A DNA stretch of 64,000 nucleotides from an uncultured Kiritimatiellota bacterium (GTDB taxonomy: Bacteria; Verrucomicrobiota; Kiritimatiellia; RFP12; DVOR01), in contig CALXSE010000007.1 in the NCBI GenBank assembly GCA_944391085.1, forward strand, positions 1-64,000. The letters are read 5' to 3'. The stretch's first letter is position 1. Each line of letters begins with the position of its first letter. Below the pieces are notes generated by a model. The model was not told the DNA's origin. It worked only from the letters and a program-made list of their open reading frames with translations, and did no database searches. Shown in pieces: positions 1 through 64,000 of the stretch. A program made the translations under genes and the position numbers.

Positions 1-630
1 CGACTGCACAAACATGCCGCCGCTCCCGCAGCAGGGGTCATACACGCGGCCATCGTAGGGCTGGAGAATCTCCACCAGCGTGCGGACCACGCATGCGGGC
101 GTGTAAAACTCCCCCGCCAACTTCCCTTCCTGCTCCGCGAATCGGGCCAGGCAGTATTCGTAGGCGCGGCCCAGAATGTCCTTGCTTGTGCCGTGCTCGG
201 TCATCCGGATATTGGTGAACAGGTCGACCACCTCGCCCAAACGGCGCTTGTCCAGTTCCGGCCGGGCGAAGTTTTTGGGCAGGACGTCCCTCAGTCGTCT
301 GTTTTCTTTCTCGATGCTGCGCATGGCGCCATCGATCACGGCGCCGATTTCCGGCGTGTGGGCGGCGGCGGCGATCACGCCCCACCTGGCGTTTTCAGGC
401 ACGAAAAAGATGTTCTCGGCGACGTATTCGTCTTTGTCCTCCTCGAACCCTTCGCCTTCTTTGAGCAAGTCTTGGAACTTGGCCTCGAAACGATCCGAAA
501 TGTACTTTAGGAAAATCAGCCCCAGAACGACGGATTTGTACTCCGAGGCGTCCAAGTTGCCGCGCAGCACGCAGGCGGCATCCCAAATCTGTTTCTCGAA
601 CCCGATGACGCTGGAATTCGCTTCGGCCAT
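1..630 (-). CDS. hsdM: Type I restriction-modification DNA methyltransferase HsdM (partial)
   Basis: This is the N-terminal 210 residues or so of an N6-adenine methyltransferase of a type I restriction-modification system; the rest lies beyond the window edge. The protein starts MAEANSSVIGFEKQIWDAAC and contains the HsdM N-terminal helical domain (LRGNLDASEYKSVVLGLIF, YEYCLARFAEQEGKLAGEFY). It enters the SAM-binding motif I, DPCCGSGGMF, right at the edge. In this family the protein modifies the recognition sequence together with HsdS and forms the restriction complex with HsdR; neither partner is visible here. The start at 630 follows a GGGGAGGG ribosome binding site. A TGG-TATACT extended -10 lies at 673-681. 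The NPPF/DPPY catalytic motif is outside the window, so activity cannot be judged. Confidence 0.93.
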   Translation of the reverse strand, partial: MAEANSSVIGFEKQIWDAACVLRGNLDASEYKSVVLGLIFLKYISDRFEAKFQDLLKEGEGFEEDKDEYVAENIFFVPENARWGVIAAAAHTPEIGAVIDGAMRSIEKENRRLRDVLPKNFARPELDKRRLGEVVDLFTNIRMTEHGTSKDILGRAYEYCLARFAEQEGKLAGEFYTPACVVRTLVEILQPYDGRVYDPCCGSGGMFVQS

Positions 631-672
631 AAACCCTCCCCTATCAGTTGGCAATCGAACGTGGCAACCGCC

Positions 673-681
673 AGTATACCA
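673..681 (-). promoter_or_regulatory. Extended -10 promoter of hsdM
   Basis: On the minus strand the sequence reads TGG-TATACT, an extended -10, about 42 bases upstream of the hsdM start. No clear -35 box is seen. Confidence 0.5.
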
Positions 682-711
682 CTTCTCGGCTGGAGAGGCT
701 AACGGGCGGGG

Positions 712-1347
712 TCAGCGGAGGGAGGGGAGAAGGGCGATGAGGCGGCGGGCAAGGTCGAGCTTGGGAAGGAGGGGGAGGGGCTCGCGGCGGCCGTTCGGAT
801 AGAGGAGGGTGACGCGGTTGGTGTCGTGGGCGAAGCCGGCGCCGGGGGCGGTGACGTCGTTGGCGACGATGAGGTCAAGCCCTTTCTCGCGGAGTTTTCG
901 GGCGGCTTCGGCGTCCGGTTCGCCGGTCTCGGCGGCGAAGCCGACGAAGGTGCGGGAACCTTTTTGGGGGTGGATGGTCTTGAGGATGTCGGGGTTGGGG
1001 ACGAGGCGGATGACGCCTGACATCTGGGCTTTCTTGAGTTTGGCGGGGGAGCAGGTCTCCGGGCGCCAGTCGGCGACGGCGGCGGAGGCGATGAGGACGT
1101 CGGCCTGGGGGAGTTCGCGTTGGACGGCGGCGAGCATGTCGCGGGCGGTGAGGACGTCGACGCGGCGGACGGCGGGCGGGGTGGGAAGGGCGACGGGGCC
1201 GGCGATGAGGGTGACGGCGTGGCCGGCCTCGGCGGCGGCTTGGGCGAGGGCGAAGCCCATGCGTCCGGTGGAGCGGTTGGAGAGGAAGCGGACGGGATCG
1301 AGGGGTTCGCGCGTGGGGCCGGCGGTGATGAGGATGTTGAGGGGCAT
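712..1347 (-). CDS. coaB: Phosphopantothenate--cysteine ligase (stand-alone CoaB domain)
   Basis: This 211-residue protein starts MPLNILITAGPTREPLDPVR, the hallmark of the CoaB half of CoaBC flavoproteins. It continues with FLSNRSTGRMG, the ASAAVADWRP segment, GFAAETG, and the LIVANDV motif near the C-terminus. CoaB joins 4'-phosphopantothenate to cysteine using a nucleotide triphosphate in coenzyme A synthesis. Most bacteria carry it fused behind a CoaC decarboxylase; here no CoaC domain precedes it and the length fits a lone CoaB domain. It lies 49 bases downstream of panD, which makes beta-alanine for the same pathway, so the two are probably co-transcribed. The start at 1347 was chosen because homology begins at this Met; the frame is open further upstream but the extra sequence is low-complexity. 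Confidence 0.92.
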   Translation of the reverse strand: MPLNILITAGPTREPLDPVRFLSNRSTGRMGFALAQAAAEAGHAVTLIAGPVALPTPPAVRRVDVLTARDMLAAVQRELPQADVLIASAAVADWRPETCSPAKLKKAQMSGVIRLVPNPDILKTIHPQKGSRTFVGFAAETGEPDAEAARKLREKGLDLIVANDVTAPGAGFAHDTNRVTLLYPNGRREPLPLLPKLDLARRLIALLPSLR

Positions 1348-1396
1348 AGGGGGATGATTTGGGGAGCGCCGAGGCGGGGCGCCCGTCTTCATCGGT

Positions 1397-1756
1397 TTAG
1401 TAGGCTTGGGCGACGATGTCGTTGTGTTCGTCGAGGCGGACGACGCGGGGGCGGTGGGCGGGGGCGTCCTGCTCGGGGACTTGGGCGAAGGCCATGACGA
1501 TGAGGCGGTCGCCGACCTTGCCCATGTAGGCGGCGGCGCCGTTGAGGCAGGCGATTTTGGAGCCGCGGACGCCGGGGATGACGTAGGTCTCAAGGCGCTG
1601 CCCGTTGTCGAGGTTGGCGACGAGGACTTTTTCGTAGGGGACGAGGCCGACGGCGTCGAGGAGATCCTCGTCGACGGTGAGGGAGCCGAGGTATTCGAGG
1701 TCGGCCTGGGTGACGCGCAAGTGATGGAGCTTGGCGTGGAGGAGGGTCAGGGTCAT
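1397..1756 (-). CDS. panD: Aspartate 1-decarboxylase
   Basis: PanD decarboxylates L-aspartate to beta-alanine, the precursor of pantothenate. The 119-residue protein has the usual small size of the family. It contains the self-cleavage site YLGSLTVDEDLL, where the Gly-Ser bond is broken and the Ser becomes the pyruvoyl cofactor, preceded by LLHAKLHHLRVTQADLE. NGAAAYMGKVGDRLIVM is the conserved C-terminal part. The start codon lies one base after the stop of the upstream tricorn-like protease gene, so translation is probably coupled to it. The downstream gene is coaB, which suggests a CoA-supply role within this operon. Confidence 0.96.
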   Translation of the reverse strand: MTLTLLHAKLHHLRVTQADLEYLGSLTVDEDLLDAVGLVPYEKVLVANLDNGQRLETYVIPGVRGSKIACLNGAAAYMGKVGDRLIVMAFAQVPEQDAPAHRPRVVRLDEHNDIVAQAY

Positions 1757-1757
1757 G

Positions 1758-4700
1758 TCAGGGTTTCCAATCCCACTTGTAGGTGTTGGGGACGAAGGGG
1801 GTTTGGGCGCGCTCGAAGGCGTCGACCTCACTGGTGAGGACGTCGATGGCGGCGTCGAGCTGGGGGTCGCGGCCGGCGACGGCGTCCGCCGGGGTGGTTT
1901 CGACGATGACGTCGGGGAGGGCGCCGTGGAGCTCCATGTCGGTGCCGTCGAGGGTGTACCAGCCGTAGTGGGCCTGGCGGAGCATGCCGATGTCGAGGAG
2001 GGGGCGGTCTTTGGTGGCGATGACGCCGCCTTGGGTTTGGACGCCGACGAGCTTGCCGCGGCCGAGCTGCTTGATGGCGTGGGAGAAGATTTCGCCGTTG
2101 GAGACGGTGTTTTGGTTGCAGAGGACGACGATGGGCTTGTCGAAGACGGGCCGGCCCCAGTAGCCGGAGAGGTAGGCGGGCTGGCCGTGGCGGGGGACGG
2201 ACCAGGAGTGGCGCTGGACGCCGAGGATGTTGAGGACGCGGTCTGCGGTGAAGCCACCGGTGTTGTCGCGCACGTCGATGACCATGCCGGCTTTGTCGAA
2301 GCCCTCGGCGAAGATCTCGCGTTCGAAGCGGTTGTATTCGTCGTTGTTCATCTTGGCGATGTTGATGTAGCCGAAGGCGCCTCCCGAGCGGCGGTGGACG
2401 TAGTCGCGGCGGTCGGCGTAGAGGGCTTTCTGGAGGAGGTCGCGGGCCTGGCCATAGGTGATGGCCTCGATGTAGATCTTTCGGGTCTGGCCGCCGGAGC
2501 GGACCTCGATGGTGTATTTGCCGGGGCGGGGGCCGTTGAGGAGGAGGGTGGGATCCATGCCGTTGCGGATGGGCTTGCCGTCGATGGAGACGACGAGGTC
2601 GCCGGGCTTGAGGTCGACCTGGGCGGAGTCCGCGGGACCGCCGGGGATGACGCGGCGCACCATCCAGCCGACGTCGCCGGTGTAGTTGTGGTCGAATTGG
2701 ATGCCGAGGTGGGAGGTGACCGGTTCCCAGGCGTTGATGGAGGTGGAGCGCTCCCACTCCCTGCGGGAGGCCTCGGAGGGGTAGAAGCCGAGATGGGAGG
2801 CGTTCAGCTCGCCGTTGAGGGCCTGGATGATGCGGTCGAAGACGGAGGCGCAGGGGGCGTGGCGGGCCGGGGCCTGGTATTTGAGGCGGACGCGATCCCA
2901 GTCGGCGCCGTGGTGGTTGGCGTCGTAAAACTCGTCGCGGAGGGCGCGCCAGGCGGAGAGGAAGGCGAGCTCCTGGTAGTCTGGGAGGGAGAGCTCCTGG
3001 TAGACGTTGAAGGGGTAGAGCTCGTCGAAGGTGCCGATGTTGTTGTCGCTGGTGATCATGATGAGGCGGTCGGGGGTGGCGCCGGGCTTTCCGAACCAGC
3101 CGATGGGGAAGCCCCAGCGGGCGTTGAGGAAACGCGGGGTGAGGGCGTCCGGGATGGTGACCTCGTAGGTGCCGGCGCGGCCGCCGATGGTGGCGGGGAA
3201 GAGGATGCGGCGGGAGTCGGGGGCGAAGGTGGGAGCGCCCATGGCGGCGATGGGCTGGGCGTGGACGCGGCCGTGGAGGTCGTCGAAGTCGACGATGACG
3301 GGCTTGGGGCCCTGGCGGCGGGGGGCGCCGGCGTCGGCGTCGGGGCGGTTGGGGTCGGGGATGTCGAGGGCGGTCGCGCCGAGGAGCTCGGAGGTCTCGG
3401 GGCGGTCTTGGAGGCTGAGGCCCATGTGTTCGATGGCCTTGCGGTAGGATTGGGCCTTGAGGGCCTCCTCATCGTGGCGGTTGAGCCAGACGTAGAAGAG
3501 CGTGGTGCCGGAGCCGACGCGCTGGCCGTTCCAGGCGATGAGCTGGCCGTCGGGAGACCAGGCTGGGGTGCCGTCCCAGGTGAAGGAGCGGGAGAGGTTG
3601 TAGGGTTTGGCGTCCGGGTCGTCGATGGGGAGGATCCAGATGTCGCTGTTGGTGTAGTCGTCTTCCATGGCGGCGACGAGCCAGCGGCCGTCGGGGGCCC
3701 AGTCGTAGGAGTTGACGCGCGAGGTCTGTGGGAAGGTGCGGATGACGTTGCCGTCGAGGTCGGCGATGACGATGCGGCAGGTGGTCTCGACCCAGGCAAG
3801 GCGCGAGCCGTCCGGGGAGACGGAGAGCAGGGAGCGGTTGACGGCGTCCTGCTTGAGCGGGCGGACGTCGAAGGCGGCGTTCTCCCACCAGAAGTGGTCG
3901 GGGCGCGTCTTCTGGGCAAGGAGGAGCGCGGTGCCATCGCCGCGGTCGGAGAGGATGTAGAGGCGGGAGGCGTCCCTGGAGAAGACGGCCTCGCGCTCAT
4001 GGGTGCGGGAGTCGCCGTAGACGAGGCGGGGCTCGCGGAGGATGGTGTCCATGACATAGACGTCGCCGCCGGCGGTGAAGGCGAACTGGAGGCCGTCCGC
4101 GGTGGCGTCGAGGGAGCCGGCGGCGTCGTTGTTCCAGAGGTTGGTGTAGTATCGGCGGCGGGTGGGGGTCCGGGAGAGGCCGGTGTCCTCGGGGACGAGG
4201 TCGATGCGTTGGGGCGCGGCGCCGGGGCTGGTGGGGTCGAAGCGCCAGAACCAGAGGCCTTGGCGGAAGACCATGGTGCGGCCGTCTGCCGAGAGGGTTG
4301 GGGCGATGACGCTGTCACCCTCGAAGAAGGTGACCTGGCGTTCCTCGGTGCCGGGGAAGGCGTGCCACCAGATGTTCTGGGTGCCGTCCTGGCCGGAGAC
4401 GTAGTAGAATCCCTTGCCGTCCGGGCACCAGATGGGGGAGAGGCTCTCGGTGGGGTGTTTGACGGCGAGGGCGAAGGTGCGCATCTGGGTGTCGTAGCAC
4501 CAGATGCGCGCGGCGTTTTCCCCGGTGAAGCCCTTGCGGTAAAGGTTCTCGCCTTCTTGGACGAAGAGGAGATAGCGGCCGTCTGGGGAGAGGGAGGGAT
4601 CGCTGCCCATGGCGTCGAAGACCTGGCGCTCGGCGGCGCGCTCGTCGACGGGGAGCCAGGCGAGGCGACCCTGGTCGAAGATGGTGCCGTTGTCGTCGCG

Positions 4701-5153
4701 CAGGACGTAGCAGAGGAGTTCGGAATCGTCCGCGGACCAAATGTAGGGGCGCTCGCCCTCGGAGTTGAAGGCGATTTGCCGGGCCTCCGCGCCCTCGTCG
4801 ATGTCGGCGACGAAGACGTGCCAGCCGCCGGCGCGGTTGGATTGGAAGGCGAAGCGTTTGCCGTCGCGCGAGACGACGGGCCAGGTGTCGCGGCCGGTGG
4901 AGTGCTGGAGGACTTTGGCGGTGCCGCCGGCGACGGGGGCGATCCAGATGGCGTCGCACCATTCGAAGAGGAAACGGGAGCCGTCCGGGAGCAGGGAGGG
5001 GCGGCTGGCGAGGTAGATGCGCGTGGGGTCGAAGCCTTGCGGGAGGGCGACCTCGGCGGGGCGGCAGGGCCAGGCGGGGGCTTCCGCGCGGAGGGCGGGG
5101 CCGAGCGCGAGGAGGGCTACGAGTGCGAGGAGTGCGCGTCGAAGGGCGGGCAT
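1758..5153 (-). CDS. Tricorn-like secreted protease (S41 family, PD40 propeller plus PDZ)
   Basis: This 1131-residue protein has a signal peptide (MPALRRALLALVALLALGPALRA) and is likely periplasmic. Residues about 50-650 are repeated beta-propeller motifs of the WD40-like/PD40 type, such as LSPDGRYLLFVQEG and WSADDSELLCYV. A tricorn core follows, with ELNASHLGF holding the Ser-His pair, and then a PDZ domain (RRVIPGGPADSAQVDLKPGD). The C-terminal S41 protease domain has MVIDVRDNTGG and NTVSNGEIFSHAIK with the probable nucleophile Ser, then MELHGALPD with the probable Glu. Tricorn-type proteases degrade peptides processively. The gene starts two bases after the stop of the ABC exporter gene and ends one base before panD. 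Its physiological substrate is unknown. Confidence 0.92.
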   Translation of the reverse strand: MPALRRALLALVALLALGPALRAEAPAWPCRPAEVALPQGFDPTRIYLASRPSLLPDGSRFLFEWCDAIWIAPVAGGTAKVLQHSTGRDTWPVVSRDGKRFAFQSNRAGGWHVFVADIDEGAEARQIAFNSEGERPYIWSADDSELLCYVLRDDNGTIFDQGRLAWLPVDERAAERQVFDAMGSDPSLSPDGRYLLFVQEGENLYRKGFTGENAARIWCYDTQMRTFALAVKHPTESLSPIWCPDGKGFYYVSGQDGTQNIWWHAFPGTEERQVTFFEGDSVIAPTLSADGRTMVFRQGLWFWRFDPTSPGAAPQRIDLVPEDTGLSRTPTRRRYYTNLWNNDAAGSLDATADGLQFAFTAGGDVYVMDTILREPRLVYGDSRTHEREAVFSRDASRLYILSDRGDGTALLLAQKTRPDHFWWENAAFDVRPLKQDAVNRSLLSVSPDGSRLAWVETTCRIVIADLDGNVIRTFPQTSRVNSYDWAPDGRWLVAAMEDDYTNSDIWILPIDDPDAKPYNLSRSFTWDGTPAWSPDGQLIAWNGQRVGSGTTLFYVWLNRHDEEALKAQSYRKAIEHMGLSLQDRPETSELLGATALDIPDPNRPDADAGAPRRQGPKPVIVDFDDLHGRVHAQPIAAMGAPTFAPDSRRILFPATIGGRAGTYEVTIPDALTPRFLNARWGFPIGWFGKPGATPDRLIMITSDNNIGTFDELYPFNVYQELSLPDYQELAFLSAWRALRDEFYDANHHGADWDRVRLKYQAPARHAPCASVFDRIIQALNGELNASHLGFYPSEASRREWERSTSINAWEPVTSHLGIQFDHNYTGDVGWMVRRVIPGGPADSAQVDLKPGDLVVSIDGKPIRNGMDPTLLLNGPRPGKYTIEVRSGGQTRKIYIEAITYGQARDLLQKALYADRRDYVHRRSGGAFGYINIAKMNNDEYNRFEREIFAEGFDKAGMVIDVRDNTGGFTADRVLNILGVQRHSWSVPRHGQPAYLSGYWGRPVFDKPIVVLCNQNTVSNGEIFSHAIKQLGRGKLVGVQTQGGVIATKDRPLLDIGMLRQAHYGWYTLDGTDMELHGALPDVIVETTPADAVAGRDPQLDAAIDVLTSEVDAFERAQTPFVPNTYKWDWKP

Positions 5154-5155
5154 GG

Positions 5156-7144
<1,989 letters not shown>

Positions 7145-7209
7145 GGGAGCGTCCTGTTCGGCGGTGGGCAAAACGAGGGGCCGCCCGGAGAGGACGGCCC
7201 CTGCGCGGC

Positions 7210-9066
7210 TTATTCGATCTCGGCCAGCGGCGCGCCCTTTTGGACGGTCTCGCCGGGCTTGACCAGGAAGCGGACAATCTTGCAGTCCTCGGTCGCCTTG
7301 ACGGGGTTGAAGAGCTTCATGGCCTCAAGCACGCAGACCGGCTGGCCGGCCTTGACGGCGGCGCCTTCCTCCACCAGGTTGGCCTTGCCGGGCGCGTCGG
7401 CGCGGTAGAAGGTGCCGGTGAGGGTGGCGTTGAGCGTCTTCTTCGGCGCGGCCGCGGCTGCGGGCGCGGCCTCGGCGGGCGTGGCTTCGGCAACAGGCGC
7501 GGGGGCCGCCGCCAGGGCGGAGGCGTCCACCTTGAGGTTGCCGCCGAGCGAGCCGAAGAGGGCCACGAACTGTTTGCCGATGACGGCGAACTTGGCGTCG
7601 TCGGCGGAGAGGGGCGCGGGCTTGGGGGCCTCCTTGGCCTGTTTGGCCTGCTCGGCGGCCTTGGCCACGGTCAGCTCGCCGTCGGCGGGGATCGGGTCAC
7701 GCTCGCCCTCGGGTTTGGCGCGCCACTGGAAGTAATCGAGCGCTACGGCCGGGAACATGCAGTAGGAGAGGATGTCCTCTTCGCTCTGCACCAGCTTGGG
7801 GTCGAGCTCCTTGGCGGCCTTGGCCAGGCCGGGCTCGAGCAGGTCGGCGGGGCGGCAGGTGATTTTCTTCTCCTTGCCGAGGATCTTCTTCTCCAGCTTG
7901 GGGTCGACCGGCGCGGGGGAGCGGCCATAGTAGCCGGCCACGTACTGGCGCGTCTCGTTGGAGACCATCTCGTAGCGCTTGCCGGAGAGGACGTTGAGCA
8001 CGGCCTGCACGCCCATGATCTGCGAGGTGGGCGTGACGAGCGGCGGATAGCCCATGTCCTTGCGGACGCGGGGGAGCTCCTCGAGCACCTCGGGCAGCTT
8101 GTCGAGCGCGTCTTGCTGGGCCAGCTGGCTGCGGGTGTTGGAAATCATGCCGCCGGGGATGTGGTGGATGAGCACCTGCACGTCCACGACCTCCGCGTTG
8201 GCGTTGGCCTGGAGCGCACGCTGGGGCTTGAGCTTCTTGAAGTATTCGTCGATCTCGGTGATGCGGTCGACCTTGATGCCGGTCTCGTAACCCAGGCCTT
8301 CGAAGATGGCCTTCATGGTGCCGTGGGCGGGCTGGGAGGAGAAGCCCGAGAGCGTGGCGACGGCGCAATCGATGGCGCCCGCGCCGGCCTCGACGGCGGC
8401 CATGTACATCGCCGGGGCCATGCCGCTGGTCATGTGCGAGTGGACTTCGATGGGCAGATCCGGCAACGCCTTCTTCAGCGCGCCGACGAGCTCGCGCGCG
8501 GCCGAGGGGGTGAGGATGCCGGCCATGTCCTTGATGGCCAGCGAGTCGATGCCGAGGTCGACCTGCTCCTTGGCGAACTTGACGAAGTTGGCCGCCGTGT
8601 GCACGGGCGAGACGGTGTAGCAGATGGTGCCCTGCGCGTGCCCGCCGTACTTCTTGACGGCCTTGATGGCGGCCTCGAGGTTGCGCACGTCGTTGAGCGC
8701 GTCGAAGCAGCGGAAGATGTCCATGCCGTTCTCGCACATCTTCGCCACGCAACGCTCCAGCACGTCGTCGGGGTAATGTTTGTAGCCCAGGCAGTTCTGG
8801 CCGCGCAGGAGCATTTGGAGCGGGGTTTTCTTGCAGACGGCCTTGATTTGGCGCAGGCGTTCCCAGGGATCCTCGCGCAGGAAGCGCATGCAGACGTCGA
8901 AGGTCGCGCCGCCCCAGCACTCGATGGCGTAGAAGCCGGCGTCATCAACCGCCTCCAGGATGCCCAGGATGTCCTTGGTGCGCATCCGCGTCGCCCACAG
9001 CGACTGGTGCGCGTCGCGCAACGTGGTGTCGACGAAACGGACCCGCTTCTTCTCGGTCTTGACCAT
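7210..9066 (-). CDS. oadA: Oxaloacetate decarboxylase alpha / pyruvate carboxylase subunit B type carboxyltransferase
   Basis: This 618-residue biotin-dependent carboxyltransferase begins MVKTEKKRVRFVDTTLRDAH and contains the TIM-barrel metal-site motifs (DTTLRDAHQSLWATRMRT, IEVHSHMTSGMAPAMYM). A Pro/Ala-rich linker at about 500-545 leads to a C-terminal biotin carrier domain with the EAMK biotinylation site (VLEAMKLFNPVKA). In the family it moves a carboxyl group between oxaloacetate or pyruvate and biotin. No membrane beta or gamma subunit genes (oadB, oadG) and no biotin carboxylase lie nearby, so whether it serves a sodium pump or a two-subunit pyruvate carboxylase cannot be decided. The start follows GAAAGGAAG. 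A TGG-GATAAT box lies at 9123-9131. Confidence 0.94.
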   Translation of the reverse strand: MVKTEKKRVRFVDTTLRDAHQSLWATRMRTKDILGILEAVDDAGFYAIECWGGATFDVCMRFLREDPWERLRQIKAVCKKTPLQMLLRGQNCLGYKHYPDDVLERCVAKMCENGMDIFRCFDALNDVRNLEAAIKAVKKYGGHAQGTICYTVSPVHTAANFVKFAKEQVDLGIDSLAIKDMAGILTPSAARELVGALKKALPDLPIEVHSHMTSGMAPAMYMAAVEAGAGAIDCAVATLSGFSSQPAHGTMKAIFEGLGYETGIKVDRITEIDEYFKKLKPQRALQANANAEVVDVQVLIHHIPGGMISNTRSQLAQQDALDKLPEVLEELPRVRKDMGYPPLVTPTSQIMGVQAVLNVLSGKRYEMVSNETRQYVAGYYGRSPAPVDPKLEKKILGKEKKITCRPADLLEPGLAKAAKELDPKLVQSEEDILSYCMFPAVALDYFQWRAKPEGERDPIPADGELTVAKAAEQAKQAKEAPKPAPLSADDAKFAVIGKQFVALFGSLGGNLKVDASALAAAPAPVAEATPAEAAPAAAAAPKKTLNATLTGTFYRADAPGKANLVEEGAAVKAGQPVCVLEAMKLFNPVKATEDCKIVRFLVKPGETVQKGAPLAEIE

Positions 9067-9122
9067 GAAACTGCTTCCTTTCGGTGCTCAAGCCATGGGG
9101 CTTGTAATCATAAAACGCCTTT

Positions 9123-9131
9123 ATTATCCCA
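9123..9131 (-). promoter_or_regulatory. Probable extended -10 of oadA
   Basis: The minus strand reads TGG-GATAAT about 57 bases upstream of the oadA start, matching the extended -10 pattern of this window with one weak position. Confidence 0.4.
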
Positions 9132-9172
9132 TTTTCCGCGCCTTCGGTCAAGTTATGCCGGGGCGCGCGGGA

Positions 9173-10018
9173 TTAGGCCAGGCGGGTGAGGAGGGTTTGC
9201 GCGAAGGCGCGGAGGAGGGGGGCGCCGCCGGGGAGGGGCGCGAGGGCGTCGAGGGCGGACTGGGTGTGGCGTCCCGCAAGGCGGCGCACCTCGTCCGTGC
9301 CCAGGATGCGGATGGCGTTGAGGCCTTCGCCCGCGTCGGCCTGGTCGGCGTCGAGCAGGTCGTCGACGAGCTGGAAGGCGAGGCCGATCTCGCGCCCGTA
9401 GTCGGCGAGGGCCCGCTGGAGGGGCGCGGGTGCGTCCGCGGCGATGGCGCCGAGGCGGCAGGCCAGGCGGATGAGGGCGGCGGTCTTGAGGTCGTAGATG
9501 CCATAGAGCGCGGCCTTGTCCCAGGTCTCCGGGGGGCGCTTGGCGGTGGCGAGGTCGGCGACCTGGCCGTCGACGACGGCGCAGGCCGCCTGGGCGAACG
9601 GGGCGACCAGCGCGGCGGCGCGGCGGCAGTCGGCCAGGCACCCGAAGGCCATGGCCTGGAGGCGGTCACCGGCAAGGATGGCCACGTCTTCGCCGAACTT
9701 GGCCCAGACGGAGGGTTGGCCGCGGCGTTCGGCGTCGTCGTCCATCGCGGGGAGGTCGTCGTGGACGAGGGTGTAGCAGTGGAGGAGCTCGACGGCGAGC
9801 GCGGCACGGAGGGCGTCGGAATCCGTGCCGGTCTCCGCGCCGCACGCCTCGGCGCAGAGGAGGGTGAGGCTGGGGCGGACACGCTTGCCGCCGCCCATGA
9901 CGGCGTGGAGGAGGGCTTCCTCGAAGGGCGTGGGCGCGTCGGCGGGGGCCAGGCGCGCGCGGAGGCCGGCCTCAATCTGCGCGCGGGTGCGCGCCAGGGC
10001 GTCGGCAAGCGATCCCAT
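9173..10018 (-). CDS. ispA: Short-chain polyprenyl diphosphate synthase (farnesyl/geranylgeranyl type)
   Basis: This 281-residue synthase condenses isopentenyl diphosphate with allylic diphosphates. It has MGGGKRVRPSL, the first Asp-rich motif LVHDDLPAMDDD with the nearby RRGQPS, and the second Asp-rich motif FQLVDDLLDAD. The two-residue insertion in the first motif (DDxxxxD) is typical of bacterial short-chain enzymes of the IspA/CrtE group. The product would feed quinone, carotenoid or undecaprenyl lipid synthesis. The gene is the last of the coupled rlmB-pgsA-flaA1-leuB-ispA operon, five bases after the leuB-like stop. The start at 10018 was chosen by homology. Confidence 0.93.
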   Translation of the reverse strand: MGSLADALARTRAQIEAGLRARLAPADAPTPFEEALLHAVMGGGKRVRPSLTLLCAEACGAETGTDSDALRAALAVELLHCYTLVHDDLPAMDDDAERRGQPSVWAKFGEDVAILAGDRLQAMAFGCLADCRRAAALVAPFAQAACAVVDGQVADLATAKRPPETWDKAALYGIYDLKTAALIRLACRLGAIAADAPAPLQRALADYGREIGLAFQLVDDLLDADQADAGEGLNAIRILGTDEVRRLAGRHTQSALDALAPLPGGAPLLRAFAQTLLTRLA

Positions 10019-10023
10019 GGCGG

Positions 10024-11103
10024 TCACTCCGCGACGGCGGCGGCGATGAGGTCGCCGACCTGCTCGGTGGTGAAGCCCATCTCGTTGGCGAGCTGGCTCT
10101 TCATCCTGGGGGTGACGGAGGCGATGGCGCGGGTGATGGCGCGGGAGGCCTCGGCCTCGCCCAGGTGCTCGAGCATCATGGCGCCGGCGCCGATGGCGGC
10201 GATGGGGTTGATGGCGTGCTTGCCGGTCCACATTGGGGCGGTGCCGCCGATGGGCTCGAACATGGAGACGCCGTTGGGGTTGATGTTGCCGCCGGAGCTG
10301 ACGCCGAGCCCGCCCTGGGTGATGGCCGCGAGGTCGGTGATGATGTCGCCGAACATGTTCTCGGTGACGATGACGTCGAACATCTCGGGGGAGGCGACCA
10401 TGTAGAGGGTGGTGGCGTCGACGTGGAAGTATTGCCGCTCGACGTCCGGGTAATCCGCGCCGACCTCCGCGAAGACGCGGTTCCAGAGCCGGTACATGTA
10501 GGTGAGGACGTTGGATTTGCCCACCAGCGCGAGGGTGTTCTTCTCGCCCACGCCGCGGGCCTTCTTGCCGTATTTGCGGGCGTACTCGAAGGCGTAGCGG
10601 CAACAACGCTCCACCTGCTCGTAGGTGTAGGTCATCACCTGGGTGGCCACGGCGTCGGTGCTGTCGGGGCGCGAGATGCCGCCCATGCCGGTGTAGAGGC
10701 CGCCGGAGTTCTCGCGCACGACGCAGTAGTCGATGTCCGCGGGGCCCTTGCCCTTGAGCGGGGTCTCGACGCCGGGATAAAGGCGGATGGGGCGCAGGTT
10801 GATGTATTGGTCGAGCTCGAAGCGCATCCGCAGGAGGATGCCTTTTTCGAGGATGCCGGGCGTGACGCGCGGGTCGCCGATGGCGCCCAGGAACATCGCG
10901 TCATGGCCGCGGAACTCCTCGAGGACGCTGTCGGGGAGGATCTCGCCGGTGGCGAGGTAGCGCCCCGCGCCCACGTCGTACGTGGTCGCGTCCAGCTTGA
11001 AGCCGAACTTGCGCTCGGCGGCGTTGAGAACCTTCATGCCCTCGGCGATGACCTCGGGGCCGGTGCCGTCACCGGGGACGACGGCGATTTTGTACTGCTT
11101 CAT
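10024..11103 (-). CDS. leuB: 3-isopropylmalate/isocitrate-type dehydrogenase
   Basis: This 359-residue NAD(P)-dependent decarboxylating beta-hydroxyacid dehydrogenase begins MKQYKIAVVPGDGTGPEV. Substrate and cofactor signatures include NLRPIRLYPGVETPL, VRENSGGLYTGMGG, the metal-binding ENMFGDIITD and SSGGNINP, and EPIGGTAPMWTGK. The closest functional label is LeuB (leucine synthesis), but the VRENSGG loop also occurs in tartrate and related dehydrogenases, so the substrate is an inference. No leuA, leuC or leuD is seen nearby. Its ATG overlaps the stop of the upstream NDP-sugar gene (ATGA), indicating translational coupling within a mixed operon. Confidence 0.82.
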   Translation of the reverse strand: MKQYKIAVVPGDGTGPEVIAEGMKVLNAAERKFGFKLDATTYDVGAGRYLATGEILPDSVLEEFRGHDAMFLGAIGDPRVTPGILEKGILLRMRFELDQYINLRPIRLYPGVETPLKGKGPADIDYCVVRENSGGLYTGMGGISRPDSTDAVATQVMTYTYEQVERCCRYAFEYARKYGKKARGVGEKNTLALVGKSNVLTYMYRLWNRVFAEVGADYPDVERQYFHVDATTLYMVASPEMFDVIVTENMFGDIITDLAAITQGGLGVSSGGNINPNGVSMFEPIGGTAPMWTGKHAINPIAAIGAGAMMLEHLGEAEASRAITRAIASVTPRMKSQLANEMGFTTEQVGDLIAAAVAE

Positions 11104-12551
11104 GCTTCCTGTCTTTCTTCTGGGAGAAGGGTCAAAAGGGTCTGCGTGTCGAGCGCCAGCCCGCGTTGCGAAAGGGCTCGGCACCGCTTCAGGAGGGCCT
11201 CGACGTCGGGGTGGGGGAGCTGCGGGATGCGGCCCACGAAGATGCGCGCATGGCCGGTGCGTTCGGCCTGCGCGGCGGAGACGCCGAGCTCCTCGGTGAG
11301 CTTTTCGCCGGGGCGCACGCCGGTGAAGACGATGGGGATGTCCTTGCCCGGACGCAGGCCCGAGAGGCGGATCATCGTCTCGGCCAGGGAGAGGATGGTC
11401 ATGGGGCGACCCATGTCGAGGACGAAGATCTCGCCGCCTTTGGCGAAGGTCGCGGCCTGGAGCACCAGCCCGCTGGCCTCGGCGATGGTCATGAAGTAGC
11501 GCTCCATGCGCGGGTCGGTCACCGTCACGGGCCCGCCCCTGGCGATCTGCTCGCGGAAGCGCGGCACCACCGAGCCCGAGGAGCCGAGCACGTTGCCGAA
11601 GCGCACGGCGCAGAAGCGCGTGTCGCCTTCGGCCGCCAGGTCGCGCACGAAGATTTCCGCCAGGCGTTTGGAGAGCCCGAGCGCCGAGACGGGGTGGATG
11701 GCCTTGTCCGTGGAAATGAGCACGAAGGTGCCGACGCCGGCGGCGCGCGCCTCCTCGGCCAGCGTGCGGGTGGCCAGGGCGTTGTTGCGCAGGGCCTCGA
11801 CGGGGTTGCGCTCCATCATCGGCACGTGTTTGTAGGCCGCCGCGTGGAGAAGGAAGTCGGGGCGCTCGCGCGCCAACAGCTCGCGCATGAGGGCGCGGTC
11901 GCCGCAGTCGGCCACCACGGGCAGGAGCCGCCCGTCCTCTTCCTCGCCGTCGGCGAGCGGGGTGTGGATCTGGTAGAGCGCGGCCTCGGAGAGTTCCACG
12001 AGGATGAGGCGCCTGGGTTTGGCGGCCCAGACCTGGCGCGCCAGCTCGCCGCCGATGGAGCCGCCCGCGCCGGTGACGAGGACGACCTTGCCGCGGAAGC
12101 CTTCGCGCACGGCCTGCGTGCCCACTTCGCTCTCGCCACGCCCCAGCAGGTCGGCCACCTCGATGGGGCGCAGTTGGAGGCGCCGCACGTAGCGCGCGGC
12201 CAGGAGCCCGGCCAGGGCGAGCACCCCGGCCATGATAGCGACGCTCGCGGGCGGGCGCACCGTGATGAAGGCGTCTTCCGGCAAAACCGTGTAACGCAGG
12301 AGCAACTGGCAGGCCACCGTGAAGGCGACCGCCCCCGCGAAGCGCGGCAGGTTGCTCAGGGAGATGACGCGCGGGCTCAGCCGGTGGCAACGGAAGAGGA
12401 TGAGCCCTACCCAACCCAAGAGGAAGGCCGGCCCAAAGCCGCAGAGCACCGGGCCCCATCCCCACGTCGGCGTCCCGAAGTCGAAGCGCAGCAGGAAGGC
12501 CGCCACATAGGCGGCGAACAGGATGAGGCTGTCGGCTAACGCGCGGGTCAT
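11100..12551 (-). CDS. Membrane NDP-sugar 4,6-dehydratase/epimerase, short FlaA1/CapD type
   Basis: This 483-residue protein belongs to the polysaccharide-biosynthesis NDP-sugar dehydratases (WbpM/FlaA1/CapD). About four membrane helices occupy the first 125 residues (LILFAAYVAAFLLRF, VAIMAGVLALAGLLAARYV). The catalytic Rossmann domain follows at once: RPIEVADLLGR, then VLVTGAGGSIGGELARQV, KHVPMMERNP and ISTDKAIHPVSALGLSKR. Full-length relatives have about 600 residues with an extra Rossmann-like domain between membrane and catalytic parts; here that domain is missing. It probably modifies an activated sugar for surface glycans. The ATG overlaps the stop of the pgsA-like gene as ATGA. The frame is open upstream, but that sequence is the reading of the neighbour in another frame. 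Confidence 0.9.
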   Translation of the reverse strand: MTRALADSLILFAAYVAAFLLRFDFGTPTWGWGPVLCGFGPAFLLGWVGLILFRCHRLSPRVISLSNLPRFAGAVAFTVACQLLLRYTVLPEDAFITVRPPASVAIMAGVLALAGLLAARYVRRLQLRPIEVADLLGRGESEVGTQAVREGFRGKVVLVTGAGGSIGGELARQVWAAKPRRLILVELSEAALYQIHTPLADGEEEDGRLLPVVADCGDRALMRELLARERPDFLLHAAAYKHVPMMERNPVEALRNNALATRTLAEEARAAGVGTFVLISTDKAIHPVSALGLSKRLAEIFVRDLAAEGDTRFCAVRFGNVLGSSGSVVPRFREQIARGGPVTVTDPRMERYFMTIAEASGLVLQAATFAKGGEIFVLDMGRPMTILSLAETMIRLSGLRPGKDIPIVFTGVRPGEKLTEELGVSAAQAERTGHARIFVGRIPQLPHPDVEALLKRCRALSQRGLALDTQTLLTLLPEERQEA

Positions 12552-13219
12552 TTTTCCGAGACGCTCCGCTTGATGTAGGGCAGGTAGTTGCGGGTGTAGA
12601 CGTAGAGCGACCAGAAGTTCAGGAAGATGGCGAAGGCCTCGCCGGCGTAAATCAGCCAGCGGAACCACGTCATCGTGTCCCCGGGGTCATAAATCATGAT
12701 GTAGAAATAGATGAAGGCGCAGAGCGGGAAGGTCATCGCCGTGCGCACCTTGCCCAGCATCGTCGCCGCGCAGTTCGCCCCATAGAGCGTGCCCACCGAA
12801 CGCAGGAAGGTCACCCACTGATCCCGCAGCAGGTAGAGCACCGTGAGCACCACCATGAAGAGCGCGTGCCAGCGCTCCAGCGGCTTGCCGATGGGCAACA
12901 GCCACAGGAGGGTGGGGAAGACGACCAGGTAGAAGACCTTGTCCATCAGCGGGTCGCACATCGCGCCGAACTTCGTCACCACCTTCCATTTCCGGGCGAG
13001 CGCCCCGTCGAAGAGGTCGGTCAGCGCCGAGAGCGCCAGGCAGACCAACGCCACCCAGGCCAGCGCGTTCCCAGGGTGCGTGACGACCTCGTCCCTCAGG
13101 AGGAAGCGCTGCACCCCCCAGCCGTGGATCAGCGCCAACACAAGGAAGGCCAGGATGAAGGGGACCCGGATGAACGTGATCCCGTTCACCACCAACAGAT
13201 GCAGTTGCCGCAGGCTCAT
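12548..13219 (-). CDS. CDP-alcohol phosphatidyltransferase (PgsA-like)
   Basis: This 223-residue membrane enzyme transfers a phosphatidyl group from CDP-diacylglycerol to an alcohol. The signature DGx2ARx8Gx3Dx3D is complete (DGALAR, KFGAMCDPLMD). Hydrophobic helices include FILAFLVLALIHGWG, ALAWVALVCLALSAL and ALFMVVLTVLYLL. Glycerol-3-phosphate (PgsA) is the likeliest acceptor by default, but the family also makes other head groups and the sequence alone does not decide. It overlaps both neighbours by ATGA (rlmB upstream, the NDP-sugar gene downstream), so it is coupled to both. Confidence 0.87.
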   Translation of the reverse strand: MSLRQLHLLVVNGITFIRVPFILAFLVLALIHGWGVQRFLLRDEVVTHPGNALAWVALVCLALSALTDLFDGALARKWKVVTKFGAMCDPLMDKVFYLVVFPTLLWLLPIGKPLERWHALFMVVLTVLYLLRDQWVTFLRSVGTLYGANCAATMLGKVRTAMTFPLCAFIYFYIMIYDPGDTMTWFRWLIYAGEAFAIFLNFWSLYVYTRNYLPYIKRSVSEK

Positions 13220-13995
13220 CGTCCGCTCCTTTGACCTTTCGCGCCCTTCTGCCGCACGGCCTCGAAGAGCGCCACCGCGCCGGCCACCGCCGCGTTCAGC
13301 GAGGCCACCTGCCCGGCCATGGGGATCAGGCCGATGAAGTCGCACGTCTTCCCCACCAAATGGCCCAGCCCCTCGCCTTCGTTCCCCACCACGATGCCGC
13401 AGCGTCCGCGGAAATCAATCTCCGTGTAGGGCTTGGCGTCCTCGGTCAGATCCAGTCCCGTCAGCCACACGTTACGCTCCTGCAGGCCCTTCATCGCCTG
13501 GGTCAGGTTCACCACGTGCGCGATCCGCAGATGTTCGGCCGCGCCCGCGGAGGCCCGCACCACCGCCGGCGTCACCAACACCCCGCGGTCTTCCGGGATG
13601 ATCACCCCGCACACCCCGCACGCCTCCGCCGTCCGCAGCAGCGAGCCGACGTTCTGCGGGTCCTCCAGATGGTCCAGGATCAGGACGAGGGCCTCCGGGT
13701 CGGCCTCGGCCGCCTCATAGATCTCCTCGACCCCCACGTAGGGATAGCCGCCCACGCGCACGGCGCAGCATTGATGGTTCAGCTGGCCCAGGATGCGGTC
13801 GCATTCGCCGCGCTGCGCCGCACGGACGGGGATTCGCCGTGCCCGTGCGATGGCGAGCATCTCCTCGGTCTCTTCCGTCGCCGGTCCTGAGGGCACGATC
13901 AGCTCATGAAACTCGCGGCGCCCTGCCCGGAGCGTCTCCAGCACCGGGCGGCGCCCATAAATCCAGCCCTCTTTCCGTTTGCCACGTTTGTCCAT
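13216..13995 (-). CDS. rlmB: 23S rRNA 2'-O-methyltransferase of the TrmH/RlmB family
   Basis: This 259-residue SPOUT methyltransferase has an N-terminal substrate-binding domain (GWIYGRRPVLETLRAG) and the knotted SAM-binding C-terminus: LDHLEDPQNVGSLLRTAEA, GIVVGNEGEGL, and IPMAGQVASLNAAVAGAVAL. In E. coli RlmB methylates G2251 of 23S rRNA. It is the first gene of the five-gene operon. Only 7 bases separate its ATG from the TATACT box at 14003-14008, so its mRNA is probably leaderless; no Shine-Dalgarno sequence fits in that space. Confidence 0.92.
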   Translation of the reverse strand: MDKRGKRKEGWIYGRRPVLETLRAGRREFHELIVPSGPATEETEEMLAIARARRIPVRAAQRGECDRILGQLNHQCCAVRVGGYPYVGVEEIYEAAEADPEALVLILDHLEDPQNVGSLLRTAEACGVCGVIIPEDRGVLVTPAVVRASAGAAEHLRIAHVVNLTQAMKGLQERNVWLTGLDLTEDAKPYTEIDFRGRCGIVVGNEGEGLGHLVGKTCDFIGLIPMAGQVASLNAAVAGAVALFEAVRQKGAKGQRSGR

Positions 13996-14002
13996 GCCCC
14001 CC

Positions 14003-14011
14003 AGTATATCA
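14003..14011 (-). promoter_or_regulatory. Extended -10 promoter driving the rlmB operon (leaderless)
   Basis: The minus strand reads TGA-TATACT followed by seven bases and the rlmB ATG at 13995. Transcription starting about seven bases after the -10 would begin at or next to the start codon. Confidence 0.55.
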
Positions 14012-14158
14012 CAACCCGCCTTCCCCCGCCAAACCCCGCGCAGGCGGCAGCCGTTGCGCCGAGCCCTTTCCCCATCTGGCGTTCGGAGCACAAGGCGCCT
14101 GTCCCCGCGAAACCGGCGCACCCGCCCTCCGTGGGGCGCTTGGGATGGGGGACGGGCA

Positions 14159-14191
14159 CAAAAAAAGACCCCGGCCACGCCGGGGTCTTTT
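14159..14191 (-). terminator. Intrinsic terminator of rpsA
   Basis: A perfect 9-bp GC-rich stem (GACCCCGGC/GCCGGGGTC, 3-nt loop) is followed on the minus strand by seven Ts. It lies just downstream of the rpsA stop. The plus strand also shows TTTT after the stem. Confidence 0.9.
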
Positions 14192-14206
14192 GGGGAATGG
14201 CCGGGC

Positions 14207-15970
14207 TTACTTGTCCTGCCCGGGGCGCCATTCCTCGGAGGCGGCGAAGGCTTCCTCGAAGGCGTTGGCGAAGGAGCCGAGGGGGGCGGTGTGGCCTTCG
14301 TGCTCGGACTCGGCCTCGGCGGTGAGGCGGGCGACTTCGCCTTCGTCCATGCCGACGGCCTTGATGGAAAGGCCGATGCGGCGCTCGTCGCGGTCGATCT
14401 TGACGATGCGGGCCTCGACTTCCTGGCCGACGGAGAGGGCGTCGCGGACTTTGTCGATGTGCTGATCGGAGATCTGGGAGATGTGGACGAGGCCGTCGAC
14501 GCCGTCCTCAAGCTCGACGAAGGCGCCGAAGGACGCGATCTTGGAGACCTTGCCCTTGACGATCTGGCCGATCTGATAGTGGGCGGCGATGGAGCTCCAG
14601 GGGTCGGTCTGGGCCTGCTTGAGGCCGAGGGAGATGCGCTGGTTGGCGGCGTCGATCTCGAGGACGATGGCCTCGACGGTCTGGCCTTTCTGAAGGACTT
14701 CGGAGGGGTGGTTGACCTTGCGCGTCCAGCTCATGTCGGAGACGTGGATCATGCCGTCGATGCCCTCTTCCATCTCGACGAAGGCGCCGTAGGTGGTGAA
14801 GTTGCGGACCTTGCCGGTGATGCGGCTGCCGACGGGGTAACGATCCTGGACGGTGTCCCAGGGGTTGGCCTCGGTCTGGCGGATGCCCAGGGCGATCTTC
14901 TGGTTGGCGGCGTCGATGTTGAGGACGACGACGTCGACCTCGTCGCCGACGCTGAGGACGTCGGAGGCGCGGGCGATGCGCTTGGTCCAGCTGAACTCGG
15001 AGACGTGGACGAGGCCCTCGATGCCGGGCTCGATCTCGACGAAGGCGCCGTAAGGGGCGAGGTTGACGACCTTGCCGTGGAGGCGGCTGCCGATGGGGTA
15101 GCGGGAGGTGATGTCGTCCCAGGGGTTGGACTGGGCCTGCTTGAGGCCGAGGGAGACGCGCTCGCGCTCGAGGTCGACGTCGAGGATCATGACGTCGAGC
15201 TCCTGGCCGACCTTGAGGATCTCGGAGGGGTGCTTGATGCGGCCCCAGCTCATGTCGGTGATGTGCAGGAGGCCGTCCATGCCGTCGAGGTCGACGAAGG
15301 CGCCGAAGTCGGTGATGTTCTTGACCTTGCCGTGGACGATCTGGCCCTTCTGGAGGGTCTGGAGGAGGGCGTGCTTCTTCTCGGCCATCTGGGCCTCGAG
15401 CAGCTCGCGGCGGGAGACGATGATGTTGCGGCGCTCGTCGGAGATCTTGATGATCTTGAAGTCCTGGGGCTCGCCGGTGATGTAGATGTCGAGGTCGCGG
15501 CTGGGGTTGACGTCGACCTGGGAGCCGGGGAGGAAGGCGTCGACGCCGTCGACGGCGACGATCATGCCGCCGCGGACCTTGCTGCGGATGGTGCCGGTGA
15601 CGGTGTCGCCCTCTTTGTACTTGGCGAGGATGGCTTCCCAGCGGATCTTTTCGTCGGCCTGGCGCTTGGAGACGACGACCATGCCGTTGTCGCCCTCGAG
15701 GTCGATGAGCAGGACGTCGAAGGCGTCGCCGACGTTGACCTCGTCGGCATTCTCGAACTCATTGGCGGGGATGGCGCCGGCGCTCTTGCAGCCGATGTCG
15801 ACGAGGATTTCGTTGCCGCGCTTGCCGGTTACCTTGCCTTTGACGATGGTGCCGGGGGTGGGGACGCTGTCTTGGCGGTTGAGGGCCGCGACGAGCTCGT
15901 CATAACGTGCGCCGGTCTTTTCGACCGCCTTCTGAGGTTTGCGGATAGCCATGTGGCTTGTTGCTTTCAT
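14207..15970 (-). CDS. rpsA: 30S ribosomal protein S1
   Basis: This 587-residue protein has six S1 RNA-binding domains in tandem, from GTIVKGKVTGKRGNEILVD to GQIVKGKVSKIASFGAFVEL. The last four share the GAFVE/GAFVD pattern and repeats such as VEAIVLEIDAANQRISLGLKQ. S1 brings mRNA to the small ribosomal subunit. Two starts are possible, 15970 (MKATSHMAIRKP) and 15952 (MAIRKP); neither has a convincing Shine-Dalgarno sequence, as is usual for S1 genes with self-controlled leaders. The gene stands alone, with a promoter at 16076-16104 giving a leader of roughly 100 bases, and a strong terminator after it. Confidence 0.96.
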   Translation of the reverse strand: MKATSHMAIRKPQKAVEKTGARYDELVAALNRQDSVPTPGTIVKGKVTGKRGNEILVDIGCKSAGAIPANEFENADEVNVGDAFDVLLIDLEGDNGMVVVSKRQADEKIRWEAILAKYKEGDTVTGTIRSKVRGGMIVAVDGVDAFLPGSQVDVNPSRDLDIYITGEPQDFKIIKISDERRNIIVSRRELLEAQMAEKKHALLQTLQKGQIVHGKVKNITDFGAFVDLDGMDGLLHITDMSWGRIKHPSEILKVGQELDVMILDVDLERERVSLGLKQAQSNPWDDITSRYPIGSRLHGKVVNLAPYGAFVEIEPGIEGLVHVSEFSWTKRIARASDVLSVGDEVDVVVLNIDAANQKIALGIRQTEANPWDTVQDRYPVGSRITGKVRNFTTYGAFVEMEEGIDGMIHVSDMSWTRKVNHPSEVLQKGQTVEAIVLEIDAANQRISLGLKQAQTDPWSSIAAHYQIGQIVKGKVSKIASFGAFVELEDGVDGLVHISQISDQHIDKVRDALSVGQEVEARIVKIDRDERRIGLSIKAVGMDEGEVARLTAEAESEHEGHTAPLGSFANAFEEAFAASEEWRPGQDK

Positions 15971-16075
15971 TGACGGGCGCGCTCCCTGGCCTGGCGGGTG
16001 GCGCCTGGGGCCGGCGGGTGGTTAAGCGCCCGGTTGTTTCCATAAGTCTTTCCCCACGCAGGGAAAGAAGCTCAA

Positions 16076-16104
16076 AATATAGCATGTTTTGCGTTGCCGC
16101 GCAA
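16076..16104 (-). promoter_or_regulatory. rpsA promoter
   Basis: The minus strand shows TTGCGC (16104-16099), a 17-base spacer and TATATT (16081-16076). It lies back to back with the plus-strand promoter at 16122-16131. Confidence 0.55.
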
Positions 16105-16121
16105 CCGTTTTCGGTGGGAAC

Positions 16122-16131
16122 TTGCTATAAT
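16122..16131 (+). promoter_or_regulatory. Extended -10 promoter (TTGCTATAAT)
   Basis: TTGC-TATAAT lies 23 bases before the double-thioredoxin start codon, with the ribosome binding site AAAGGAG in between. It has a TG extension and no recognisable -35. Confidence 0.6.
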
Positions 16132-16153
16132 GGGGGCGAAAGGAGTGTTTGCC

Positions 16154-17104
16154 ATGCGTGCTTGTCTTGCCTGGATGTTCGCGTTGCCGCTCGCGGCGGC
16201 GGTGTTTGCGGAGGGGCCGCGCCCCTATGCGCCCTCGGTGGTGCCGGGGGAGCGGTGGAAGGATTTGCAGCTGAAGGTGGTGAAGCCGCAGGGGGAGCAT
16301 GACCTGCCGAAGGCGCTCGCGCGGGCCAAGGCGGAGGGCAAGTTCACCTTCGTGCAGGTGGGGCGCGAGAACTGCACGAACACGATGCAGCTGTGGCACA
16401 TGCTTGCGGATGGGCGCGTGAAGCTGCCGGAGAACTTCGTCTATGCCGACATCTCGCGCGACGACGACGAGATGCGCCGTGCCTTCGAGGAACGGTTCAC
16501 GATGGATGAGTTCGCCGGGTGGCTGCCCTTCGTGGTCATCGTGGGACCGGATGGCGTGCAGCTGGCGACGTGCTCGGGCCGCCACACGCCGGAGGCGTAC
16601 AACGCGCTCATCAAGAAGGCCGTCTCGGACTACGAGGCGTACGTCAAGGAGAACCCCGAGGCCGCGCCGGCCAGGAAACCCTTCGCCGAATCGCCCGTCC
16701 CCACGCCTGAGGGGTGCGAGCAGATCCCCGTCAAGAAGCTCCCCGGCGAGCATGACCTGGAGAAGGCGATGGCGCGGGCCAAGGCGGAGGGCAAATTCCT
16801 CTTCATCCAGTATGGCCGCACCAATTGCACGAACTGCCAGAAGGTGTGGAACCTGCTGGGCTCGGGCGCGGTGAAGCTGCCGGAAGACTTCCTCTACGCC
16901 GACGTCTCGTGCGACGACGCGGCCACGCGCATGGCCTTCGAGGCCACCGTTTCCGTGACGGACGACGGTTACCTTTATCCCTATATCGCCATCCTCGGCC
17001 CGGATGGCTACCAGCTGGCTTTCCGCTCCGGCCTTGGCACCGCCGAGGAATACCGGGCCATGATCGAGCAGGCGCGGAAGGATTGGGCCACGCCTTTGCC
17101 TTGA
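16154..17104 (+). CDS. Exported protein with two tandem thioredoxin-like domains
   Basis: This 316-residue protein begins with a signal peptide (MRACLAWMFALPLAAAVFA) and then two homologous thioredoxin-fold domains, about residues 35-165 and 185-310. Each opens with the same phrase, EHDLxKAxARAKAEGKFxFxQ, showing an internal duplication. The second keeps the redox motif as TNCTNCQKVW (CxxC). In the first the second cysteine is Thr (RENCTNTMQLW), so that copy cannot form the usual disulfide. A periplasmic thiol or disulfide role is likely for domain 2. The ATG at 16154 was chosen because AAAGGAG precedes it and the signal peptide starts there. Its stop overlaps the recQ start (TGATG). Confidence 0.85.
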   Translation: MRACLAWMFALPLAAAVFAEGPRPYAPSVVPGERWKDLQLKVVKPQGEHDLPKALARAKAEGKFTFVQVGRENCTNTMQLWHMLADGRVKLPENFVYADISRDDDEMRRAFEERFTMDEFAGWLPFVVIVGPDGVQLATCSGRHTPEAYNALIKKAVSDYEAYVKENPEAAPARKPFAESPVPTPEGCEQIPVKKLPGEHDLEKAMARAKAEGKFLFIQYGRTNCTNCQKVWNLLGSGAVKLPEDFLYADVSCDDAATRMAFEATVSVTDDGYLYPYIAILGPDGYQLAFRSGLGTAEEYRAMIEQARKDWATPLP

Positions 17105-19164
17105 TGGAGGGAACGCTCCAGGACGCGCTTCGGCGCCACTTCGGCTTCGGGGCCTTCCGTCCCGGCCAGGAGCGGGTCGTCCGCGCCGTGCTGGAGGGGT
17201 GCGACGCGCTCGTCGTGATGCCGACGGGCTCGGGCAAGAGCCTTTGCTTCCAGCTGCCGGCGCTGCTGATGCGGGGGACGACGCTCGTCGTCTCGCCGCT
17301 CATCGCGTTGATGAAGGATCAGGTGGACGCGCTCGCTGCCCGCCGCATCCCCGCGACCTTCCTTAATTCCTCGCTCTCCGCCGACGAGTCCGTCAGCCGC
17401 CTGGCCCAGCTGCGCATGGGGCATTACAAGCTCGTCTACGTCGCCCCGGAGCGGTTCCGCAACCCGCGTTTCCTCGAGGCCCTGCGCGAGACGCCACTGG
17501 CCATGCTCGCCGTCGACGAGGCGCACTGCATCTCCTCCTGGGGCCACGACTTCCGCCCCGACTACCTGCACTTGGGCGAGGTCGTCGCCGCATTCCCGCC
17601 GAGCGTGCGCCTGATGGCCGTCACCGCCACCGCCACCGACGCCGTGCGCGAGGACATCGTCCGCCACCTGCGCCTGGGGCAGGGCGGCCGTGCCGCGCCT
17701 GAGGTGCTTGTCACCGGGTTCGAGCGCCCCAACCTTTCCCTCAACGTCACGCGCGTGCGCACCCATGGCGAGAAGCTCGAGCGGCTCCTCCAGATCATCG
17801 AGTTCTTCCGCGCCGGCATCGTCTACTGCGCCACCCGCCGCATGGTCGAGCGCGTGCAGGGGCTCCTCGCGGCCCATGGCGTCCGCGCGCTGGCCTACAA
17901 CGGCGCGCTGGAGGACGCCGAGCGCACCCGCGTGCAGGACGCCTTCATGCGCCGCGAGGCGCCCGTCGTCGTCGCCACGAACGCCTTTGGCATGGGGGTC
18001 GACCGCCCGGACATCCGCTTCGTCGTCCACTGGGACGTCCCCGGCTCCCTTGAGGCCTATTACCAGGAGGTCGGCCGAGCCGGGCGCGACGGCGCCTATG
18101 CCTGGTGCGAGTTGCTCTTCAACTACGCCGACGTCCGCACCCAGGAGTTTTTCATCGAGTCTGCCAACCCGCCGGCCGAACAGGTCTACGAGCTCTATGC
18201 CGCCATCCGCAACGCCTGCGCCCAGGGCGAGGGCGGCGAGGCGACCCTCCCGCCCGAGGGTTGGGCCGAGCGCGCCGGGCTCAAATCCCCCCTCACGGTC
18301 CGCGCCCTCATCGCCCTCTTTGAGCGTAACGGGCTGCTGACGCGCGTCCGCCGCGTCGGCAGCCCCCATTCCACCCTCACCGTGCCCAAGGAGAGCGACC
18401 TGCCCGCGCTCGAGCGCATCTGTTCCGCCCTCGCGCACAAGGAGGCCGCCGAGCGCGACCGCCTGCGCGACCTGCTTGACTATGTGGACGCGCGCGGCTG
18501 CCGGCACCGCTTCCTTTTGGCCTACTTCGGCGACCATGCCCCCGCCCGGGCCTGCACGAAGTGCGACGTCTGCCATCCCCTCGCGGCGTTCCCCCCGCGC
18601 CTGCCGGTCGACCCGGCGCGCCTCGTCCGCCTGCGCAAGCTGCTCTCCTGCGTCGCCCGCCTCCATGGGCGGGGCGATTACGCGCTTGTCGCCGCCATCC
18701 TGCGCGGCGAGGCCGAGGCCCCGGAGTGGCGCGCGCTCTCCACCTTCGGCATCTTGCCTGAGCCGTCCGCCGAGGCCCTCACCCGTGCCTGCGAGGCTTT
18801 GGAGATGGATGGTTACCTCAGCGGCATGGCCCTCACGCCGGCGGGTTACGACCTGGTGCTTGGCCGTGCGCCCGTCCCGCCCATCGCCACCTTCGCGGGG
18901 GCCGCCCCGGCCGACAAGCCCAAACGCGCCGCCGCCGCGCGCCCCGCCACCGGCCTGGCCACGGCCCTGCGCGCCTGGGTGCGGCAGGAGGCCGAACGCC
19001 GCGGGTTGCCGGCCTACATGGTGCTCCACAGCCGCACCGTCGCCGCCATCGCCCGCAAGCGCCCGGGATCCCTTGAGGAGCTCGAGCTGATCCAGGGCAT
19101 GGGCGAGATCAAGTTGGCGAAGTACGCCGAGGCCATCCTCGACATCGTGGCGCGCTACGCTTGA
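17104..19164 (+). CDS. recQ: ATP-dependent DNA helicase RecQ
   Basis: This 686-residue 3'-5' DNA helicase has all superfamily 2 motifs: RPGQERVVRAVLEG, Walker A MPTGSGKSLCFQLP, DEAH box AVDEAHCISSWGHDFRPDY, ATATDAV, and motif VI YYQEVGRAGRDG. The zinc-binding region ends in CTKCDVC. A winged helix follows, then a C-terminal HRDC domain (about 610-686, ending in GMGEIKLAKYAEAIL). RecQ unwinds DNA during repair and recombination restart. The ATG shares a base with the stop of the thioredoxin gene, so the two are coupled. An Ala/Pro-rich linker precedes HRDC. Confidence 0.96.
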   Translation: MEGTLQDALRRHFGFGAFRPGQERVVRAVLEGCDALVVMPTGSGKSLCFQLPALLMRGTTLVVSPLIALMKDQVDALAARRIPATFLNSSLSADESVSRLAQLRMGHYKLVYVAPERFRNPRFLEALRETPLAMLAVDEAHCISSWGHDFRPDYLHLGEVVAAFPPSVRLMAVTATATDAVREDIVRHLRLGQGGRAAPEVLVTGFERPNLSLNVTRVRTHGEKLERLLQIIEFFRAGIVYCATRRMVERVQGLLAAHGVRALAYNGALEDAERTRVQDAFMRREAPVVVATNAFGMGVDRPDIRFVVHWDVPGSLEAYYQEVGRAGRDGAYAWCELLFNYADVRTQEFFIESANPPAEQVYELYAAIRNACAQGEGGEATLPPEGWAERAGLKSPLTVRALIALFERNGLLTRVRRVGSPHSTLTVPKESDLPALERICSALAHKEAAERDRLRDLLDYVDARGCRHRFLLAYFGDHAPARACTKCDVCHPLAAFPPRLPVDPARLVRLRKLLSCVARLHGRGDYALVAAILRGEAEAPEWRALSTFGILPEPSAEALTRACEALEMDGYLSGMALTPAGYDLVLGRAPVPPIATFAGAAPADKPKRAAAARPATGLATALRAWVRQEAERRGLPAYMVLHSRTVAAIARKRPGSLEELELIQGMGEIKLAKYAEAILDIVARYA

Positions 19165-19170
19165 GGGCGC

Positions 19171-20124
19171 CTAGGCCCAGCGCAGGGGGGAGAGCGCAAG
19201 GACGCGCTCGAACTCGGCGCGGGTGCGCGTCAGCTTCAGGGCATCCCACAGCCGTTGGCCGTCGCGGAAGGTCGGCGCCAGGTAGGCCCACAACTCCTTG
19301 AGATGGCCCAGGAGGGCGTGGTCGCCGGGGGCGTCGGCGGCGTAGCGTTCGAGCAAATCGGCGTGCCAGGCCCGGAAACGCGCCAAGTCGCGCGTGTCTT
19401 CGCCGGCGCGGATGGACTCGGCCAGGAAGGGGTTGGCGACGAGACCGCGGCCGAGCATCCAGCGGCGGACGGCGGGGAAGCGGGCGCTCAGGCGGAGGAA
19501 GTCCCCCAGCGTGCGGATGTCGCCGTTGTAGACGAGGGGGAGCCTGCAGGCCTCGGCCACGCGGGCGAAGGCCTCGAGGTCAACCGTCCCCTCGTACATC
19601 TGCCTGGCAGTGCGGGGGTGGACGCAGAGCTCGCGCAGGGGGAAGGATTGGATGAGGGGCAGGCGCTTGGGCAGGAGCGTGGCGTCGTCGAGGCCAAGGC
19701 GCACCTTGAGCGAGAAGTGGCCGGGGCCGAGCGCGTCGCAGCCGGCCTCGAGCATGGCGCCGAGGGCGGCCTCGTCGCGCAGAAGGCCGGCGCCGCGGCC
19801 TTTTTTGGCGACGAAGGGCCAGGGGCAGCCGGCGTTGAGGTCGACGTCCGCGTAGCCGAGCGCCCGCATGGCGCCGAGCATGACGCGCAGTTGGGCCGGG
19901 TCTTTGCCGATGACCTGGGGGATGAGCGGCAGGCCGGCAGGCTGGGCCGCGGGGTCGATGCCGCGCAGGGTCTCCGGTTTGACGCGCGGGCCCTGCACGG
20001 TGGCGATGAAGGGCGCCACCGCGCGGTCGAGCCCGCGCAGGTGCGCCACGAAGGCCTGCCGGAAGCGCAGGCCCGTCACGCCGCGCAGGGGCGCGAGGAT
20101 GAGCTCGATGCCGGGCGCCGCCAT
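19171..20124 (-). CDS. dus: tRNA-dihydrouridine synthase
   Basis: This 317-residue flavoenzyme reduces uridine to dihydrouridine in tRNA. It carries LAPLRGVTGLRFRQAF at the N-terminus, the FMN-barrel and active-site motif LNAGCPWPFVAKKGRGAGLL with the catalytic Cys, LKVRLGLDD, CVHPRTARQMYEG, YNGDIRT and LGRGLVANPFL. The subfamily (DusA, B or C) cannot be fixed by eye; its length resembles DusC. It is the last gene of the parvulin-tex-dus operon and its start overlaps the tex stop by one base (TGATG). Confidence 0.92.
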   Translation of the reverse strand: MAAPGIELILAPLRGVTGLRFRQAFVAHLRGLDRAVAPFIATVQGPRVKPETLRGIDPAAQPAGLPLIPQVIGKDPAQLRVMLGAMRALGYADVDLNAGCPWPFVAKKGRGAGLLRDEAALGAMLEAGCDALGPGHFSLKVRLGLDDATLLPKRLPLIQSFPLRELCVHPRTARQMYEGTVDLEAFARVAEACRLPLVYNGDIRTLGDFLRLSARFPAVRRWMLGRGLVANPFLAESIRAGEDTRDLARFRAWHADLLERYAADAPGDHALLGHLKELWAYLAPTFRDGQRLWDALKLTRTRAEFERVLALSPLRWA

Positions 20125-22379
20125 CAGAGCCTCGCGAAGGGATTGTTGCGGAAATCGCCCTGCGCCCTGGGGCGGCCGCCGGGGATGCCGCCGCGCGGGG
20201 CGCGGTGGGGGCGTTCGCCGGGTGCGCCTTTCTTGGGGGGGCGCGCGGAGAGGGAGATGCGGTGGCGTGCGAGGTCGACGTTCAGCACGCGCACGATGAG
20301 CTTGTCGCCGGCCTTGACGAGTTTGTGCGGGTCGCGCACGTAGTGGCTGGCGAGTTCGGAGAGGTGGATGAGGCCGTCCTGGTGCACGCCGATATCGACG
20401 AAGGCGCCGAAGGCGGTGACGTTGGTGACGATGCCCTCGAGCACCATGCCGGGCTTGACGTCCTCGATGGCGGTGACGTCCTCGCGGAAGGCGGGCGGCT
20501 CGAAGGTGTCGCGTGGGTCGCGGCCGGGTTTGCGCAGCTCGTCGAGGATGTCGCGCAGGGTCAGGAAGCCGACGGTCTCGCTCTCGTAGTCCTTGAGGCG
20601 GATTTTGGCGATGGCGGCCTCGTTGCCGACGAGGTCCTCGAGGGAGAGCCCGGCGTCTTGGGCCATGCGGCGGACGAGGGCGTAGCGTTCGGGGTGGACG
20701 GCGGAGCGGTCGAGCGGGTTTTTGCTTTCGCGGATGCGGAGGAAGCCGGCGCATTGCTCGAAGGTCTTGGCGCCGAGGCCGGGCACCTTGAGCAGTTCGC
20801 CGCGCTCGGCGAAGGCCCCGTGCTCGTTGCGGTAGTCCACGATGCGCTTGGCGAGGGCCGGGCCGATGCCGGAGACGCGGGTGAGGAGGGGGGCGCTGGC
20901 GGTGTTGAGCTCCACGCCCACGCGGTTCACGCAGCTGACGACCACTTCGTCGAGCTTGGTGCCGAGGAGGGCCTGGTTCACGTCGTGCTGGTATTGGCCC
21001 ACGCCGATGGAGGCGGGGTTGATCTTGACGAGCTCGGCGAGGGGGTCTTGCAGGCGCCGGCCGATGGAGATGGCCCCGCGCACGGTGAGGTCAAGGTCCG
21101 GGAACTCCTCGCGGGCGACGTCGCTGGCGGAGTAGACGGAGGCGCCGGCCTCGTTGACGGAGACGACGAGGATGTCCTCGTTGCCGCTTTGCTTGAGGAG
21201 CCGGCGCACGAAACGTTCGGTCTCGCGCCCGGCGGTGCCGTTGCCGACGGCGACGGCGTAGGGGCGGTGGCGGGCGATGAGTTTCATGAGGGCGACGGAG
21301 GCGGCGACGTCGCTTTGTTGGCCCTGGCCGGGGTAGATGGTGAGGTTTTCGAGGAACTTGCCGGTGGCGTCGAGGGCGACGCATTTGCAGCCGGTGCGGA
21401 TGCCGGGGTCGATGCCGATGACGGCGCGCTCCCCGAGCGGCGCCTGGAGGAGCAGGTGGCGGAGGTTCTCCGCGAAGATGTCCACGGCCTCGCGGTCGGC
21501 GCGTTGCTTCAGCTCCACGGCCACGTCCAGCTCGATGCTTGGGGCGAGCAGGCGGCGCAGGCCGTCCTGCGCGGCGGCGCGGAGCTCGTCCGCCCAGGGG
21601 CTGGCGTCGTGGAGGCGGAAGATCTCGAGGGCCTTGGCCAGGATGGGGTCGGCGTCGATGCGCAGGGAGACGTGGAGGATGCCTTCGGCCTCGCCGCGTT
21701 TGATGGCGAAGAAACGGTGCGAGGGGATGTTGGCGATGGATTCGTCGAAGTCGTAGTAAAGCTCGTACTTCGTGGGCTGGGCGGGCGGCGGGTCGACGAC
21801 CTCCGCGCGCATCATGCCATATTTTTCGAACCATTTGCGGGCGTAGCCGCGCACGTCCGGGTTCTCGGCGACGGTCTCGGCCACGATGTCCCGCGCGCCC
21901 TTGAGCGCGGCGGCCGTGTCGGCGAGTTCCTTCGCGGGGTCGACGAACCGCGCGGCGGCCTCTTCCGGGGCTTCGTCGCCCTGCTTCAGGATGAGGGCCG
22001 CGAGCGGCTCCAGCCCCCGTTCCCGCGCGACGCTGGCGCGGGTGCGGCGCTTGGGGCGGTAGGGCAGGTAGAGGTCTTCGAGCGCGGCGCGGGTCTTGCA
22101 GGCGAGCACGCGCGCTTTCAGCTCGTCGGTCAGCTTGTTCTGCTGGATGATGGAGGAGAGGATGGCCTCGCGGCGGGCCTCCAGCTCGCGCAGGTAGTTG
22201 AGGCGGTCCTGGATGTCGGCGATTTGGACTTCGTTGAGGTTCCCGTGGGCCTCCTTGCGGTAGCGCGCGATGAAGGGGATGGTGCAGCCTTCCTCCAAAA
22301 GCCGCGCCACCGCCGCCACTTGGCGCTGGGGGATGTTCAGCAGCTCGGAGACGTCCTGCAGGAAGCGTTCGAAGTCCAT
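20124..22379 (-). CDS. tex: Tex-family RNA-binding transcription accessory protein
   Basis: This 751-residue Tex protein shows the N-terminal Tex domain (VARLLEEGCTIPFIARYRKE), the YqgF/RNase H-like core (VIGIDPGIRTGCKCVALDA), a helix-hairpin-helix region (RVSGIGPALAKRIVDYRN, KVPGLGAKTFEQCAGFLRI) and a C-terminal S1 domain (GAFVDIGVHQDGLIHLSELA). Tex binds nucleic acids and influences transcription; the exact role varies between species. A GTAAAGGGGGCG ribosome binding site lies before the start, 10 bases after the parvulin gene. The last 35 residues are Arg/Gly/Pro-rich. Confidence 0.95.
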   Translation of the reverse strand: MDFERFLQDVSELLNIPQRQVAAVARLLEEGCTIPFIARYRKEAHGNLNEVQIADIQDRLNYLRELEARREAILSSIIQQNKLTDELKARVLACKTRAALEDLYLPYRPKRRTRASVARERGLEPLAALILKQGDEAPEEAAARFVDPAKELADTAAALKGARDIVAETVAENPDVRGYARKWFEKYGMMRAEVVDPPPAQPTKYELYYDFDESIANIPSHRFFAIKRGEAEGILHVSLRIDADPILAKALEIFRLHDASPWADELRAAAQDGLRRLLAPSIELDVAVELKQRADREAVDIFAENLRHLLLQAPLGERAVIGIDPGIRTGCKCVALDATGKFLENLTIYPGQGQQSDVAASVALMKLIARHRPYAVAVGNGTAGRETERFVRRLLKQSGNEDILVVSVNEAGASVYSASDVAREEFPDLDLTVRGAISIGRRLQDPLAELVKINPASIGVGQYQHDVNQALLGTKLDEVVVSCVNRVGVELNTASAPLLTRVSGIGPALAKRIVDYRNEHGAFAERGELLKVPGLGAKTFEQCAGFLRIRESKNPLDRSAVHPERYALVRRMAQDAGLSLEDLVGNEAAIAKIRLKDYESETVGFLTLRDILDELRKPGRDPRDTFEPPAFREDVTAIEDVKPGMVLEGIVTNVTAFGAFVDIGVHQDGLIHLSELASHYVRDPHKLVKAGDKLIVRVLNVDLARHRISLSARPPKKGAPGERPHRAPRGGIPGGRPRAQGDFRNNPFARL

Positions 22380-22389
22380 GCCGCCCCCT

Positions 22390-23289
22390 TTACGCCAACT
22401 TCACGTCGGCCTTCGCGCGCAATTCCGCCACGTGATCCGAGACGGCCTGGCCGCGCTTGGCGTGGAAGAGGAAGGCGGCGACTTTCTCGCGCAGCTCCTC
22501 GAGGGTGGGCGTGCGCCCCTTCTCCTCGCCCGTCTTCACGATGATGTGGTAACCGAACGGCGTCTCCAGGATGTCCGAGACGGTGTCGAGCGCCAGGCCG
22601 AAGGCCGCCTCTTCAAAGGGCTTGACCATCATGCCGCGGCCGAACCAGCCCAGCGAGCCGCCGTTCTGCTTGCCGCTGGGGCAGTCGCTGTGCAGCTTGG
22701 CCTCGTGGGCGAACGTGCTCTCCCCGCTGACGATGCGCCCGCGGATCGCCTCCAGCTTCGCCTTTGCGGCGGCCTTGTCCTCGGGCTTGTCGCTCTCGGG
22801 CTTGATGAGGATGTGCTGGGCCAGCACGCGGTCTTGCGTGGCGTACTCACCCTGGTGCGCCTCGTAATGGGCCTTGATCTCTTCCTCGGTCGGGTGGGGC
22901 ACGGCCGAGCAGACCTGCTCGATGAGCTTGTTGATCATCACGCCCTGGCGCAGTTCCCGCTTGAAGCGCTCCACCGTCATCCCCTGCGCCGCGATTGCCT
23001 TTTCCAGACGCTCGCGGTCGCCGCCGAACTGCTTGACGTACGTCTCGAACTGCGCGTCCAGATCGTCGCCCGAGACCGGGATGTCCAGCCGCTTCGCCTC
23101 GTCGATGAGCAGCTTCGTCCCAATCGCCTGCTCCAGGGCCTTGGCCTTCAAGTCGTCCAGCTGCAGCCGGATCTGCTCTTCCGGGACGCCTTGCTGCTGG
23201 TAAAAATGGATCAGCCGCTGCAACTCGAAATCCACCGCCTGCCGGGGGATGGGGTCGCCGTTCACCGTCGCCGCAATCTGCTCTGCCAT
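22390..23289 (-). CDS. Cytoplasmic parvulin-type peptidyl-prolyl isomerase
   Basis: This 299-residue protein has a SurA-like N-terminal helical domain (about 1-150) and one parvulin domain (about 155-270) with LAQHILIK, SGKQNGGSLGWFGRGMMVKPFE and TPFGYHIIVKTGE. Parvulins isomerise proline peptide bonds and act as chaperones. Unlike SurA and PrsA it has no signal peptide: it starts MAEQIAATVNGDPIPRQAV. It is therefore probably cytoplasmic, like NifM or trigger-factor-type chaperones. First gene of the operon with tex and dus, with promoter TGG-TATGAT at 23323-23331 and ribosome binding site AAGGA. Confidence 0.9.
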   Translation of the reverse strand: MAEQIAATVNGDPIPRQAVDFELQRLIHFYQQQGVPEEQIRLQLDDLKAKALEQAIGTKLLIDEAKRLDIPVSGDDLDAQFETYVKQFGGDRERLEKAIAAQGMTVERFKRELRQGVMINKLIEQVCSAVPHPTEEEIKAHYEAHQGEYATQDRVLAQHILIKPESDKPEDKAAAKAKLEAIRGRIVSGESTFAHEAKLHSDCPSGKQNGGSLGWFGRGMMVKPFEEAAFGLALDTVSDILETPFGYHIIVKTGEEKGRTPTLEELREKVAAFLFHAKRGQAVSDHVAELRAKADVKLA

Positions 23290-23322
23290 AATCGTCCTTG
23301 TTTGGGGATTGTAAACCTGTCC

Positions 23323-23331
23323 ATCATACCA
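23323..23331 (-). promoter_or_regulatory. Extended -10 promoter of the parvulin-tex-dus operon
   Basis: The minus strand reads TTTGG-TATGAT, giving a leader of about 27 bases that contains AAGGA. Confidence 0.5.
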
Positions 23332-23353
23332 AAAAGCGCCATCCCCGGCACGT

Positions 23354-23382
23354 TTGCGTCCTTCCCGCGGATGTGATACTTT
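23354..23382 (+). promoter_or_regulatory. Promoter of the structured leader RNA before the PEP-CTERM gene
   Basis: TTGCGT (23354-23359), a 17-base spacer and TACTTT (23377-23382). The region GGATGTGATA is shared with the tRNA-Ala promoter at 25863-25891, which has the same spacing. Confidence 0.5.
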
Positions 23383-23387
23383 ATTGG

Positions 23388-23619
23388 CACGCCATGGGAG
23401 AGCCGTGGCAATGGTTTGTGCAGACGCACAAGGACATCGCTCGAAACGTAGGAACTTTCGCCAATTTGTCCGAACTGCGCGCACGCGGCATCGCGTGCCC
23501 CTTTTGGTGTTTATTGGCGGGCTTCCTACGGCCTAGAGCGAGACATCGGAAGTGGGCACGTTTTTCGTCCCCGGGCTCCCTTCCGCTTTTGTCGGGACGA
23601 ACAAGGAGACCCCTCCCCA
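23388..23619 (+). ncRNA. Candidate riboswitch-like leader RNA, copy C (terminator type)
   Basis: The 232 bases between promoter and the PEP-CTERM start hold no convincing gene but fold like two other leaders in this window (58262-58074 minus, 61824-62007 plus). Elements: 5' hairpin 23391-23409 (7-bp stem, loop GAGAG); a copy-specific hairpin 23416-23431; P0 23432-23436 with 23467-23471; P1 23437-23442 with 23536-23541; hairpin P3 23442-23460 (CGAAA/TTTCG, 9-base loop CGTAGGAAC); loop-to-distal pairing P2 23447-23454 with 23523-23530 (8 bp); GGCC at 23530-23533; hairpin I 23481-23498; hairpin II 23494-23500 with 23554-23560 followed by five Ts, which looks like an intrinsic terminator. I and II share bases, so only one can form. 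Function is inferred. Confidence 0.7.
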
Positions 23620-24285
23620 ATGAAGAAGACACTCCTCACCGCGGCTTTCGCCGCCCTGGCCCTGGGCGCCGCCCAGGCCTTGAACATCGACTGGAGCGGC
23701 GCCACGACCGTGGACATCTCCGGTTCCGTGGGCAAAGGTTCGCATACGCTGAATCTTGCCGGCGAGACGAAATGGTCTGCCAAGATCACCCTCACGCTTG
23801 GCGGCGACTTTTCGTTTGCGCAGTATCCGAGCGGCGCCAACCAGCGTTATCCCGCCCTCTTCGGCCTTAACGGTTCCGGCTACCTGATGATGGACATGTC
23901 CAATGCTGACGCGCCCCAAAACGGCACTGTCACCGGTGGCATCGTCTCCGGAAGCGTGACGCAGGGCAGTTCGGTCAAGCTCGAGTCGGGCAAGTCGTAT
24001 ACGCTTACCCTTTCCTCTGACGGGGAGCTGCTTGCGCTTTACATCAATGACACGTTGATCGCCACCTCCACCACCATCCCGGAAGGTGACCTTGCGTTGA
24101 TCTGGGGCCAGCGGAACACCACTGGCAATGCGCCGCTCGTGAACGGGGACAACGCGGTTGGTTCGGACGTCACCTTCAGCGATCTGACGGTGAAGACCGG
24201 CGTGGCCGTGGTGCCCGAGCCGACGGCGCTGGCGCTGTTCGCGCTTGGCGTGGCCGGTGTGGCGCTTCGCCGCCGTGTGGCGTAA
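23620..24285 (+). CDS. PEP-CTERM sorting domain surface protein
   Basis: This 221-residue secreted protein has a signal peptide (MKKTLLTAAFAALALGAAQA) and a C-terminal PEP-CTERM signal: VVPEPTALALFALGVAGVAL followed by RRRVA. That signal is recognised by an exosortase/archaeosortase-type enzyme, which cleaves it and is usually linked to extracellular polysaccharide production. The middle (residues about 25-195) is Gly/Ser/Thr-rich and beta-strand-like, resembling a lectin or laminin-G sandwich (LLALYINDTLIATSTTIP), but no family is certain. AAGGAG precedes the start. The gene is controlled by the leader RNA at 23388-23619 and ends in a terminator at 24304-24338. Confidence 0.9.
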   Translation: MKKTLLTAAFAALALGAAQALNIDWSGATTVDISGSVGKGSHTLNLAGETKWSAKITLTLGGDFSFAQYPSGANQRYPALFGLNGSGYLMMDMSNADAPQNGTVTGGIVSGSVTQGSSVKLESGKSYTLTLSSDGELLALYINDTLIATSTTIPEGDLALIWGQRNTTGNAPLVNGDNAVGSDVTFSDLTVKTGVAVVPEPTALALFALGVAGVALRRRVA

Positions 24286-24303
24286 GGCAAGACGGCAGGC
24301 AAC

Positions 24304-24338
24304 AAAAAGGCCCCGGCCTTGCGGTCGGGGCCTTTTCT
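24304..24338. terminator. Bidirectional intrinsic terminator
   Basis: Stem AAGGCCCCG/CGGGGCCTT with TTTT on the plus side and TTTTT on the minus side. It serves the PEP-CTERM gene and the convergent pdxB. Confidence 0.88.
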
Positions 24339-24380
24339 CGTCTTGTCCGGCGGCCACATGGGCGGGGAATGCCGGGGCGC

Positions 24381-25568
24381 TCAGCAGATGCCGGGGCAGG
24401 GGGAGGGAGGGGCGGCGGCGTCCGGCAGACGGAAGCCCAGGGCGGCGACCTTGGCCAGAAGCCCGGGCGTGGCGTGGCGGAGCGCGACGGTGGTGGCGCA
24501 GAACTGCCGGCGATAGGGATAGGTGCGCCGTTGGGCGGCGAAGCGTCGGCGGCGGAGCGTCTCGGGCAAGTGCACGATGTCCTGGAAGTTGAGGTGGTCG
24601 GCCACGACCATCGAGAGCTTCTGCGTCAGGAACCAGAGCACCTCTTCGTCGTCTTTCCCCTGCGCGTCCATGGTGATTTTGGGGATGACGGGGGGCGGCA
24701 GGATGGGCTGCACGGCGGGCTGTTTGCCCAGATAGGCGCAGGCGGCGTGGTAGACGGCGATGGTGCCGTTGACCTTCCCTTCGTAGGAGTGCCCGGCCAG
24801 GTGGGGCGTCGCCAGGAAGGCCAGGTCGGCCAGCTCGGGCGAGAAGTCGGGCTCGCCTTCCCAGACGTCGATGATGGCGTCCGAGATGAGGCCCTCGCGC
24901 AGGGCGGCGATGAGCGCGGCGGTGTCGCAGACCGCGCCGCGCGCCATGTTGATGAGCACGGCGCCGTATTTCGCGCCGCGGAAGGCCTTGTCGTCGAGCA
25001 GGTGCCAGGTGGGGTGGGGGCCTTCGCGCGTGAGCGGCACGAAGGGGATGATGTAGTCGGCCTGCGCCAACACCGCCTCCTGCGGGAGGAAGCCGTGTGC
25101 CTCCACGTCGTGCGGGTTGTCCTTCCGCGGCGGGTCGCAGCAGAGCACGCGCATCCCCAACGCCTCGCACCGGCGGCGCATCATCCCGCCGATCCACCCC
25201 ACGCCGATGAGCGCCACCGTCGCGCCGTCCAGCCGGTGGTGGCGCGTGTGGGCGTATTCCAAAAGGGCCGCGATGCAGTAATCGGCCACGCTTTCGCCGT
25301 TCGCGCGCGGGGCGTGCACCCACCGGATGCCGGCCTCGGCCAGATAGTCCTCGTCCACGTGGTCGGTGCCCGTGACGGCCGTGCCGATGAAACGCACCGA
25401 GGAACCTTCCAGCAACGCCCGGTTCAGCGGCACGTCGCGCACCATCAGCATATCCGCATCGCGCACCTGCTCGGGCGTCAGGCGCGAGCCGTCGACCAAC
25501 GTTACCTGCCCCAACGTGTTGAACAGCGTCCGCCCCAAAGGCAGGTTCGTGTCACAAACAATTTTCAT
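24381..25568 (-). CDS. pdxB: 4-phosphoerythronate dehydrogenase
   Basis: This 395-residue D-isomer-specific 2-hydroxyacid dehydrogenase acts in pyridoxal phosphate synthesis. It starts MKIVCDTNLPLGRTLF and has the NAD-binding VALIGVGWIGGMMRRRCEAL, DPPRKDNPHDVEAHGFL, INMARGAVCDTAALIAAL, DVWEGEPDFSPELADLA and the PdxB-specific TPHLAGHSYEGKVNGT. This last stretch and the C-terminal extension of about 100 residues separate it from SerA. No other pdx gene is next to it. It is single and convergent with the PEP-CTERM gene, sharing its terminator. Confidence 0.9.
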   Translation of the reverse strand: MKIVCDTNLPLGRTLFNTLGQVTLVDGSRLTPEQVRDADMLMVRDVPLNRALLEGSSVRFIGTAVTGTDHVDEDYLAEAGIRWVHAPRANGESVADYCIAALLEYAHTRHHRLDGATVALIGVGWIGGMMRRRCEALGMRVLCCDPPRKDNPHDVEAHGFLPQEAVLAQADYIIPFVPLTREGPHPTWHLLDDKAFRGAKYGAVLINMARGAVCDTAALIAALREGLISDAIIDVWEGEPDFSPELADLAFLATPHLAGHSYEGKVNGTIAVYHAACAYLGKQPAVQPILPPPVIPKITMDAQGKDDEEVLWFLTQKLSMVVADHLNFQDIVHLPETLRRRRFAAQRRTYPYRRQFCATTVALRHATPGLLAKVAALGFRLPDAAAPPSPCPGIC

Positions 25569-25907
25569 CTTTCGTCTCCGCCAACATTACCTGTCTATTA
25601 GTCTATCTCATCTTACGCCCGCTTGCAAGTCTCCTTTTCCCCTGGGTGCCCGAGCCTTCGCGGTGAAGGCGCACCACGCCGTCTTTGCCTTCCCGCCACT
25701 TTTTCGTCAAGCCGTTTTGTTCCCAAAACGTCAGGCGTCGGGAGGGGGCTTTTCGGGATCGTCTTTCTGCGCTGATGTGCCGGCTCACGGACCCAGCGAC
25801 TTCACGTTGCCCTGCCGGATGGCCTCTCCGGGAAATGGCAGGGATGGAAAATCAAAAAAGACTTGCATTCAAGACCTGGATGTGATATCTTGATTGCACT
25901 TTCGTTT
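25569..25907. other. Intergenic region between pdxB and tRNA-Ala
   Basis: These 339 bases hold the upstream region of pdxB (minus) and the promoter of tRNA-Ala. A basic 61-codon frame at 25788-25603 (minus; SRHISAERRSRKAPSRR) has no recognised relatives and no good ribosome binding site, so I do not call it a gene. Nothing else is recognised. Confidence 0.5.
25863..25891 (+). promoter_or_regulatory. tRNA-Ala promoter
   Basis: TTGCAT (25863-25868), 17 bases, TATCTT (25886-25891), 16 bases before the tRNA. Confidence 0.65.
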
Positions 25908-25983
25908 GGGGCGGTAGCTCAGTTGGTAGAGCATCACGTTCGCAACGTGGGGGTCAGGGGTTCGAATCCCCTTCGCTCCACCA
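25908..25983 (+). tRNA. tRNA-Ala (anticodon CGC)
   Basis: The 76-base gene folds as a full cloverleaf: acceptor GGGGCGG with TCGCTCC, D arm GCTC/GAGC, anticodon stem TCACG/CGTGG with loop TTCGCAA (anticodon CGC, codon GCG), T arm AGGGG-TTCGAAT-CCCCT, discriminator A and encoded CCA. The G3-U70 wobble pair, the main identity mark for alanyl-tRNA synthetase, is present. Confidence 0.97.
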
Positions 25984-26009
25984 TCCTCCCAAGGATGTCC
26001 CCATCAATA

Positions 26010-26044
26010 GGCCGAGGCGCTTCGCTTCGGCCTTTTGGTTTTGT
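26010..26044 (+). terminator. Terminator after tRNA-Ala
   Basis: GGCCGA...TTCGGCC hairpin with a CGCTTCGC-rich apex, followed by TTTTGGTTTT. Confidence 0.65.
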
Positions 26045-26309
26045 GGGATCGCACCGGGAAAGGTCGCGGCGAAAACGTAAACTGGTCGTAAAAGGTTGCC
26101 ATGACGTCTCCTCCATGATGTTTCAATCATAGGATGTTTATGGAAAATAGACGCATGGAAATCATGGGGCCGAAAGCGTCCATTGCTCATCGTACCTCGA
26201 AGAACGACGAGCAGTATTCCCATAATATCCGTGATGAATCGGTTGCGGCAGATGAAGTCTCCTCGCTTAAGACGATGTTGGGGTACGTGCGCCCACGAGT
26301 GTAAGCGAA
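26045..26309. other. Intergenic DNA without recognised genes
   Basis: These 265 bases after the tRNA terminator have lower GC than their surroundings and contain no frame with recognisable protein similarity. They lead into an RHS fragment and are probably decayed coding DNA. Confidence 0.4.
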
Positions 26310-26393
26310 ATGGGAAACCAAACGCTCATCAACACCGAGCCCAGTGTGTGGTCGGCCATCTACAATGCCGAAAACCGCCCTGTCCGCCGGCAA
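26310..26393 (+). pseudogene. RHS/YD-repeat protein fragment (upstream remnant)
   Basis: A frame reading MGNQTLINTEPSVWSAIYNA and then ENRPV matches the typical RHS YD-repeat phrase of the form GNQTLI...W...YNAENRPV. Similarity stops at about 26393 and the rest of the frame is not RHS-like, so this is a broken piece of a large RHS protein. A second remnant in the same orientation lies at 28886-29260, on the other side of the glycosidase-like gene. Confidence 0.6.
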
Positions 26394-26705
26394 ATCGAAG
26401 TCCTCTTCCAAGGCATCAAAGGCACATTTCCCATTGCGACACCTGCATTCGTTTGTGTTGCGCGTTGCCTTTCTCGTCGCGGAGAAGAGACAATCAAGCC
26501 CCTTAAATCGATAGGGACGGCCAACGGGCAGACCTTCTCCATTTCCGCACCATCATCGCCAACCTCCGCCTCTTCCCCTCCCTCGACCGCCCGCGCCACA
26601 TTACAGGCTGACCCCGCAAAAAGAAACCTTCCGACTTCACCTTACCCCATCAACTTCGCCTTTCAACCTATCCCCCTAAACCGCTCCAAAATCCGGGACA
26701 AGGGT

Positions 26706-26747
26706 GAATCGTCCAGTATGCAACTACAAATACAGTGTGGACGATTC
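26706..26747. repeat. 10-bp perfect inverted repeat
   Basis: GAATCGTCCA (26706-26715) and TGGACGATTC (26738-26747) enclose 22 bases. No T-run follows, so it is not an obvious terminator. It might be an operator or a remnant of a mobile element end. Confidence 0.5.
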
Positions 26748-26807
26748 GATGCGAAACCGCAGTGAGCGTTCGGGAGGTTTGTGGTACCATGAAGCAAAGG
26801 AGTAGTC

Positions 26808-27122
26808 ATGGCTTGGGGATTTCCCTCGTATGAGACGCGGTTCGCTGGGGCGGTGGCGCCTGGGGTGGGGCCTATTTCTCAGTGTGGCCACGATTCGGAA
26901 GCCGGGCCACGAGAAAGTCGCGGGAGCCTTGACAGACTCGCTTGGCTCTTCTTGGCACACGCCCACTTCCGCCTTTTGGCGGTACGTCTGTGCCAGCGGG
27001 CAGCGGTCGAAAGCGAGGTCTACGTCACCTTTGCCTCTTCCCGGCCACCTGCGCATACGTCCACTCCCGAAGCCAATCCAGCGAACCTTACGTGGAACCG
27101 CAAGCGATTCCGCACGCTCTGA
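26808..27122 (+). CDS. Hypothetical short frame, possibly a decayed gene start
   Basis: A 104-codon frame starts at an ATG with a good ribosome binding site (AAAGGAG, six bases upstream) but has no recognised similarity. In the next frame an ATG at 26830 reads MRRGSLGRWRLGWGLFLSVA, which looks like a signal peptide. Together these suggest the beginning of an exported-protein gene damaged by frameshift. It lies in the decayed zone between the RHS remnant and the glycosidase-like gene, ending 24 bases before the latter. Confidence 0.25.
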   Translation: MAWGFPSYETRFAGAVAPGVGPISQCGHDSEAGPRESRGSLDRLAWLFLAHAHFRLLAVRLCQRAAVESEVYVTFASSRPPAHTSTPEANPANLTWNRKRFRTL

Positions 27123-27146
27123 CCGTCTCACACCAGGAGCTCCCCG

Positions 27147-28925
27147 ATGTCCCAATCCATTGTCTTCCTTCGTGTCGTTCGGGCACTCGCTTTGACGCCT
27201 GCGTTGCTCTGCCCGATTCTGCGCGCCGCCCCCACCTATGTGCTCCAACGTACCGCCGGGCCCATTACGGTCGATGGCCGCCTTGATGAGCCGACGTGGG
27301 CGAAGGCCTTGCCGCTCACGCCCCTGCGAGACCTCTCCGGCGCGCCCGCCGCCCGTCCGGCGGAGATCCGCATGGCTTATGACGACACCTTTCTCTACGT
27401 GGCCGCGCGCCTGCCTGCCGAGACCCTCCGCGCCACCCTCACCGAACGCGACAGCGTGATTTACCGCGACGATGACTTCGAGGTCTTCATCGACCCCACC
27501 GCCACCGGGCGCGATTATCTGGAACTGGAGATCAACCAATTCGGCACCGTCTGGGATCTCTTCCTCACCGCACCTTACCGCGAACCTGGTGCACTGGCTT
27601 TGCACGACTGGGACATCAAGGGGCTGCGCTCGGCCGTCTCCCTGCAAGGCACGCTCAATGCCGGCACGGGCGACGACGCCGGCTGGACGGTCGAGCTCGC
27701 CTGGCCTTGGGCCTCAATCTTCGGCCATTCCAATCACCCGCGCGTCGGCGAGCCTCCCGCGCCCGGCACCGTCTGGCGCATGAACTTCTCACGCGTCGAC
27801 CACCCCGCACCCGGTCAGGAGACGAACAGTGTCTGGGCCCCCACGCGGCAGTCCATCATCCACGCGCCCGAGCATTGGGGGCGCGTGCGCCTCTCGGGCA
27901 ATCCCGTCGGCACGGAGGAAGCCTTCCCGCCGACCATCGGGCTCTGGATCCACGGGAACGCCCCTGGCCTCTCCCCCGAACGTTTCCGTGCCTGGGCCGA
28001 CGCCGGGATCACGACCGTCATCATCGGTGGCACGGACGCCAACATCGCCAAGGCCGCCCGGTGGGCAAAAGCCGTGGGGCTGCGGACCGTGGCCTGGGTG
28101 TGGGCGCTCAATCGCCCAGACGACCCCGCGTTGGACGCGCACCCAGACTGGCACGCCGTCTCGCTGGAAGGCAAATCCACCTTCCGTGAGGAGGAGCGGC
28201 CCTTCGTGGGCTACTATCGTTTCCTCTGCCCCACGCACCCCGCCGTCCGCGCACACCTGGCGGAACACGTCCGCCGCCTTGCCCGACTCCCGGAAATTGA
28301 CGCCATCCAGCTCGACTACATCCGCCTGCCCGACGTCGTCCTCCCCAAGGCGCTCTGGCCAACCTACGGACTGGACATGGGCACCCTCCTGCCGCCCTAC
28401 GATTTCTGTTACTGCCCGCGCTGCGTCGCGGCCTTTGGGAAGACGCCAGACCCGCACGACCCTGAGTGGAAAGCCTTTCGTCTGGGGCAAGTGGCCGCCG
28501 TGGCCAACGCCGCCGCACAGGCTGCCCGCGAAATCGGCAAACCCTGCGGCGCGGCCGTCTTCCCCACCCCACGCCTCGCCGCAGGGATGGTTTACCAGGA
28601 CTGGGCGCGCTTCGCGCTCGACTTCGCCTTCCCTATGGATTACGCCTCCTTCTACGCCGAGGACGATGCCTGGACGCTCGACCGCGTCCGCGAAGCGCGT
28701 GCGGCAATCGATGGCGCCTTCCCCCTCTACCCGGGTCTTCACCTGCCAGACTACAAAGACGACCCCGTGCGCCTCCGCACATTCATCCGCGAACTGCTCC
28801 GCCTCAACCCCGAGGGCTTCTGCCTCTTCGACGATTCCAACCTCCCCGCCGACCTCGACCTCCGCGCGGTACCGCGCCCCGAGGCAAAACCCACACCGTC
28901 AACAACCTCAACCAGCGGCGATTGA
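27147..28925 (+). CDS. Exported glycosidase-like protein (CBM9-like domain plus GHL10-like barrel)
   Basis: This 592-residue protein has an N-terminal signal peptide (MSQSIVFLRVVRALALTPAL, then CPILRA). Next comes a CBM9/DOMON-type domain at about 30-250: TVDGRLDEPTWAKA, YDDTFLYVAARL, DDDFEVFIDPTATGRDYLEL and WTVELAWPWASI. From about 265 to 575 it is a TIM-barrel resembling putative glycosidases of the GHL10 type: IGLWIHGNA, GLRTVAWVWALN, FLCPTHPAVRAHLAEHV, IDAIQLDYIRLPD, YDFCYCPRCVAAFGK. It probably acts on polysaccharide outside the cytoplasm, with unknown specificity. CAGGAG precedes the start. The last 15 residues or so (PTPSTTSTSGD) are read out of frame from RHS remnant DNA, so the original C-terminus may be altered. 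Confidence 0.8.
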   Translation: MSQSIVFLRVVRALALTPALLCPILRAAPTYVLQRTAGPITVDGRLDEPTWAKALPLTPLRDLSGAPAARPAEIRMAYDDTFLYVAARLPAETLRATLTERDSVIYRDDDFEVFIDPTATGRDYLELEINQFGTVWDLFLTAPYREPGALALHDWDIKGLRSAVSLQGTLNAGTGDDAGWTVELAWPWASIFGHSNHPRVGEPPAPGTVWRMNFSRVDHPAPGQETNSVWAPTRQSIIHAPEHWGRVRLSGNPVGTEEAFPPTIGLWIHGNAPGLSPERFRAWADAGITTVIIGGTDANIAKAARWAKAVGLRTVAWVWALNRPDDPALDAHPDWHAVSLEGKSTFREEERPFVGYYRFLCPTHPAVRAHLAEHVRRLARLPEIDAIQLDYIRLPDVVLPKALWPTYGLDMGTLLPPYDFCYCPRCVAAFGKTPDPHDPEWKAFRLGQVAAVANAAAQAAREIGKPCGAAVFPTPRLAAGMVYQDWARFALDFAFPMDYASFYAEDDAWTLDRVREARAAIDGAFPLYPGLHLPDYKDDPVRLRTFIRELLRLNPEGFCLFDDSNLPADLDLRAVPRPEAKPTPSTTSTSGD

Positions 28926-29260
28926 CGACGTTGCGCTGACCTTCAATGCGGGCGACAACCCAACTCAGGCGCTCACGGGAACGGGCGAGTGGGTGGCATT
29001 GCCGCCCACTACGACTACGTCCCCTTCGGCGCCGTCACCCGCACGTCCCGCGCAACCCGCGTCCTCCTCTCCGCCCACCATTCCGCTTCTCTTCAGAATA
29101 TCACGACCCCATCCTTGGCCTCGTTTACTACAACTATCGCCACTATAACCCCATCGACGGACGATGGACAAAGTACGATTTTATAGAGGCAGCGTGCATT
29201 AGTTTGCATTCCTTCTCAAAGAATGAGCCCGTGCATAGAAGAGAAGGGAAACGAGATCTT
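28886..29260 (+). pseudogene. RHS core fragment (downstream remnant, frameshifted)
   Basis: Pieces of an RHS-repeat core occur in order but in different frames: KTHTVNNLNQ at 28886, then GGIAAHYDYVPFGAVTRTS from about 28989, then from 29081 FRFSSEYHDPILGLVYYNYR and HYNPIDGRWTKYDFI, leading into SLHSFSKNEPVHR. These correspond to the family pattern of VN-LNQY, HYDYDPFG, FRFSxxYxD and GRWxxxDPI followed by NLYxFxxNxPV. Internal frameshifts show that it is a relic. It overlaps the 3' end of the glycosidase-like gene by about 40 bases in a different frame. Confidence 0.75.
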
Positions 29261-29473
29261 GGGCATGGGACACCAGGTGATCACCTTGGAGTTTGGCATT
29301 TCCGCCATATGGGAAGATGAAACGTTAGGTGAAGGTGCAGAGGCGCGGAGCAAAAATCCGAGCAGTATAAACGGTTTTTCAGATCACCGATCGCATCCCA
29401 TGGGGGCTTTGATGGCGGTGCGATTTCTAAGAATGCCAGTGACGTCAACACAATGTCTTGCTCAGGTTTTGCT
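29261..29473. other. Intergenic DNA after the RHS remnant
   Basis: These 213 bases may include a short species-specific RHS tail, but nothing in them is recognisable. They end at the stop of the convergent pyruvyl transferase gene. Confidence 0.4.
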
Positions 29474-30682
29474 TCACCCTTGCCTGGTTGGTACGCCGAC
29501 GGCTTTTCCCAGTGCCTTGCGCAACCAATCAAGAGAACGGTGCCGCGCCGCTTCCAGGGCCGGCTCATCGTAGGCGACGGTTTCCCCTGCGACCAGGGAG
29601 GTCAACGCGGCGGGGAGGTCATCCGCGACGACGGGGCCCTGGGTGTAGAGGCGGGCGAATTCCTCGATGCGTGCGAACATCGCCTGACGGCCCGCATTGC
29701 GCGGGCGGAGGATGCGTACGTCCTTGCCGAAAAGAGAAGCGAACATGAGGGCGTGGAAGGAGTCTGAAACCACGGCGTCCGAGTTGGCTAGCGCCTGCAG
29801 AAATTCCCGCGGCCCAGACGAAAGGCGGACGCGCACGGGCGAGAGGGTACGTCTCGGGAGGTCGGCCAAGTGCCGGAACAGGGCCTTGGGCGGGAGGCGC
29901 CGCACGAAATTCGTGTCGGCTCCGAAAATCTCGACGGCGAAACCGGTGCGCCGCGCGAAGGCCTCAAGATGGGGCCAGGCGGCGGGGACGTTCTCGGAAA
30001 GAAAATAACAGAAGAGGCGGGGCCTGCGGCCACGTTTGGGACGAAGGCCGAGGCGTTCGCGCCACACTTTCGCCGGGACGAGCTGGGTGGGGTCGAGCAC
30101 GTGCGTGGCCGTGCCGCCGAGCCGGGCCACGAGCTCGACGGCCTCGGCCTCACGCACGCCGATGGCGGCGAAGCGACGGATCCCGGCGCGGAAGTGTTCC
30201 CGCCATGCCTCAGGGATTTCCCTCATGCCGAAACTGGCGGCGTACGCGATGGCCGGAAGGTCATGCGGGGCGCCTTCAAGCAGATAAGGCAAAGGGTCGC
30301 CCCAATCGCCGCAATGCCAAACCTGGTCGCTGCCGACCATGACGCAATCCACGCCGAGCTCCCGCCCGGCAACGTCCTGCCAACGGTAAAAATGGTAGGG
30401 CGAAAGGCGGAAGCGCCTGCGCACGAACCGGATGGTCCTCCAATGGCGGAGCAGGAACGCACCGAACTGCCCATAGGCGAGCGCCTCGCAAAGCAAATTG
30501 CGCACGGCGGCGCTCCGTGCCGCGCCGAACGGGCCCAATAGCGTTAGATTTCGCGGATCCTGCCATCGGTCGAGCACACGGGCCTCGTGCCCCATCCGCT
30601 CCAAAGCCGTCTGCGATGCCCATGCCTGCAACACGCCGCCATAATTCAGCTGCGAATGCAACGTCAATATTCCGACACGCAT
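29474..30682 (-). CDS. Polysaccharide pyruvyl transferase family protein (left member of divergent pair)
   Basis: This 402-residue protein belongs to the polysaccharide pyruvyl transferase family (CsaB/WcaK type). It begins MRVGILTLHSQLNYGGVLQA, has VDCVMVGSDQVWHCGDWGDP at about 100-120, VGVREAEAVELV-like elements (IGVREAEAVELVARLG), and the C-terminal NSDAVVSDSFHALMFASLFG. Such enzymes add ketal pyruvate to sugars or to surface glycans. GGAGG precedes the start at 30682. No promoter pointing toward this gene is visible in the present orientation of the inverted-repeat element 41 bases upstream. The right-hand neighbour at 30866 is a diverged relative. Confidence 0.9.
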   Translation of the reverse strand: MRVGILTLHSQLNYGGVLQAWASQTALERMGHEARVLDRWQDPRNLTLLGPFGAARSAAVRNLLCEALAYGQFGAFLLRHWRTIRFVRRRFRLSPYHFYRWQDVAGRELGVDCVMVGSDQVWHCGDWGDPLPYLLEGAPHDLPAIAYAASFGMREIPEAWREHFRAGIRRFAAIGVREAEAVELVARLGGTATHVLDPTQLVPAKVWRERLGLRPKRGRRPRLFCYFLSENVPAAWPHLEAFARRTGFAVEIFGADTNFVRRLPPKALFRHLADLPRRTLSPVRVRLSSGPREFLQALANSDAVVSDSFHALMFASLFGKDVRILRPRNAGRQAMFARIEEFARLYTQGPVVADDLPAALTSLVAGETVAYDEPALEAARHRSLDWLRKALGKAVGVPTRQG

Positions 30683-30722
30683 TTCCCGTTGTCCTCCAAA
30701 GCATTCAGTCTCTTTTGGCCCA

Positions 30723-30826
30723 CCCACTTCTAAACGTCCCTTTTTCTGTAGGGGTGGAATGGATCAGAATTTGCTATACTTACATCAATCCATGTCCCCG
30801 CAGAAAAAGGGACGTTTAGAAGTGGG
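30723..30826. repeat. Candidate invertible promoter element with perfect 26-bp inverted repeats
   Basis: The arms at 30723-30748 and 30801-30826 are exact reverse complements over 26 bp; each contains TAAACGTCCC or its complement. They enclose 52 bp holding one strong extended -10, TTGC-TATACT, at 30771-30780, pointing right toward the gene at 30866. Inside the arms a weaker symmetry continues (GGGG at 30751-30754 with CCCC at 30796-30799, ATGGAT with ATCCAT). The element's centre (30774.5) matches the midpoint of the two divergent start codons (30774). Flipping it would place the promoter the same distance from the left gene. A recombinase is not present in the window, so inversion is an inference. 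Confidence 0.75.
30771..30780 (+). promoter_or_regulatory. Extended -10 promoter inside the inverted-repeat element
   Basis: TTGC-TATACT matches the strongest promoter pattern of the window. Transcription would start near 30787 and run through the right arm into the gene at 30866. Confidence 0.65.
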
Positions 30827-30865
30827 GAAGGTGTTGGTGGCTGGCACTGAGAGAAGGAGGCGGTT

Positions 30866-32002
30866 ATGAGGATTGCGGTGTTGACGTTCCATTGGGAGGA
30901 CAATTGCGGGGCGATGTTGCAGGCGTGGGCGTTGCGGACGATGTTGGAGCGGATGGGGCATCAGGTGACGTTCCCGGTACGGCGGGCGATGCGTAGGCAA
31001 CGGCGGTGGTTCCCGCTGGCGCCGTTCTTGGCGTGTTGCGGGGGCGTCATTCGGGCGGTGAGGAAGTGGGCGGCGATGAACGTGCTGTCGGTGGGGGCGC
31101 GGGATGTTGGGCTTCGCCGGTTGGCGGCGTTCAAACGGCGGTGGTTGCCGGAGGCGGCGTGCGAGCCGGAGGCGTTCGCGGGGCGTTTCGATTGCGTGGT
31201 GGTGGGGAGCGACCAGGTTTGGAACCCTGCCATCGCCGAGGCGGGGGATTTGGCGGATTTCCTGGGGGAGACGTGGCCGCGGGGGATGGCGGCCGTGGGT
31301 TATGCGGTGAGCGCGGGGGAGGGCGCGTTGGACGCGGCGGCGCTGGGGCGCATCCGCGCGGCCATGGGGCGGCTGACGGCGCTGTCGGTGCGGGAACTGG
31401 GGTTCATGCGGCAGCTTGGGTTGGGGGAGGAGGCGCGGTTGGCGCCGGACCCGACGTTGTTGCTGCGAGCGGAGGAATATGGGCAGATTGCCTCTTCGGT
31501 TCGGCCTTCAGGGCGTCCTTATCTCTTCGTTTACACGCTTGCTGTGGGGGCGGTGTGGGACGTGGCACGGATGCTTGCCAAGCGTCTGGGGCTGCAGTGT
31601 GTCATCGCGCCCATGTATTTTCAGCCGCGTTATCGTTTTGCCCGGGGGGTGCGGTGGGGGATTTCGCCGGAGCGCTTGGTATCGTGCGTGCATGGGGCAG
31701 AGGCGGTGTTGACGGATTCCTTCCATGGTACGGTGATGAGCGTGCTTTTCGGCAAGCCTTTCGTCTCCGTGTCAACGTCCGAGGGCGGGCTTTCGATAAC
31801 GTCGCGCCGGGGGACGTTACTGTCGCGGTTGGGGCTTGAGGGGCGGCTTCGTCTGCTGTCGACATCGCCGGAGGCGTTGGAGCGGTTGTTGCGTGAGCCT
31901 TTGCCGGATTGCTCTGCGCGGTTGGCGGCTTTGCGGCAAGAGGGCCTGGACATTCTTTCAGAGGATCTCGCCAAGGCGAGCGCTCGGATCAGGCTTTCTT
32001 AA
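30866..32002 (+). CDS. Polysaccharide pyruvyl transferase family protein (right member of divergent pair)
   Basis: This 378-residue pyruvyl transferase family protein starts MRIAVLTFHWEDNCGAMLQA and has FDCVVVGSDQVWNPAIAEAG, LSVRELGFMRQLG, LAPDPTLLL and, near the end, AEAVLTDSFHGTVMSVLFGK. It parallels the left gene motif for motif, so the pair arose from related ancestors. AGAAGGAGG precedes the start. The only clear promoter in the gap points toward this gene, predicting that it is on and its partner off in the sequenced orientation. The sugar acceptor is unknown. Confidence 0.92.
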   Translation: MRIAVLTFHWEDNCGAMLQAWALRTMLERMGHQVTFPVRRAMRRQRRWFPLAPFLACCGGVIRAVRKWAAMNVLSVGARDVGLRRLAAFKRRWLPEAACEPEAFAGRFDCVVVGSDQVWNPAIAEAGDLADFLGETWPRGMAAVGYAVSAGEGALDAAALGRIRAAMGRLTALSVRELGFMRQLGLGEEARLAPDPTLLLRAEEYGQIASSVRPSGRPYLFVYTLAVGAVWDVARMLAKRLGLQCVIAPMYFQPRYRFARGVRWGISPERLVSCVHGAEAVLTDSFHGTVMSVLFGKPFVSVSTSEGGLSITSRRGTLLSRLGLEGRLRLLSTSPEALERLLREPLPDCSARLAALRQEGLDILSEDLAKASARIRLS

Positions 32003-32194
32003 GAGAGGGTGTTTTTGCCGGGGTTCAGGTCGGGAGCCCGGTCGGCGTTAGAGGCGCCGCGGCAGATGGGGGAGGTGCGGAGAAGCCATTCTTTGAGCGC
32101 AGTCCCTGTCGGTCAGGGAACAGGCCTGGAACTTCAATGGGCGTTGGGGGCGCGCCATCCGCTTTTCTTCTTGTGTCAGGCGGCGGGTGTTCTG

Positions 32195-32203
32195 TGGTAT
32201 ACT
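32195..32203 (+). promoter_or_regulatory. Extended -10 promoter of the marC operon
   Basis: TGG-TATACT, 25 bases before the marC start, with GAGGGA in between. Confidence 0.6.
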
Positions 32204-32228
32204 AGGGGCGTTGACATGAGGGAACGAC

Positions 32229-32909
32229 ATGATTGACGCGCTGGTGTTCGCTTGGGGCAACTTCGTGAAGTTGTTCTTTCTGTTTTGCCCGTTTTTCGTG
32301 CTGAACATGTTTCTGTCGCTGACGGAGGGGGTGGGCAGCGCGCGGAAGCGGAATGTGGCGTTGCGGGTGACGGTGGTGGCGGTGATCGTGGGGGCGGTGT
32401 CGTATTTCGCGGGGAACGTTTTCCTTAAGTTGTTTGGGCTTGATCTGGAGGGGTTCCGGATCGGGGCGGGCATTTTGTTGCTGATTATGGCGCAGGAGCT
32501 GGCTTTGGGGCATGAGACGCCGACGGCGAAGGATCGGCCGCGGAACGTGGATGACATCATCGTGGTGCCGCTGGGGATTCCGATCATCATGGGGCCGGCG
32601 TGCGTTTCGCCCATCATCATCATCGGGGCGGAGACGTTGACGCGGGCGATGGATGGGGGGGCGTGGGATTGGTTCGCCTTCCTTTTCGGGTTCGTGGGGT
32701 TCATCGGGGCGACGGTGGCGTTGGGGACGTTGCTGTACTTCGCGGAGGCGTTGGAGCGAGTCTTGGGCAAGGGCGTCATCCGCATTTTCTCGAAGGTTTC
32801 GGGCGTCATCCTGATGGCGATGGCCGCGCAGATGATCGCCAAGGGGTTCTTCACGTATCTGGACAACTCGGCGGTCGGGCAGAAGATTTTGGAAGCGTTG
32901 GCGGCATGA
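32229..32909 (+). CDS. marC: MarC family integral membrane protein
   Basis: This 226-residue protein has about six membrane helices and the MarC/UPF0056 pattern: FFLFCPFFVLNMFLSLTEG at the N-terminus, RVTVVAVIVGAVSYFAG, FRIGAGILLLIMAQELA, the signature PLGIPIIMGPACVSPIIII, and a C-terminal GVIRIFSKVSGVILMAMAAQ. The physiological role of MarC proteins is unsettled; a transport function has been proposed. It is the first gene of an operon with an ABC ATPase, an M42 peptidase and trmJ. Its stop overlaps the ATPase start (ATGA). An ATG at 32216 is possible but lacks the ribosome binding site that favours 32229. Confidence 0.9.
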   Translation: MIDALVFAWGNFVKLFFLFCPFFVLNMFLSLTEGVGSARKRNVALRVTVVAVIVGAVSYFAGNVFLKLFGLDLEGFRIGAGILLLIMAQELALGHETPTAKDRPRNVDDIIVVPLGIPIIMGPACVSPIIIIGAETLTRAMDGGAWDWFAFLFGFVGFIGATVALGTLLYFAEALERVLGKGVIRIFSKVSGVILMAMAAQMIAKGFFTYLDNSAVGQKILEALAA

Positions 32910-34279
32910 AGGCGTTGCGCGTGGACATCGGCGGCGTGGCCTGGACGGTCGCGCCGGGGCAGCAGTGGGTGGTGATGGGGCCGGCGGCCAGCGGGAAGAC
33001 GTGGGCGGCGGCGCAGTTGGCGCGGCGTTACCCGGATGAGGTGGCGCTGGTCACCTTCGGCGCGCAGGCGGCCGCGGCGGGGGCCGATTGGGCCGGGGCG
33101 CGATGGTATGCGAGCGTGGGCTACGATTCGCCGACCGTGGCGGAGACGCTGACCTATGAGGGGGTGAACGCGATCAGCCCCTTTGAGGTGCGCGGGCCAG
33201 AGCGGGCCGAGCGGGCGGCCTTTGCCAAGACCTTCGAGTGGGTGCGCGGGGCGCTCGCCCTGGAGTCGCTTTTGGGGCGGCGGACGCTGGAATTGTCCAA
33301 TGGCGAACAGCGGCGGGTTATGCTCGCGCGGGCCATCTTGCGGCAGACGCCCGTCTTGGCGTTGGACGATCCTTTCGCGGGGCTTGACCCGGCCATGCAG
33401 CGGACGCTGCGGGAGGCGCTTGGGGCGTTGGCCGAACAGGGGCGGACGCTGGTCGTCACCGTGCGCAACGAGGACGAAATTCCCCCATGCGTCACCCATC
33501 GGTTGCGGCTGAACGCGTGCAAGGTCGTCTCGCAGGGGCCGTTCCGCGGACGGCGGCCGGCCCAGCGGCGCATGGTTTTTCGCAGGAACCCGCCGCCGGC
33601 GGCGACGCCCGAGGTGCTCCGCATCCGGGATTTGCGGCTGAAGATGGGGGGGCGCGAGCTTTTCGACGGGTTGGATTGGGAAGTCCACGCAGGCGAGCGA
33701 TGGCTTCTCGTGGGGCCGAACGGCAGCGGCAAAAGCACGCTCCTTTCCCTGATCCTGGGCGACAGCCCGATGGCTTATGCGTGCGACATCGCGCGGTTCG
33801 GCGAGCGGCTGGGGCCCGGCGTGCCGCTGTGGTCGGCGCGGGCACGGATGGCCTTGGTCTCGCCGGAGCTGCAGGTCTTCGCCGACCCGGGGCAGACGGT
33901 GGAGGCGGCGGTGTACTCCGGGCTTTTCGACCGTGAGGGGCAACGGGTGCGCCCCTCCCCGGCGCAGCGTAGGCGCGGGGCGGCGCTCCTGCGCGAATTG
34001 GGCCTCTACGAGCAACGCAGGGAGCGCTTGGGGGCGCTCTCGGACGGCACGGGCCGTCTGGCGCTCGTCGTCCGCGCGCTTGTCGCCGCGCCGGATCTGT
34101 TGCTGCTTGACGAGCTGTGCATGAACTTGGAGGACGAGGATCGCGATCGTCTGTTGCGGCTCCTTGGGCGGCTTTTGGACGAGACGCCGTCGCTTACCGT
34201 GGTGTGTGTGGCGCATCGGCCCGACCATGTGCCGCCCGGGTTTGACCGCGTGCTGAGATTGGGAGGAGGCCATGCTTGA
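32906..34279 (+). CDS. Tandem ABC ATPase (ModF-like, no membrane domain)
   Basis: This 457-residue protein has two ABC ATPase domains. Domain 1 (1-210) has Walker A GPAASGKTWAAAQL, signature LSNGEQRRVMLARAIL and Walker B VLALDDPFAGLD. Domain 2 (230-457) has Walker A GPNGSGKSTLLSLILG, a degenerate signature LSDGTGRLALVVRALV, Walker B LLLLDELCMNLE and CVAHRPDHVPPGFDRVL. This arrangement resembles ModF/PhrA, a tandem ATPase linked to molybdate genes in E. coli. No permease or molybdate gene is nearby, so its job is unknown. It overlaps marC (ATGA) and the M42 gene (8 bases), which indicates tight coupling. Confidence 0.85.
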   Translation: MKALRVDIGGVAWTVAPGQQWVVMGPAASGKTWAAAQLARRYPDEVALVTFGAQAAAAGADWAGARWYASVGYDSPTVAETLTYEGVNAISPFEVRGPERAERAAFAKTFEWVRGALALESLLGRRTLELSNGEQRRVMLARAILRQTPVLALDDPFAGLDPAMQRTLREALGALAEQGRTLVVTVRNEDEIPPCVTHRLRLNACKVVSQGPFRGRRPAQRRMVFRRNPPPAATPEVLRIRDLRLKMGGRELFDGLDWEVHAGERWLLVGPNGSGKSTLLSLILGDSPMAYACDIARFGERLGPGVPLWSARARMALVSPELQVFADPGQTVEAAVYSGLFDREGQRVRPSPAQRRRGAALLRELGLYEQRRERLGALSDGTGRLALVVRALVAAPDLLLLDELCMNLEDEDRDRLLRLLGRLLDETPSLTVVCVAHRPDHVPPGFDRVLRLGGGHA

Positions 34280-35240
34280 GACGCTGAAACGGTACTGTTC
34301 GCTTCACGCCACGCCCGGCGACGAGGGCGCGGTCTTTGAGGCGTTGCGCGCCGATTGGCTGGCGCAGGGGCTGGACGTCCGAACGCTGGGGCGCTACGCC
34401 GTGCTGGCGCAGCCGGGCGAGCGCAAGAAGAGCGACACGCTTCTTCTGGTGGCCCATGCGGACAGCCCCGGCTTTTCCATCGAAAGCGTGCAGCCGGACG
34501 GCGAGGCGACGGTCATCCCCCTTGGCGGGATCCGTCCGCGCGAGCCCGCCGATTTGGTGCTGAAGTGTGCGGCGGGTCTCCGCCCCGCGCACCTTGAGCG
34601 TCCTCCCGCCGCCTCCGCGCCGTGGCTGGTGGGGCGCCCGCTCCGCGTGACCTTCCCGGAGCCTTGCCCCACGCTTGCGAAGGGCGACCGTTTGTGTTGG
34701 GCGCCGCTGTGGGCGGCGGCGGCGGGCAGGCTTTCCACGCCGTTTTTGGACAACCGCGCGGGGTGTGCCCTCGTGGCCGAGTGGCACGGGCGCTTCGCCG
34801 GGCTGTTGCCGGAGTTCAACGTCGTCGTCGCGGCGACCGCGATGGAGGAGGTCAACGGCTTCGGCGCGGCGATTCTGGCCCAGCATGTCCAGGCCGACGC
34901 CGTCGTCGTGCTGGACGCGACCTACGCGGAGGAGACGCAGGGCATCGCGCTTGGCAAAGGCCCCGTGCTTACGCTTTCGGACGCTTCGTGCATCCTCCCG
35001 CCCGCGCTGCGCGACCGCCTGTTGGCCTGCGGCGTGCCGTTGCAGACGGAGGTCTACAACTTTTCCGGCACGGATGCGCGTGCCTTCCCCACGCATGGCG
35101 CGACGTGCCCGGTCGTTCCCCTGCTTCTTCCCACGGAGGGCAACCATTCCCCGCGCGAGACCTGCGCCGTGGCCGACCTTGAGGCCTGGCCCGGGGCTGT
35201 CGCGGCCGTCGCGCGAACCCTCTTTGAGCCTGTCTTATGA
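34272..35240 (+). CDS. M42 family metallopeptidase
   Basis: This 322-residue aminopeptidase of the M42 family (glutamyl/deblocking aminopeptidase type) starts MLETLKRYCSLHATPGDEGA. It shows the expected metal ligands and catalytic residues: His in LVAHADSPGFS, Asp in FLDNRAGCAL, the Glu pair in TAMEEVNGFGA, Asp in VVLDATYAEE and His in TEGNHSPRETC. It probably trims peptides in the cytoplasm. Start 34272 lies inside the end of the ATPase gene. Its stop overlaps the trmJ start (ATGA). Confidence 0.9.
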   Translation: MLETLKRYCSLHATPGDEGAVFEALRADWLAQGLDVRTLGRYAVLAQPGERKKSDTLLLVAHADSPGFSIESVQPDGEATVIPLGGIRPREPADLVLKCAAGLRPAHLERPPAASAPWLVGRPLRVTFPEPCPTLAKGDRLCWAPLWAAAAGRLSTPFLDNRAGCALVAEWHGRFAGLLPEFNVVVAATAMEEVNGFGAAILAQHVQADAVVVLDATYAEETQGIALGKGPVLTLSDASCILPPALRDRLLACGVPLQTEVYNFSGTDARAFPTHGATCPVVPLLLPTEGNHSPRETCAVADLEAWPGAVAAVARTLFEPVL

Positions 35241-35971
35241 ATCCGCTTGACAACATCCGAATCATCCTCGTCGGCACGTTGTATTCCGGGAACGTCGGCA
35301 GCGTTTGCCGTGCCATGGCCAACATGGGGCTGGGCCGCCTGACGCTCGTGGCGCCGCGCATCCTCGATGGCTGGGAGGAGGGACGGCGGCTGGCCGTCCA
35401 CGCCACGGATCTGCTCGATGCGCGGCGGGAGGTCGCGACGCTTGGCGAGGCCGTGGCCGACTGCGCCGCGGTTGTCGGCACCACCGCCCGCGGCGGACTT
35501 TACCGCGCCACCGTGCAGCCGCCGCGGGTGTTGGCGCCGGAGATCTTGCGCCTGGCCGCGCAGGCCCCCGTGGCGATTGTGTTCGGGCGGGAGGATCAGG
35601 GGCTGCACAACGACGAGATCGCGCAGTGCACGCACCTGATCCGTATCCCCGTCGACCCGCGTTACCAGAGCCTCAACCTGTCTCAGGCCGTGCTCATCGT
35701 GGCCTATGAGCTGTATTCGGCCACCGGCACCTATGTGAGCCCCGTGGAGGAGGCCGTCTCCCTGGCCACCCAGGCCACCAAGCACGCGCTCATGGCCAAA
35801 TGGCGCCAGGCCATGCTCGACATCGGCTTCATGGACGAGCAAAAGGCCGACCACATGATGCAGGGGTTCCAGCGCATTTTTTCGCGCGGCGTGCGCACGG
35901 ATCCGGATGCGAGCATCATGCTTGGCGCGGCGCACCAGATGTCGTGGGCCGGCAAGCACGCCAAAAAGTGA
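35237..35971 (+). CDS. trmJ: TrmJ-like tRNA/rRNA 2'-O-methyltransferase
   Basis: This 244-residue SPOUT methyltransferase has IRIILVGTLYSGNVGSVCRA at the N-terminus, VVGTTARGG, the knot motifs IVFGREDQGLHNDEIAQC and IPVDPRYQSLNLSQAVLIVA, and a C-terminal helical region of about 80 residues (ADHMMQGFQRIFSRG). TrmJ methylates position 32 of some tRNAs. It is the last gene of the marC operon, followed by a terminator shared with trpB. Confidence 0.88.
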   Translation: MNPLDNIRIILVGTLYSGNVGSVCRAMANMGLGRLTLVAPRILDGWEEGRRLAVHATDLLDARREVATLGEAVADCAAVVGTTARGGLYRATVQPPRVLAPEILRLAAQAPVAIVFGREDQGLHNDEIAQCTHLIRIPVDPRYQSLNLSQAVLIVAYELYSATGTYVSPVEEAVSLATQATKHALMAKWRQAMLDIGFMDEQKADHMMQGFQRIFSRGVRTDPDASIMLGAAHQMSWAGKHAKK

Positions 35972-35984
35972 GCGTGCGCCGAGC

Positions 35985-36015
35985 GAAAAGAGGTCGCCCG
36001 CGGGCGGCCTCTTCC
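35985..36015. terminator. Intrinsic terminator between trmJ and trpB
   Basis: Stem AAGAGG-T-CGCCCG/CGGGCG-G-CCTCTT. On the minus strand it ends in CCTCTTTTCG, so it serves trpB best. Confidence 0.75.
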
Positions 36016-36029
36016 GTACCATGGGGGCG

Positions 36030-37232
36030 TCAGAGGTTCTCGCCCAGGCCGTAGCGCTCGACGACGTAGTCGATGTCCTTGTCGCCGCGGCCGGAGAGGT
36101 TGACCAGGATGGAGGAGTGCGGGTGCTCCTTGGCGTAGCGGATGGCGTAGGCGACGGCGTGCGAGGATTCGAGCGCGGGGATGATGCCTTCGCTGCGTGA
36201 GAGGGCGAAGAAGGCCTTGAGGGCCTCGGTGTCGTCGGCGGTGACGTATTCCACGCGGCCCTGGTCTTTGAGCCAGGCGTGCTCGGGGCCGACGGATTGG
36301 TAGTCGAGCCCGGAGGCGACGGAGTAGACGGGCATGGCGGAGCCGTCCGGGTTCTCGAGCGTGTAGCTCTTGAAGCCGTGGAGGATGCCCGGTTTGCCGA
36401 GGGTGAGGGAGGCGGCGTTGTCGCCGGGTTTGGCGCCGTGGCCGAGGGGCTCGACGCCGTAGAGCTTGACGGGGTCGTCGAGGAAGCCACAGAAGATGCC
36501 GATGGCGTTGGAGCCGCCGCCCACGCAGGCGCAGACGGCGTCGGGAAGCTCGCCCATCATGTCGAGGTACTGCTCGCGGGCCTCTTCGCCGACGACTTTC
36601 TGGAAGTCGCGCACCATCATGGGGAAGGGGTGGGGGCCGACGACGGTGCCGATGCAGTAGAGGGTGTTCTCGGGGTCTGCGAGGTAGGCCTCGAAGGCGG
36701 CGTCGACGGCTTCTTTGAGGGTCTGTTGGCCGGCGGTGACGGGGATGACGTTGGCGCCGAGGATCTTCATGCGCACGACGTTGGGATGCTGCTTGGCGAT
36801 GTCGACCGCGCCCATGTAGATGTCGCAGGGGAGGCCGAAGTAGGCGGCGGCGGTGGCCATGGCCACGCCGTGCTGCCCGGCGCCGGTCTCGGCGATGACG
36901 CGCTTCTTGCCCATGTATTTGGCGAGCATGACCTCGCCCATGCAGTGGTTGATCTTGTGCGCGCCGGAGTGGTTGAGGTCTTCGCGCTTGAGGAAGATGT
37001 TGCCGCCGAGCAGCTGGCTGAGGTTGCGGCAGTAATGGATGGGCGTGGGGCGGCCTTGGAAGTGGCGGCGGATGCGCCGCAGCTCGGAGACGAAGTCGAA
37101 GGAGCGGCCGATGGTGCAGTAGGCCTCGGCGATTTTCTTCATCTCGGCTTTCAGGCGCTCGGGCACGTACATGCCGCCATAGGGGCCGAAGAAACCGTTT
37201 TCGTCCGGATAGTCTTTGAGATAGGTGCTCAT
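36030..37232 (-). CDS. trpB: Tryptophan synthase beta chain
   Basis: This 400-residue PLP enzyme makes tryptophan from indole and serine. It starts [20 protein letters not shown], carries the PLP lysine in [41 protein letters not shown] for phosphate binding, the conserved GVEPLGHG, and [14 protein letters not shown] near the end. Length and motifs fit TrpB1, the form that pairs with TrpA. No trpA or other trp gene is in the window. The gene sits 18 bases downstream of parA with GAGGA before the start, so the two may share a transcript. Confidence 0.96.
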
Positions 37233-37250
37233 TTCAATCCTCTTTCAATT

Positions 37251-38033
37251 TCAATTGTTTTTTGCGCGCGCGGCGAATTCCTTGGCAAGGGCCACGTAGG
37301 CTTGCGCGCCTTTGGATGAGGGGTCGTACTCCACCACCGGCTGGCCGAAGGAGGGCGCCTCGGAGATGCGGATGTTGCGGGGGATGACGGTTTTGTAGAC
37401 CAGTTTGCCGAAATGCTTGCGCACCTCACGCACCACGTCCTCGGAAAGGTTCGTCCGCCCGTCGTACATCGTCATCAGGATGCCTTCGACGTGGATTTCC
37501 GGGTTGGCCCCGTTTTCACGCAGGCGCCGGATGACGTCTGTGATCACCTGAAGGCCTTCCATGGCGTAATACTCGCACTGCATGGCGATGACCACCCCGT
37601 TGGCGGCCGCCAGGGACGCCGTCATCAGGATGCCCAGCGAAGGCGGGCAGTCGATCAGGATAAAGTCATAGACCCCCGCCGTCAGCACCGGCTCCAACAG
37701 GTCGCGCACCACGCGCAGATGGTTGTCCTGCCGCGCGATCTCCAGCTCCGCCCCGGAAAGGTCAAGCTCCGAGGGGATGATGTTCACGTTTTCGAGCGGC
37801 GTGCCCTGGATCACGTCCCCAATGAACGTCTGCCCCGTCAACGCCGCGTAAAGGCTCGTCCCCGGCGTCGGGCGCAGGCCCAAGCCGCTGGTCGCGTTCG
37901 CCTGCGGGTCCAAATCGATCACCAGCACCGTCTTGCGCATCCGTGCCAAGGCCGCCGCCAGGTTCACCACGGTGGTCGTCTTCCCGACCCCGCCCTTCTG
38001 GTTGGCCACTGCGATGACTTTCGTCTGTTTCAT
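37251..38033 (-). CDS. parA: ParA/Soj family chromosome-partitioning ATPase
   Basis: This 260-residue ParA-type ATPase has the deviant Walker A NQKGGVGKTTTVVNLAAAL, VLVIDLDPQANATSG, Walker B YDFILIDCPPSLGILM, and VIPRNIRISEAPSFGQPVVEYDP. It segregates origin regions together with ParB bound to parS. No ParB gene follows; trpB does instead. The ATG lies 7 bases after a TATACT box, so the mRNA is probably leaderless. The promoter is a mirror image of the divergent dut promoter. Confidence 0.93.
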   Translation of the reverse strand: MKQTKVIAVANQKGGVGKTTTVVNLAAALARMRKTVLVIDLDPQANATSGLGLRPTPGTSLYAALTGQTFIGDVIQGTPLENVNIIPSELDLSGAELEIARQDNHLRVVRDLLEPVLTAGVYDFILIDCPPSLGILMTASLAAANGVVIAMQCEYYAMEGLQVITDVIRRLRENGANPEIHVEGILMTMYDGRTNLSEDVVREVRKHFGKLVYKTVIPRNIRISEAPSFGQPVVEYDPSSKGAQAYVALAKEFAARAKNN

Positions 38034-38040
38034 GCCCGCT

Positions 38041-38049
38041 AGTATAGCA
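38041..38049 (-). promoter_or_regulatory. Extended -10 promoter of parA (leaderless)
   Basis: The minus strand reads TGC-TATACT, seven bases before the parA ATG. It forms a perfect 9-bp inverted repeat with the dut promoter. Confidence 0.6.
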
Positions 38050-38061
38050 AACTCCCGGACG

Positions 38062-38070
38062 TGCTATACT
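38062..38070 (+). promoter_or_regulatory. Extended -10 promoter of dut-hemL (leaderless)
   Basis: TGC-TATACT, eight bases before the dut ATG. It is back to back with the parA promoter, 12 bases apart. Confidence 0.6.
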
Positions 38071-38078
38071 ATCGCCCC

Positions 38079-38507
38079 ATGGAAATCCGCTTCGAACGCC
38101 TCACCCCCACCGCCATCCTCCCCGCCTATGCCCACCCTGGCGACGCCGGCATGGATCTCTGCGCCGACGCCGCCCTCACCCTTGCCCCCGGCCAACGCGC
38201 CGCCGTCCCCACCGGGCTGCGCCTCCGCCTCCCGCCCGGCACCGAGGGCCAGGTCCGCCCCCGCAGCGGCCTTGCCCTCCGCCACGGCCTCACCGTCGCC
38301 AACGCCCCCGGCACCATCGACGCAGGGTACCGCGGCGAACTCAAGATTCTGCTTGTCAATCTCGGCCAGGAACCCTTCCGCGTCGAGCCCGGGATGCGCG
38401 TCGCCCAGCTCGTCGTCGCCCCCGTCCTCCGCCCGGACATCCGCGAGGTTCCCGTCGACGACCCCACCGACCGCGGCGCCGGCGGTTTCGGCTCCACCGG
38501 ACTTTGA
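38079..38507 (+). CDS. dut: dUTP diphosphatase
   Basis: This 142-residue trimeric dUTPase hydrolyses dUTP to dUMP. The five motifs are present: [52 protein letters not shown] and the C-terminal Gly-rich [11 protein letters not shown]. The start [10 protein letters not shown] at 38079 was preferred because the upstream part of the frame would run through the promoter; there is no room for a ribosome binding site, so the mRNA is probably leaderless. hemL follows after 13 bases. Confidence 0.96.
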
Positions 38508-38520
38508 GAAAGGCGTCCAT

Positions 38521-39807
38521 ATGACTCACGAATCCCTCTACGCCCAGGCCTGCCGCGTCATCCCCGGCGGCGTCGATTCCCCCGTCCGCGCCTTCAACGC
38601 CGTCGGCGGCACCCCCATCTTCGTCGAATCCGCCCAAGGCGCCCATTTGCGCCTTGCCGACGGTCGGCGCGTCCTCGACTGCTGCTGCTCCTGGGGCGCC
38701 ATGATCCTCGGCCATGCCGACCCCGGCATCGTCGAGGCGGTCTCCAGGGCCGCCGCCCGCGGCACCACCTTCGGCATCGCCACTCCCGCTGAGGCCCAGC
38801 TTGCCGAACGCCTCGTTGCCCGCATCCCGTTCATTGACAAAGTCCGCCTCGTCAATTCCGGCACGGAGGCCGTCATGACCGCCATCCGCCTGGCCCGCGG
38901 CGTCACCGGGCGAGACCTTGTCGTCAAGTGCGAGGGCTGCTACCACGGCCACAGCGACGGGCTCCTCGTCGCCGCCGGCAGCGGCGCCATGACCGCCGGC
39001 GACGGCACCCAGCCCGCCTCCGCCGGCATTCCCCGCCCCATCGCCGAAGAAACCCTCGTCGTCCCCTACAACGATCCCGAGGCCCTCCAAGCCGCCCTCT
39101 CGGCCCATCCCGGGCGCGTCGCCGCCGTCATTCTCGAGCCCGTCGCCGGCAACATGGGCTGCGTTCCGCCCCGCCCAGGCTACCTCCGCGCCGTTCAAGA
39201 CGCCGCCCACGCCGCCGGCGCGCTCCTCATCTGCGACGAGGTCATCAACGCCTGGCGCTTCCGCCTTGGCCTCTACTCCGAGGCCGCCGGTATCACCCCT
39301 GACATCGTCACCATGGGCAAAGTCATCGGCGGCGGCTTCCCGCTTGCCGCGCTCGGCGCCAAGGCCGAGATCATGGATGCCCTTGCCCCCACCGGCCGCG
39401 TCTACCAAGCCGGCACCCTCTCCGGCAACCCCGTCGCCGTCGCCGCCGCCATCGCGACCCTTGACCGCCTGGCCGCCGAACCGCCCTATCCCCGCCTCGC
39501 CGCCATGGCCAGGCGCGTCGAAGAGGGCATCAACGCCGCCGCCGCGAAGCACCGCGTCCCCCTCCGCGTCCAACGCCACGGCACCATCTTCACCGCCTTT
39601 GCCACCGACGTCCTCCCCATTCGGGACCTCTCCGAGGCCAAACGCTGCGACGCCGCCCTTTACGCCCGCTTCTTCCATGGGATGCTTGATCGCGGCGTTT
39701 ACCTCGAACCTTCCCAATTCGAGGTCAACTTCCTTTCCGCCGCCCACACCGACGCCGACGTTGACCACCTTATCCAAGCCGCCGAGGATACCCTCGCGGC
39801 GCTTTGA
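38521..39807 (+). CDS. hemL: Glutamate-1-semialdehyde 2,1-aminomutase
   Basis: This 428-residue PLP aminomutase makes 5-aminolevulinate for heme. It shows RVIPGGVDSPVRAFNAVGG, the glycine-rich VNSGTEAVMTAIRLARG, CYHGHSDGLLVAAGSG, LICDEVINAWRF and the PLP lysine in VTMGKVIGGGFPLAALG. GAAAGG precedes the start. It lies 13 bases after dut and is probably co-transcribed. The strong bias for C and G in third positions matches the neighbours. Confidence 0.96.
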   Translation: MTHESLYAQACRVIPGGVDSPVRAFNAVGGTPIFVESAQGAHLRLADGRRVLDCCCSWGAMILGHADPGIVEAVSRAAARGTTFGIATPAEAQLAERLVARIPFIDKVRLVNSGTEAVMTAIRLARGVTGRDLVVKCEGCYHGHSDGLLVAAGSGAMTAGDGTQPASAGIPRPIAEETLVVPYNDPEALQAALSAHPGRVAAVILEPVAGNMGCVPPRPGYLRAVQDAAHAAGALLICDEVINAWRFRLGLYSEAAGITPDIVTMGKVIGGGFPLAALGAKAEIMDALAPTGRVYQAGTLSGNPVAVAAAIATLDRLAAEPPYPRLAAMARRVEEGINAAAAKHRVPLRVQRHGTIFTAFATDVLPIRDLSEAKRCDAALYARFFHGMLDRGVYLEPSQFEVNFLSAAHTDADVDHLIQAAEDTLAAL

Positions 39808-40053
39808 CGTCGCGCCAAGACCGGCAATGTCAATGACGCTTGTCTTGCCGGATGGGAACTGACTTGTCCCCAACCGCCTTCTGGGCAGCACCGGCGAAGC
39901 CATCCGGTTTTAGGGAATGCACTTGAATCCCCACTTTGGTATCTCAGACAAATCGGGAGCAGAGCCATTCCCTTCTCCGTCAGGGAAGACTAGGAGGGGC
40001 ACGGACATCCCTCTGCGCCTACCGTTCGTTTGGGAGCGAGCAGTGCGCCGGGG
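39808..40053. other. Intergenic region between convergent hemL and the polyferredoxin gene
   Basis: These 246 bases contain no recognised gene, hairpin with T-run or repeat. Confidence 0.4.
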
Positions 40054-41520
40054 TTAGATGAGCCAGTCTTCGGAGGTTTGGGCAGGGGGTGGTTCGGCGG
40101 ACTTGAAGACCTCCGCGGGGTCGGCTGCAAGGACTTGGACGCCTTCTGGGTTGGGGAAGACGCGGATGGCCTTGACGGGGCGGGTGGGGCAGGGATGTTC
40201 GCAACTGCCGCACCCGATGCAAAGGTCGTGGTTCAGCGTCGGCACCAGGACGCCTTCCGCGTCCGGCTTCATGCGCAGGGCGCCGGTTGGGCAGTGTTCG
40301 GCGCACGCGCCGCAGGCGTTTGTGGTGGAGAAGGCGACGCAAATCGAGGGTTCGAGCACCGCGAATCCCAGTCGCGTGCGTTGCTTGGTGGCCAGATCAA
40401 GCGGCATGATCGCGCCGGTTGGGCAGACCTCGGAGCACCGTTTGCAGAAGTGTTCGCACATGCCTTCGTCGAACACCAGGTGGACTGCGCCGTGTTTGCC
40501 GCCCGGGCGAAGCACCTTGCCCATGCAGTTGGTCACGCAAAGGCGGCAATCGGTGCATTTGGAGAGGAACCGTTGGCGGGAGCCTGCGCCTGGCGGGTAG
40601 ATGGCCTCCGGCAAGACGCCAAAGCGCGGGCCGTACGCCGCGGGGAGGGGCTTGGCCAGACGCGCCGCCGCACCGAGTGCGGCCCCACCCGCGAGCAGTG
40701 CGCCGGCGGTCAGCGCCTCGCGTCGGCCGGGCACGCGAAAGCCGGGGTTCCGTCCGTAGGCGATGGCGCCAACGGGGCAACTGGCGGCGCAGTTGAGGCA
40801 TCGGACGCAGCGCCCGTTGTCGAAGGCCGCCGTCTTGGGGTCGAGGCAGCCCGTGGGGCAGACCGAGACGCATTTGCCGCACTTGACGCACGTGTCCTTG
40901 AAGCGGAAGCCGAGCGGCGCGCGGGCCGATCCGCAGGCGAGGAGCGCACCCACGGGGCAAAGGCTGTTGCAGAAAAATCTCCGCCGCCAAAAGACCAGCG
41001 CGGCGATTGCGGCAAGGGGGAGCCAGGCGCCCGCGGCGATCGCGCCGAAAAGGGTAAAGGGGTCGAGGAAGCGGAGCGCGGCGGCCCACCCGCCGATGAG
41101 CGCGATGCCCCATACCGAAACGCCAAGCCCTTTGCGCAGGAGCAGGAGGCGCGGCTGGGGGCGGTTCCTGCGCCAGAAGAAGAGGACGCCGAGCAAGTCC
41201 TGAAGGAGGCCGAGCGGACAGAAGACGGAGCAGTAGGCACGCCCGAGCAGGGCGGTGAACAGGAGGATGGCGACGGCCGCGGCCGCGCCGACCACCGAGA
41301 GCCGCGCGGAGACGGCGAGGATGGCGGGGCCGAGATTGGCCTTCGCCACGGCGGCCAACCTAAGGGCCTCTTCCTCGGTCGGCGCGTCGAGCCAATGTTG
41401 GGCCAGCAGGGTGGCCAGGTCGACGGCGTAGCCGAAGGCGAGGGTGGTGGCGGCCAAGGCGAGCGCGGCGGCCAGGAGGCGCAGGACGCGGAGCGTTCGC
41501 CAGAAACGGGAACGCGCCAT
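40054..41520 (-). CDS. Membrane polyferredoxin (NapH/NosR-like membrane part, multiple 4Fe-4S sites)
   Basis: This 488-residue protein has four or five membrane helices in the first 185 residues with the cluster-type motifs AYCSVFCPLG and FCNSLCPVGALL, as in NapH/CcoG-like proteins. After these come several ferredoxin sites: CVKCGKCVSVCPTGCLDP, CVRCLNCAASCPVGAI, CTDCRLCVTNCMG, CKRCSEVCPTGAI, CGACAEHCPTGAL and CIGCGSCEHPCP. In between lies PGRREALTAGALLAGGAAL, which looks like an internal Tat-type signal or helix. It likely passes electrons across or along the membrane; partners are unknown. It starts four bases after the DUF362 protein stop, so the two probably work together. Confidence 0.88.
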   Translation of the reverse strand: MARSRFWRTLRVLRLLAAALALAATTLAFGYAVDLATLLAQHWLDAPTEEEALRLAAVAKANLGPAILAVSARLSVVGAAAAVAILLFTALLGRAYCSVFCPLGLLQDLLGVLFFWRRNRPQPRLLLLRKGLGVSVWGIALIGGWAAALRFLDPFTLFGAIAAGAWLPLAAIAALVFWRRRFFCNSLCPVGALLACGSARAPLGFRFKDTCVKCGKCVSVCPTGCLDPKTAAFDNGRCVRCLNCAASCPVGAIAYGRNPGFRVPGRREALTAGALLAGGAALGAAARLAKPLPAAYGPRFGVLPEAIYPPGAGSRQRFLSKCTDCRLCVTNCMGKVLRPGGKHGAVHLVFDEGMCEHFCKRCSEVCPTGAIMPLDLATKQRTRLGFAVLEPSICVAFSTTNACGACAEHCPTGALRMKPDAEGVLVPTLNHDLCIGCGSCEHPCPTRPVKAIRVFPNPEGVQVLAADPAEVFKSAEPPPAQTSEDWLI

Positions 41521-41523
41521 CGC

Positions 41524-42408
41524 TTAGGCCTCCAGGCGCACGATCTCCATGCGAGCCTCGTCGTCGGTGCCGAGGCCGTGCCTGGCGGCGAGGGCGATGT
41601 AGCGCACGGCGGCGGGGTCGAAGCGCAGGAGCTTGGCCGCGAGCACATCCACCGCCACGATGTCTGTGGAGAGGAGTTGGTAGCGGAGGGTGCGCACGTC
41701 GTTGAGGCTCACGCCGCGCGGGCCGTTTGCCTGCATGACGCGATAGGCGTCGACGACGTTCAGGTCCGGCTTGCGGTAGAGCGCGGCGTCGGCGATGCAT
41801 TGGTCGAGATTGTGCGCGTGCATGAATTGGCGGTCCCAGACCAGCCCCATGAAGTTCTTGAGCGCGGCGGTGACCTTCGCGCCGCCGTGGGTTTTGAGGA
41901 TGGGCACGTTGATGAAGACGTCCGCGTCGAGGATGGCGCGGTGGATGAGGGCGGTTTTCATACTGCCGGCCGCGGGTCGGGAAACCTCGCGGTAGGCGTC
42001 GCGTTCGTGGGCGTTCACCATCGTGCCGCCGGCCTGGCGCACGGCCTCGTCGATGCCGGATGAGCGGTAGCAGCGGTTCCAGACGTTGCAGGTGTGGTCG
42101 AAGACTTCCACCTGCGCGGCCCCGGCGGCGATGCATTGGCGGACGATTTCGCCGATGAGGCCTGGATTGGTGTTCGCGCCGAACTCGGGCGTGCGATCCC
42201 ACCCGATGTTGGGCTTGACGACGACCTTCTGCCCGGGCTTGACGAAGGCGGCGATGCCGCCGAGCGCGGCGATGCCTTTGCGGAAGAGGGCCTCGGGCTC
42301 GCCGTTCCGGACGGCGACGACCTTGCTTTTGGGGGCGTCGCCCTCGGCGGCGACGAGCGGCAGGGCGGCCAGCGCGGCCCCGGCGGCGAGGAACTCACGG
42401 CGTTTCAT
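41524..42408 (-). CDS. DUF362 domain protein with Tat-type signal
   Basis: This 294-residue protein starts MKRREFLAAGAALAALPLVA, a twin-arginine signal. The DUF362 body follows: VVVKPNIGWDRTPEFGANTN, GAAQVEVFDHTCN, FINVPILKTHGGAKVTAALK, NFMGLVWDR and PDLNVVDAYRVM. DUF362 proteins often occur with ferredoxin domains and are thought to take part in redox or metal chemistry; the reaction is not known. Here the ferredoxin part is the separate downstream polyferredoxin gene. It lies 33 bases downstream of the GH84 gene. Confidence 0.88.
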   Translation of the reverse strand: MKRREFLAAGAALAALPLVAAEGDAPKSKVVAVRNGEPEALFRKGIAALGGIAAFVKPGQKVVVKPNIGWDRTPEFGANTNPGLIGEIVRQCIAAGAAQVEVFDHTCNVWNRCYRSSGIDEAVRQAGGTMVNAHERDAYREVSRPAAGSMKTALIHRAILDADVFINVPILKTHGGAKVTAALKNFMGLVWDRQFMHAHNLDQCIADAALYRKPDLNVVDAYRVMQANGPRGVSLNDVRTLRYQLLSTDIVAVDVLAAKLLRFDPAAVRYIALAARHGLGTDDEARMEIVRLEA

Positions 42409-42441
42409 CGGTTATGCCTTTCCCGGGACCGCGCGGCGGCC

Positions 42442-44856
42442 TCAATGGACGATTTCGTGGACGACGGCGGGCGCGTCGCCGGCGGTGAGGGTGAGGCCTT
42501 CGGCGTCGAAGGCGGCGGTGACGGGGCCGGCCGCAAGGATTTTCGTGTTGGCCTCGGTGGCGCCGGCGAGGGGGATGCGGACGCTTTGCCCGGCGGCAAG
42601 CGCATAGCCGGAGGCGAGGTCGCCGTCGGTCATGGAGGCGAAGACGTTGGCGGTGGCGTCCTTGGGCACGTCGACCTTGAACTGGCGGAGGGTGACGGTG
42701 ACGGGCGACTTGGAGAGGTTGATGTAGCGCGCGGCGTTGATGCCGTCCCTGGCGTTGATGTGGCGGATCTCCATCTCGCCGACCTGGCCGTTGCCGCCGA
42801 CGACGGTGGCGCGCTCGGACCAGGTCTTGCCGCCGTCGGTGGAGACCTGGATGCGGCCTTGCTTGGGCGCGTCGGCGCTTTCAAGGATGAAGTGGACCCA
42901 GGTGGCGGTGACGCCTTCGGGCAGGCGGATGCCGATCCATTCGTTCGGCTGAAGGGTCTTGGGCTCCATCACGCGGGGGAGCTGGACGAAGGTGTCTTTG
43001 CGGCTGACGGCGAAGTGCCTGAGGCTGTCGACGTTGGTGATGAAGTCGTAGAGCTTGGCCTGGGTTTTGGGCGCGGGCTTGCCGGCGGTCTCGCGCCAGA
43101 GGCGGTCGTAGAGCGCCTCGCCCATGCTGTTGACGCAGGGGGTGAGGACGCGGCTGGCGACCTCGATGCCGGCGCCTTGCTGGTAGGGCTTCTGGCCGTT
43201 TTGCTTGGAGAGGCGGGCCTGCTCGGCGCGATAGGCAAGCAGACGGTTGAGGGCGGCGTCTGGCGTGCCTTTGCCGGCGAGGGCGGCGGTGAGGGTGGAG
43301 CCGGTGTCGCCGAAGGAGCGGAAGAGGGTGATCCAGTCGGACACCTCGCCCATGAAGAGGGCGTTGGCGCATTTGCCCAGGAGGTCGTCGCCGGATTGCC
43401 TGATTTTGGCGAATTCGGCGGCGAGGGCGTCGAGGTCTGCCGCGGCGGGGGCCTGGCCGGCGGCGAGGGCCGCGGAGACGCGCTCGGCGGCGGGGGCGAT
43501 GGCAACGGATTCCTCGCGGCGGTAGCCGTGGCCGTTGGGGCCCTGGTCGGAGTTGTGCTCGGCGAAGACCTGCATGGCGTCGGCGACGTGGGGGAAGGTG
43601 CGGCGGATGCCGTCGCGCCAGGCTTGGTCGGAGTCGAAGTCGTCCGGGTTCCAGGCGTAGGCGGCGACGCCGAAGAGGGGGATCTTGGAGGCTTCGGGCT
43701 TGTCCATGGGGTTGGAGACGAAGCCGGCGTAGCGGGGGCCGTTGGTGGGGTCGTTGCCGTAGCAGCGGCCGAGGAGGAGGTGGGCCTTGCAGTAATCGCT
43801 CACGGGCCAGTTCCACCAGATATAGGGCTTGCGGCCGACCTTGCCGATGAACCATTCGGCGGTGTCTTTGGTGATGTTGGTGCAGACCGAGTCTCCCGTC
43901 CACATCACCTGGATGTCGGGGTCGAGGCCTTTGCCGAGGATTTCGAGGTAGGGGCCGCCGGACCAGGCTTTGTTGTACTGGGTGGGGCAGAGGATGAGGG
44001 GGGTGACGTCGCCTTTGGCGCGGACGAAGTTGCGGTTGACGTAGTTGAGGAGCTCGACCTGTTTTTCGGCGCGGGCGCCCTCGCCGCCGATGTCGTCGAA
44101 GAAGACGGCGAAGGAGCGGACGCCGAGCCTGTACATCATCTCGAACTTCGCGACGCAGGCGCGCATGTCGCTGTCGTCCTTCCAGTGGATGTCGCGCCCG
44201 GGATGGACGGCCCAGACGAAGTTGACCTTGTTGGCGTGGGCGGCCTTCACCAGTTCAGCGATGCGGCGGGCCTCGGCCTCGGGGTAGGGGTCGCGCCAGC
44301 GGTTGGAGAAGCCGTGGAAGGGATCGTCCTTGGGGCCGTAGATGTAGGTGTTCATCTTCGTCTGGCCATAGAAGCGGAATTGGCTTTTGCGCGCCTCAAA
44401 GCTCCAGGGGAGGCCGTAGAAGCCTTCGACCGTGCCGCGGAAGGCCACGTCCGGCCAGTCCTTGATCGTCACGCCCCGGTAGGTCTCGGAGGCCAGGAGC
44501 TGGCGCAGCGTCTGCACGCCGTAAAAGAAGCCTGCGCCGTCCGCGGCGGAGAGCGCCGCGCCGTCTTTGCCGAGCGTCAGGGCGTAGCCTTCCTTGGGGA
44601 GCGAGGCGTCCGTCTTCCAGGAGAGGGTGAAGGGCGCGTCTGCCTTGACGGGGGCGATTTCCCCGAGCGCCGCCGCCGCGTCCGCGTCGAACCCTTGGGC
44701 GGGGGAAAGGGCGATGGCCTTGGGTCGGGCGAACGTGTCGCCGGAGAGCGTCACTTCTTGGGGCGTGGGCCACACGCGCATGGAGGCCGGAAGCGTGTCG
44801 GCGCCGACCAGCCACGCACACATCGCCGCCGCAACGGCACAGAGCATCCTTTTCAT
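42442..44856 (-). CDS. Secreted GH84 beta-N-acetylglucosaminidase
   Basis: This 804-residue enzyme has a signal peptide (MKRMLCAVAAAMCAWLVGAD) and an N-terminal alpha/beta domain ending in GAGFFYGVQTLRQLL. The catalytic barrel follows: FRGTVEGFYGLPWSFEARK, FYGQTKMNTYIYGPKDDPF, then the catalytic Asp pair in SFAVFFDDIGGEG, which matches bacterial O-GlcNAcase enzymes. A helical region and a C-terminal beta-sandwich of discoidin type (IQVSTDGGKTWSERATVVGG, MTDGDLASGYAL) complete it. It removes N-acetylglucosamine, probably from host or mucin glycans (inference). Promoter TGA-TATAAT lies at 44903-44911. It is followed by the DUF362 and polyferredoxin genes. Confidence 0.93.
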   Translation of the reverse strand: MKRMLCAVAAAMCAWLVGADTLPASMRVWPTPQEVTLSGDTFARPKAIALSPAQGFDADAAAALGEIAPVKADAPFTLSWKTDASLPKEGYALTLGKDGAALSAADGAGFFYGVQTLRQLLASETYRGVTIKDWPDVAFRGTVEGFYGLPWSFEARKSQFRFYGQTKMNTYIYGPKDDPFHGFSNRWRDPYPEAEARRIAELVKAAHANKVNFVWAVHPGRDIHWKDDSDMRACVAKFEMMYRLGVRSFAVFFDDIGGEGARAEKQVELLNYVNRNFVRAKGDVTPLILCPTQYNKAWSGGPYLEILGKGLDPDIQVMWTGDSVCTNITKDTAEWFIGKVGRKPYIWWNWPVSDYCKAHLLLGRCYGNDPTNGPRYAGFVSNPMDKPEASKIPLFGVAAYAWNPDDFDSDQAWRDGIRRTFPHVADAMQVFAEHNSDQGPNGHGYRREESVAIAPAAERVSAALAAGQAPAAADLDALAAEFAKIRQSGDDLLGKCANALFMGEVSDWITLFRSFGDTGSTLTAALAGKGTPDAALNRLLAYRAEQARLSKQNGQKPYQQGAGIEVASRVLTPCVNSMGEALYDRLWRETAGKPAPKTQAKLYDFITNVDSLRHFAVSRKDTFVQLPRVMEPKTLQPNEWIGIRLPEGVTATWVHFILESADAPKQGRIQVSTDGGKTWSERATVVGGNGQVGEMEIRHINARDGINAARYINLSKSPVTVTLRQFKVDVPKDATANVFASMTDGDLASGYALAAGQSVRIPLAGATEANTKILAAGPVTAAFDAEGLTLTAGDAPAVVHEIVH

Positions 44857-44902
44857 GGAATGGCCTTTCTTTTTCGTTGACTTTCCATTCGTCTCTCCGC
44901 GA

Positions 44903-44911
44903 ATTATATCA
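44903..44911 (-). promoter_or_regulatory. Extended -10 promoter of the GH84 gene
   Basis: The minus strand reads TGA-TATAAT, 46 bases before the GH84 ATG. Confidence 0.55.
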
Positions 44912-44930
44912 AATCGCCGTGCAACGGGCA

Positions 44931-44962
44931 CGAAAAAGCCCCGGGTCGCGCCGGGGCTTCGC
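44931..44962 (-). terminator. Intrinsic terminator of the GH31 gene
   Basis: Stem AGCCCCGG/CCGGGGCT followed on the minus strand by TTTTTCG, just downstream of the GH31 stop. Confidence 0.88.
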
Positions 44963-44979
44963 GGGGCGTACGCAGGGGT

Positions 44980-47900
44980 TCAGCGCTGGCCGGAGCCGGC
45001 GCGGAAGAGGCGGAGCTCCGTCCAGACGCCGGTGTCGTCCTTGGAGGCGCCGGCCTCGCCGGTGAGGGTGAAGCGCAGCTGCTTGGCGCCGGCGGGGAGG
45101 GGCACGTCGATGAGCTGCTTGACGTCCTCGGGCTTCATGCCGACGCGGGAGAAGATTTCCTGGCCGTCGGCGAAGATGCGGAAGGTGACGGTGCCGGCGT
45201 TGCCGTTGCCGCTCTCCATGCCGGCGTGGCCTTTGACCTTGTCCCAGGTGCCGTCAAGGTCGAGCGTCCACTCGGAACCGACGGTGTCCTTGCGGCAGGC
45301 CTCGTAGGCGACGCCGTCGACGGTGAGGGTGTCGGCGCCGATGTCCAGGGTCTCATCGGGGAGGGGGGCGGCGTCGAGGTCTTGAAGGACCTCGATCTCG
45401 GCGGCGGAGCCGAAGTGGCTGCCGTTCTGGGCGGAGGTGAAGGTGATGCGGAGGTAGCGGGCCCAGGCGGTGTCGAAGGCGATGGCGCGGGGCTCGGCCT
45501 TCGTGAACGCCTCGAACTCGCCCTCAGCGACGGTCTGGAAGTGTCCGGGGAAGCGGGCGGCCTCGATTTTGTAACCCTTGATGACGCCGTTGCCGAGGTT
45601 GGCGCGCGGCAGGTAGGTGACGGTGTTGACGGGGTAAAGGCCGTTCATGTCCACGTCGATGACATAGGGGAAGTCCGTGGGCTGGGCCTTGTCGTCGCGC
45701 CAGTAGGAGTGCCACATCGTCTCGGGGGTGCCGTCGAAGGCGGCGGAGACGAGGGCGTCGCTGGCCTGGGAATTCACGGTGACGGTGAATTCGGCGCGGT
45801 CGAGCTCGTTGGTCACTTCGGGGACGGGGTAGGGGGCGGTGGGGCGGATGGCGGTGAAGGGTTCGGTGAGGACGACGAAGGCGCGGGATTCGCGGAGCGG
45901 GGTGCGGGCGAGCTTGACACGCAGGAGGCCGTTTTTCTCGGCGGGGTCATAGAACCACGCCTGGCGGGCGTTGGCGTAGGCGGTGGCGGCGCGTTCGCCG
46001 TCGAGCTTGAGGATCTCCTGGCCCGCGGTGCCGTCGGGATTGGTGAGGAAGACGGATCTCGGCGCGACGGGGCAATGGATGAGGAATTCGTAGGAGCGGG
46101 CCTCGGGCATCCCTTCGTAGCCGTTGCCCTCGGCGGCGCCGAGCTCGACCTGGAGAGAGCCGAAGTCTTCGGTGGAGAAGGGCAGGACGGAGATGTCCTG
46201 GGTGGTGTAGGCGTCTTCGCGGCGGAAGGCCTGGGTCTCGCCGTCGTCCTCATAGAGGCGGAACGTGGCGCAACGGCCGCCGAAGTAGTCGGGGTAGACG
46301 TCGAAGGTGATGGGGTCGAGGGGCTTGTCGCCGAGGACGAGCATTTCGGGATACATCGGGATGATGGAGCCGGCGCGGACGAAGACGGGCTGCGTCTCGA
46401 GGGTGATGGGATAGGCCGCGATGGTGGCGGGGCCCTCGATGCGGCGGCCGTCGTTGTAGTCGTACCACGTGCCTTCGGGCAGGTAGATGTCCTTGCGCCA
46501 GCCGCGGTTGAGCTTCATGGAGGTGTAGACGGGGGCGACGAGCACCTCCTCGCCGAGCATGAACTGGTATTTCGTGGCGTCGCCCCACGTGGCGCGGTCT
46601 TCCGGGAAGTTGTAGACGAGGGGGCGGACGATAGGCGCGCCGGTATCCCAGGCTTGGCGCATGTAGGTGTAGACGAAGGGGACGATGCGGTTCTTGTGGA
46701 GGAGCGCGGCGCGGTTGAGCGAGCGATAGGGCTCGGGGTAGCTCCAGGGGCTTTTGTTCATGTTGCTCCACCCGTTCATGGCGTAGATGGCGGTGGTCCA
46801 GCACTTCCACTGGAGGTCGCGCAGGTAGGTCTCGTTGGAGCCGCCGAAGATGCCGTCGACGTCGGTGGAGGCATAGGCCTGGCCGCTCATGGAGGAGCCG
46901 GTGAGGGTGGGGATGTTCCAGCGGATGAGGTCCCAGGAGCCGGACTGGTCGCCCGTCCAGGCGATGCAGTAGCGCTGCGTGCCGGCCCAGCCCTGGACGC
47001 CCCACACGAAGGCGCGGGCGTCGGCGTTGCGCTCGATGCCCTCGGCAGCGGTCCTGCAGCATTCCAAGGCGTGCTGATAGGCGGGGCTGGACCAAGCGAC
47101 GTCAATCTTCTGGACGCGGGAGCCGGCCTGGCCGACCTCCCAGTTGATGCGGTCAAGCGCACCCTCGGTCCACAAGCCGGTGTGGAAGCCGAGATCGGCG
47201 AGCGCGGAGACGACGTAGCCCAGCTGCATATGGTCGCAGCCGTAGCCGTCGTTCACGAGCAGCCAGCCGCCGGGCATGCCATGCTCGCGGTAAGCCTTGG
47301 CCACGCGCACGGCATCGACGGGGGTGACCTCCTTGAAGGAGCCGTCCTCGTTCTGGGCGGGCTCGCGGGTCTCCTTGTCGCGGGTGATGTAGGCATCGGC
47401 GTCGCCGAGCTGCAGACCCCAACGGGGGATGAAGTTCGGGCGGCCGGTGAACTGGGTGTAGAGGTTCAGGTTGCCGGCGAAGTCGCCGCCGACGAAGTAG
47501 AAGGCGTCGAAGCGGTTCTCGTCGTGGGTCGTGCGGATCTCCGTCTCGCCGGTGAAGTCGTACTCGCCGGTGGCGAAGGTGTGGCGGAGGACGCCGTAGC
47601 CGGTGTTGGTCTGGTAGAAGGGGGCGGGGTTCGGATGGCCGCCTTCATTCCAGTTGCCGTCGGCGACGATGGCGATTTTTTTGCCTTTGTGGGCGAACTC
47701 GCCGTTCTGCTGGCCGCCGCCGTAGAAGCGCTCGTCGGCGTTCGTGGCAAGGGTTTGGGTGGTGCCTTTCTCGGCGTCGAGGTCAAGGGGTTTGGCCTCG
47801 GCCCAAATCGTCCTGCCGGAAAGCCGGTCGGTGAGGGTGAAGCGGCAGTCTTCCTTGGACGCCGCGAGGGTGAGCAGGGGGGTGGAGAAGGTGTAGGCGC

Positions 47901-48273
47901 CGGCCTCACGGTCGTCGGCGAAGACGACGCGCGTCTTGTCTTCCGGCACGTCGATCAGGATCTGCGCCTTGGCGGGGTCGTTTTTCGGGTCGGAGAAGTC
48001 CGCGGAGACGTAGGTTTTCACCTCGCCGTTCTCGTCCTTCACCGGGTTGCCCTTGCGGTCAAGCTGGGGCTCCAGCTTCTGCGGCGCGGCGAGGATGCGA
48101 AAGACCTGGGGCGAATAGAACTGCACGCGCACGGTGATGCCGTTTTCCGTGATGAGGTCAAAGCTCTTCGACGTGCCGCTCTGCGGGATCATCTTCAGGA
48201 TCTTGCCCGGCGTCACGGCCATCGCCGCCCCGGCCATCGCCAGCGCCATCAAACCAAAAACTGCGTGTTTCAT
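44980..48273 (-). CDS. Secreted GH31 glycosidase with discoidin and NPCBM-type C-terminal domains
   Basis: This 1097-residue protein has a signal peptide (MKHAVFGLMALAMAGAAMA) and a GH31 N-domain with DERFYGGGQQNG. The barrel carries the probable nucleophile Asp in VQKIDVAWSSPA, then WGVQGWAGTQRYCIAWTGDQ with the acid/base Asp region, IPTLTGSSMSGQAYASTDVD, and DLQWKCWTTAIYAMNGWSNM. The proximal beta domain has GSIIPMYPEM. From about 820 there is a discoidin-like domain (VSAAFDGTPETMWHSYW) and from about 975 an NPCBM-like domain (SEWTLDLDGTWDKVKGHAGM). The substrate (alpha-glucan or alpha-galactoside) is not decided by eye. It is monocistronic, with promoter TGC-TATAAT at 48300-48308, ribosome binding site AGGGAG and its own terminator. 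Confidence 0.92.
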   Translation of the reverse strand: MKHAVFGLMALAMAGAAMAVTPGKILKMIPQSGTSKSFDLITENGITVRVQFYSPQVFRILAAPQKLEPQLDRKGNPVKDENGEVKTYVSADFSDPKNDPAKAQILIDVPEDKTRVVFADDREAGAYTFSTPLLTLAASKEDCRFTLTDRLSGRTIWAEAKPLDLDAEKGTTQTLATNADERFYGGGQQNGEFAHKGKKIAIVADGNWNEGGHPNPAPFYQTNTGYGVLRHTFATGEYDFTGETEIRTTHDENRFDAFYFVGGDFAGNLNLYTQFTGRPNFIPRWGLQLGDADAYITRDKETREPAQNEDGSFKEVTPVDAVRVAKAYREHGMPGGWLLVNDGYGCDHMQLGYVVSALADLGFHTGLWTEGALDRINWEVGQAGSRVQKIDVAWSSPAYQHALECCRTAAEGIERNADARAFVWGVQGWAGTQRYCIAWTGDQSGSWDLIRWNIPTLTGSSMSGQAYASTDVDGIFGGSNETYLRDLQWKCWTTAIYAMNGWSNMNKSPWSYPEPYRSLNRAALLHKNRIVPFVYTYMRQAWDTGAPIVRPLVYNFPEDRATWGDATKYQFMLGEEVLVAPVYTSMKLNRGWRKDIYLPEGTWYDYNDGRRIEGPATIAAYPITLETQPVFVRAGSIIPMYPEMLVLGDKPLDPITFDVYPDYFGGRCATFRLYEDDGETQAFRREDAYTTQDISVLPFSTEDFGSLQVELGAAEGNGYEGMPEARSYEFLIHCPVAPRSVFLTNPDGTAGQEILKLDGERAATAYANARQAWFYDPAEKNGLLRVKLARTPLRESRAFVVLTEPFTAIRPTAPYPVPEVTNELDRAEFTVTVNSQASDALVSAAFDGTPETMWHSYWRDDKAQPTDFPYVIDVDMNGLYPVNTVTYLPRANLGNGVIKGYKIEAARFPGHFQTVAEGEFEAFTKAEPRAIAFDTAWARYLRITFTSAQNGSHFGSAAEIEVLQDLDAAPLPDETLDIGADTLTVDGVAYEACRKDTVGSEWTLDLDGTWDKVKGHAGMESGNGNAGTVTFRIFADGQEIFSRVGMKPEDVKQLIDVPLPAGAKQLRFTLTGEAGASKDDTGVWTELRLFRAGSGQR

Positions 48274-48299
48274 ACGAACTCCCTGTAAAAAGTCGTTCC

Positions 48300-48308
48300 A
48301 TTATAGCA
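48300..48308 (-). promoter_or_regulatory. Extended -10 promoter of the GH31 gene
   Basis: The minus strand reads TGTGC-TATAAT, 26 bases before the ATG. Confidence 0.6.
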
Positions 48309-48375
48309 CAGTGCGGGCCGTTTGGCCGCCCCGTCCAACGCCGCCGCGCCCCTGCGCACGGGGGAAGGCACTTCG

Positions 48376-49233
48376 TCAGCGCGCCTCGGGCCGGAGCTGG
48401 AGGAGCGTGCCAAGGTCGCCCTTCCCATTCAGGAGGGTCGTGGGGGCGCGGCCGTCCCAACGCTCGATGGCCCGAAGGAGGAGGTATTGGTCGCCGCCGT
48501 TTTCCTTGATGACGTCGGCCTGGAGTTTGATGGCCTTGGCCTCGGCCTCGGCCAGGAGCACCTTGGCCTCAGCCGTCGCGTTCGCCTTGGCCAGCTGCTG
48601 CTCGGCTTCGGTGCGCACGCGCTCGAGGACGTTCCTGGCCTTGAGGGCCTCCTGTTCGGCGATCATCTTCTCCTCGATGGCGTTGTTGAAGCGCGCGGAG
48701 AAGTTCAGGTCGGCGATTTGCAGCGAGTCGAGCACCACGTTGTAGCGCGTCAGCAATGCCTGGAGGCTCTGGAAGATGACCTCGCGCACCTCCTCGCGCT
48801 TCGTGATCAGCTCTTCGGCGTTGAACTTCGAGACGGCGGACTTGACCGACTCAAAGATGGCCGGGACGACGATCCGCCGCTGGAAATCGTCGTAGCCGAA
48901 CTTGCTGTAGGTCTCGACCACCTTTTCCGGGTCGTAGTGGCATTGCGTCGTCACCGAGGCGACTATCTCCTGCAAGTCTTTCGACGAGGCGTTCATGTCG
49001 CGCGTCACCACCGTTTCCGTGCGCACGTTCACCGTCTTGATCGTCTCCACGAAGGGGATCTTGCCGTAAAGCCCAGGCGTCGCCACCCGGACCGGCTTGC
49101 CGAAGCGGATGACGATGCCCCGCTCCCCGGCCTCGATTTTCCCACACGACAGGAAGGCCACCGCCCCCGCCGCGATCGCGATCCCGACGGCCACCAGCAA
49201 CCGTGTTTCCTTTGGCAGTTTCATCGGTGTCAT
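48376..49233 (-). CDS. SPFH/prohibitin-family membrane protein
   Basis: This 285-residue protein has an N-terminal membrane anchor (LLVAVGIAIAAGAVAFLSC) and an SPFH domain: IEAGERGIVIRFGKPVRVAT, LYGKIPFVETIKTVNVRTE and VVLDSLQIADLNFSARFNNA. A long charged helix follows (QEALKARNVLERVRTEAEQQ). It resembles prohibitin and HflC; such proteins form large membrane-associated rings. The start at 49233 is preferred over 49224 because AGAGG precedes it. It is the last gene after the NtrB/NtrC-like pair and the zinc-finger protein, which suggests a membrane-stress or secretion role (inference). Confidence 0.88.
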   Translation of the reverse strand: MTPMKLPKETRLLVAVGIAIAAGAVAFLSCGKIEAGERGIVIRFGKPVRVATPGLYGKIPFVETIKTVNVRTETVVTRDMNASSKDLQEIVASVTTQCHYDPEKVVETYSKFGYDDFQRRIVVPAIFESVKSAVSKFNAEELITKREEVREVIFQSLQALLTRYNVVLDSLQIADLNFSARFNNAIEEKMIAEQEALKARNVLERVRTEAEQQLAKANATAEAKVLLAEAEAKAIKLQADVIKENGGDQYLLLRAIERWDGRAPTTLLNGKGDLGTLLQLRPEAR

Positions 49234-49286
49234 GGTACCTCTTTCTGTTTTGCTTACGATTGGCTTTTTGGCGCTCAGGGCGCGGC

Positions 49287-49973
49287 TCAACGGCGACCGT
49301 CGCCGCCGCAGGAACGGCAGCGCTCGGTGTGGGCCGGAATGCCACGTTTGGCCTTGGCCTCGACGGTGCCGCGGCCGTCGCAGCGCGAGCAGACCTTGGC
49401 CAGGCCCGAGCCTTTGCACTTGCCGCAGGGGTGCGTGCCGGAACCGGCGCAGGCCTCGCAGGGGCGCCTTTCCCCGGAGACGAGCCGCTCCCCGGAGCCG
49501 TCGCATTTGCGGCATTCGTCCTCGCCAAGGCCCAGGCACCGCTCGCACCGTTTGGGGAACCGGGCGGCCAGGTCGGCCCGGGCCTCTGGGGAGAGCGCCG
49601 CTTCGGCCTCGGCGTCCATGAAGCCCGCGCCGACGGGGACGCGGCGTGCGGCACGGTGGTCGCGGTCATAGGCGATGAGGAGGCGCTGCTGAAGGGCATG
49701 GCGCTCGGCAAATGGCGCCCGGCGGTCGCAGCGCCCCGTGGCGCGGCACCGCCGACAAGGCATGAGGACTTTGGCCTCCTCTTCTTCCCCTCGGCTGTTC
49801 CGGATGCCGGGGCCGTATTTGGATTCGACCTTCCCGCCGCCGCCGCAGTCGGGGCAAGGCCCCTCAAGGACACGGGGCGCGAGGGGCGGCGGGGGATAAA
49901 AGCCGGCGGGTGGCTTGGCCTCCTGGGCGAAGGCCAGCCCGGGGAGGAGTACCAGGAGGGCGAGGCGTCTCAT
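49287..49973 (-). CDS. Secreted protein with eight DnaJ-type CxxCxGxG zinc motifs
   Basis: This 228-residue protein has a signal peptide (MRRLALLVLLPGLAFA) and eight CxxC repeats of the DnaJ cysteine-rich type: CPDCGGGG, CRRCRATG, CERCLGLG, CRKCDGSG, CEACAGSG, CGKCKGSG, CSRCDGRG and CRSCGGDG. DnaJ itself has four. There is no J domain and no DnaJ C-terminal domain. The repeats fall in two groups, two near residues 40-80 and six from 140 to the end. It probably binds zinc and holds unfolded protein or acts in thiol chemistry outside the cytoplasm (inference). Its ATG overlaps the response-regulator stop (ATGA). Confidence 0.8.
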   Translation of the reverse strand: MRRLALLVLLPGLAFAQEAKPPAGFYPPPPLAPRVLEGPCPDCGGGGKVESKYGPGIRNSRGEEEEAKVLMPCRRCRATGRCDRRAPFAERHALQQRLLIAYDRDHRAARRVPVGAGFMDAEAEAALSPEARADLAARFPKRCERCLGLGEDECRKCDGSGERLVSGERRPCEACAGSGTHPCGKCKGSGLAKVCSRCDGRGTVEAKAKRGIPAHTERCRSCGGDGRR

Positions 49974-51319
49974 TTGGCGGTCTCCAGGCCGTAGGCCTTG
50001 ATGCGGCGGTAAAGGGTGCGCAGGGGGATGCCCAGGCGCTTGGCGGCGGCGGTGCGGTTGCCGTGGGTCTCGAAGAGGGCGCGGCGGATGAGGGCGGCCT
50101 CCTCTGGCTCGGCGGGGATGGGTTGCGTCTCTGCGGCGGGGGGCGCGGCGCGGCCCTCGCGGATGTTGCCGGGGACGTCCTCGAGGGTGAGATGGTCGCT
50201 GTGCGCCAACACCATCATGCGCTCGATGGCGTTGCGCAGCTCGCGGACGTTGCCGGGCCAGGGATAGGCGGCCAGCGCGGCCATCGCGTCCGGCGCGATG
50301 CCGAGGATGCTGCGGCCGAGCTGGGGGTTGAACTCGCGCACGAAGGCGTCGCAGAGAAGGGGCAGGTCGCCCTGGCGCTCGCGCAGGGGCGGGAGGTTGA
50401 TGTCCACCACGTTGAGGCGGAAGTAAAGATCCTCCCGGAACTTGCCGGCCTCGACCCAGGCGCGGAGGTCGCGGTTGGTGGCCGCCACAAGGCGGATGTC
50501 GACGGGGATGGGGGTGGCGGAGCCGACCGGCTCGACGGTGCGCGTCTCGAGCACGCGCAGGAGTTTGACCTGGGTGGCCAGGTCGATTTCCGAGATCTCG
50601 TCGAGGAAGAGGGTGCCGCCGTCGGCGATCTCGAAGCGGCCCTTGCGATCCTCGGTCGCGCCGGTGAAGGCGCCCTTGACATGGCCGAAGAGCTCGCTTT
50701 CCAGGAGCGAGGGCGCCAGGGCGGCGCAGTGGACGGCCACGAAGGGCTTGTCGGCGCGCGGGCTGAGGGCGTGAAGGGCGCGGGCGACGAGCTCCTTGCC
50801 GGTGCCGCTGGGGCCCTGGATGAGGACGGTGGCGGGGGTGGGGGCGACCTGCTCGATGCGCTCGCGCACCGCGAGCATGGCCTCCGAGGAGCCGATGATG
50901 CGGTCGATGGCGGTGCGGCCGGCGAGCTGGGCGCGGAGGCGAGCGTTCTGGCGCTCGAGGTTCTTCTGGCGCAGGGCGCGGCGGACGACGAGCTCAAGGT
51001 GGTCGAGGTTCACCGGCTTGGTGAGGAAGTCGACGGCGCCGTCGCGCATGGCCTCGACGGCGCTTTCCACCGAGCCGTAGGCCGAGAGGAGGATGACGGG
51101 GAGCCCGGGGTGCGAGGCGATGATGTCGCGCAGGAGCGAGAGCCCGTCCCGCCCGGGCATCCGCAGGTCGGTGAGGACGAGGTCCACGGCGTTGCCGGTG
51201 AGGGCGCGGAGGGCGGCCTCGGCGTCCGCGGCGGTGAGGACGGCGTGGTCGCGGCCGAGGGCAAGGGCGAGACCCTCACGGGTGGCCTTGTCGTCGTCGA
51301 CGATGAGGATTTTGCTCAT
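49970..51319 (-). CDS. Sigma-54-dependent response regulator (NtrC family)
   Basis: This 449-residue regulator has a receiver domain (MSKILIVDDDKATREGLALA, phospho-acceptor Asp in VDLVLTDLRMPGRDG), and a sigma-54 AAA+ domain with Walker A IQGPSGTGKELVARAL, the sigma-54 contact loop ELFGHVKGAFTGAT, Walker B DGGTLFLDEISE and YPWPGNVRELRNAIER. A Fis-type helix-turn-helix follows at the end (GNRTAAAKRLGIPLRTLYRR). It activates sigma-54 promoters on phosphorylation by the kinase encoded just upstream, whose stop its ATG overlaps (ATGA). Its targets are not visible in this window. Confidence 0.95.
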   Translation of the reverse strand: MSKILIVDDDKATREGLALALGRDHAVLTAADAEAALRALTGNAVDLVLTDLRMPGRDGLSLLRDIIASHPGLPVILLSAYGSVESAVEAMRDGAVDFLTKPVNLDHLELVVRRALRQKNLERQNARLRAQLAGRTAIDRIIGSSEAMLAVRERIEQVAPTPATVLIQGPSGTGKELVARALHALSPRADKPFVAVHCAALAPSLLESELFGHVKGAFTGATEDRKGRFEIADGGTLFLDEISEIDLATQVKLLRVLETRTVEPVGSATPIPVDIRLVAATNRDLRAWVEAGKFREDLYFRLNVVDINLPPLRERQGDLPLLCDAFVREFNPQLGRSILGIAPDAMAALAAYPWPGNVRELRNAIERMMVLAHSDHLTLEDVPGNIREGRAAPPAAETQPIPAEPEEAALIRRALFETHGNRTAAAKRLGIPLRTLYRRIKAYGLETAK

Positions 51320-52497
51320 GGCGTGGCCTCCGGTGCGGCGTCTCCCTGGCCCAGGGCGCGGACGCGGCGCTCGGCGCGCGGGAGGCGGACGGTGAAACAG
51401 GTGCCCTCGCCGACGTTGCTGGCGCAGGTGATGGCGCCGCCGTGGCCCTGGACGATGCGCCTGACGATCATCAGCCCCAGGCCGTTGCCCTTTTCCTTGG
51501 TGGTCACGTAAGGGTCGAAGATGCGGCCGAGGAGCTCGGCGGGGATGCCGGCGCCGTCGTCGAGCACCGAGACGTTCACCCAGGCGTCGTCCACCGTCAC
51601 GGTCACGCCGATGCGCCCGCCGTCCGGCACGGCGTCCATGGCGTTTTTGACGAGGTTGAAGAAGACCTGCTCAAGCTGCTGGGCGTCGAGGAAGATCTCC
51701 GGCACGTCGTCCGGGACGGTGCGCGCCAGGGCGATGCCGCGGCGCTCCAGGTCTGGCGCCAGCAGGCGGAGCGTCGCGTCGATGACGTCGCGGACGTCGC
51801 CGCGCGTGAGGGTGGGTTTGGTGGGGCGGATGGCGGCGAGGAAGCGGCGGAGGATGCCGTCGAGGCGCGCCACCTCGCGCGCGGCGACGGCGGTGAGGCC
51901 GCCGAGGGAGGCGCGGAGGGCCTCGTCCCGCACGCTGCGAAGCTCGCGCTCGAGGAGCTGGAGATGGATGGTGAGGGCGTTGAGGGGGTTGCCGATCTCG
52001 TGGGCCACGCCGGCGGCGAGGGTCTTGACGGCGGCCAGGCGCTCGTCGGCCAGGGCGTTCTCCTCGGCGGTGCGCTCGCGCGTCACGTCGCGGAGAATCA
52101 GCAGGAGCTCGGTGCGGCCCTCATAGGCCACGGGGCGCGCGTAAAAGGCCACCACGCGCCGTTCGGGATAGGCCAGCTCCACCTCGCGCGTCTCGATCCG
52201 CGCCCAGTCCTTGACCTGCTGGCGGAGGAGGCCCTCGACGCCCCAGTCGCGCAGATAACGGCCCAGCGACTTGCCGCGGCGCTCGTCGGCGTCGAAGCCG
52301 ATCATGCGGGCGGCCGCGCGGTTGGCGTAAAGCAGGCGCATCCCGTCGCCCACCACCACGAGCCCCTCGTCGATGGATTGGAAAAGCGTCTCCAGGAAAC
52401 CGCGCTCGCGCGCCAGCTCGGCGATGTGCGCCTCCGCCACGGGCGCCTCAATCCGGTCGAGCCGCGAGACGAACTTGTCGAAAAAACCCTGTCTCAT
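51316..52497 (-). CDS. Soluble PAS sensor histidine kinase (NtrB-like)
   Basis: This 393-residue kinase has no membrane helix. An N-terminal PAS domain (about 35-160: LFQSIDEGLVVVGDGMRLLY, ILRDVTRERTAEENAL) precedes the dimerisation domain with phospho-His in VKTLAAGVAHEIGNPLNALT and the ATPase with N box EQVFFNLVKNAMDAVPDGG, G1 DDGAGIP and G2 GNGLGLMIVRRIV. It senses a cytoplasmic cue and pairs with the downstream NtrC-like regulator. The ATG at 52497 is only six bases after TATAAT, so the mRNA is probably leaderless. An upstream start at 52515 is less likely because it would lie upstream of the expected transcription start. Confidence 0.93.
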   Translation of the reverse strand: MRQGFFDKFVSRLDRIEAPVAEAHIAELARERGFLETLFQSIDEGLVVVGDGMRLLYANRAAARMIGFDADERRGKSLGRYLRDWGVEGLLRQQVKDWARIETREVELAYPERRVVAFYARPVAYEGRTELLLILRDVTRERTAEENALADERLAAVKTLAAGVAHEIGNPLNALTIHLQLLERELRSVRDEALRASLGGLTAVAAREVARLDGILRRFLAAIRPTKPTLTRGDVRDVIDATLRLLAPDLERRGIALARTVPDDVPEIFLDAQQLEQVFFNLVKNAMDAVPDGGRIGVTVTVDDAWVNVSVLDDGAGIPAELLGRIFDPYVTTKEKGNGLGLMIVRRIVQGHGGAITCASNVGEGTCFTVRLPRAERRVRALGQGDAAPEATP

Positions 52498-52503
52498 GGC
52501 CCC

Positions 52504-52512
52504 ATTATACCG
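52504..52512 (-). promoter_or_regulatory. -10 promoter of the two-component operon (leaderless)
   Basis: The minus strand reads GCGG-TATAAT, six bases before the kinase ATG. Confidence 0.55.
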
Positions 52513-52521
52513 CAAATGCGC

Positions 52522-54006
52522 TCAGCGCGGGGGCAGGCGGTAGAGCGCCGCGGAAAGCCCGCCCCCCAGGGGCAACGTGGCCAGCGCCTGGACGCCCGGG
52601 CGCCGGGTGGTGACGACGACCGCGGCCTGCGCCGGCGTCTCCGCTAGCGGGATGCCCTGCCACCGGCAGACGGCCCGGAGCCGCGCCCATCCCAGGGCGT
52701 CGTAGAGCGCCGCGCCCCGGGGAACCGCCCGGGTGAGGGCATTGTGCGAGAGGTCGAGGGGAAAGACGTACGGCCGCGCCACAAGCGCCCCGCAGAGCGC
52801 CGCCGCCGCCGCGAGGGGGAGCGCCGCCCGCGCGCCGAAGCGCCGCACCACGCCCTCCGCGCCGATCCCCGCGAGGATGGCGAGGGCGAAGCCCGTGAGA
52901 TGGAACCATTTGGCCGGCGCCCGGATCTGGTCAAGGACGGGCATCGCCGCCACCAGGCGGTAGAGCGGCGTGTAGCGCCCCAACGCCAGCACGAGCGCCG
53001 CCGCGGCCAGCCCCCACCAAAACCACAGGTCGCGCGCCTCGGGCTCCCGGCGGCGCAGGAAGGCGAGCAACGCCAGCGCCGTCGCCACCCAGCCGATATG
53101 GACGGTGTGCTGGCGGAGCACCTGCGTGTCCGACCCCATCCGCCCCGTGTAAGGCTTGGGGTCGAAAGGATAAGACGTGTGGCCATGGATGCCCGGCGCC
53201 AGAAGCTCCGCCAGATCCTCGGGCGGCAGCGACCACCCGGTGATGAAGTCCCACCGCACCCGGGCGTCCGCCGCTGGGGTGGGGGCCGTCTGGGTGGGGG
53301 CCGCCGCCTGTTGGAGCTGCGCCGCGCGCGTGGCGCGGGCCTCGACGAAGGTGTGCCGCAGCGCCGGCCACCCCGCCGCGCCGAAGACCGCCGCCGCCAC
53401 CGCCGCGCCCAGGAGCAACCGCCGCCACGCGGGCCGCTCGGCCCACAGGAGCCATGCGCCGTAGGCCCCCACCGCGCAGACGACGAGGAACCAGATGTCC
53501 GCCTGCGACCCCAACCCGAACGCCGCGCACACCCCCAGGAGCGCCCACCACCGCAGGCGCCCCGTCCGCACCCCCCGCAGCAGCGCCCCGAAGCAGAGGC
53601 ACGTCACCGCCAGCGCGTCCACCACGCCCCGATGCCCCGCGCAGAAGAGCGTGAAGAAATAGCCCACGAAGGCCGCGCAGAGCCCGCCCACCCACGCCGC
53701 CCCCCACGACGATCCCCGCCCGCGCAGCAGGAACACGGCGGCCAGGCACATCACATAGCCGTCCACCCAGAACGTCCCCTCGTAGGCGAACTTGTAGGGC
53801 AGGAGCAACACCAGGTTCTGCACCGTCGGCAGGGCCAGGAAGCGCCGCCACTCCGCGCCGAACGGAAGCGGCTCGATGGGCGCGTCCGGCGCCACGAACA
53901 CCACGTCCGCCCCCAACGTCTTCCAAAAGCAGAGCGCCACGCCCAGCGCGTAAAGCGCCGTCATCGCGCCCGCCAACAGCCACGGCCTCAGCCGCCCGCC
54001 CGTCAT
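52522..54006 (-). CDS. Large multi-span membrane protein (YfhO/glycosyltransferase-like)
   Basis: This 494-residue protein has roughly eleven hydrophobic helices, such as AGAMTALYALGVALCFWKTL, NLVLLLPYKFAYEGTFWVDG and LTGFALAILAGIGAEGVVRR. The layout resembles bacterial YfhO-type membrane proteins and polyprenyl-phosphate-dependent glycosyltransferases: DQIRAPAKWFHLTGF near 355 and a C-terminal periplasmic part with ALYDALGWARLRAVC. No definite catalytic motif is recognised. The ATG overlaps the stop of the preceding small lipoprotein (ATGA). It is the last of the four-gene operon that starts at 55170. Confidence 0.72.
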   Translation of the reverse strand: MTGGRLRPWLLAGAMTALYALGVALCFWKTLGADVVFVAPDAPIEPLPFGAEWRRFLALPTVQNLVLLLPYKFAYEGTFWVDGYVMCLAAVFLLRGRGSSWGAAWVGGLCAAFVGYFFTLFCAGHRGVVDALAVTCLCFGALLRGVRTGRLRWWALLGVCAAFGLGSQADIWFLVVCAVGAYGAWLLWAERPAWRRLLLGAAVAAAVFGAAGWPALRHTFVEARATRAAQLQQAAAPTQTAPTPAADARVRWDFITGWSLPPEDLAELLAPGIHGHTSYPFDPKPYTGRMGSDTQVLRQHTVHIGWVATALALLAFLRRREPEARDLWFWWGLAAAALVLALGRYTPLYRLVAAMPVLDQIRAPAKWFHLTGFALAILAGIGAEGVVRRFGARAALPLAAAAALCGALVARPYVFPLDLSHNALTRAVPRGAALYDALGWARLRAVCRWQGIPLAETPAQAAVVVTTRRPGVQALATLPLGGGLSAALYRLPPR

Positions 54007-54383
54007 CGCGCACTCCCGAAAGGCAACACGCCCCACTTCGGCTCGCCCTCGCCCACCGGCCACGAGCCGCTCAGGCGCCCGTCCGCGCCGAAAAGCAGCC
54101 GCCGCCCCCGCACCGCCGTCGCCGTCCGCCCCAGGCGCACGAACTGGATGCCCCAGAAACTCACCGCGAAAGCCCCGCCCTCGGTCGCCGTCCCCGCCCA
54201 AACAGCCTCCGTCCCGCCCCCCGGCAAGTCGCGCACCGACGTGGGGTTGCCCAGCGCCGCCACCGCCTCGCGCAACGTCACGGGGCCCGTCGGCGCGGCC
54301 TCCTCCGCCACCGCGTAGCCCATCCGCTCGGAGATGCACCCCGCACCCGCCGCCAAGGCCAGCGCCAGTACCGCCGCCCTCAT
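54003..54383 (-). CDS. Small lipoprotein (third of three)
   Basis: This 126-residue protein has a lipoprotein signal with lipobox LAAGAGC. The mature part shows VTLREAVAALGNPTSVRDLP, a pattern like the BamE/SmpA fold, in which such a helix is followed by beta strands (TEAVWAGTATEGGAFAVSFW). It starts in overlap with the stop of the second lipoprotein (ATGA). The function is unknown; it presumably sits in the outer membrane. Confidence 0.72.
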   Translation of the reverse strand: MRAAVLALALAAGAGCISERMGYAVAEEAAPTGPVTLREAVAALGNPTSVRDLPGGGTEAVWAGTATEGGAFAVSFWGIQFVRLGRTATAVRGRRLLFGADGRLSGSWPVGEGEPKWGVLPFGSAR

Positions 54384-54787
54384 GCGCCCTCCCCGCGGAA
54401 GTCCAGCACTTCCACCGTGTCGCCGCGCCGCCGCGTCCGGGAGATCAGGCGCACGCGCCCAGCCTCGTCGAAGCGGATGAGCAGGTCGTCCGCCGCCACC
54501 GTCCGCGACCACCGGAAGATGGGCGAGACGATGTAGCCCACCTTCAGCTCAAAGGTCTTCGTGTCCGTCGACAGCCAATGCAACGCCTCCGCCGAGACAT
54601 ACGCCGGCGCGTCGTCCGCCCGCCCCACCGGCGGCGGCATCCCCAGGCGCCCCGCCACCTCACGGAAGGTCGTCTGCCCCGGCACGATCCACCCCGTCTC
54701 CAGCTCCGCCACCTCCGGGTTCGTGCGGATCCGCGAGAACGAACACCCCGCGCACAGCGCCACCGCCAGCAACCACGCCGCGCGCAT
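54380..54787 (-). CDS. Small lipoprotein, BamE-like (second of three)
   Basis: This 135-residue protein has lipobox VALCAGC and a BamE/SmpA-like segment GWIVPGQTTFREVAGRLGMP. The rest has alternating strands (FELKVGYIVSPIFRWSRTVA, LLIRFDEAGRVRLISRTR). The phrase IVPGQT is shared with the first lipoprotein upstream, so they are probably paralogues. Its start follows the first lipoprotein stop by two bases. Confidence 0.75.
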   Translation of the reverse strand: MRAAWLLAVALCAGCSFSRIRTNPEVAELETGWIVPGQTTFREVAGRLGMPPPVGRADDAPAYVSAEALHWLSTDTKTFELKVGYIVSPIFRWSRTVAADDLLIRFDEAGRVRLISRTRRRGDTVEVLDFRGEGA

Positions 54788-54789
54788 CG

Positions 54790-55170
54790 TCACGCTCCGA
54801 AGGGCCAGGTCTCCCACGCCGTCTCCGGCGCCGGCGAGGCCTCCACGTGCCGCACCACCCCCGTCTCGTCCGTGAAGACGTAGACCGCCGAGAAGGCCGA
54901 GTTCGTCTTGCTCAGGGTGAAGAGGATCAGCGTGAACCCCTCCGTCTTCGCGTCGCCGTACGAAAAGGCGTAAATCAGCCGCCCGTCGCGCAACGGGATC
55001 ACCGAGGTCGGCACCCGCCCCATGATCCCCGGCAGCTCCTCGGCCCGCGTCTGCCCCGGCACGATCGCCTCGGCGCGCGCCGCCACCCCCGCGTCGTTCA
55101 CCAGCGCCCGGTTCCAAATGCACCCGCCCAGCAAAGGCAGGGCGGCCGTCAACAGCAAGAGACGTTTCAT
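54790..55170 (-). CDS. Small lipoprotein, BamE-like (first of three)
   Basis: This 126-residue protein begins MKRLLLLTAALPLLGGC, a typical lipobox with Cys at position 17. It has EAIVPGQTRAEELPGIMGRV, a BamE-like helix, followed by strands (DGRLIYAFSYGDAKTEGFTL, AVYVFTDETGVVRHVEAS). It is the first gene of the operon; TATACT lies six bases before the ATG, so the mRNA is probably leaderless. Confidence 0.78.
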   Translation of the reverse strand: MKRLLLLTAALPLLGGCIWNRALVNDAGVAARAEAIVPGQTRAEELPGIMGRVPTSVIPLRDGRLIYAFSYGDAKTEGFTLILFTLSKTNSAFSAVYVFTDETGVVRHVEASPAPETAWETWPFGA

Positions 55171-55176
55171 CCTTTC

Positions 55177-55185
55177 AGTATAGCA
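55177..55185 (-). promoter_or_regulatory. Extended -10 promoter of the lipoprotein operon (leaderless)
   Basis: The minus strand reads TTTGC-TATACT followed by six bases (GAAAGG) and the ATG at 55170. Confidence 0.58.
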
Positions 55186-55257
55186 AAGGTCGCCCGTGCG
55201 GTTCCCGGGAGGGGCGCTTCCGAAAGGGGGCGAAGGGGCGCGATGCCCTTGCCCTCC

Positions 55258-56817
55258 CTATTTCCCCGGCTTCCGGAAGCGCCCGGGCAGCCTCGCCTGC
55301 ACCCGCGTCAGCACGAACGCCCGCTCCTCCGCGTCGAAGACGACGCCCCACAGCAGCGGCAGGAAGACCGCCTCCGCCACGAGCGTCGTCACGCCCACGC
55401 GCCAAATGGAGGGTGCCATGAACAGATGCGGTAGCGCCCCCACTGCCCCCGCCGCCGCCGTGGCGACCCCCACGGGGAAGACCACGCGGAAGGCCCATTT
55501 CCGGATGCTCATGCCGGCCAGCCGCCGCGCGAACCACAGCCGCACCCCCATGTGCACCGCCGAGATGAAGGCCACCGAGCCGCCGACGGCGTAGACGTTG
55601 CACCCGTTCGCCACGAAGACCCACGCCAGCGGCAGCGCCAGGAAGCACGTCAGCCCCAGCGCCAGCTGGAAGGCCGCGATCCGCCCCTTGGCCGTGATGG
55701 CGGTGCCCTGGCCCGTGGTGGCGGTGTTGCACAGCAGGTCGGTCATCATCAGGTAACACAGCCCCACCGTGAAGGGCGGCGGTTCCTTGAGCCACAGGGT
55801 GACGACCTCGCGCAATTCCAGCGCCAACGGCAGCAGGAAGAGCAGCGAGAGCGTCAGCCCGAACTTGCTGGAACGCTCCGCCAGCCGGCGCATCCGTGTC
55901 TCGTCCCCCGCGCCGCACTCGGTGGTGATGGCCGGCGTGAAGGCCCCGATCATCGCCGACGAGAGGGTGTTCGCGTGGCCGTTCACCGAGCCGGCCACCG
56001 TCATCGCCGCGTTCACGCGCGGCCCGAAGAACTTGTTCACCAGCAGCATCACGCCCTGCGCCCGTGCCAGCCACCCCAGCGCCCCGAAGAGCTGCCACCC
56101 CGCGAAGTCGCAGAGTTGGCGGAAATGGCGGCGGCTCCGGCAATAGCCCAGGCGGAAGCGGCACTCCGGGAAGATCGCCCGCGCACGCAGGCAGATGATC
56201 ACCTGCGGGATCACCGAGAGCAGGCACGTCCAGAGCGCGTAGCGCACCAGCCAGTCGCCGGGGTGCGACACCATGAACCACAGGACGCACACGTTCAGCG
56301 TCGTCGTCGCGAAGCTGTAAACCGTCAGCTCCGCGATGTACTGTTTGGCCGTGTACATCGCCGTGTAGGGCACGTTCACCATCCCCACGAAGCACGAGAC
56401 GCAGACAAAGCGGAAGACCCACTCGCAGGCCTCCACCCGATCTGGCGGAATGGTCAGCCATTCGCGCACCGCCCACATCCCCAGCGGGTAGCCCACCACG
56501 ATCAGCGCACATGGCACCGCCGTGTGGATGAGCACCGCGATGCTGAACCACCGCCGGCACTCCTCCAGCCCCTCTGCGGGCCGCGTCTTCGCCATCCCAA
56601 CGGAATAGGCATAGAAGCGTGAGATGGAATAGGAGAGCCAACTGTTGAAGAAGGCGATGAAGGCCGTCAGGCCCCCCACCACCCCCATCAGCCCGTAATC
56701 GGTCTGCCCCAGCGCCATCAGCGCCCACCGGCCCGAGAAGAGCCCGCAGACCAGCGCGTAGACAGACCGCCCGTAGGTGGCCGCCGTGTTCAGGATGATG
56801 CGCTTGTTTTCCGTCAT
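55258..56817 (-). CDS. Polysaccharide flippase (Wzx/MATE-like)
   Basis: This 519-residue protein with about 12-14 membrane helices starts MTENKRIILNTAATYGRSVY and has LMGVVGGLTAFIAFFNSWLS and PYTAMYTAKQYIAELTVYSF. This layout is typical of O-antigen/lipopolysaccharide translocases that flip lipid-linked sugar units across the inner membrane. It lies directly downstream of the QueC-like PP-loop gene, with overlap ATGA, under control of the leader RNA at 58262-58074. It probably exports the glycan that the first gene helps modify (inference). Confidence 0.85.
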   Translation of the reverse strand: MTENKRIILNTAATYGRSVYALVCGLFSGRWALMALGQTDYGLMGVVGGLTAFIAFFNSWLSYSISRFYAYSVGMAKTRPAEGLEECRRWFSIAVLIHTAVPCALIVVGYPLGMWAVREWLTIPPDRVEACEWVFRFVCVSCFVGMVNVPYTAMYTAKQYIAELTVYSFATTTLNVCVLWFMVSHPGDWLVRYALWTCLLSVIPQVIICLRARAIFPECRFRLGYCRSRRHFRQLCDFAGWQLFGALGWLARAQGVMLLVNKFFGPRVNAAMTVAGSVNGHANTLSSAMIGAFTPAITTECGAGDETRMRRLAERSSKFGLTLSLLFLLPLALELREVVTLWLKEPPPFTVGLCYLMMTDLLCNTATTGQGTAITAKGRIAAFQLALGLTCFLALPLAWVFVANGCNVYAVGGSVAFISAVHMGVRLWFARRLAGMSIRKWAFRVVFPVGVATAAAGAVGALPHLFMAPSIWRVGVTTLVAEAVFLPLLWGVVFDAEERAFVLTRVQARLPGRFRKPGK

Positions 56818-58073
56818 GGCCGCACCCGAGGGGCCCGCAGTCTCCTCAGGCGTCCCAGCACGGGGTGGATCGCCGCGTGGAGCCACCGCACGCGCGCCAG
56901 GCGCTCGTACAGCAAACCCAGCCAGACGCGCACGCGCACGGGGAATGCGATCTCGCCTTTCAGCCGCTCGTAAGCGGGCTTGCACATCTCGTCGTCGGAG
57001 GGGATCAGCTGCTGCTTGTACAGCCAGGCCAGGTTCCGCTCGCGCCGGGCAAGGTAGGCCGCCACGTCGAAGACGTTGTCGAACCGCTGCAGGCAGCCCA
57101 GCGCGTCCAAGGCCGTCAGCGTGCGCAGGCATTTCCCACACGCCCCGCAGTTGGGACCGGTGTTGGCGAGGCAGACATGGAGGTATTTTTGCGCCGGTTC
57201 CCAATCGGCCAGTTCCTGTTCCTTCTCGAAGCGCGTGATGGTACAGCCCTCAGAGTAGATTTGCAGGGTCGGCGTGGAGAAGCAGTCCAGGGATAGGAGC
57301 TCGTAATGGCTTGAGGCGTTTTGTTCATTGTCTTTGAGCGAAAAGCCGGATTGCAGGTCATAGCCGGAGGAGGCGTAGAAATAGACCCGCCAGAGTTTTT
57401 GCAGCGCGTAGATGGCGAAGCAGCTGGAATAGGTGTGCGTGAGCAAATGGATTTGCTGGAAGGCCTCCGCCATGTTGGAGTCGGAGACAATCAGCTCGAA
57501 GCCGTATTCTTTGGCGAACTGCCTCGCGTGCTCGGCCTGCCAGTCATACTGGCGCCCCCCGTTTTCGCTCCAGAAGGCGCCCACGTTGTTCAGGCAGAGG
57601 TGCGTCAGCGAGAGGCCAGGGTAGGGCGAGCGGGCGTAGTTCTTGACGACGTGAAGGGAATCGACGCCGCAGGAGATGCCCGTGCCCACCCCGCCCGCGT
57701 TCGCCATCGGCGTATCGTCCATCGGCGCCTCGATGCGCGTCTCGTACAGCACCTTGCTGTTGCGCGCCAGGGAGGGGATCAGGTAGGTGCGGATCTGGTA
57801 GAGCAGGCGCGCGGTCACGGGGGCCTCGCAGACGATGTCCAGCCGCTCGCGCTGGGCGAAGTTCAGCAGCCCGATGAGGAAGGCGTCCGCGCGCTCCGCG
57901 CAGAGGTACCGCCCATACTTCTCCTCCACCTCGAACCACAGCGGGCGCACGTCGTCTTCGCCGATTCGGATTTCCGCGGTCAGCCGCGCCCGCCCGCCGC
58001 GGCGCTCGATCCTCGGCGCGCCGATCCGCATCGTCCGCACCGCCCTGGGTTCTCCCTGTTCCTTTTTGGCCAT
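56814..58073 (-). CDS. QueC-like PP-loop ATPase in a polysaccharide operon
   Basis: This 419-residue protein has a PP-loop-like motif at about 145-155, GTGISCGVDSLHVVKNYA (family pattern SGGxDS with Cys in place of one Gly). In its C-terminal third is a zinc-type cysteine cluster, CLANTGPNCGACGKCLRTLT, closely like that of QueC (7-cyano-7-deazaguanine synthase). The first 120 residues form a separate beta-rich domain (ARLTAEIRIGEDDVRPLWFE). PP-loop enzymes adenylate a carboxylate or amide. Next to a flippase this suggests sugar or uronate amide formation, or another nucleotide-dependent glycan modification; that is inference. AAAGGGAG precedes the start, and this site lies inside a switchable hairpin of the leader RNA. 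Confidence 0.72.
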   Translation of the reverse strand: MAKKEQGEPRAVRTMRIGAPRIERRGGRARLTAEIRIGEDDVRPLWFEVEEKYGRYLCAERADAFLIGLLNFAQRERLDIVCEAPVTARLLYQIRTYLIPSLARNSKVLYETRIEAPMDDTPMANAGGVGTGISCGVDSLHVVKNYARSPYPGLSLTHLCLNNVGAFWSENGGRQYDWQAEHARQFAKEYGFELIVSDSNMAEAFQQIHLLTHTYSSCFAIYALQKLWRVYFYASSGYDLQSGFSLKDNEQNASSHYELLSLDCFSTPTLQIYSEGCTITRFEKEQELADWEPAQKYLHVCLANTGPNCGACGKCLRTLTALDALGCLQRFDNVFDVAAYLARRERNLAWLYKQQLIPSDDEMCKPAYERLKGEIAFPVRVRVWLGLLYERLARVRWLHAAIHPVLGRLRRLRAPRVRP

Positions 58074-58262
58074 GATAAAGCACGCTCCCTTTCATCTACC
58101 TACCCTGCGGCCTTAGGACAGCCTTGAACGGATACATGAAAGGGAGCGCGCCAAACCTGGCACGCCCCGCCAAACATGTTGCCGTTCTTGAAAGGTCCTA
58201 GGTTTCAGGGTAGCAACCTGTTTGCGCAAAGCGAAAAAGACGATGGCTCATCCCATCGCGTG
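58074..58262 (-). ncRNA. Candidate riboswitch-like leader RNA, copy A (RBS-masking type)
   Basis: This leader on the minus strand has no gene and folds like the copies at 61824-62007 and 23388-23619. Reading 5' to 3': hairpin 58258-58241 (CGATGG, loop GATGAG, CCATCG); P0 58224-58213 with 58182-58171; P1 58213-58208 with 58105-58100; hairpin P3 58207-58189 (TGAAA/TTTCA, 9-base loop CCTAGGACC); loop pairing P2 58200-58195 with 58119-58114; GGCC at 58112-58109; hairpin I 58168-58143 (10 bp); hairpin II 58148-58136 with 58095-58083 (13 bp perfect), whose second arm covers the ribosome binding site AAAGGGAG. Hairpins I and II share six bases and exclude each other. Confidence 0.75.
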
Positions 58263-58268
58263 CCGCCT

Positions 58269-58277
58269 ATGATAGCA
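58269..58277 (-). promoter_or_regulatory. Extended -10 promoter of leader RNA copy A
   Basis: The minus strand reads TTGC-TATCAT. The distance from this box to the conserved GCGCAAAC is 41 bases, the same as in copy B. Confidence 0.6.
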
Positions 58278-58319
58278 ATCCCACGCGGCGGCGCATGGGA
58301 AAGGAAAGGGGAAACGCGC

Positions 58320-59123
58320 TCAGGCGTCAAAGGAGCCGGAACGGAAGCCCGCGAGGTCGAGCGCGACGTGCCGGTAGCCGAGGGGGCGGAGGGCGGACAG
58401 AAGGGCCTCGCGGCGGTCGAGGGCCAGGGGGAGGGCCTCGGCGGGCACCTCGATGCGGGCGAGCGCGCCGTGGTCGCGCAGGCGCAGGTCGCGCACCTCG
58501 GGGAGGCACGCGCGGAGGGCGTCCTCTCCGGCCTCGACGCGGCGGAGGGCCGCCTCGTCCAGCCGTGCGCCGTAAGGGAAGCGGGTGGCCAGGCAGGGGG
58601 TGGCCGGCCGGTCCGCCGCCGGCACGCCGAACGCGCGGGCCACGGCGCGGACGGCCGCTTTGCCGAGGCCCAGCTCGGCGAGGGGCGAGCGGACGCCGAG
58701 CTCGTCGAGGGCGCGGAGGCCGGGGCGGTTCGCGGCACGGCGGTCGTCGGCGTTGGTGCCGTCGATGAGCAGGGCGAGGCCTTCGGCGGCCGCGCGCAGC
58801 CGCGCCATCATGAAGCGCTTGCAGGCATAGCAGCGGCCGGGGGCGTTCGCGGCGACCTCGGGCGCCGCCAGCGGGTCTGCGGGGACGCCCCGCCACGGCA
58901 CGCCCAGGCGCCCGGCCAGCGCGCGGGCTTCATCGGCCTCGCCGCGACGCTGGAGCGGCGTCTGGAGGGTCAGGGCCAGGCAGCGGAAGGGGCCTTCGCG
59001 CCGGAGCGCGGCGAGCGCGCCCAGGAGCGCCGCACTGTCCGCCCCGCCGGAGAAGGCCAGCGCCACGCCGCCGACGGCGTGCGGGCGGAGCCAGGCGAGC
59101 AGACGCGCCTCAGCCTCGGTCAT
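58320..59123 (-). CDS. larE: ATP-dependent sacrificial sulfur transferase LarE
   Basis: This 267-residue PP-loop enzyme builds the nickel-pincer cofactor of lactate racemase and related enzymes. It shows the PP-loop ALAFSGGADSAALLGAL, a Cys pair in GRCYACKRFMMARL, DGTNADDRRAANRPGLRAL, and PATPCLATRFPYGARLD with the conserved Cys. In the family LarE donates sulfur to the nicotinate-derived precursor made by LarB. It is the last gene of the operon: transporter, larB, larC, larE. It overlaps larC by 14 bases. No racemase gene larA is in the window. Confidence 0.93.
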   Translation of the reverse strand: MTEAEARLLAWLRPHAVGGVALAFSGGADSAALLGALAALRREGPFRCLALTLQTPLQRRGEADEARALAGRLGVPWRGVPADPLAAPEVAANAPGRCYACKRFMMARLRAAAEGLALLIDGTNADDRRAANRPGLRALDELGVRSPLAELGLGKAAVRAVARAFGVPAADRPATPCLATRFPYGARLDEAALRRVEAGEDALRACLPEVRDLRLRDHGALARIEVPAEALPLALDRREALLSALRPLGYRHVALDLAGFRSGSFDA

Positions 59124-60315
59124 GGGCCTCCCGCGCGGCGGCCTGGGCCAGCGCAAAGGCTTCGGGGAGCGCCATGCCGGCGGCCTGAGCGGCGGCGCGG
59201 ACGCTGTCGCACTCGGGGTAAACGCGCACGACGCCCGCGCCCTCGCACCGTTTCGCGGCAATCGCCCCGATCGGCGTGTCGAGGGTGACGGGGCGGCGCG
59301 CCATTACCGTCCGCGCGACGGGGTAGGTGCGCACGCCGATGGTGGTGGTCTCGCGGAAGAGGGCCTGCGTGAGGGCCGATACGCGGGCCTCGTCGGCCAG
59401 CGCCTTGAGGATGTACGCGGGGCGGCCCTTCTTCATCAGGCAGGGCACGAAGCAGACGTCGCGCGCGCCGAGGGCCATCAGGCGCTCCGCGGCGGCGGCC
59501 ATGACCTCGCCGGTGCAGTCGTCAAGATTCGCCTCCAGCGCCACGATCCGCCCCTCGGCGGGCGCCTCGGCGCGGACGATCAGGGCGCGCAGGGCGTTGG
59601 GCGCGCCGAAGTCGCGCTTGCCCAGGCCCACGCCGACCCGCTCGACCACGAAGGGCGCGGGGAGCGCGGCGTGCGTGCGCAGCGCCGCGGCCAGGGCGAT
59701 GCCCGTGGGGGTGACGCGCTCGCCGCGCACGGCGGTCAGCTCCAGCGCGATGGCGTGGGCCTGGGCGACGTTAAGCGTGGCGGGCACGGGCACGGGGAGC
59801 TCCCCGTGGGCGCAGGCGACGGTGCCGGTGCCTTCGCAGAGGCGCGTGACCACGCAGCCGTCAAGGCCCAGGTCGTCGAACAGGACGGCCGCGCCGACGA
59901 TGTCGGCGATGGAGTCCAGCGCGCCGACCTCATGGAAGTGGATTTCCCCGACCGGGCGGCCGTGGGCTTTGGCCTCGGCCTCGGCGACGATGCGGAAGGC
60001 GCGCTCGGCGAGGGCGCGCGCGTTCGCGCTCATCGGCAGGTGGGCGAGCACGTGCGCCACGTCGGCCAAATTGCGGTGCGCGTGGTGCTGGTGGACGTTG
60101 CCGTGGTGGGGGTGCTCGGGCAGGCGCACGTCGAAGTCGCACCCGGCCAGGCCGTGCGAGTCCTTGCGGGAAATGGCGTAGGCGAGGCCCTCCCGGGCCA
60201 GGGGGGCGAGGGCGGCGTCGAGCTTCGCGCGGTCGGCGCCGAGGTCGAGGAGCGCGGCCACGGCCATGTCGCCGCTGATGCCGCAGGCGCCGTCAAGATA
60301 GAGGAGTCTGCTCAT
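59110..60315 (-). CDS. larC: Nickel insertion protein LarC
   Basis: This 401-residue protein inserts nickel into the pincer cofactor using CTP. It starts MSRLLYLDGACGISGDMAVA and carries a His-rich stretch around residue 70 (HPHHGNVHQHHAHRN) that probably binds nickel. Other conserved parts are EIHFHEVGALDSIADIVGAA, LEANLDDCTGEVMAAAAERL and VCFVPCLMKKGRPAYILKAL. Here LarC is one continuous frame, unlike Lactobacillus where larC1 and larC2 are joined by frameshifting. It overlaps larB by four bases (ATGA). Confidence 0.93.
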   Translation of the reverse strand: MSRLLYLDGACGISGDMAVAALLDLGADRAKLDAALAPLAREGLAYAISRKDSHGLAGCDFDVRLPEHPHHGNVHQHHAHRNLADVAHVLAHLPMSANARALAERAFRIVAEAEAKAHGRPVGEIHFHEVGALDSIADIVGAAVLFDDLGLDGCVVTRLCEGTGTVACAHGELPVPVPATLNVAQAHAIALELTAVRGERVTPTGIALAAALRTHAALPAPFVVERVGVGLGKRDFGAPNALRALIVRAEAPAEGRIVALEANLDDCTGEVMAAAAERLMALGARDVCFVPCLMKKGRPAYILKALADEARVSALTQALFRETTTIGVRTYPVARTVMARRPVTLDTPIGAIAAKRCEGAGVVRVYPECDSVRAAAQAAGMALPEAFALAQAAAREAHDRG

Positions 60316-60992
60316 GGGGTTCGCTTTCTTTGGGCCAGGCGGAGGATGCGGCAGGCCATGACGGCGGCGCCGAAGCCGTTGTCGATATTCACCACGGCCA
60401 GGCCCTCGGCGCAGGCGTTGAGCATGGAGAGGAGCGGGGCCAGGCCCTGGAAGGAGGCGCCGTAGCCCACGGAGGTCGGCACCGCCACGACGGGCGCCTC
60501 GACGAGCCCGGCCACGACGCTGCCGAGCGCACCCTCCATCCCGGCCACGGCGATGACGACGTCCGCCGCGCGCACCTCGCCCAGGCGGCCGAGCAGGCGG
60601 TGGAGGCCGGCCACGCCCACGTCGTAGCAACGCGCGACCTCGGCGCCGAAAAAGGCCGCCGTGCGGGCCGCCTCCTCCGCCACGGGCACGTCCGCCGTGC
60701 CACCGGTGAGGACGATGACGCGCCCGAGCGTGGGCGTGGCGGGTGGGCCGAGGGTGAGCGTGCGCCCAAGGGCGTCGTAATCCGCCGCCAGCCCGGACTC
60801 CGCCACGGCGCGGGCCTGTTCGGGCGAGCAGCGCGTGCCCAGGACGCGCTGGCCCGCCTCGGCGAAGGCGCGGAGGATGGCCACGAGCTGCCCGGCGGTC
60901 TTGCCGGGGCAGTAGACCGTCTCGCCCATGCCGGTGCGGCGCGGGCGGGAGAGGTCGAGGCGGGCGAACCCGAGGTCGGCGTCGTCGCTCAT
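60312..60992 (-). CDS. larB: Pyridinium-3,5-biscarboxylic acid mononucleotide synthase LarB
   Basis: This 226-residue enzyme carboxylates nicotinic acid adenine dinucleotide in the first step of nickel-pincer cofactor synthesis. It is PurE-like: VIVLTGGTADVPVAEEAART, GLHRLLGRLGEVRAADVVIA, VAGMEGALGSVVAGLVEAPV, and the motif AVPTSVGYGASFQGLAPLLS near the C-terminus. It starts a base or two after the transporter stop (60994), so it is coupled to it. Confidence 0.93.
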   Translation of the reverse strand: MSDDADLGFARLDLSRPRRTGMGETVYCPGKTAGQLVAILRAFAEAGQRVLGTRCSPEQARAVAESGLAADYDALGRTLTLGPPATPTLGRVIVLTGGTADVPVAEEAARTAAFFGAEVARCYDVGVAGLHRLLGRLGEVRAADVVIAVAGMEGALGSVVAGLVEAPVVAVPTSVGYGASFQGLAPLLSMLNACAEGLAVVNIDNGFGAAVMACRILRLAQRKRTP

Positions 60993-60993
60993 C

Positions 60994-61719
60994 TCACTGT
61001 TGGGCGGCGGCGCGCTCGAGGGACCATTCCAGACCGTCAGGGGCCGTGGAGGCGAGGGGCGAGAGGCCGAAGATCAGGAGCGCGGCGCAGACCGCGAAGC
61101 CGGCCGTCAGCGTCTTCCAGGAGAAGGCGCGCGCCTGCGCCAGCGTCAGGAGCATCCCCGTCAGCAGGCCCTCGCCCAGGCCGATGGCCAGGTGGATGGG
61201 CTGCATCGCCGTCAGGAAATCGCCCATCCGCAGCGCGCTGACGCCCGAGAGCGCCACCTCCGCGCACACGGCCAGGGCGCCCAGCTGCAGGGCCGCCACG
61301 GAGGCCGCCATCGCCAGGAGCATCGTCGCCAGCGGCGAATGGGGTTTGCCTCGGAAGGCCACCGCCCCGCAGGCGCACCCGATCAGGCCCATGTTGAAGA
61401 GGTTCGCGCCGTAGGCCAGGAAGCCGCCGTCGTTGAAGCCCAGGCACTGGACAAGGAGGATGGCGGCCATCGTCACGAAGGCCGCGCACGGCCCCAGCAG
61501 GGCCGTCAGGAAGACCGCGCCCACCAGGTGGCCGCTCGCCCCGGTGGCGGGGATGGCGCAGTTCATCATCTGCGCGCCGAAGACGAAGGCCCCGGCGCCG
61601 ACCATCAGGGGCAGCTTCTCCTTCGTGAGCTTGGGCAGGGCCGCCCCCAGGGAGGTGCCGGAGAGCCCCCACATCGTCGCGCCGACCGCCGTCGAGACCA
61701 ATGCCGATTCCATGTGCAT
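60994..61719 (-). CDS. CbiM/NikM-type nickel transporter substrate-binding membrane protein
   Basis: This 241-residue membrane protein belongs to the CbiM/NikM/LarM group, the metal-binding part of energy-coupling-factor transporters. The N-terminus MHMESALVSTAVGATMWGLS is diagnostic: the terminal Met-His binds the metal, and a second His lies in ATGASGHLVGAVF. Six or seven helices follow, e.g. FVTMAAILLVQCLGFNDGGF. With larB, larC and larE downstream the metal is almost surely nickel. The partner ATPase and coupling proteins are not in the window. The start at 61719 is set by the MHM terminus and the GAAAGGAA ribosome binding site. Confidence 0.9.
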   Translation of the reverse strand: MHMESALVSTAVGATMWGLSGTSLGAALPKLTKEKLPLMVGAGAFVFGAQMMNCAIPATGASGHLVGAVFLTALLGPCAAFVTMAAILLVQCLGFNDGGFLAYGANLFNMGLIGCACGAVAFRGKPHSPLATMLLAMAASVAALQLGALAVCAEVALSGVSALRMGDFLTAMQPIHLAIGLGEGLLTGMLLTLAQARAFSWKTLTAGFAVCAALLIFGLSPLASTAPDGLEWSLERAAAQQ

Positions 61720-61752
61720 GACCAGGTTCCTTTCTCTGAAAAACACCCATAC

Positions 61753-61781
61753 TATAAACGCTCGAGTATACTCCACGTCAA
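61753..61781 (-). promoter_or_regulatory. lar operon promoter
   Basis: The minus strand reads TTGACG (61781-61776), 17 bases, TTTATA (61758-61753). A TATACT inside the spacer is an alternative -10. Confidence 0.5.
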
Positions 61782-61808
61782 GCGATTTTTCTTCCGGGCC
61801 CCGCTTTA

Positions 61809-61817
61809 TGGTATCAT
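61809..61817 (+). promoter_or_regulatory. Extended -10 promoter of leader RNA copy B
   Basis: TGG-TATCAT; the same -10 hexamer as copy A and the same 41-base distance to GCGCAAAC. Confidence 0.6.
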
Positions 61818-61823
61818 GAGGGA

Positions 61824-62007
61824 CACTTCGCGGGAGAGCCGCGGGAACACTGCGCTTCGCGCAAACATGTTGCCCACCTGAAACTTGAGAACTTTCATTG
61901 ATCGGGCGATGCGTTTGGAGAGGCGTGCCGTATCGGTACGCCTTTCCTTTCTGTCCGGTCATAGGCATCTCAAGGCCTCAGGTGGGCGGAAAGGAAGGGC
62001 GTATTTT
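61824..62007 (+). ncRNA. Candidate riboswitch-like leader RNA, copy B (RBS-masking type)
   Basis: This leader folds like the other two copies: hairpin 61829-61843 (CGCGG, loop GAGAG, CCGCG); P0 61862-61875 with 61904-61917 (several wobbles); P1 61873-61878 with 61981-61986 (CCCACC/GGTGGG); hairpin P3 61879-61897 (TGAAA/TTTCA, 9-base loop CTTGAGAAC); loop pairing P2 61884-61890 with 61968-61974 (7 bp); GGCC at 61974-61977; hairpin I 61921-61943 (10 bp, loop TAT); hairpin II 61939-61951 with 61989-62001 (13 bp, one wobble). The second arm of II covers the ribosome binding site GGAAAGGAAGGG. I and II overlap by five bases. Confidence 0.78.
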
Positions 62008-63122
62008 ATGCAAACGGGACTCTCGCCGCTGACGAGCGGGAAGCTGGCCAACCTTGGCTTTGTGCGCGTGCCTGGTCGTCGCCATCCATGTGCGGGTTGA
62101 GGCGGAGGTCGGCAACGCCTGCTGGTGGTTCTGCGGGCTGTTGAAGGATGGGGTGGCGCGGATGGCCGTGCCGTTCTTTTTCGCCACGGCCGGCTTCCTG
62201 CTGGCGGGCCATGCGCGGGAGGCGCGCTGGTGGGTCAGGGAAACGGGGAAGCGGGTGCGCACGCTGCTTGTGCCTTACCTGATTTGGCCGCCTTTGTTTG
62301 TGTTGATGACGCTCGTGCTCATCGTTGCGGCGAATGCCGTGGCCGGGGCGGCGCCGTCGCGCAATTTCCCGGACTGCGCAGTGGCGTGGCTTCGGCTGCT
62401 TGGGTGGAACTTCCTTGGGCCTGGGCCGGTCGGGCCGGAACTCTATACGTTTTGGTTCGTCAGGGAGTTGTTCATTTTGGTCTTGTGTTCGCCGGTTTTG
62501 CTGTGGCCGTCGAGGAAAGGCAAGGCGTGGGGTGGGCGTGGGTGGCGCTGCTGTGGGGGATCTACGGCGCTTCCCGTCCGTGGGAGATGGACGGCGCGGG
62601 GGTGGTGGACATCCCGTTCCCGTTGTCCCTTGAGGGCGTCTTTTACTTCACGCTTGGCCTTTTCCTCAGGGAACGGCCTGTCCGCCTGAATCTTCCCGGA
62701 TGGTGCGGCGTCGGGCTGCTGGCGTGCGGGATGGCGTTGTTTTGGCTGACGGCCTGGGCCGAACTGCGCGGGCTGCCGTGGTTTGCCTATCCGCGCTGGG
62801 TCGGCATTCAGGCGGCGTTGCTGGGGGCGTGGGGCGTTGTGCCGGGTAGGGCGTGGCCGCGGGGGTGACGGCGTTTTCGTTCCCGCTGTTCGCCCTTCAT
62901 CCGTTTGTCATGCGCCCGATGGAGTTGTTGCCGGAGGTGGTTCCTGCGCTGGGAAGGTTGAGGACGGAGATCGCCGGGCTTGTGATAAGCTTTGCGTTCG
63001 CGGTGGCGGCGAGCTGGGTGGGCTTCGTCTGTCTGCGGCGGTTCTTGCCGCGCTTCTCCGCGGTGGCCTTCGGCGGGCGTTATGCGGGGCGGGACAAACG
63101 CGCGGCGGCAGGCCCGCGGTGA
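62008..63122 (+). pseudogene. Acyltransferase family 3 gene with three frameshifts
   Basis: From the ATG at 62008 the reading MQTGLSPLTSGKLANLGF breaks within about 55 bases. It continues in another frame as LCACLVVAIHVRVEAEVGNA and MAVPFFFATAGFLLAGH, typical of membrane acyltransferases that modify surface glycans. A second shift near 62505-62530 leads to WAWVALLWGIYGASRPW and LEGVFYFTLGLFLRE, and a third near 62850 leads to VTAFSFPLFALHPFVM, ending at 63122. Together these give about 370 residues with eight to ten helices, so the whole family length is present but broken. Either the gene is dead or the sequence contains errors. The upstream leader RNA is intact. Confidence 0.8.
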
Positions 63123-63163
63123 GCGGGCCGGGGCGGTGGGTGCGCCGCCGTTTGGGAGAGGGC

Positions 63164-63697
63164 TCAGGCTTGGAGGATGTCGGCGAGCTCGGGGTCTTTG
63201 ATGCGGAGCTCGTGGGGGGAAAGGCCCAGCAGTTCGTGGGGGAAGACGATCCAATCGGCCGTCTCGCGGACATAGTAATCCGGGGCGAAGGGGACGAGGC
63301 TGGCGGCGGGCTTCCAGTAGACGGTGGCGACGCGGGCGTCGGTCCCGGCCAGGCGCGCGAGGGTGGCCTCGGCGGTCTTGCCGGTGTCGAAGACATCGTC
63401 GACGACGAGGACGCGCTTGCCGGCAAGGGAGTCGAGAATGGCGTCCGCGCCATGGAAGACGACGGTGTCGGTGCGTTTGCCGATACCGGGGGCGTAGGAG
63501 GCGCATTTGACGATGGCGTGGGGGGTGGGGCGGCCGAGGTAGGCGAAGACCTCGCTGATGATGACGCCTGGCTGGGCGCCGCCGCGCCAGAGGGCGAGGA
63601 TGAAGTCGGGCCGCCAGGCGGGATCATCGAAGACCTTGCGGGCCAGGCGCGCGCAGTCGCGCTGGAAGGTGTCGGCGGAGAGGAAGCGTTTGTTCAT
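63164..63697 (-). CDS. Phosphoribosyltransferase
   Basis: This 177-residue type I phosphoribosyltransferase has the PRPP-binding motif VLVVDDVFDTGKTAEATLAR and PDFILALWRGGAQPGVIISE near the N-terminus. It resembles small hypoxanthine/xanthine phosphoribosyltransferases (Gpt/Hpt-like; C-terminal ADWIVFPHELLGLSP). The substrate is probably a purine base but is not certain. The ATG at 63697 overlaps the stop of the upstream membrane protein (ATGA). Confidence 0.87.
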   Translation of the reverse strand: MNKRFLSADTFQRDCARLARKVFDDPAWRPDFILALWRGGAQPGVIISEVFAYLGRPTPHAIVKCASYAPGIGKRTDTVVFHGADAILDSLAGKRVLVVDDVFDTGKTAEATLARLAGTDARVATVYWKPAASLVPFAPDYYVRETADWIVFPHELLGLSPHELRIKDPELADILQA

Positions 63698-64000
63698 GGG
63701 TATGCCTTTTGGACGGCGGCGGCGAGGTCGGCGTGGCACCGGCCGAGCCAAAGGAGGAGCGCGCGGTTGGCCACGGGCAGGGTGATGAAGAGCCCCACGA
63801 AGAAGAGGGCCGCGCCCAATCCCCCCACAAGGCCGAACGCCATGGCCGTGAGCGCGCGCCCCGGCGCGTCCACGGCGAACCGGCAGGTGGCGCGGCAGGC
63901 GACGCCAAAGGGAAGGGCGAAGCGGTCGGCCAGGACGAGGGCCAGCCAGACGGGCTGGATGAGGAGCAGCCCCAGGGGGATCAGGCCCAGGAGCGTGGCG
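63694..64000 (-). CDS. Membrane protein (partial, C-terminal part)
   Basis: A frame open to the window edge encodes the last 101 residues of a membrane protein with at least two helices: LGLIPLGLLLIQPVWLALVL and ALTAMAFGLVGGLGAALFFV, ending VQKAYP. The region after the second helix (LFITLPVANRALLLWLGRCH) resembles the C-terminus of bacterial DUF975/DUF4013-like membrane proteins, but this is weak. It is coupled by ATGA to the downstream phosphoribosyltransferase gene. Its start is outside the window. Confidence 0.6.
   Translation of the reverse strand, partial: ATLLGLIPLGLLLIQPVWLALVLADRFALPFGVACRATCRFAVDAPGRALTAMAFGLVGGLGAALFFVGLFITLPVANRALLLWLGRCHADLAAAVQKAYP

Follow-up and report, generated by a model that had tools for sequence, protein, structure and literature searches.

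A conserved leader RNA family with competing helices upstream of surface and restriction-modification genes in Kiritimatiellae and Bacteroidota

The window analysed here, a 64,000-nucleotide stretch from the contig of an uncultured Kiritimatiellota bacterium, carries three copies of a leader RNA of ~190 bases each, at the sites where an earlier note on the sequence had placed them. Copy A lies on the minus strand at 58074-58266, from RNA start to U-run (175 bits, E 1.8e-54), copy B on the plus strand at 61818-62007 (143 bits, E 5.2e-44), and copy C on the plus strand at 23383-23565 (112 bits, E 6.6e-34). The ATG of the ORF at 56814-58073 (minus), which encodes a 419-aa protein matching no Pfam family, stands directly 3' of copy A; its homologue in the relative G004, a member of the host's genus, likewise follows a leader (L278). 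Copy C lies 5' of a gene (23620-24285, plus) for a 221-aa secreted protein with a PEP-CTERM signal (PF07589, E 1.1e-6). Directly 3' of copy B is the ATG of an acyltransferase gene (62008-62400) that starts as MQTGLSPLTSGKLANLGF and continues in another frame after a one-base frameshift near 62059, being either a pseudogene or the product of an assembly error. The minus-strand region between A and B (58323-61750) looks like a cluster for synthesis of the nickel-pincer (lactate racemase) cofactor, with a PP-loop protein, a Ni_insertion (LarC-like) protein, an AIRC (LarB-like) protein and a membrane protein, perhaps a CbiM/NikM transporter, that has no Pfam match.

Each leader is preceded by an extended -10 motif (TGnTAnnnT): TGCTATCAT at 58269-58277 (minus) for A, TGGTATCAT at 61809-61817 (plus) for B and TGATACTTT at 23374-23382 (plus) for C. 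In 25 of the 29 host-genome copies the motif is found directly 5' of the element, with a constant spacing. Most copies in front of PEP-CTERM genes also display a TTGC at a -35-like distance, which is mostly missing from the other copies of this genome. Loci L018-L046 fall into two promoter subclasses, one with the extended -10 only (mostly glycan and restriction-modification genes) and one with TTGC plus the extended -10 (mostly PEP-CTERM genes).

A single architecture had been proposed for the three leaders, and helices HP, P1, P2, P3, P4 and II are found in all of them. Copy A begins at its 5' end with hairpin H1 (CGATGG/CCATCG with a GG-AUGAG-CC apex, 58241-58258 minus), which is 97% paired across 48 sequences. 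On the same strand, helix P4 joins ACAGGTTGC (58221-58213) to GCAACATGT (58182-58174) by 8/9 pairs and covaries in the family, and P1 joins CTACCC (58213-58208) to GGGTAG (58105-58100; 6/6 pairs). Hairpin HP (TGAAA/TTTCA, 58189-58207) carries in its loop P2a, the first strand of the putative kissing helix P2, which pairs CTAGGAC (58201-58195) with GTCCTAA (58119-58113; 6/7 pairs). P3 is formed by GAACG (58187-58183) and CGTTC (58130-58126) and is extended by P3x, ACATG (58179-58175) with CATGT (58138-58134); the tip of this arm is hairpin H5 (GGCGTGCC/GGCGCGCT, 58145-58166; 8/8 pairs, and 97% paired in the 48 sequences). Hairpin P5, GGC (58123-58121)/GCC (58111-58109), holds the second strand, P2b, in its loop, and its closing pair covaries. 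Helix II pairs GCGCGCTCCCTTTCAT (58151-58136) with ATGAAAGGGAGCGTGC (58095-58080) at 16/16 positions; it is terminator-like, with a T-rich tract behind it, and includes a Shine-Dalgarno-like AAAGGGAG.

The plus-strand copy B repeats this arrangement: P4 is ACATGTTGCCC (61865-61875) with GGGCGATGCGT (61904-61914; 10/11), P1 is CCACC/GGTGG (61874-61878 and 61981-61985; 5/5), HP is TGAAA/TTTCA (61879-61897), P2 is CTTGAGA (61884-61890) with TCTCAAG (61968-61974; 7/7), P3 is TGATC (61899-61903) with GGTCA (61957-61961), and H5 is GGCGTGCCG/CGGTACGCC (61922-61942; 9/9). Its P5, AGGC/GCCT enclosing P2b (61963-61978), was recognised by eye and agrees with the covariation in the family. Helix II, TACGCCTTTCCTTTC (61937-61951) with GAAAGGAAGGGCGTA (61989-62003; 15/15), is followed by TTTT and the ATG. 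Copy C, also on the plus strand, forms P1 from TCGCTC/GAGCGA (23437-23442 and 23536-23541; 6/6), HP from CGAAA/TTTCG (23442-23460), P2 from CGTAGGAA (23447-23454) and TTCCTACG (23523-23530; 8/8), and P3 from GCCAAT (23460-23465) and ATTGGC (23513-23518). Its H5 (GCACGCG/CGCGTGC, 23481-23498) and its P5 (GGC/GCC enclosing P2b, 23520-23533, with covariation in the family) were identified by eye, and its helix II, CGTGCCCCTTTTGGTGT with CATCGGAAGTGGGCACG (23494-23560; 12/17 when read ungapped), precedes TTTTT.

The earlier note had pointed to a GGCC between P2 and P1 on the distal side. This GGCC is present; what had escaped notice is that it is the 3' strand of P5, a short hairpin displaying P2b in its loop. 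P5 was counted by motif, and the fixed columns of alignment A8 shift register at P5 and P3. The closing pair is C-G in 59 sequences, U-A in 22, U-G in 6 and C.A in none, a Y-R covariation with a Fisher p of 1.7e-15 (uncorrected for descent), and the stem is inverted (GCC/GGC) in two sequences. With the GGCC as the 3' side of P5, our reading is that P1, HP, P3 and P5 meet in a four-way junction, in which P2 is the kissing contact between the loops of HP and P5.

The leader is widespread. Searching copy A against its own genome with blastn returned homologues of 69-76% identity with E down to 1e-28, and a covariance model (R1), built from an alignment of 13 copies with P2, P4 and II left out, detects 29 copies across the 1.7 Mb of the host genome (E <= 1.5e-13); these values exclude chance as the origin of the family. 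With R1 the leader was found in 32 of 40 relatives, with 1 to 32 copies each, and in at least 56 of 193 genomes of the host class, a lower bound because stricter filters were applied there. A core pattern of 27 letters, GAAACCTAGGAANNTTC, a gap of 55-85 nt and TCCTAGGGCCTC, hit 102 stretches in named genomes (80 loci among the matches listed), in Kiritimatiellae, several other Verrucomicrobia and chiefly Bacteroidota, including Prevotella, Segatella, Xylanibacter, Pedobacter, Mucilaginibacter and Paludibacteraceae. A two-phylum model (R2), made from 65 sequences of the Kiritimatiellae group and Bacteroidota, was positive in 62 of the 241 host-phylum genomes and in 34 of 296 Bacteroidota (E <= 1e-4); copy numbers in this survey are minima, since scoring was confined to a few top candidates from each genome. 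The search of related genomes proposed in the earlier note yields many matches. The core pattern has no match in viral contigs, and one Bacteroidota copy used as a blastn query has none in phages and plasmids; on these grounds we rejected an origin in mobile elements or phages. At L022 (G000:C4:2776-2972 and 4208-4409) two leaders stand 1.4 kb apart with a GT8 gene between them; their first ~80 nt are identical and the later part is divergent, which looks like gene conversion.

Compensatory changes, taken from the outset as a sign of a conserved RNA, hold up in the enlarged set: P1, P2, P3, H5, P4 and II covary far beyond the controls. In 48 distinct sequences aligned to R1, 88.3% of the pairs in the junction state are standard ones, and its doubly changed cells number 503 vs 157 after shuffling (0/500, phylogeny uncorrected); its pairing falls to 35-46% once partners are slid. 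P2 is 98% paired, with double changes at 7/7 of its pairs. Likewise, the alternative state is 78.2% paired with 308 vs 116 doubly changed cells (0/500, phylogeny uncorrected), and its helix II is 91% paired across 12 pairs. Over 89 sequences from both groups, P1, HP and P2 together are 96.7% paired with 352 vs 97 doubly changed cells and helix II is 87.8% paired with 142 vs 47, none of these counts carrying a phylogeny correction. The covariation of P2 and II is not circular, because neither was in the model behind the alignment. In both groups, complementarity in P4 scores 15.5-16.0 vs 12.0-12.2 for mismatched partners (sd about 0.5), an excess of about six to eight standard deviations. A further caveat on these counts is that Bacteroidota sequences picked by the pattern all share CCTAGG as their loop; divergent Bacteroidota copies replace CCUAGG/CCUAGG by the kissing pair CUGGUA/UACCAG. 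GAAA/UUUC and GGY/RCC are fixed in the kissing-loop core, and family members are about 160-200 nt long.

Some features fared less well. The 5' GG-NGAG-CC hairpin described at first occurs in Kiritimatiellae copies but was not seen among the Bacteroidota copies. Helix P0 (5' GCACGC/3' GCGUGC) exists in copy A and many others and is missing from B and C, so we place it outside the family consensus. Helix H2 is out of register in alignment A3, where it is 47% paired, and was therefore not used as evidence. A hairpin III seen by eye 3' of the U-run in PEP-CTERM copies is not claimed, 13 of 200 shuffles being as good.

The proposal of two alternative pairings that share strands survives with an altered set of helices, P0 out and P5 in. 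P4 is built with the 5' strand of P3x, while II recruits the 3' strand of H5 together with a portion of P3x, such that H5 (with P3x) and II have one strand in common, as do P3x and P4. P1, P2, P3 and P5 are compatible by nucleotides with both sets, apart from one base that P1 and P4 have in common in A; the exchange would thus set P3x with H5 against P4 with II. A U-run follows IIb, the 3' strand of II; in 87 of 89 sequences 4 or more of 7 letters there are T. In the host lineage IIb holds AAAGGA-like purines about 12 nt 5' of the ATG, and the ATG lies 0-5 nt past the U-run in many host-genome copies. In Bacteroidota loci L088, L092 and L129 a second hairpin, with AUAAGC...GCUUAU-like arms, lies between the U-run and the ATG and may hold the start codon.

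We examined the genes behind the leader. The surface-glycan context suggested earlier is real, and its range proved broader, taking in PEP-CTERM, restriction-modification and TonB receptor genes. In the host genome 13 of 26 scanned products are PEP-CTERM proteins, and 13 of its 30 PEP-CTERM genes carry the leader. Among the remaining products are two GtrA proteins, GT4 and GT8 glycosyltransferases, an acyltransferase, a restriction helicase, a methylase of the EcoRI type, a methylase domain of the MmeI type and a protein resembling FrhB. The relative G004 has the same gene set, and leader-gene pairs recur there. Behind the pattern-picked Bacteroidota leaders the amino-methyltransferase motif [NDS]PP[YFW] is present in 20 of 47 first genes vs 8 of 266 other ORFs from these loci (p 8e-13; gene-class p-values are optimistic because sequences in the sets are related), and Pfam names in Bacteroidota include MmeI, EcoRI_methylase and N6_N4 methylases. 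The model-found Bacteroidota set is led by TonB receptors (6/43), methylases and ECF sigma factors. In Bacteroidota the nearest downstream ORF is on the strand of the RNA in 52 of 58 cases (p 3e-10), and the strand of the upstream neighbour is random (29 vs 28).

We compared the leader with known RNAs. No Rfam 15 family matches the window, Kiritimatiellae or Bacteroidota copies at the gathering cut-off, and at loose thresholds (E 1-5) none matches at the position of the RNA in these sets; weak chance matches, to Guanidine-III and the like, are located outside it. This agrees with the first impression that the leader is no standard riboswitch aptamer. A T-box leader was rejected, having no Rfam match and target genes other than amino-acid genes. 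Bacteroidales-1, Flavo-1 and Pedo-repair (Weinberg 2010, PMC2864571) are likewise structured RNAs that comparative analysis uncovered in Bacteroidota; their Rfam models (RF01693, RF01705, RF01715) match no tested copy. A keyword look-up in the main texts of PMC8040213, PMC11109978 and PMC2864571 found no description of the leader. The openly readable main texts that were searched do not describe the family, and contain no case of leader-RNA control of restriction-modification or PEP-CTERM genes. Together, the many matches, the strong covariation and the negative Rfam search support an uncatalogued family of conserved leader RNAs.

Resemblances to known riboswitches are partial. Many-copy riboswitches such as those for c-di-GMP precede surface-related genes, and the leader resembles them in its many copies and in its aptamer-like core joined to putative control of a terminator or ribosome site; it differs in having no Rfam match, another fold and restriction-modification targets. 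The purine riboswitch is a three-way junction with kissing hairpin loops. The leader likewise has two such loops and a helix junction that would gate a terminator, but its junction would be four-way and its kissing helix consists of 6-7 consecutive, freely covarying pairs. In the SAM-I riboswitch a loop pairs with a junction strand. A four-way junction, a loop pseudoknot and transcription attenuation would be common to both, and SAM provides a link to methyltransferases; in contrast, the loop of the leader pairs with another hairpin loop, no Rfam model matches, and most targets are not SAM enzymes.

By its position the element is a 5' leader of a gene, it has an aptamer-like core with covarying structure, and conserved pairing gives it mutually exclusive expression-platform helices (H5/P3x vs II, P3x vs P4). 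We think, with a probability of roughly 0.7, that it represents a new class of cis-acting transcription attenuator. Our best reading is that it is riboswitch-like in its working; we withhold the riboswitch label from a family known from sequence comparison. From the exclusive helix sets, the U-run and the purine-rich IIb we infer the following model, including its termination step, direction and signal. Docking of the core would zip the P3-P3x-H5 arm and leave IIb single-stranded, allowing read-through transcription (gene ON); in Kiritimatiellae, free IIb would also expose the purine-rich start signal. When the core is undocked, P4 and II would form, and II with the U-run would act as an intrinsic terminator and also bury the start signal (gene OFF). 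In this model the sensor would be the core, reading one global signal for surface, glycan and DNA-modification targets alike. Our first guess for that signal is a small ligand, and which way the switch works is likewise a guess. Since P1, P2, P3 and P5 avoid II and barely touch P4, the core could also coexist with P4 and II as a larger pseudoknot. Three points count against an attenuator: in Bacteroidota a local hairpin 5' of the U-run competes with II for one strand, minimum free energy folds without pseudoknots favour neither state consistently, and large-loop terminators, as in the Kiritimatiellae copies, are unusual.

Other explanations fit parts of these data. The attenuator could be built the same way but have a core recognised by a protein, or by an RNA acting in trans, as in ribosomal-protein leaders and T-boxes. 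The core is mostly paired bases and, because the sequences of P1, P2 and P3 vary freely, offers few fixed contact letters, and the target genes have no single common pathway; the fixed GAAA/UUUC and GGY/RCC of the kissing core, which resembles compact ligand-binding junctions, make us regard this as somewhat unlikely. A 5' leader of fixed structure that does not switch, which might stabilise the mRNA or serve as an insulator, or else a promoter-bearing dispersed repeat, would account for the tandem copies at L022 with their identical first half, as a copied repeat would give. We hold it to be improbable, given that both exclusive pairings are conserved with compensatory changes, that sequences have diverged until structure is nearly all that remains, and that collections of phages, plasmids and viral contigs have no match to the core pattern or the one Bacteroidota query used on them.

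Processive antitermination of long surface operons, with the RNA modifying the polymerase, would suit the surface-glycan genes among the targets, and such systems typically serve horizontally variable operons. The leader shares with JUMPstart/ops (with RfaH) and EAR of Bacillus (epsC, RF01735) its place before surface polysaccharide genes, but the JUMPstart and epsC Rfam models match nothing, its fold is a switch-like one of 190 nt, and a U-run of its own closes the element. The host genome (89% complete) has a single NusG-family gene and yielded no specialised paralogue of the RfaH/LoaP type, which weakens an RfaH-type mechanism, and single PEP-CTERM genes are among the clients; we consider antitermination very unlikely. 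The element starts at a promoter and finishes in a terminator-like helix, which would equally befit a free-standing small RNA with targets in trans and a merely incidental neighbour downstream. This is the least probable of the explanations considered: downstream ORFs in Bacteroidota are mostly on the same strand (52/58), many host-genome copies have an ATG 0-5 nt past the U-run, the gene classes are strongly non-random, and a genome holds 29 diverged copies.

For the attenuator reading, the alignment yields exact predictions that can be tested, namely HP-P5 kissing and helix II as a terminator. With 29-32 copies per ~2 Mb genome, a wide spread and strong covariation, the family has few equals among uncatalogued RNA classes. 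We tentatively suggest, at somewhat less than even odds, that it is a new riboswitch class through which one global signal jointly sets restriction-modification genes and those at the interface with phages and the surroundings (PEP-CTERM surface proteins, surface glycans, TonB receptors), in both phyla. The signal, once found, would reveal what these bacteria read before they alter their surface and DNA modification.
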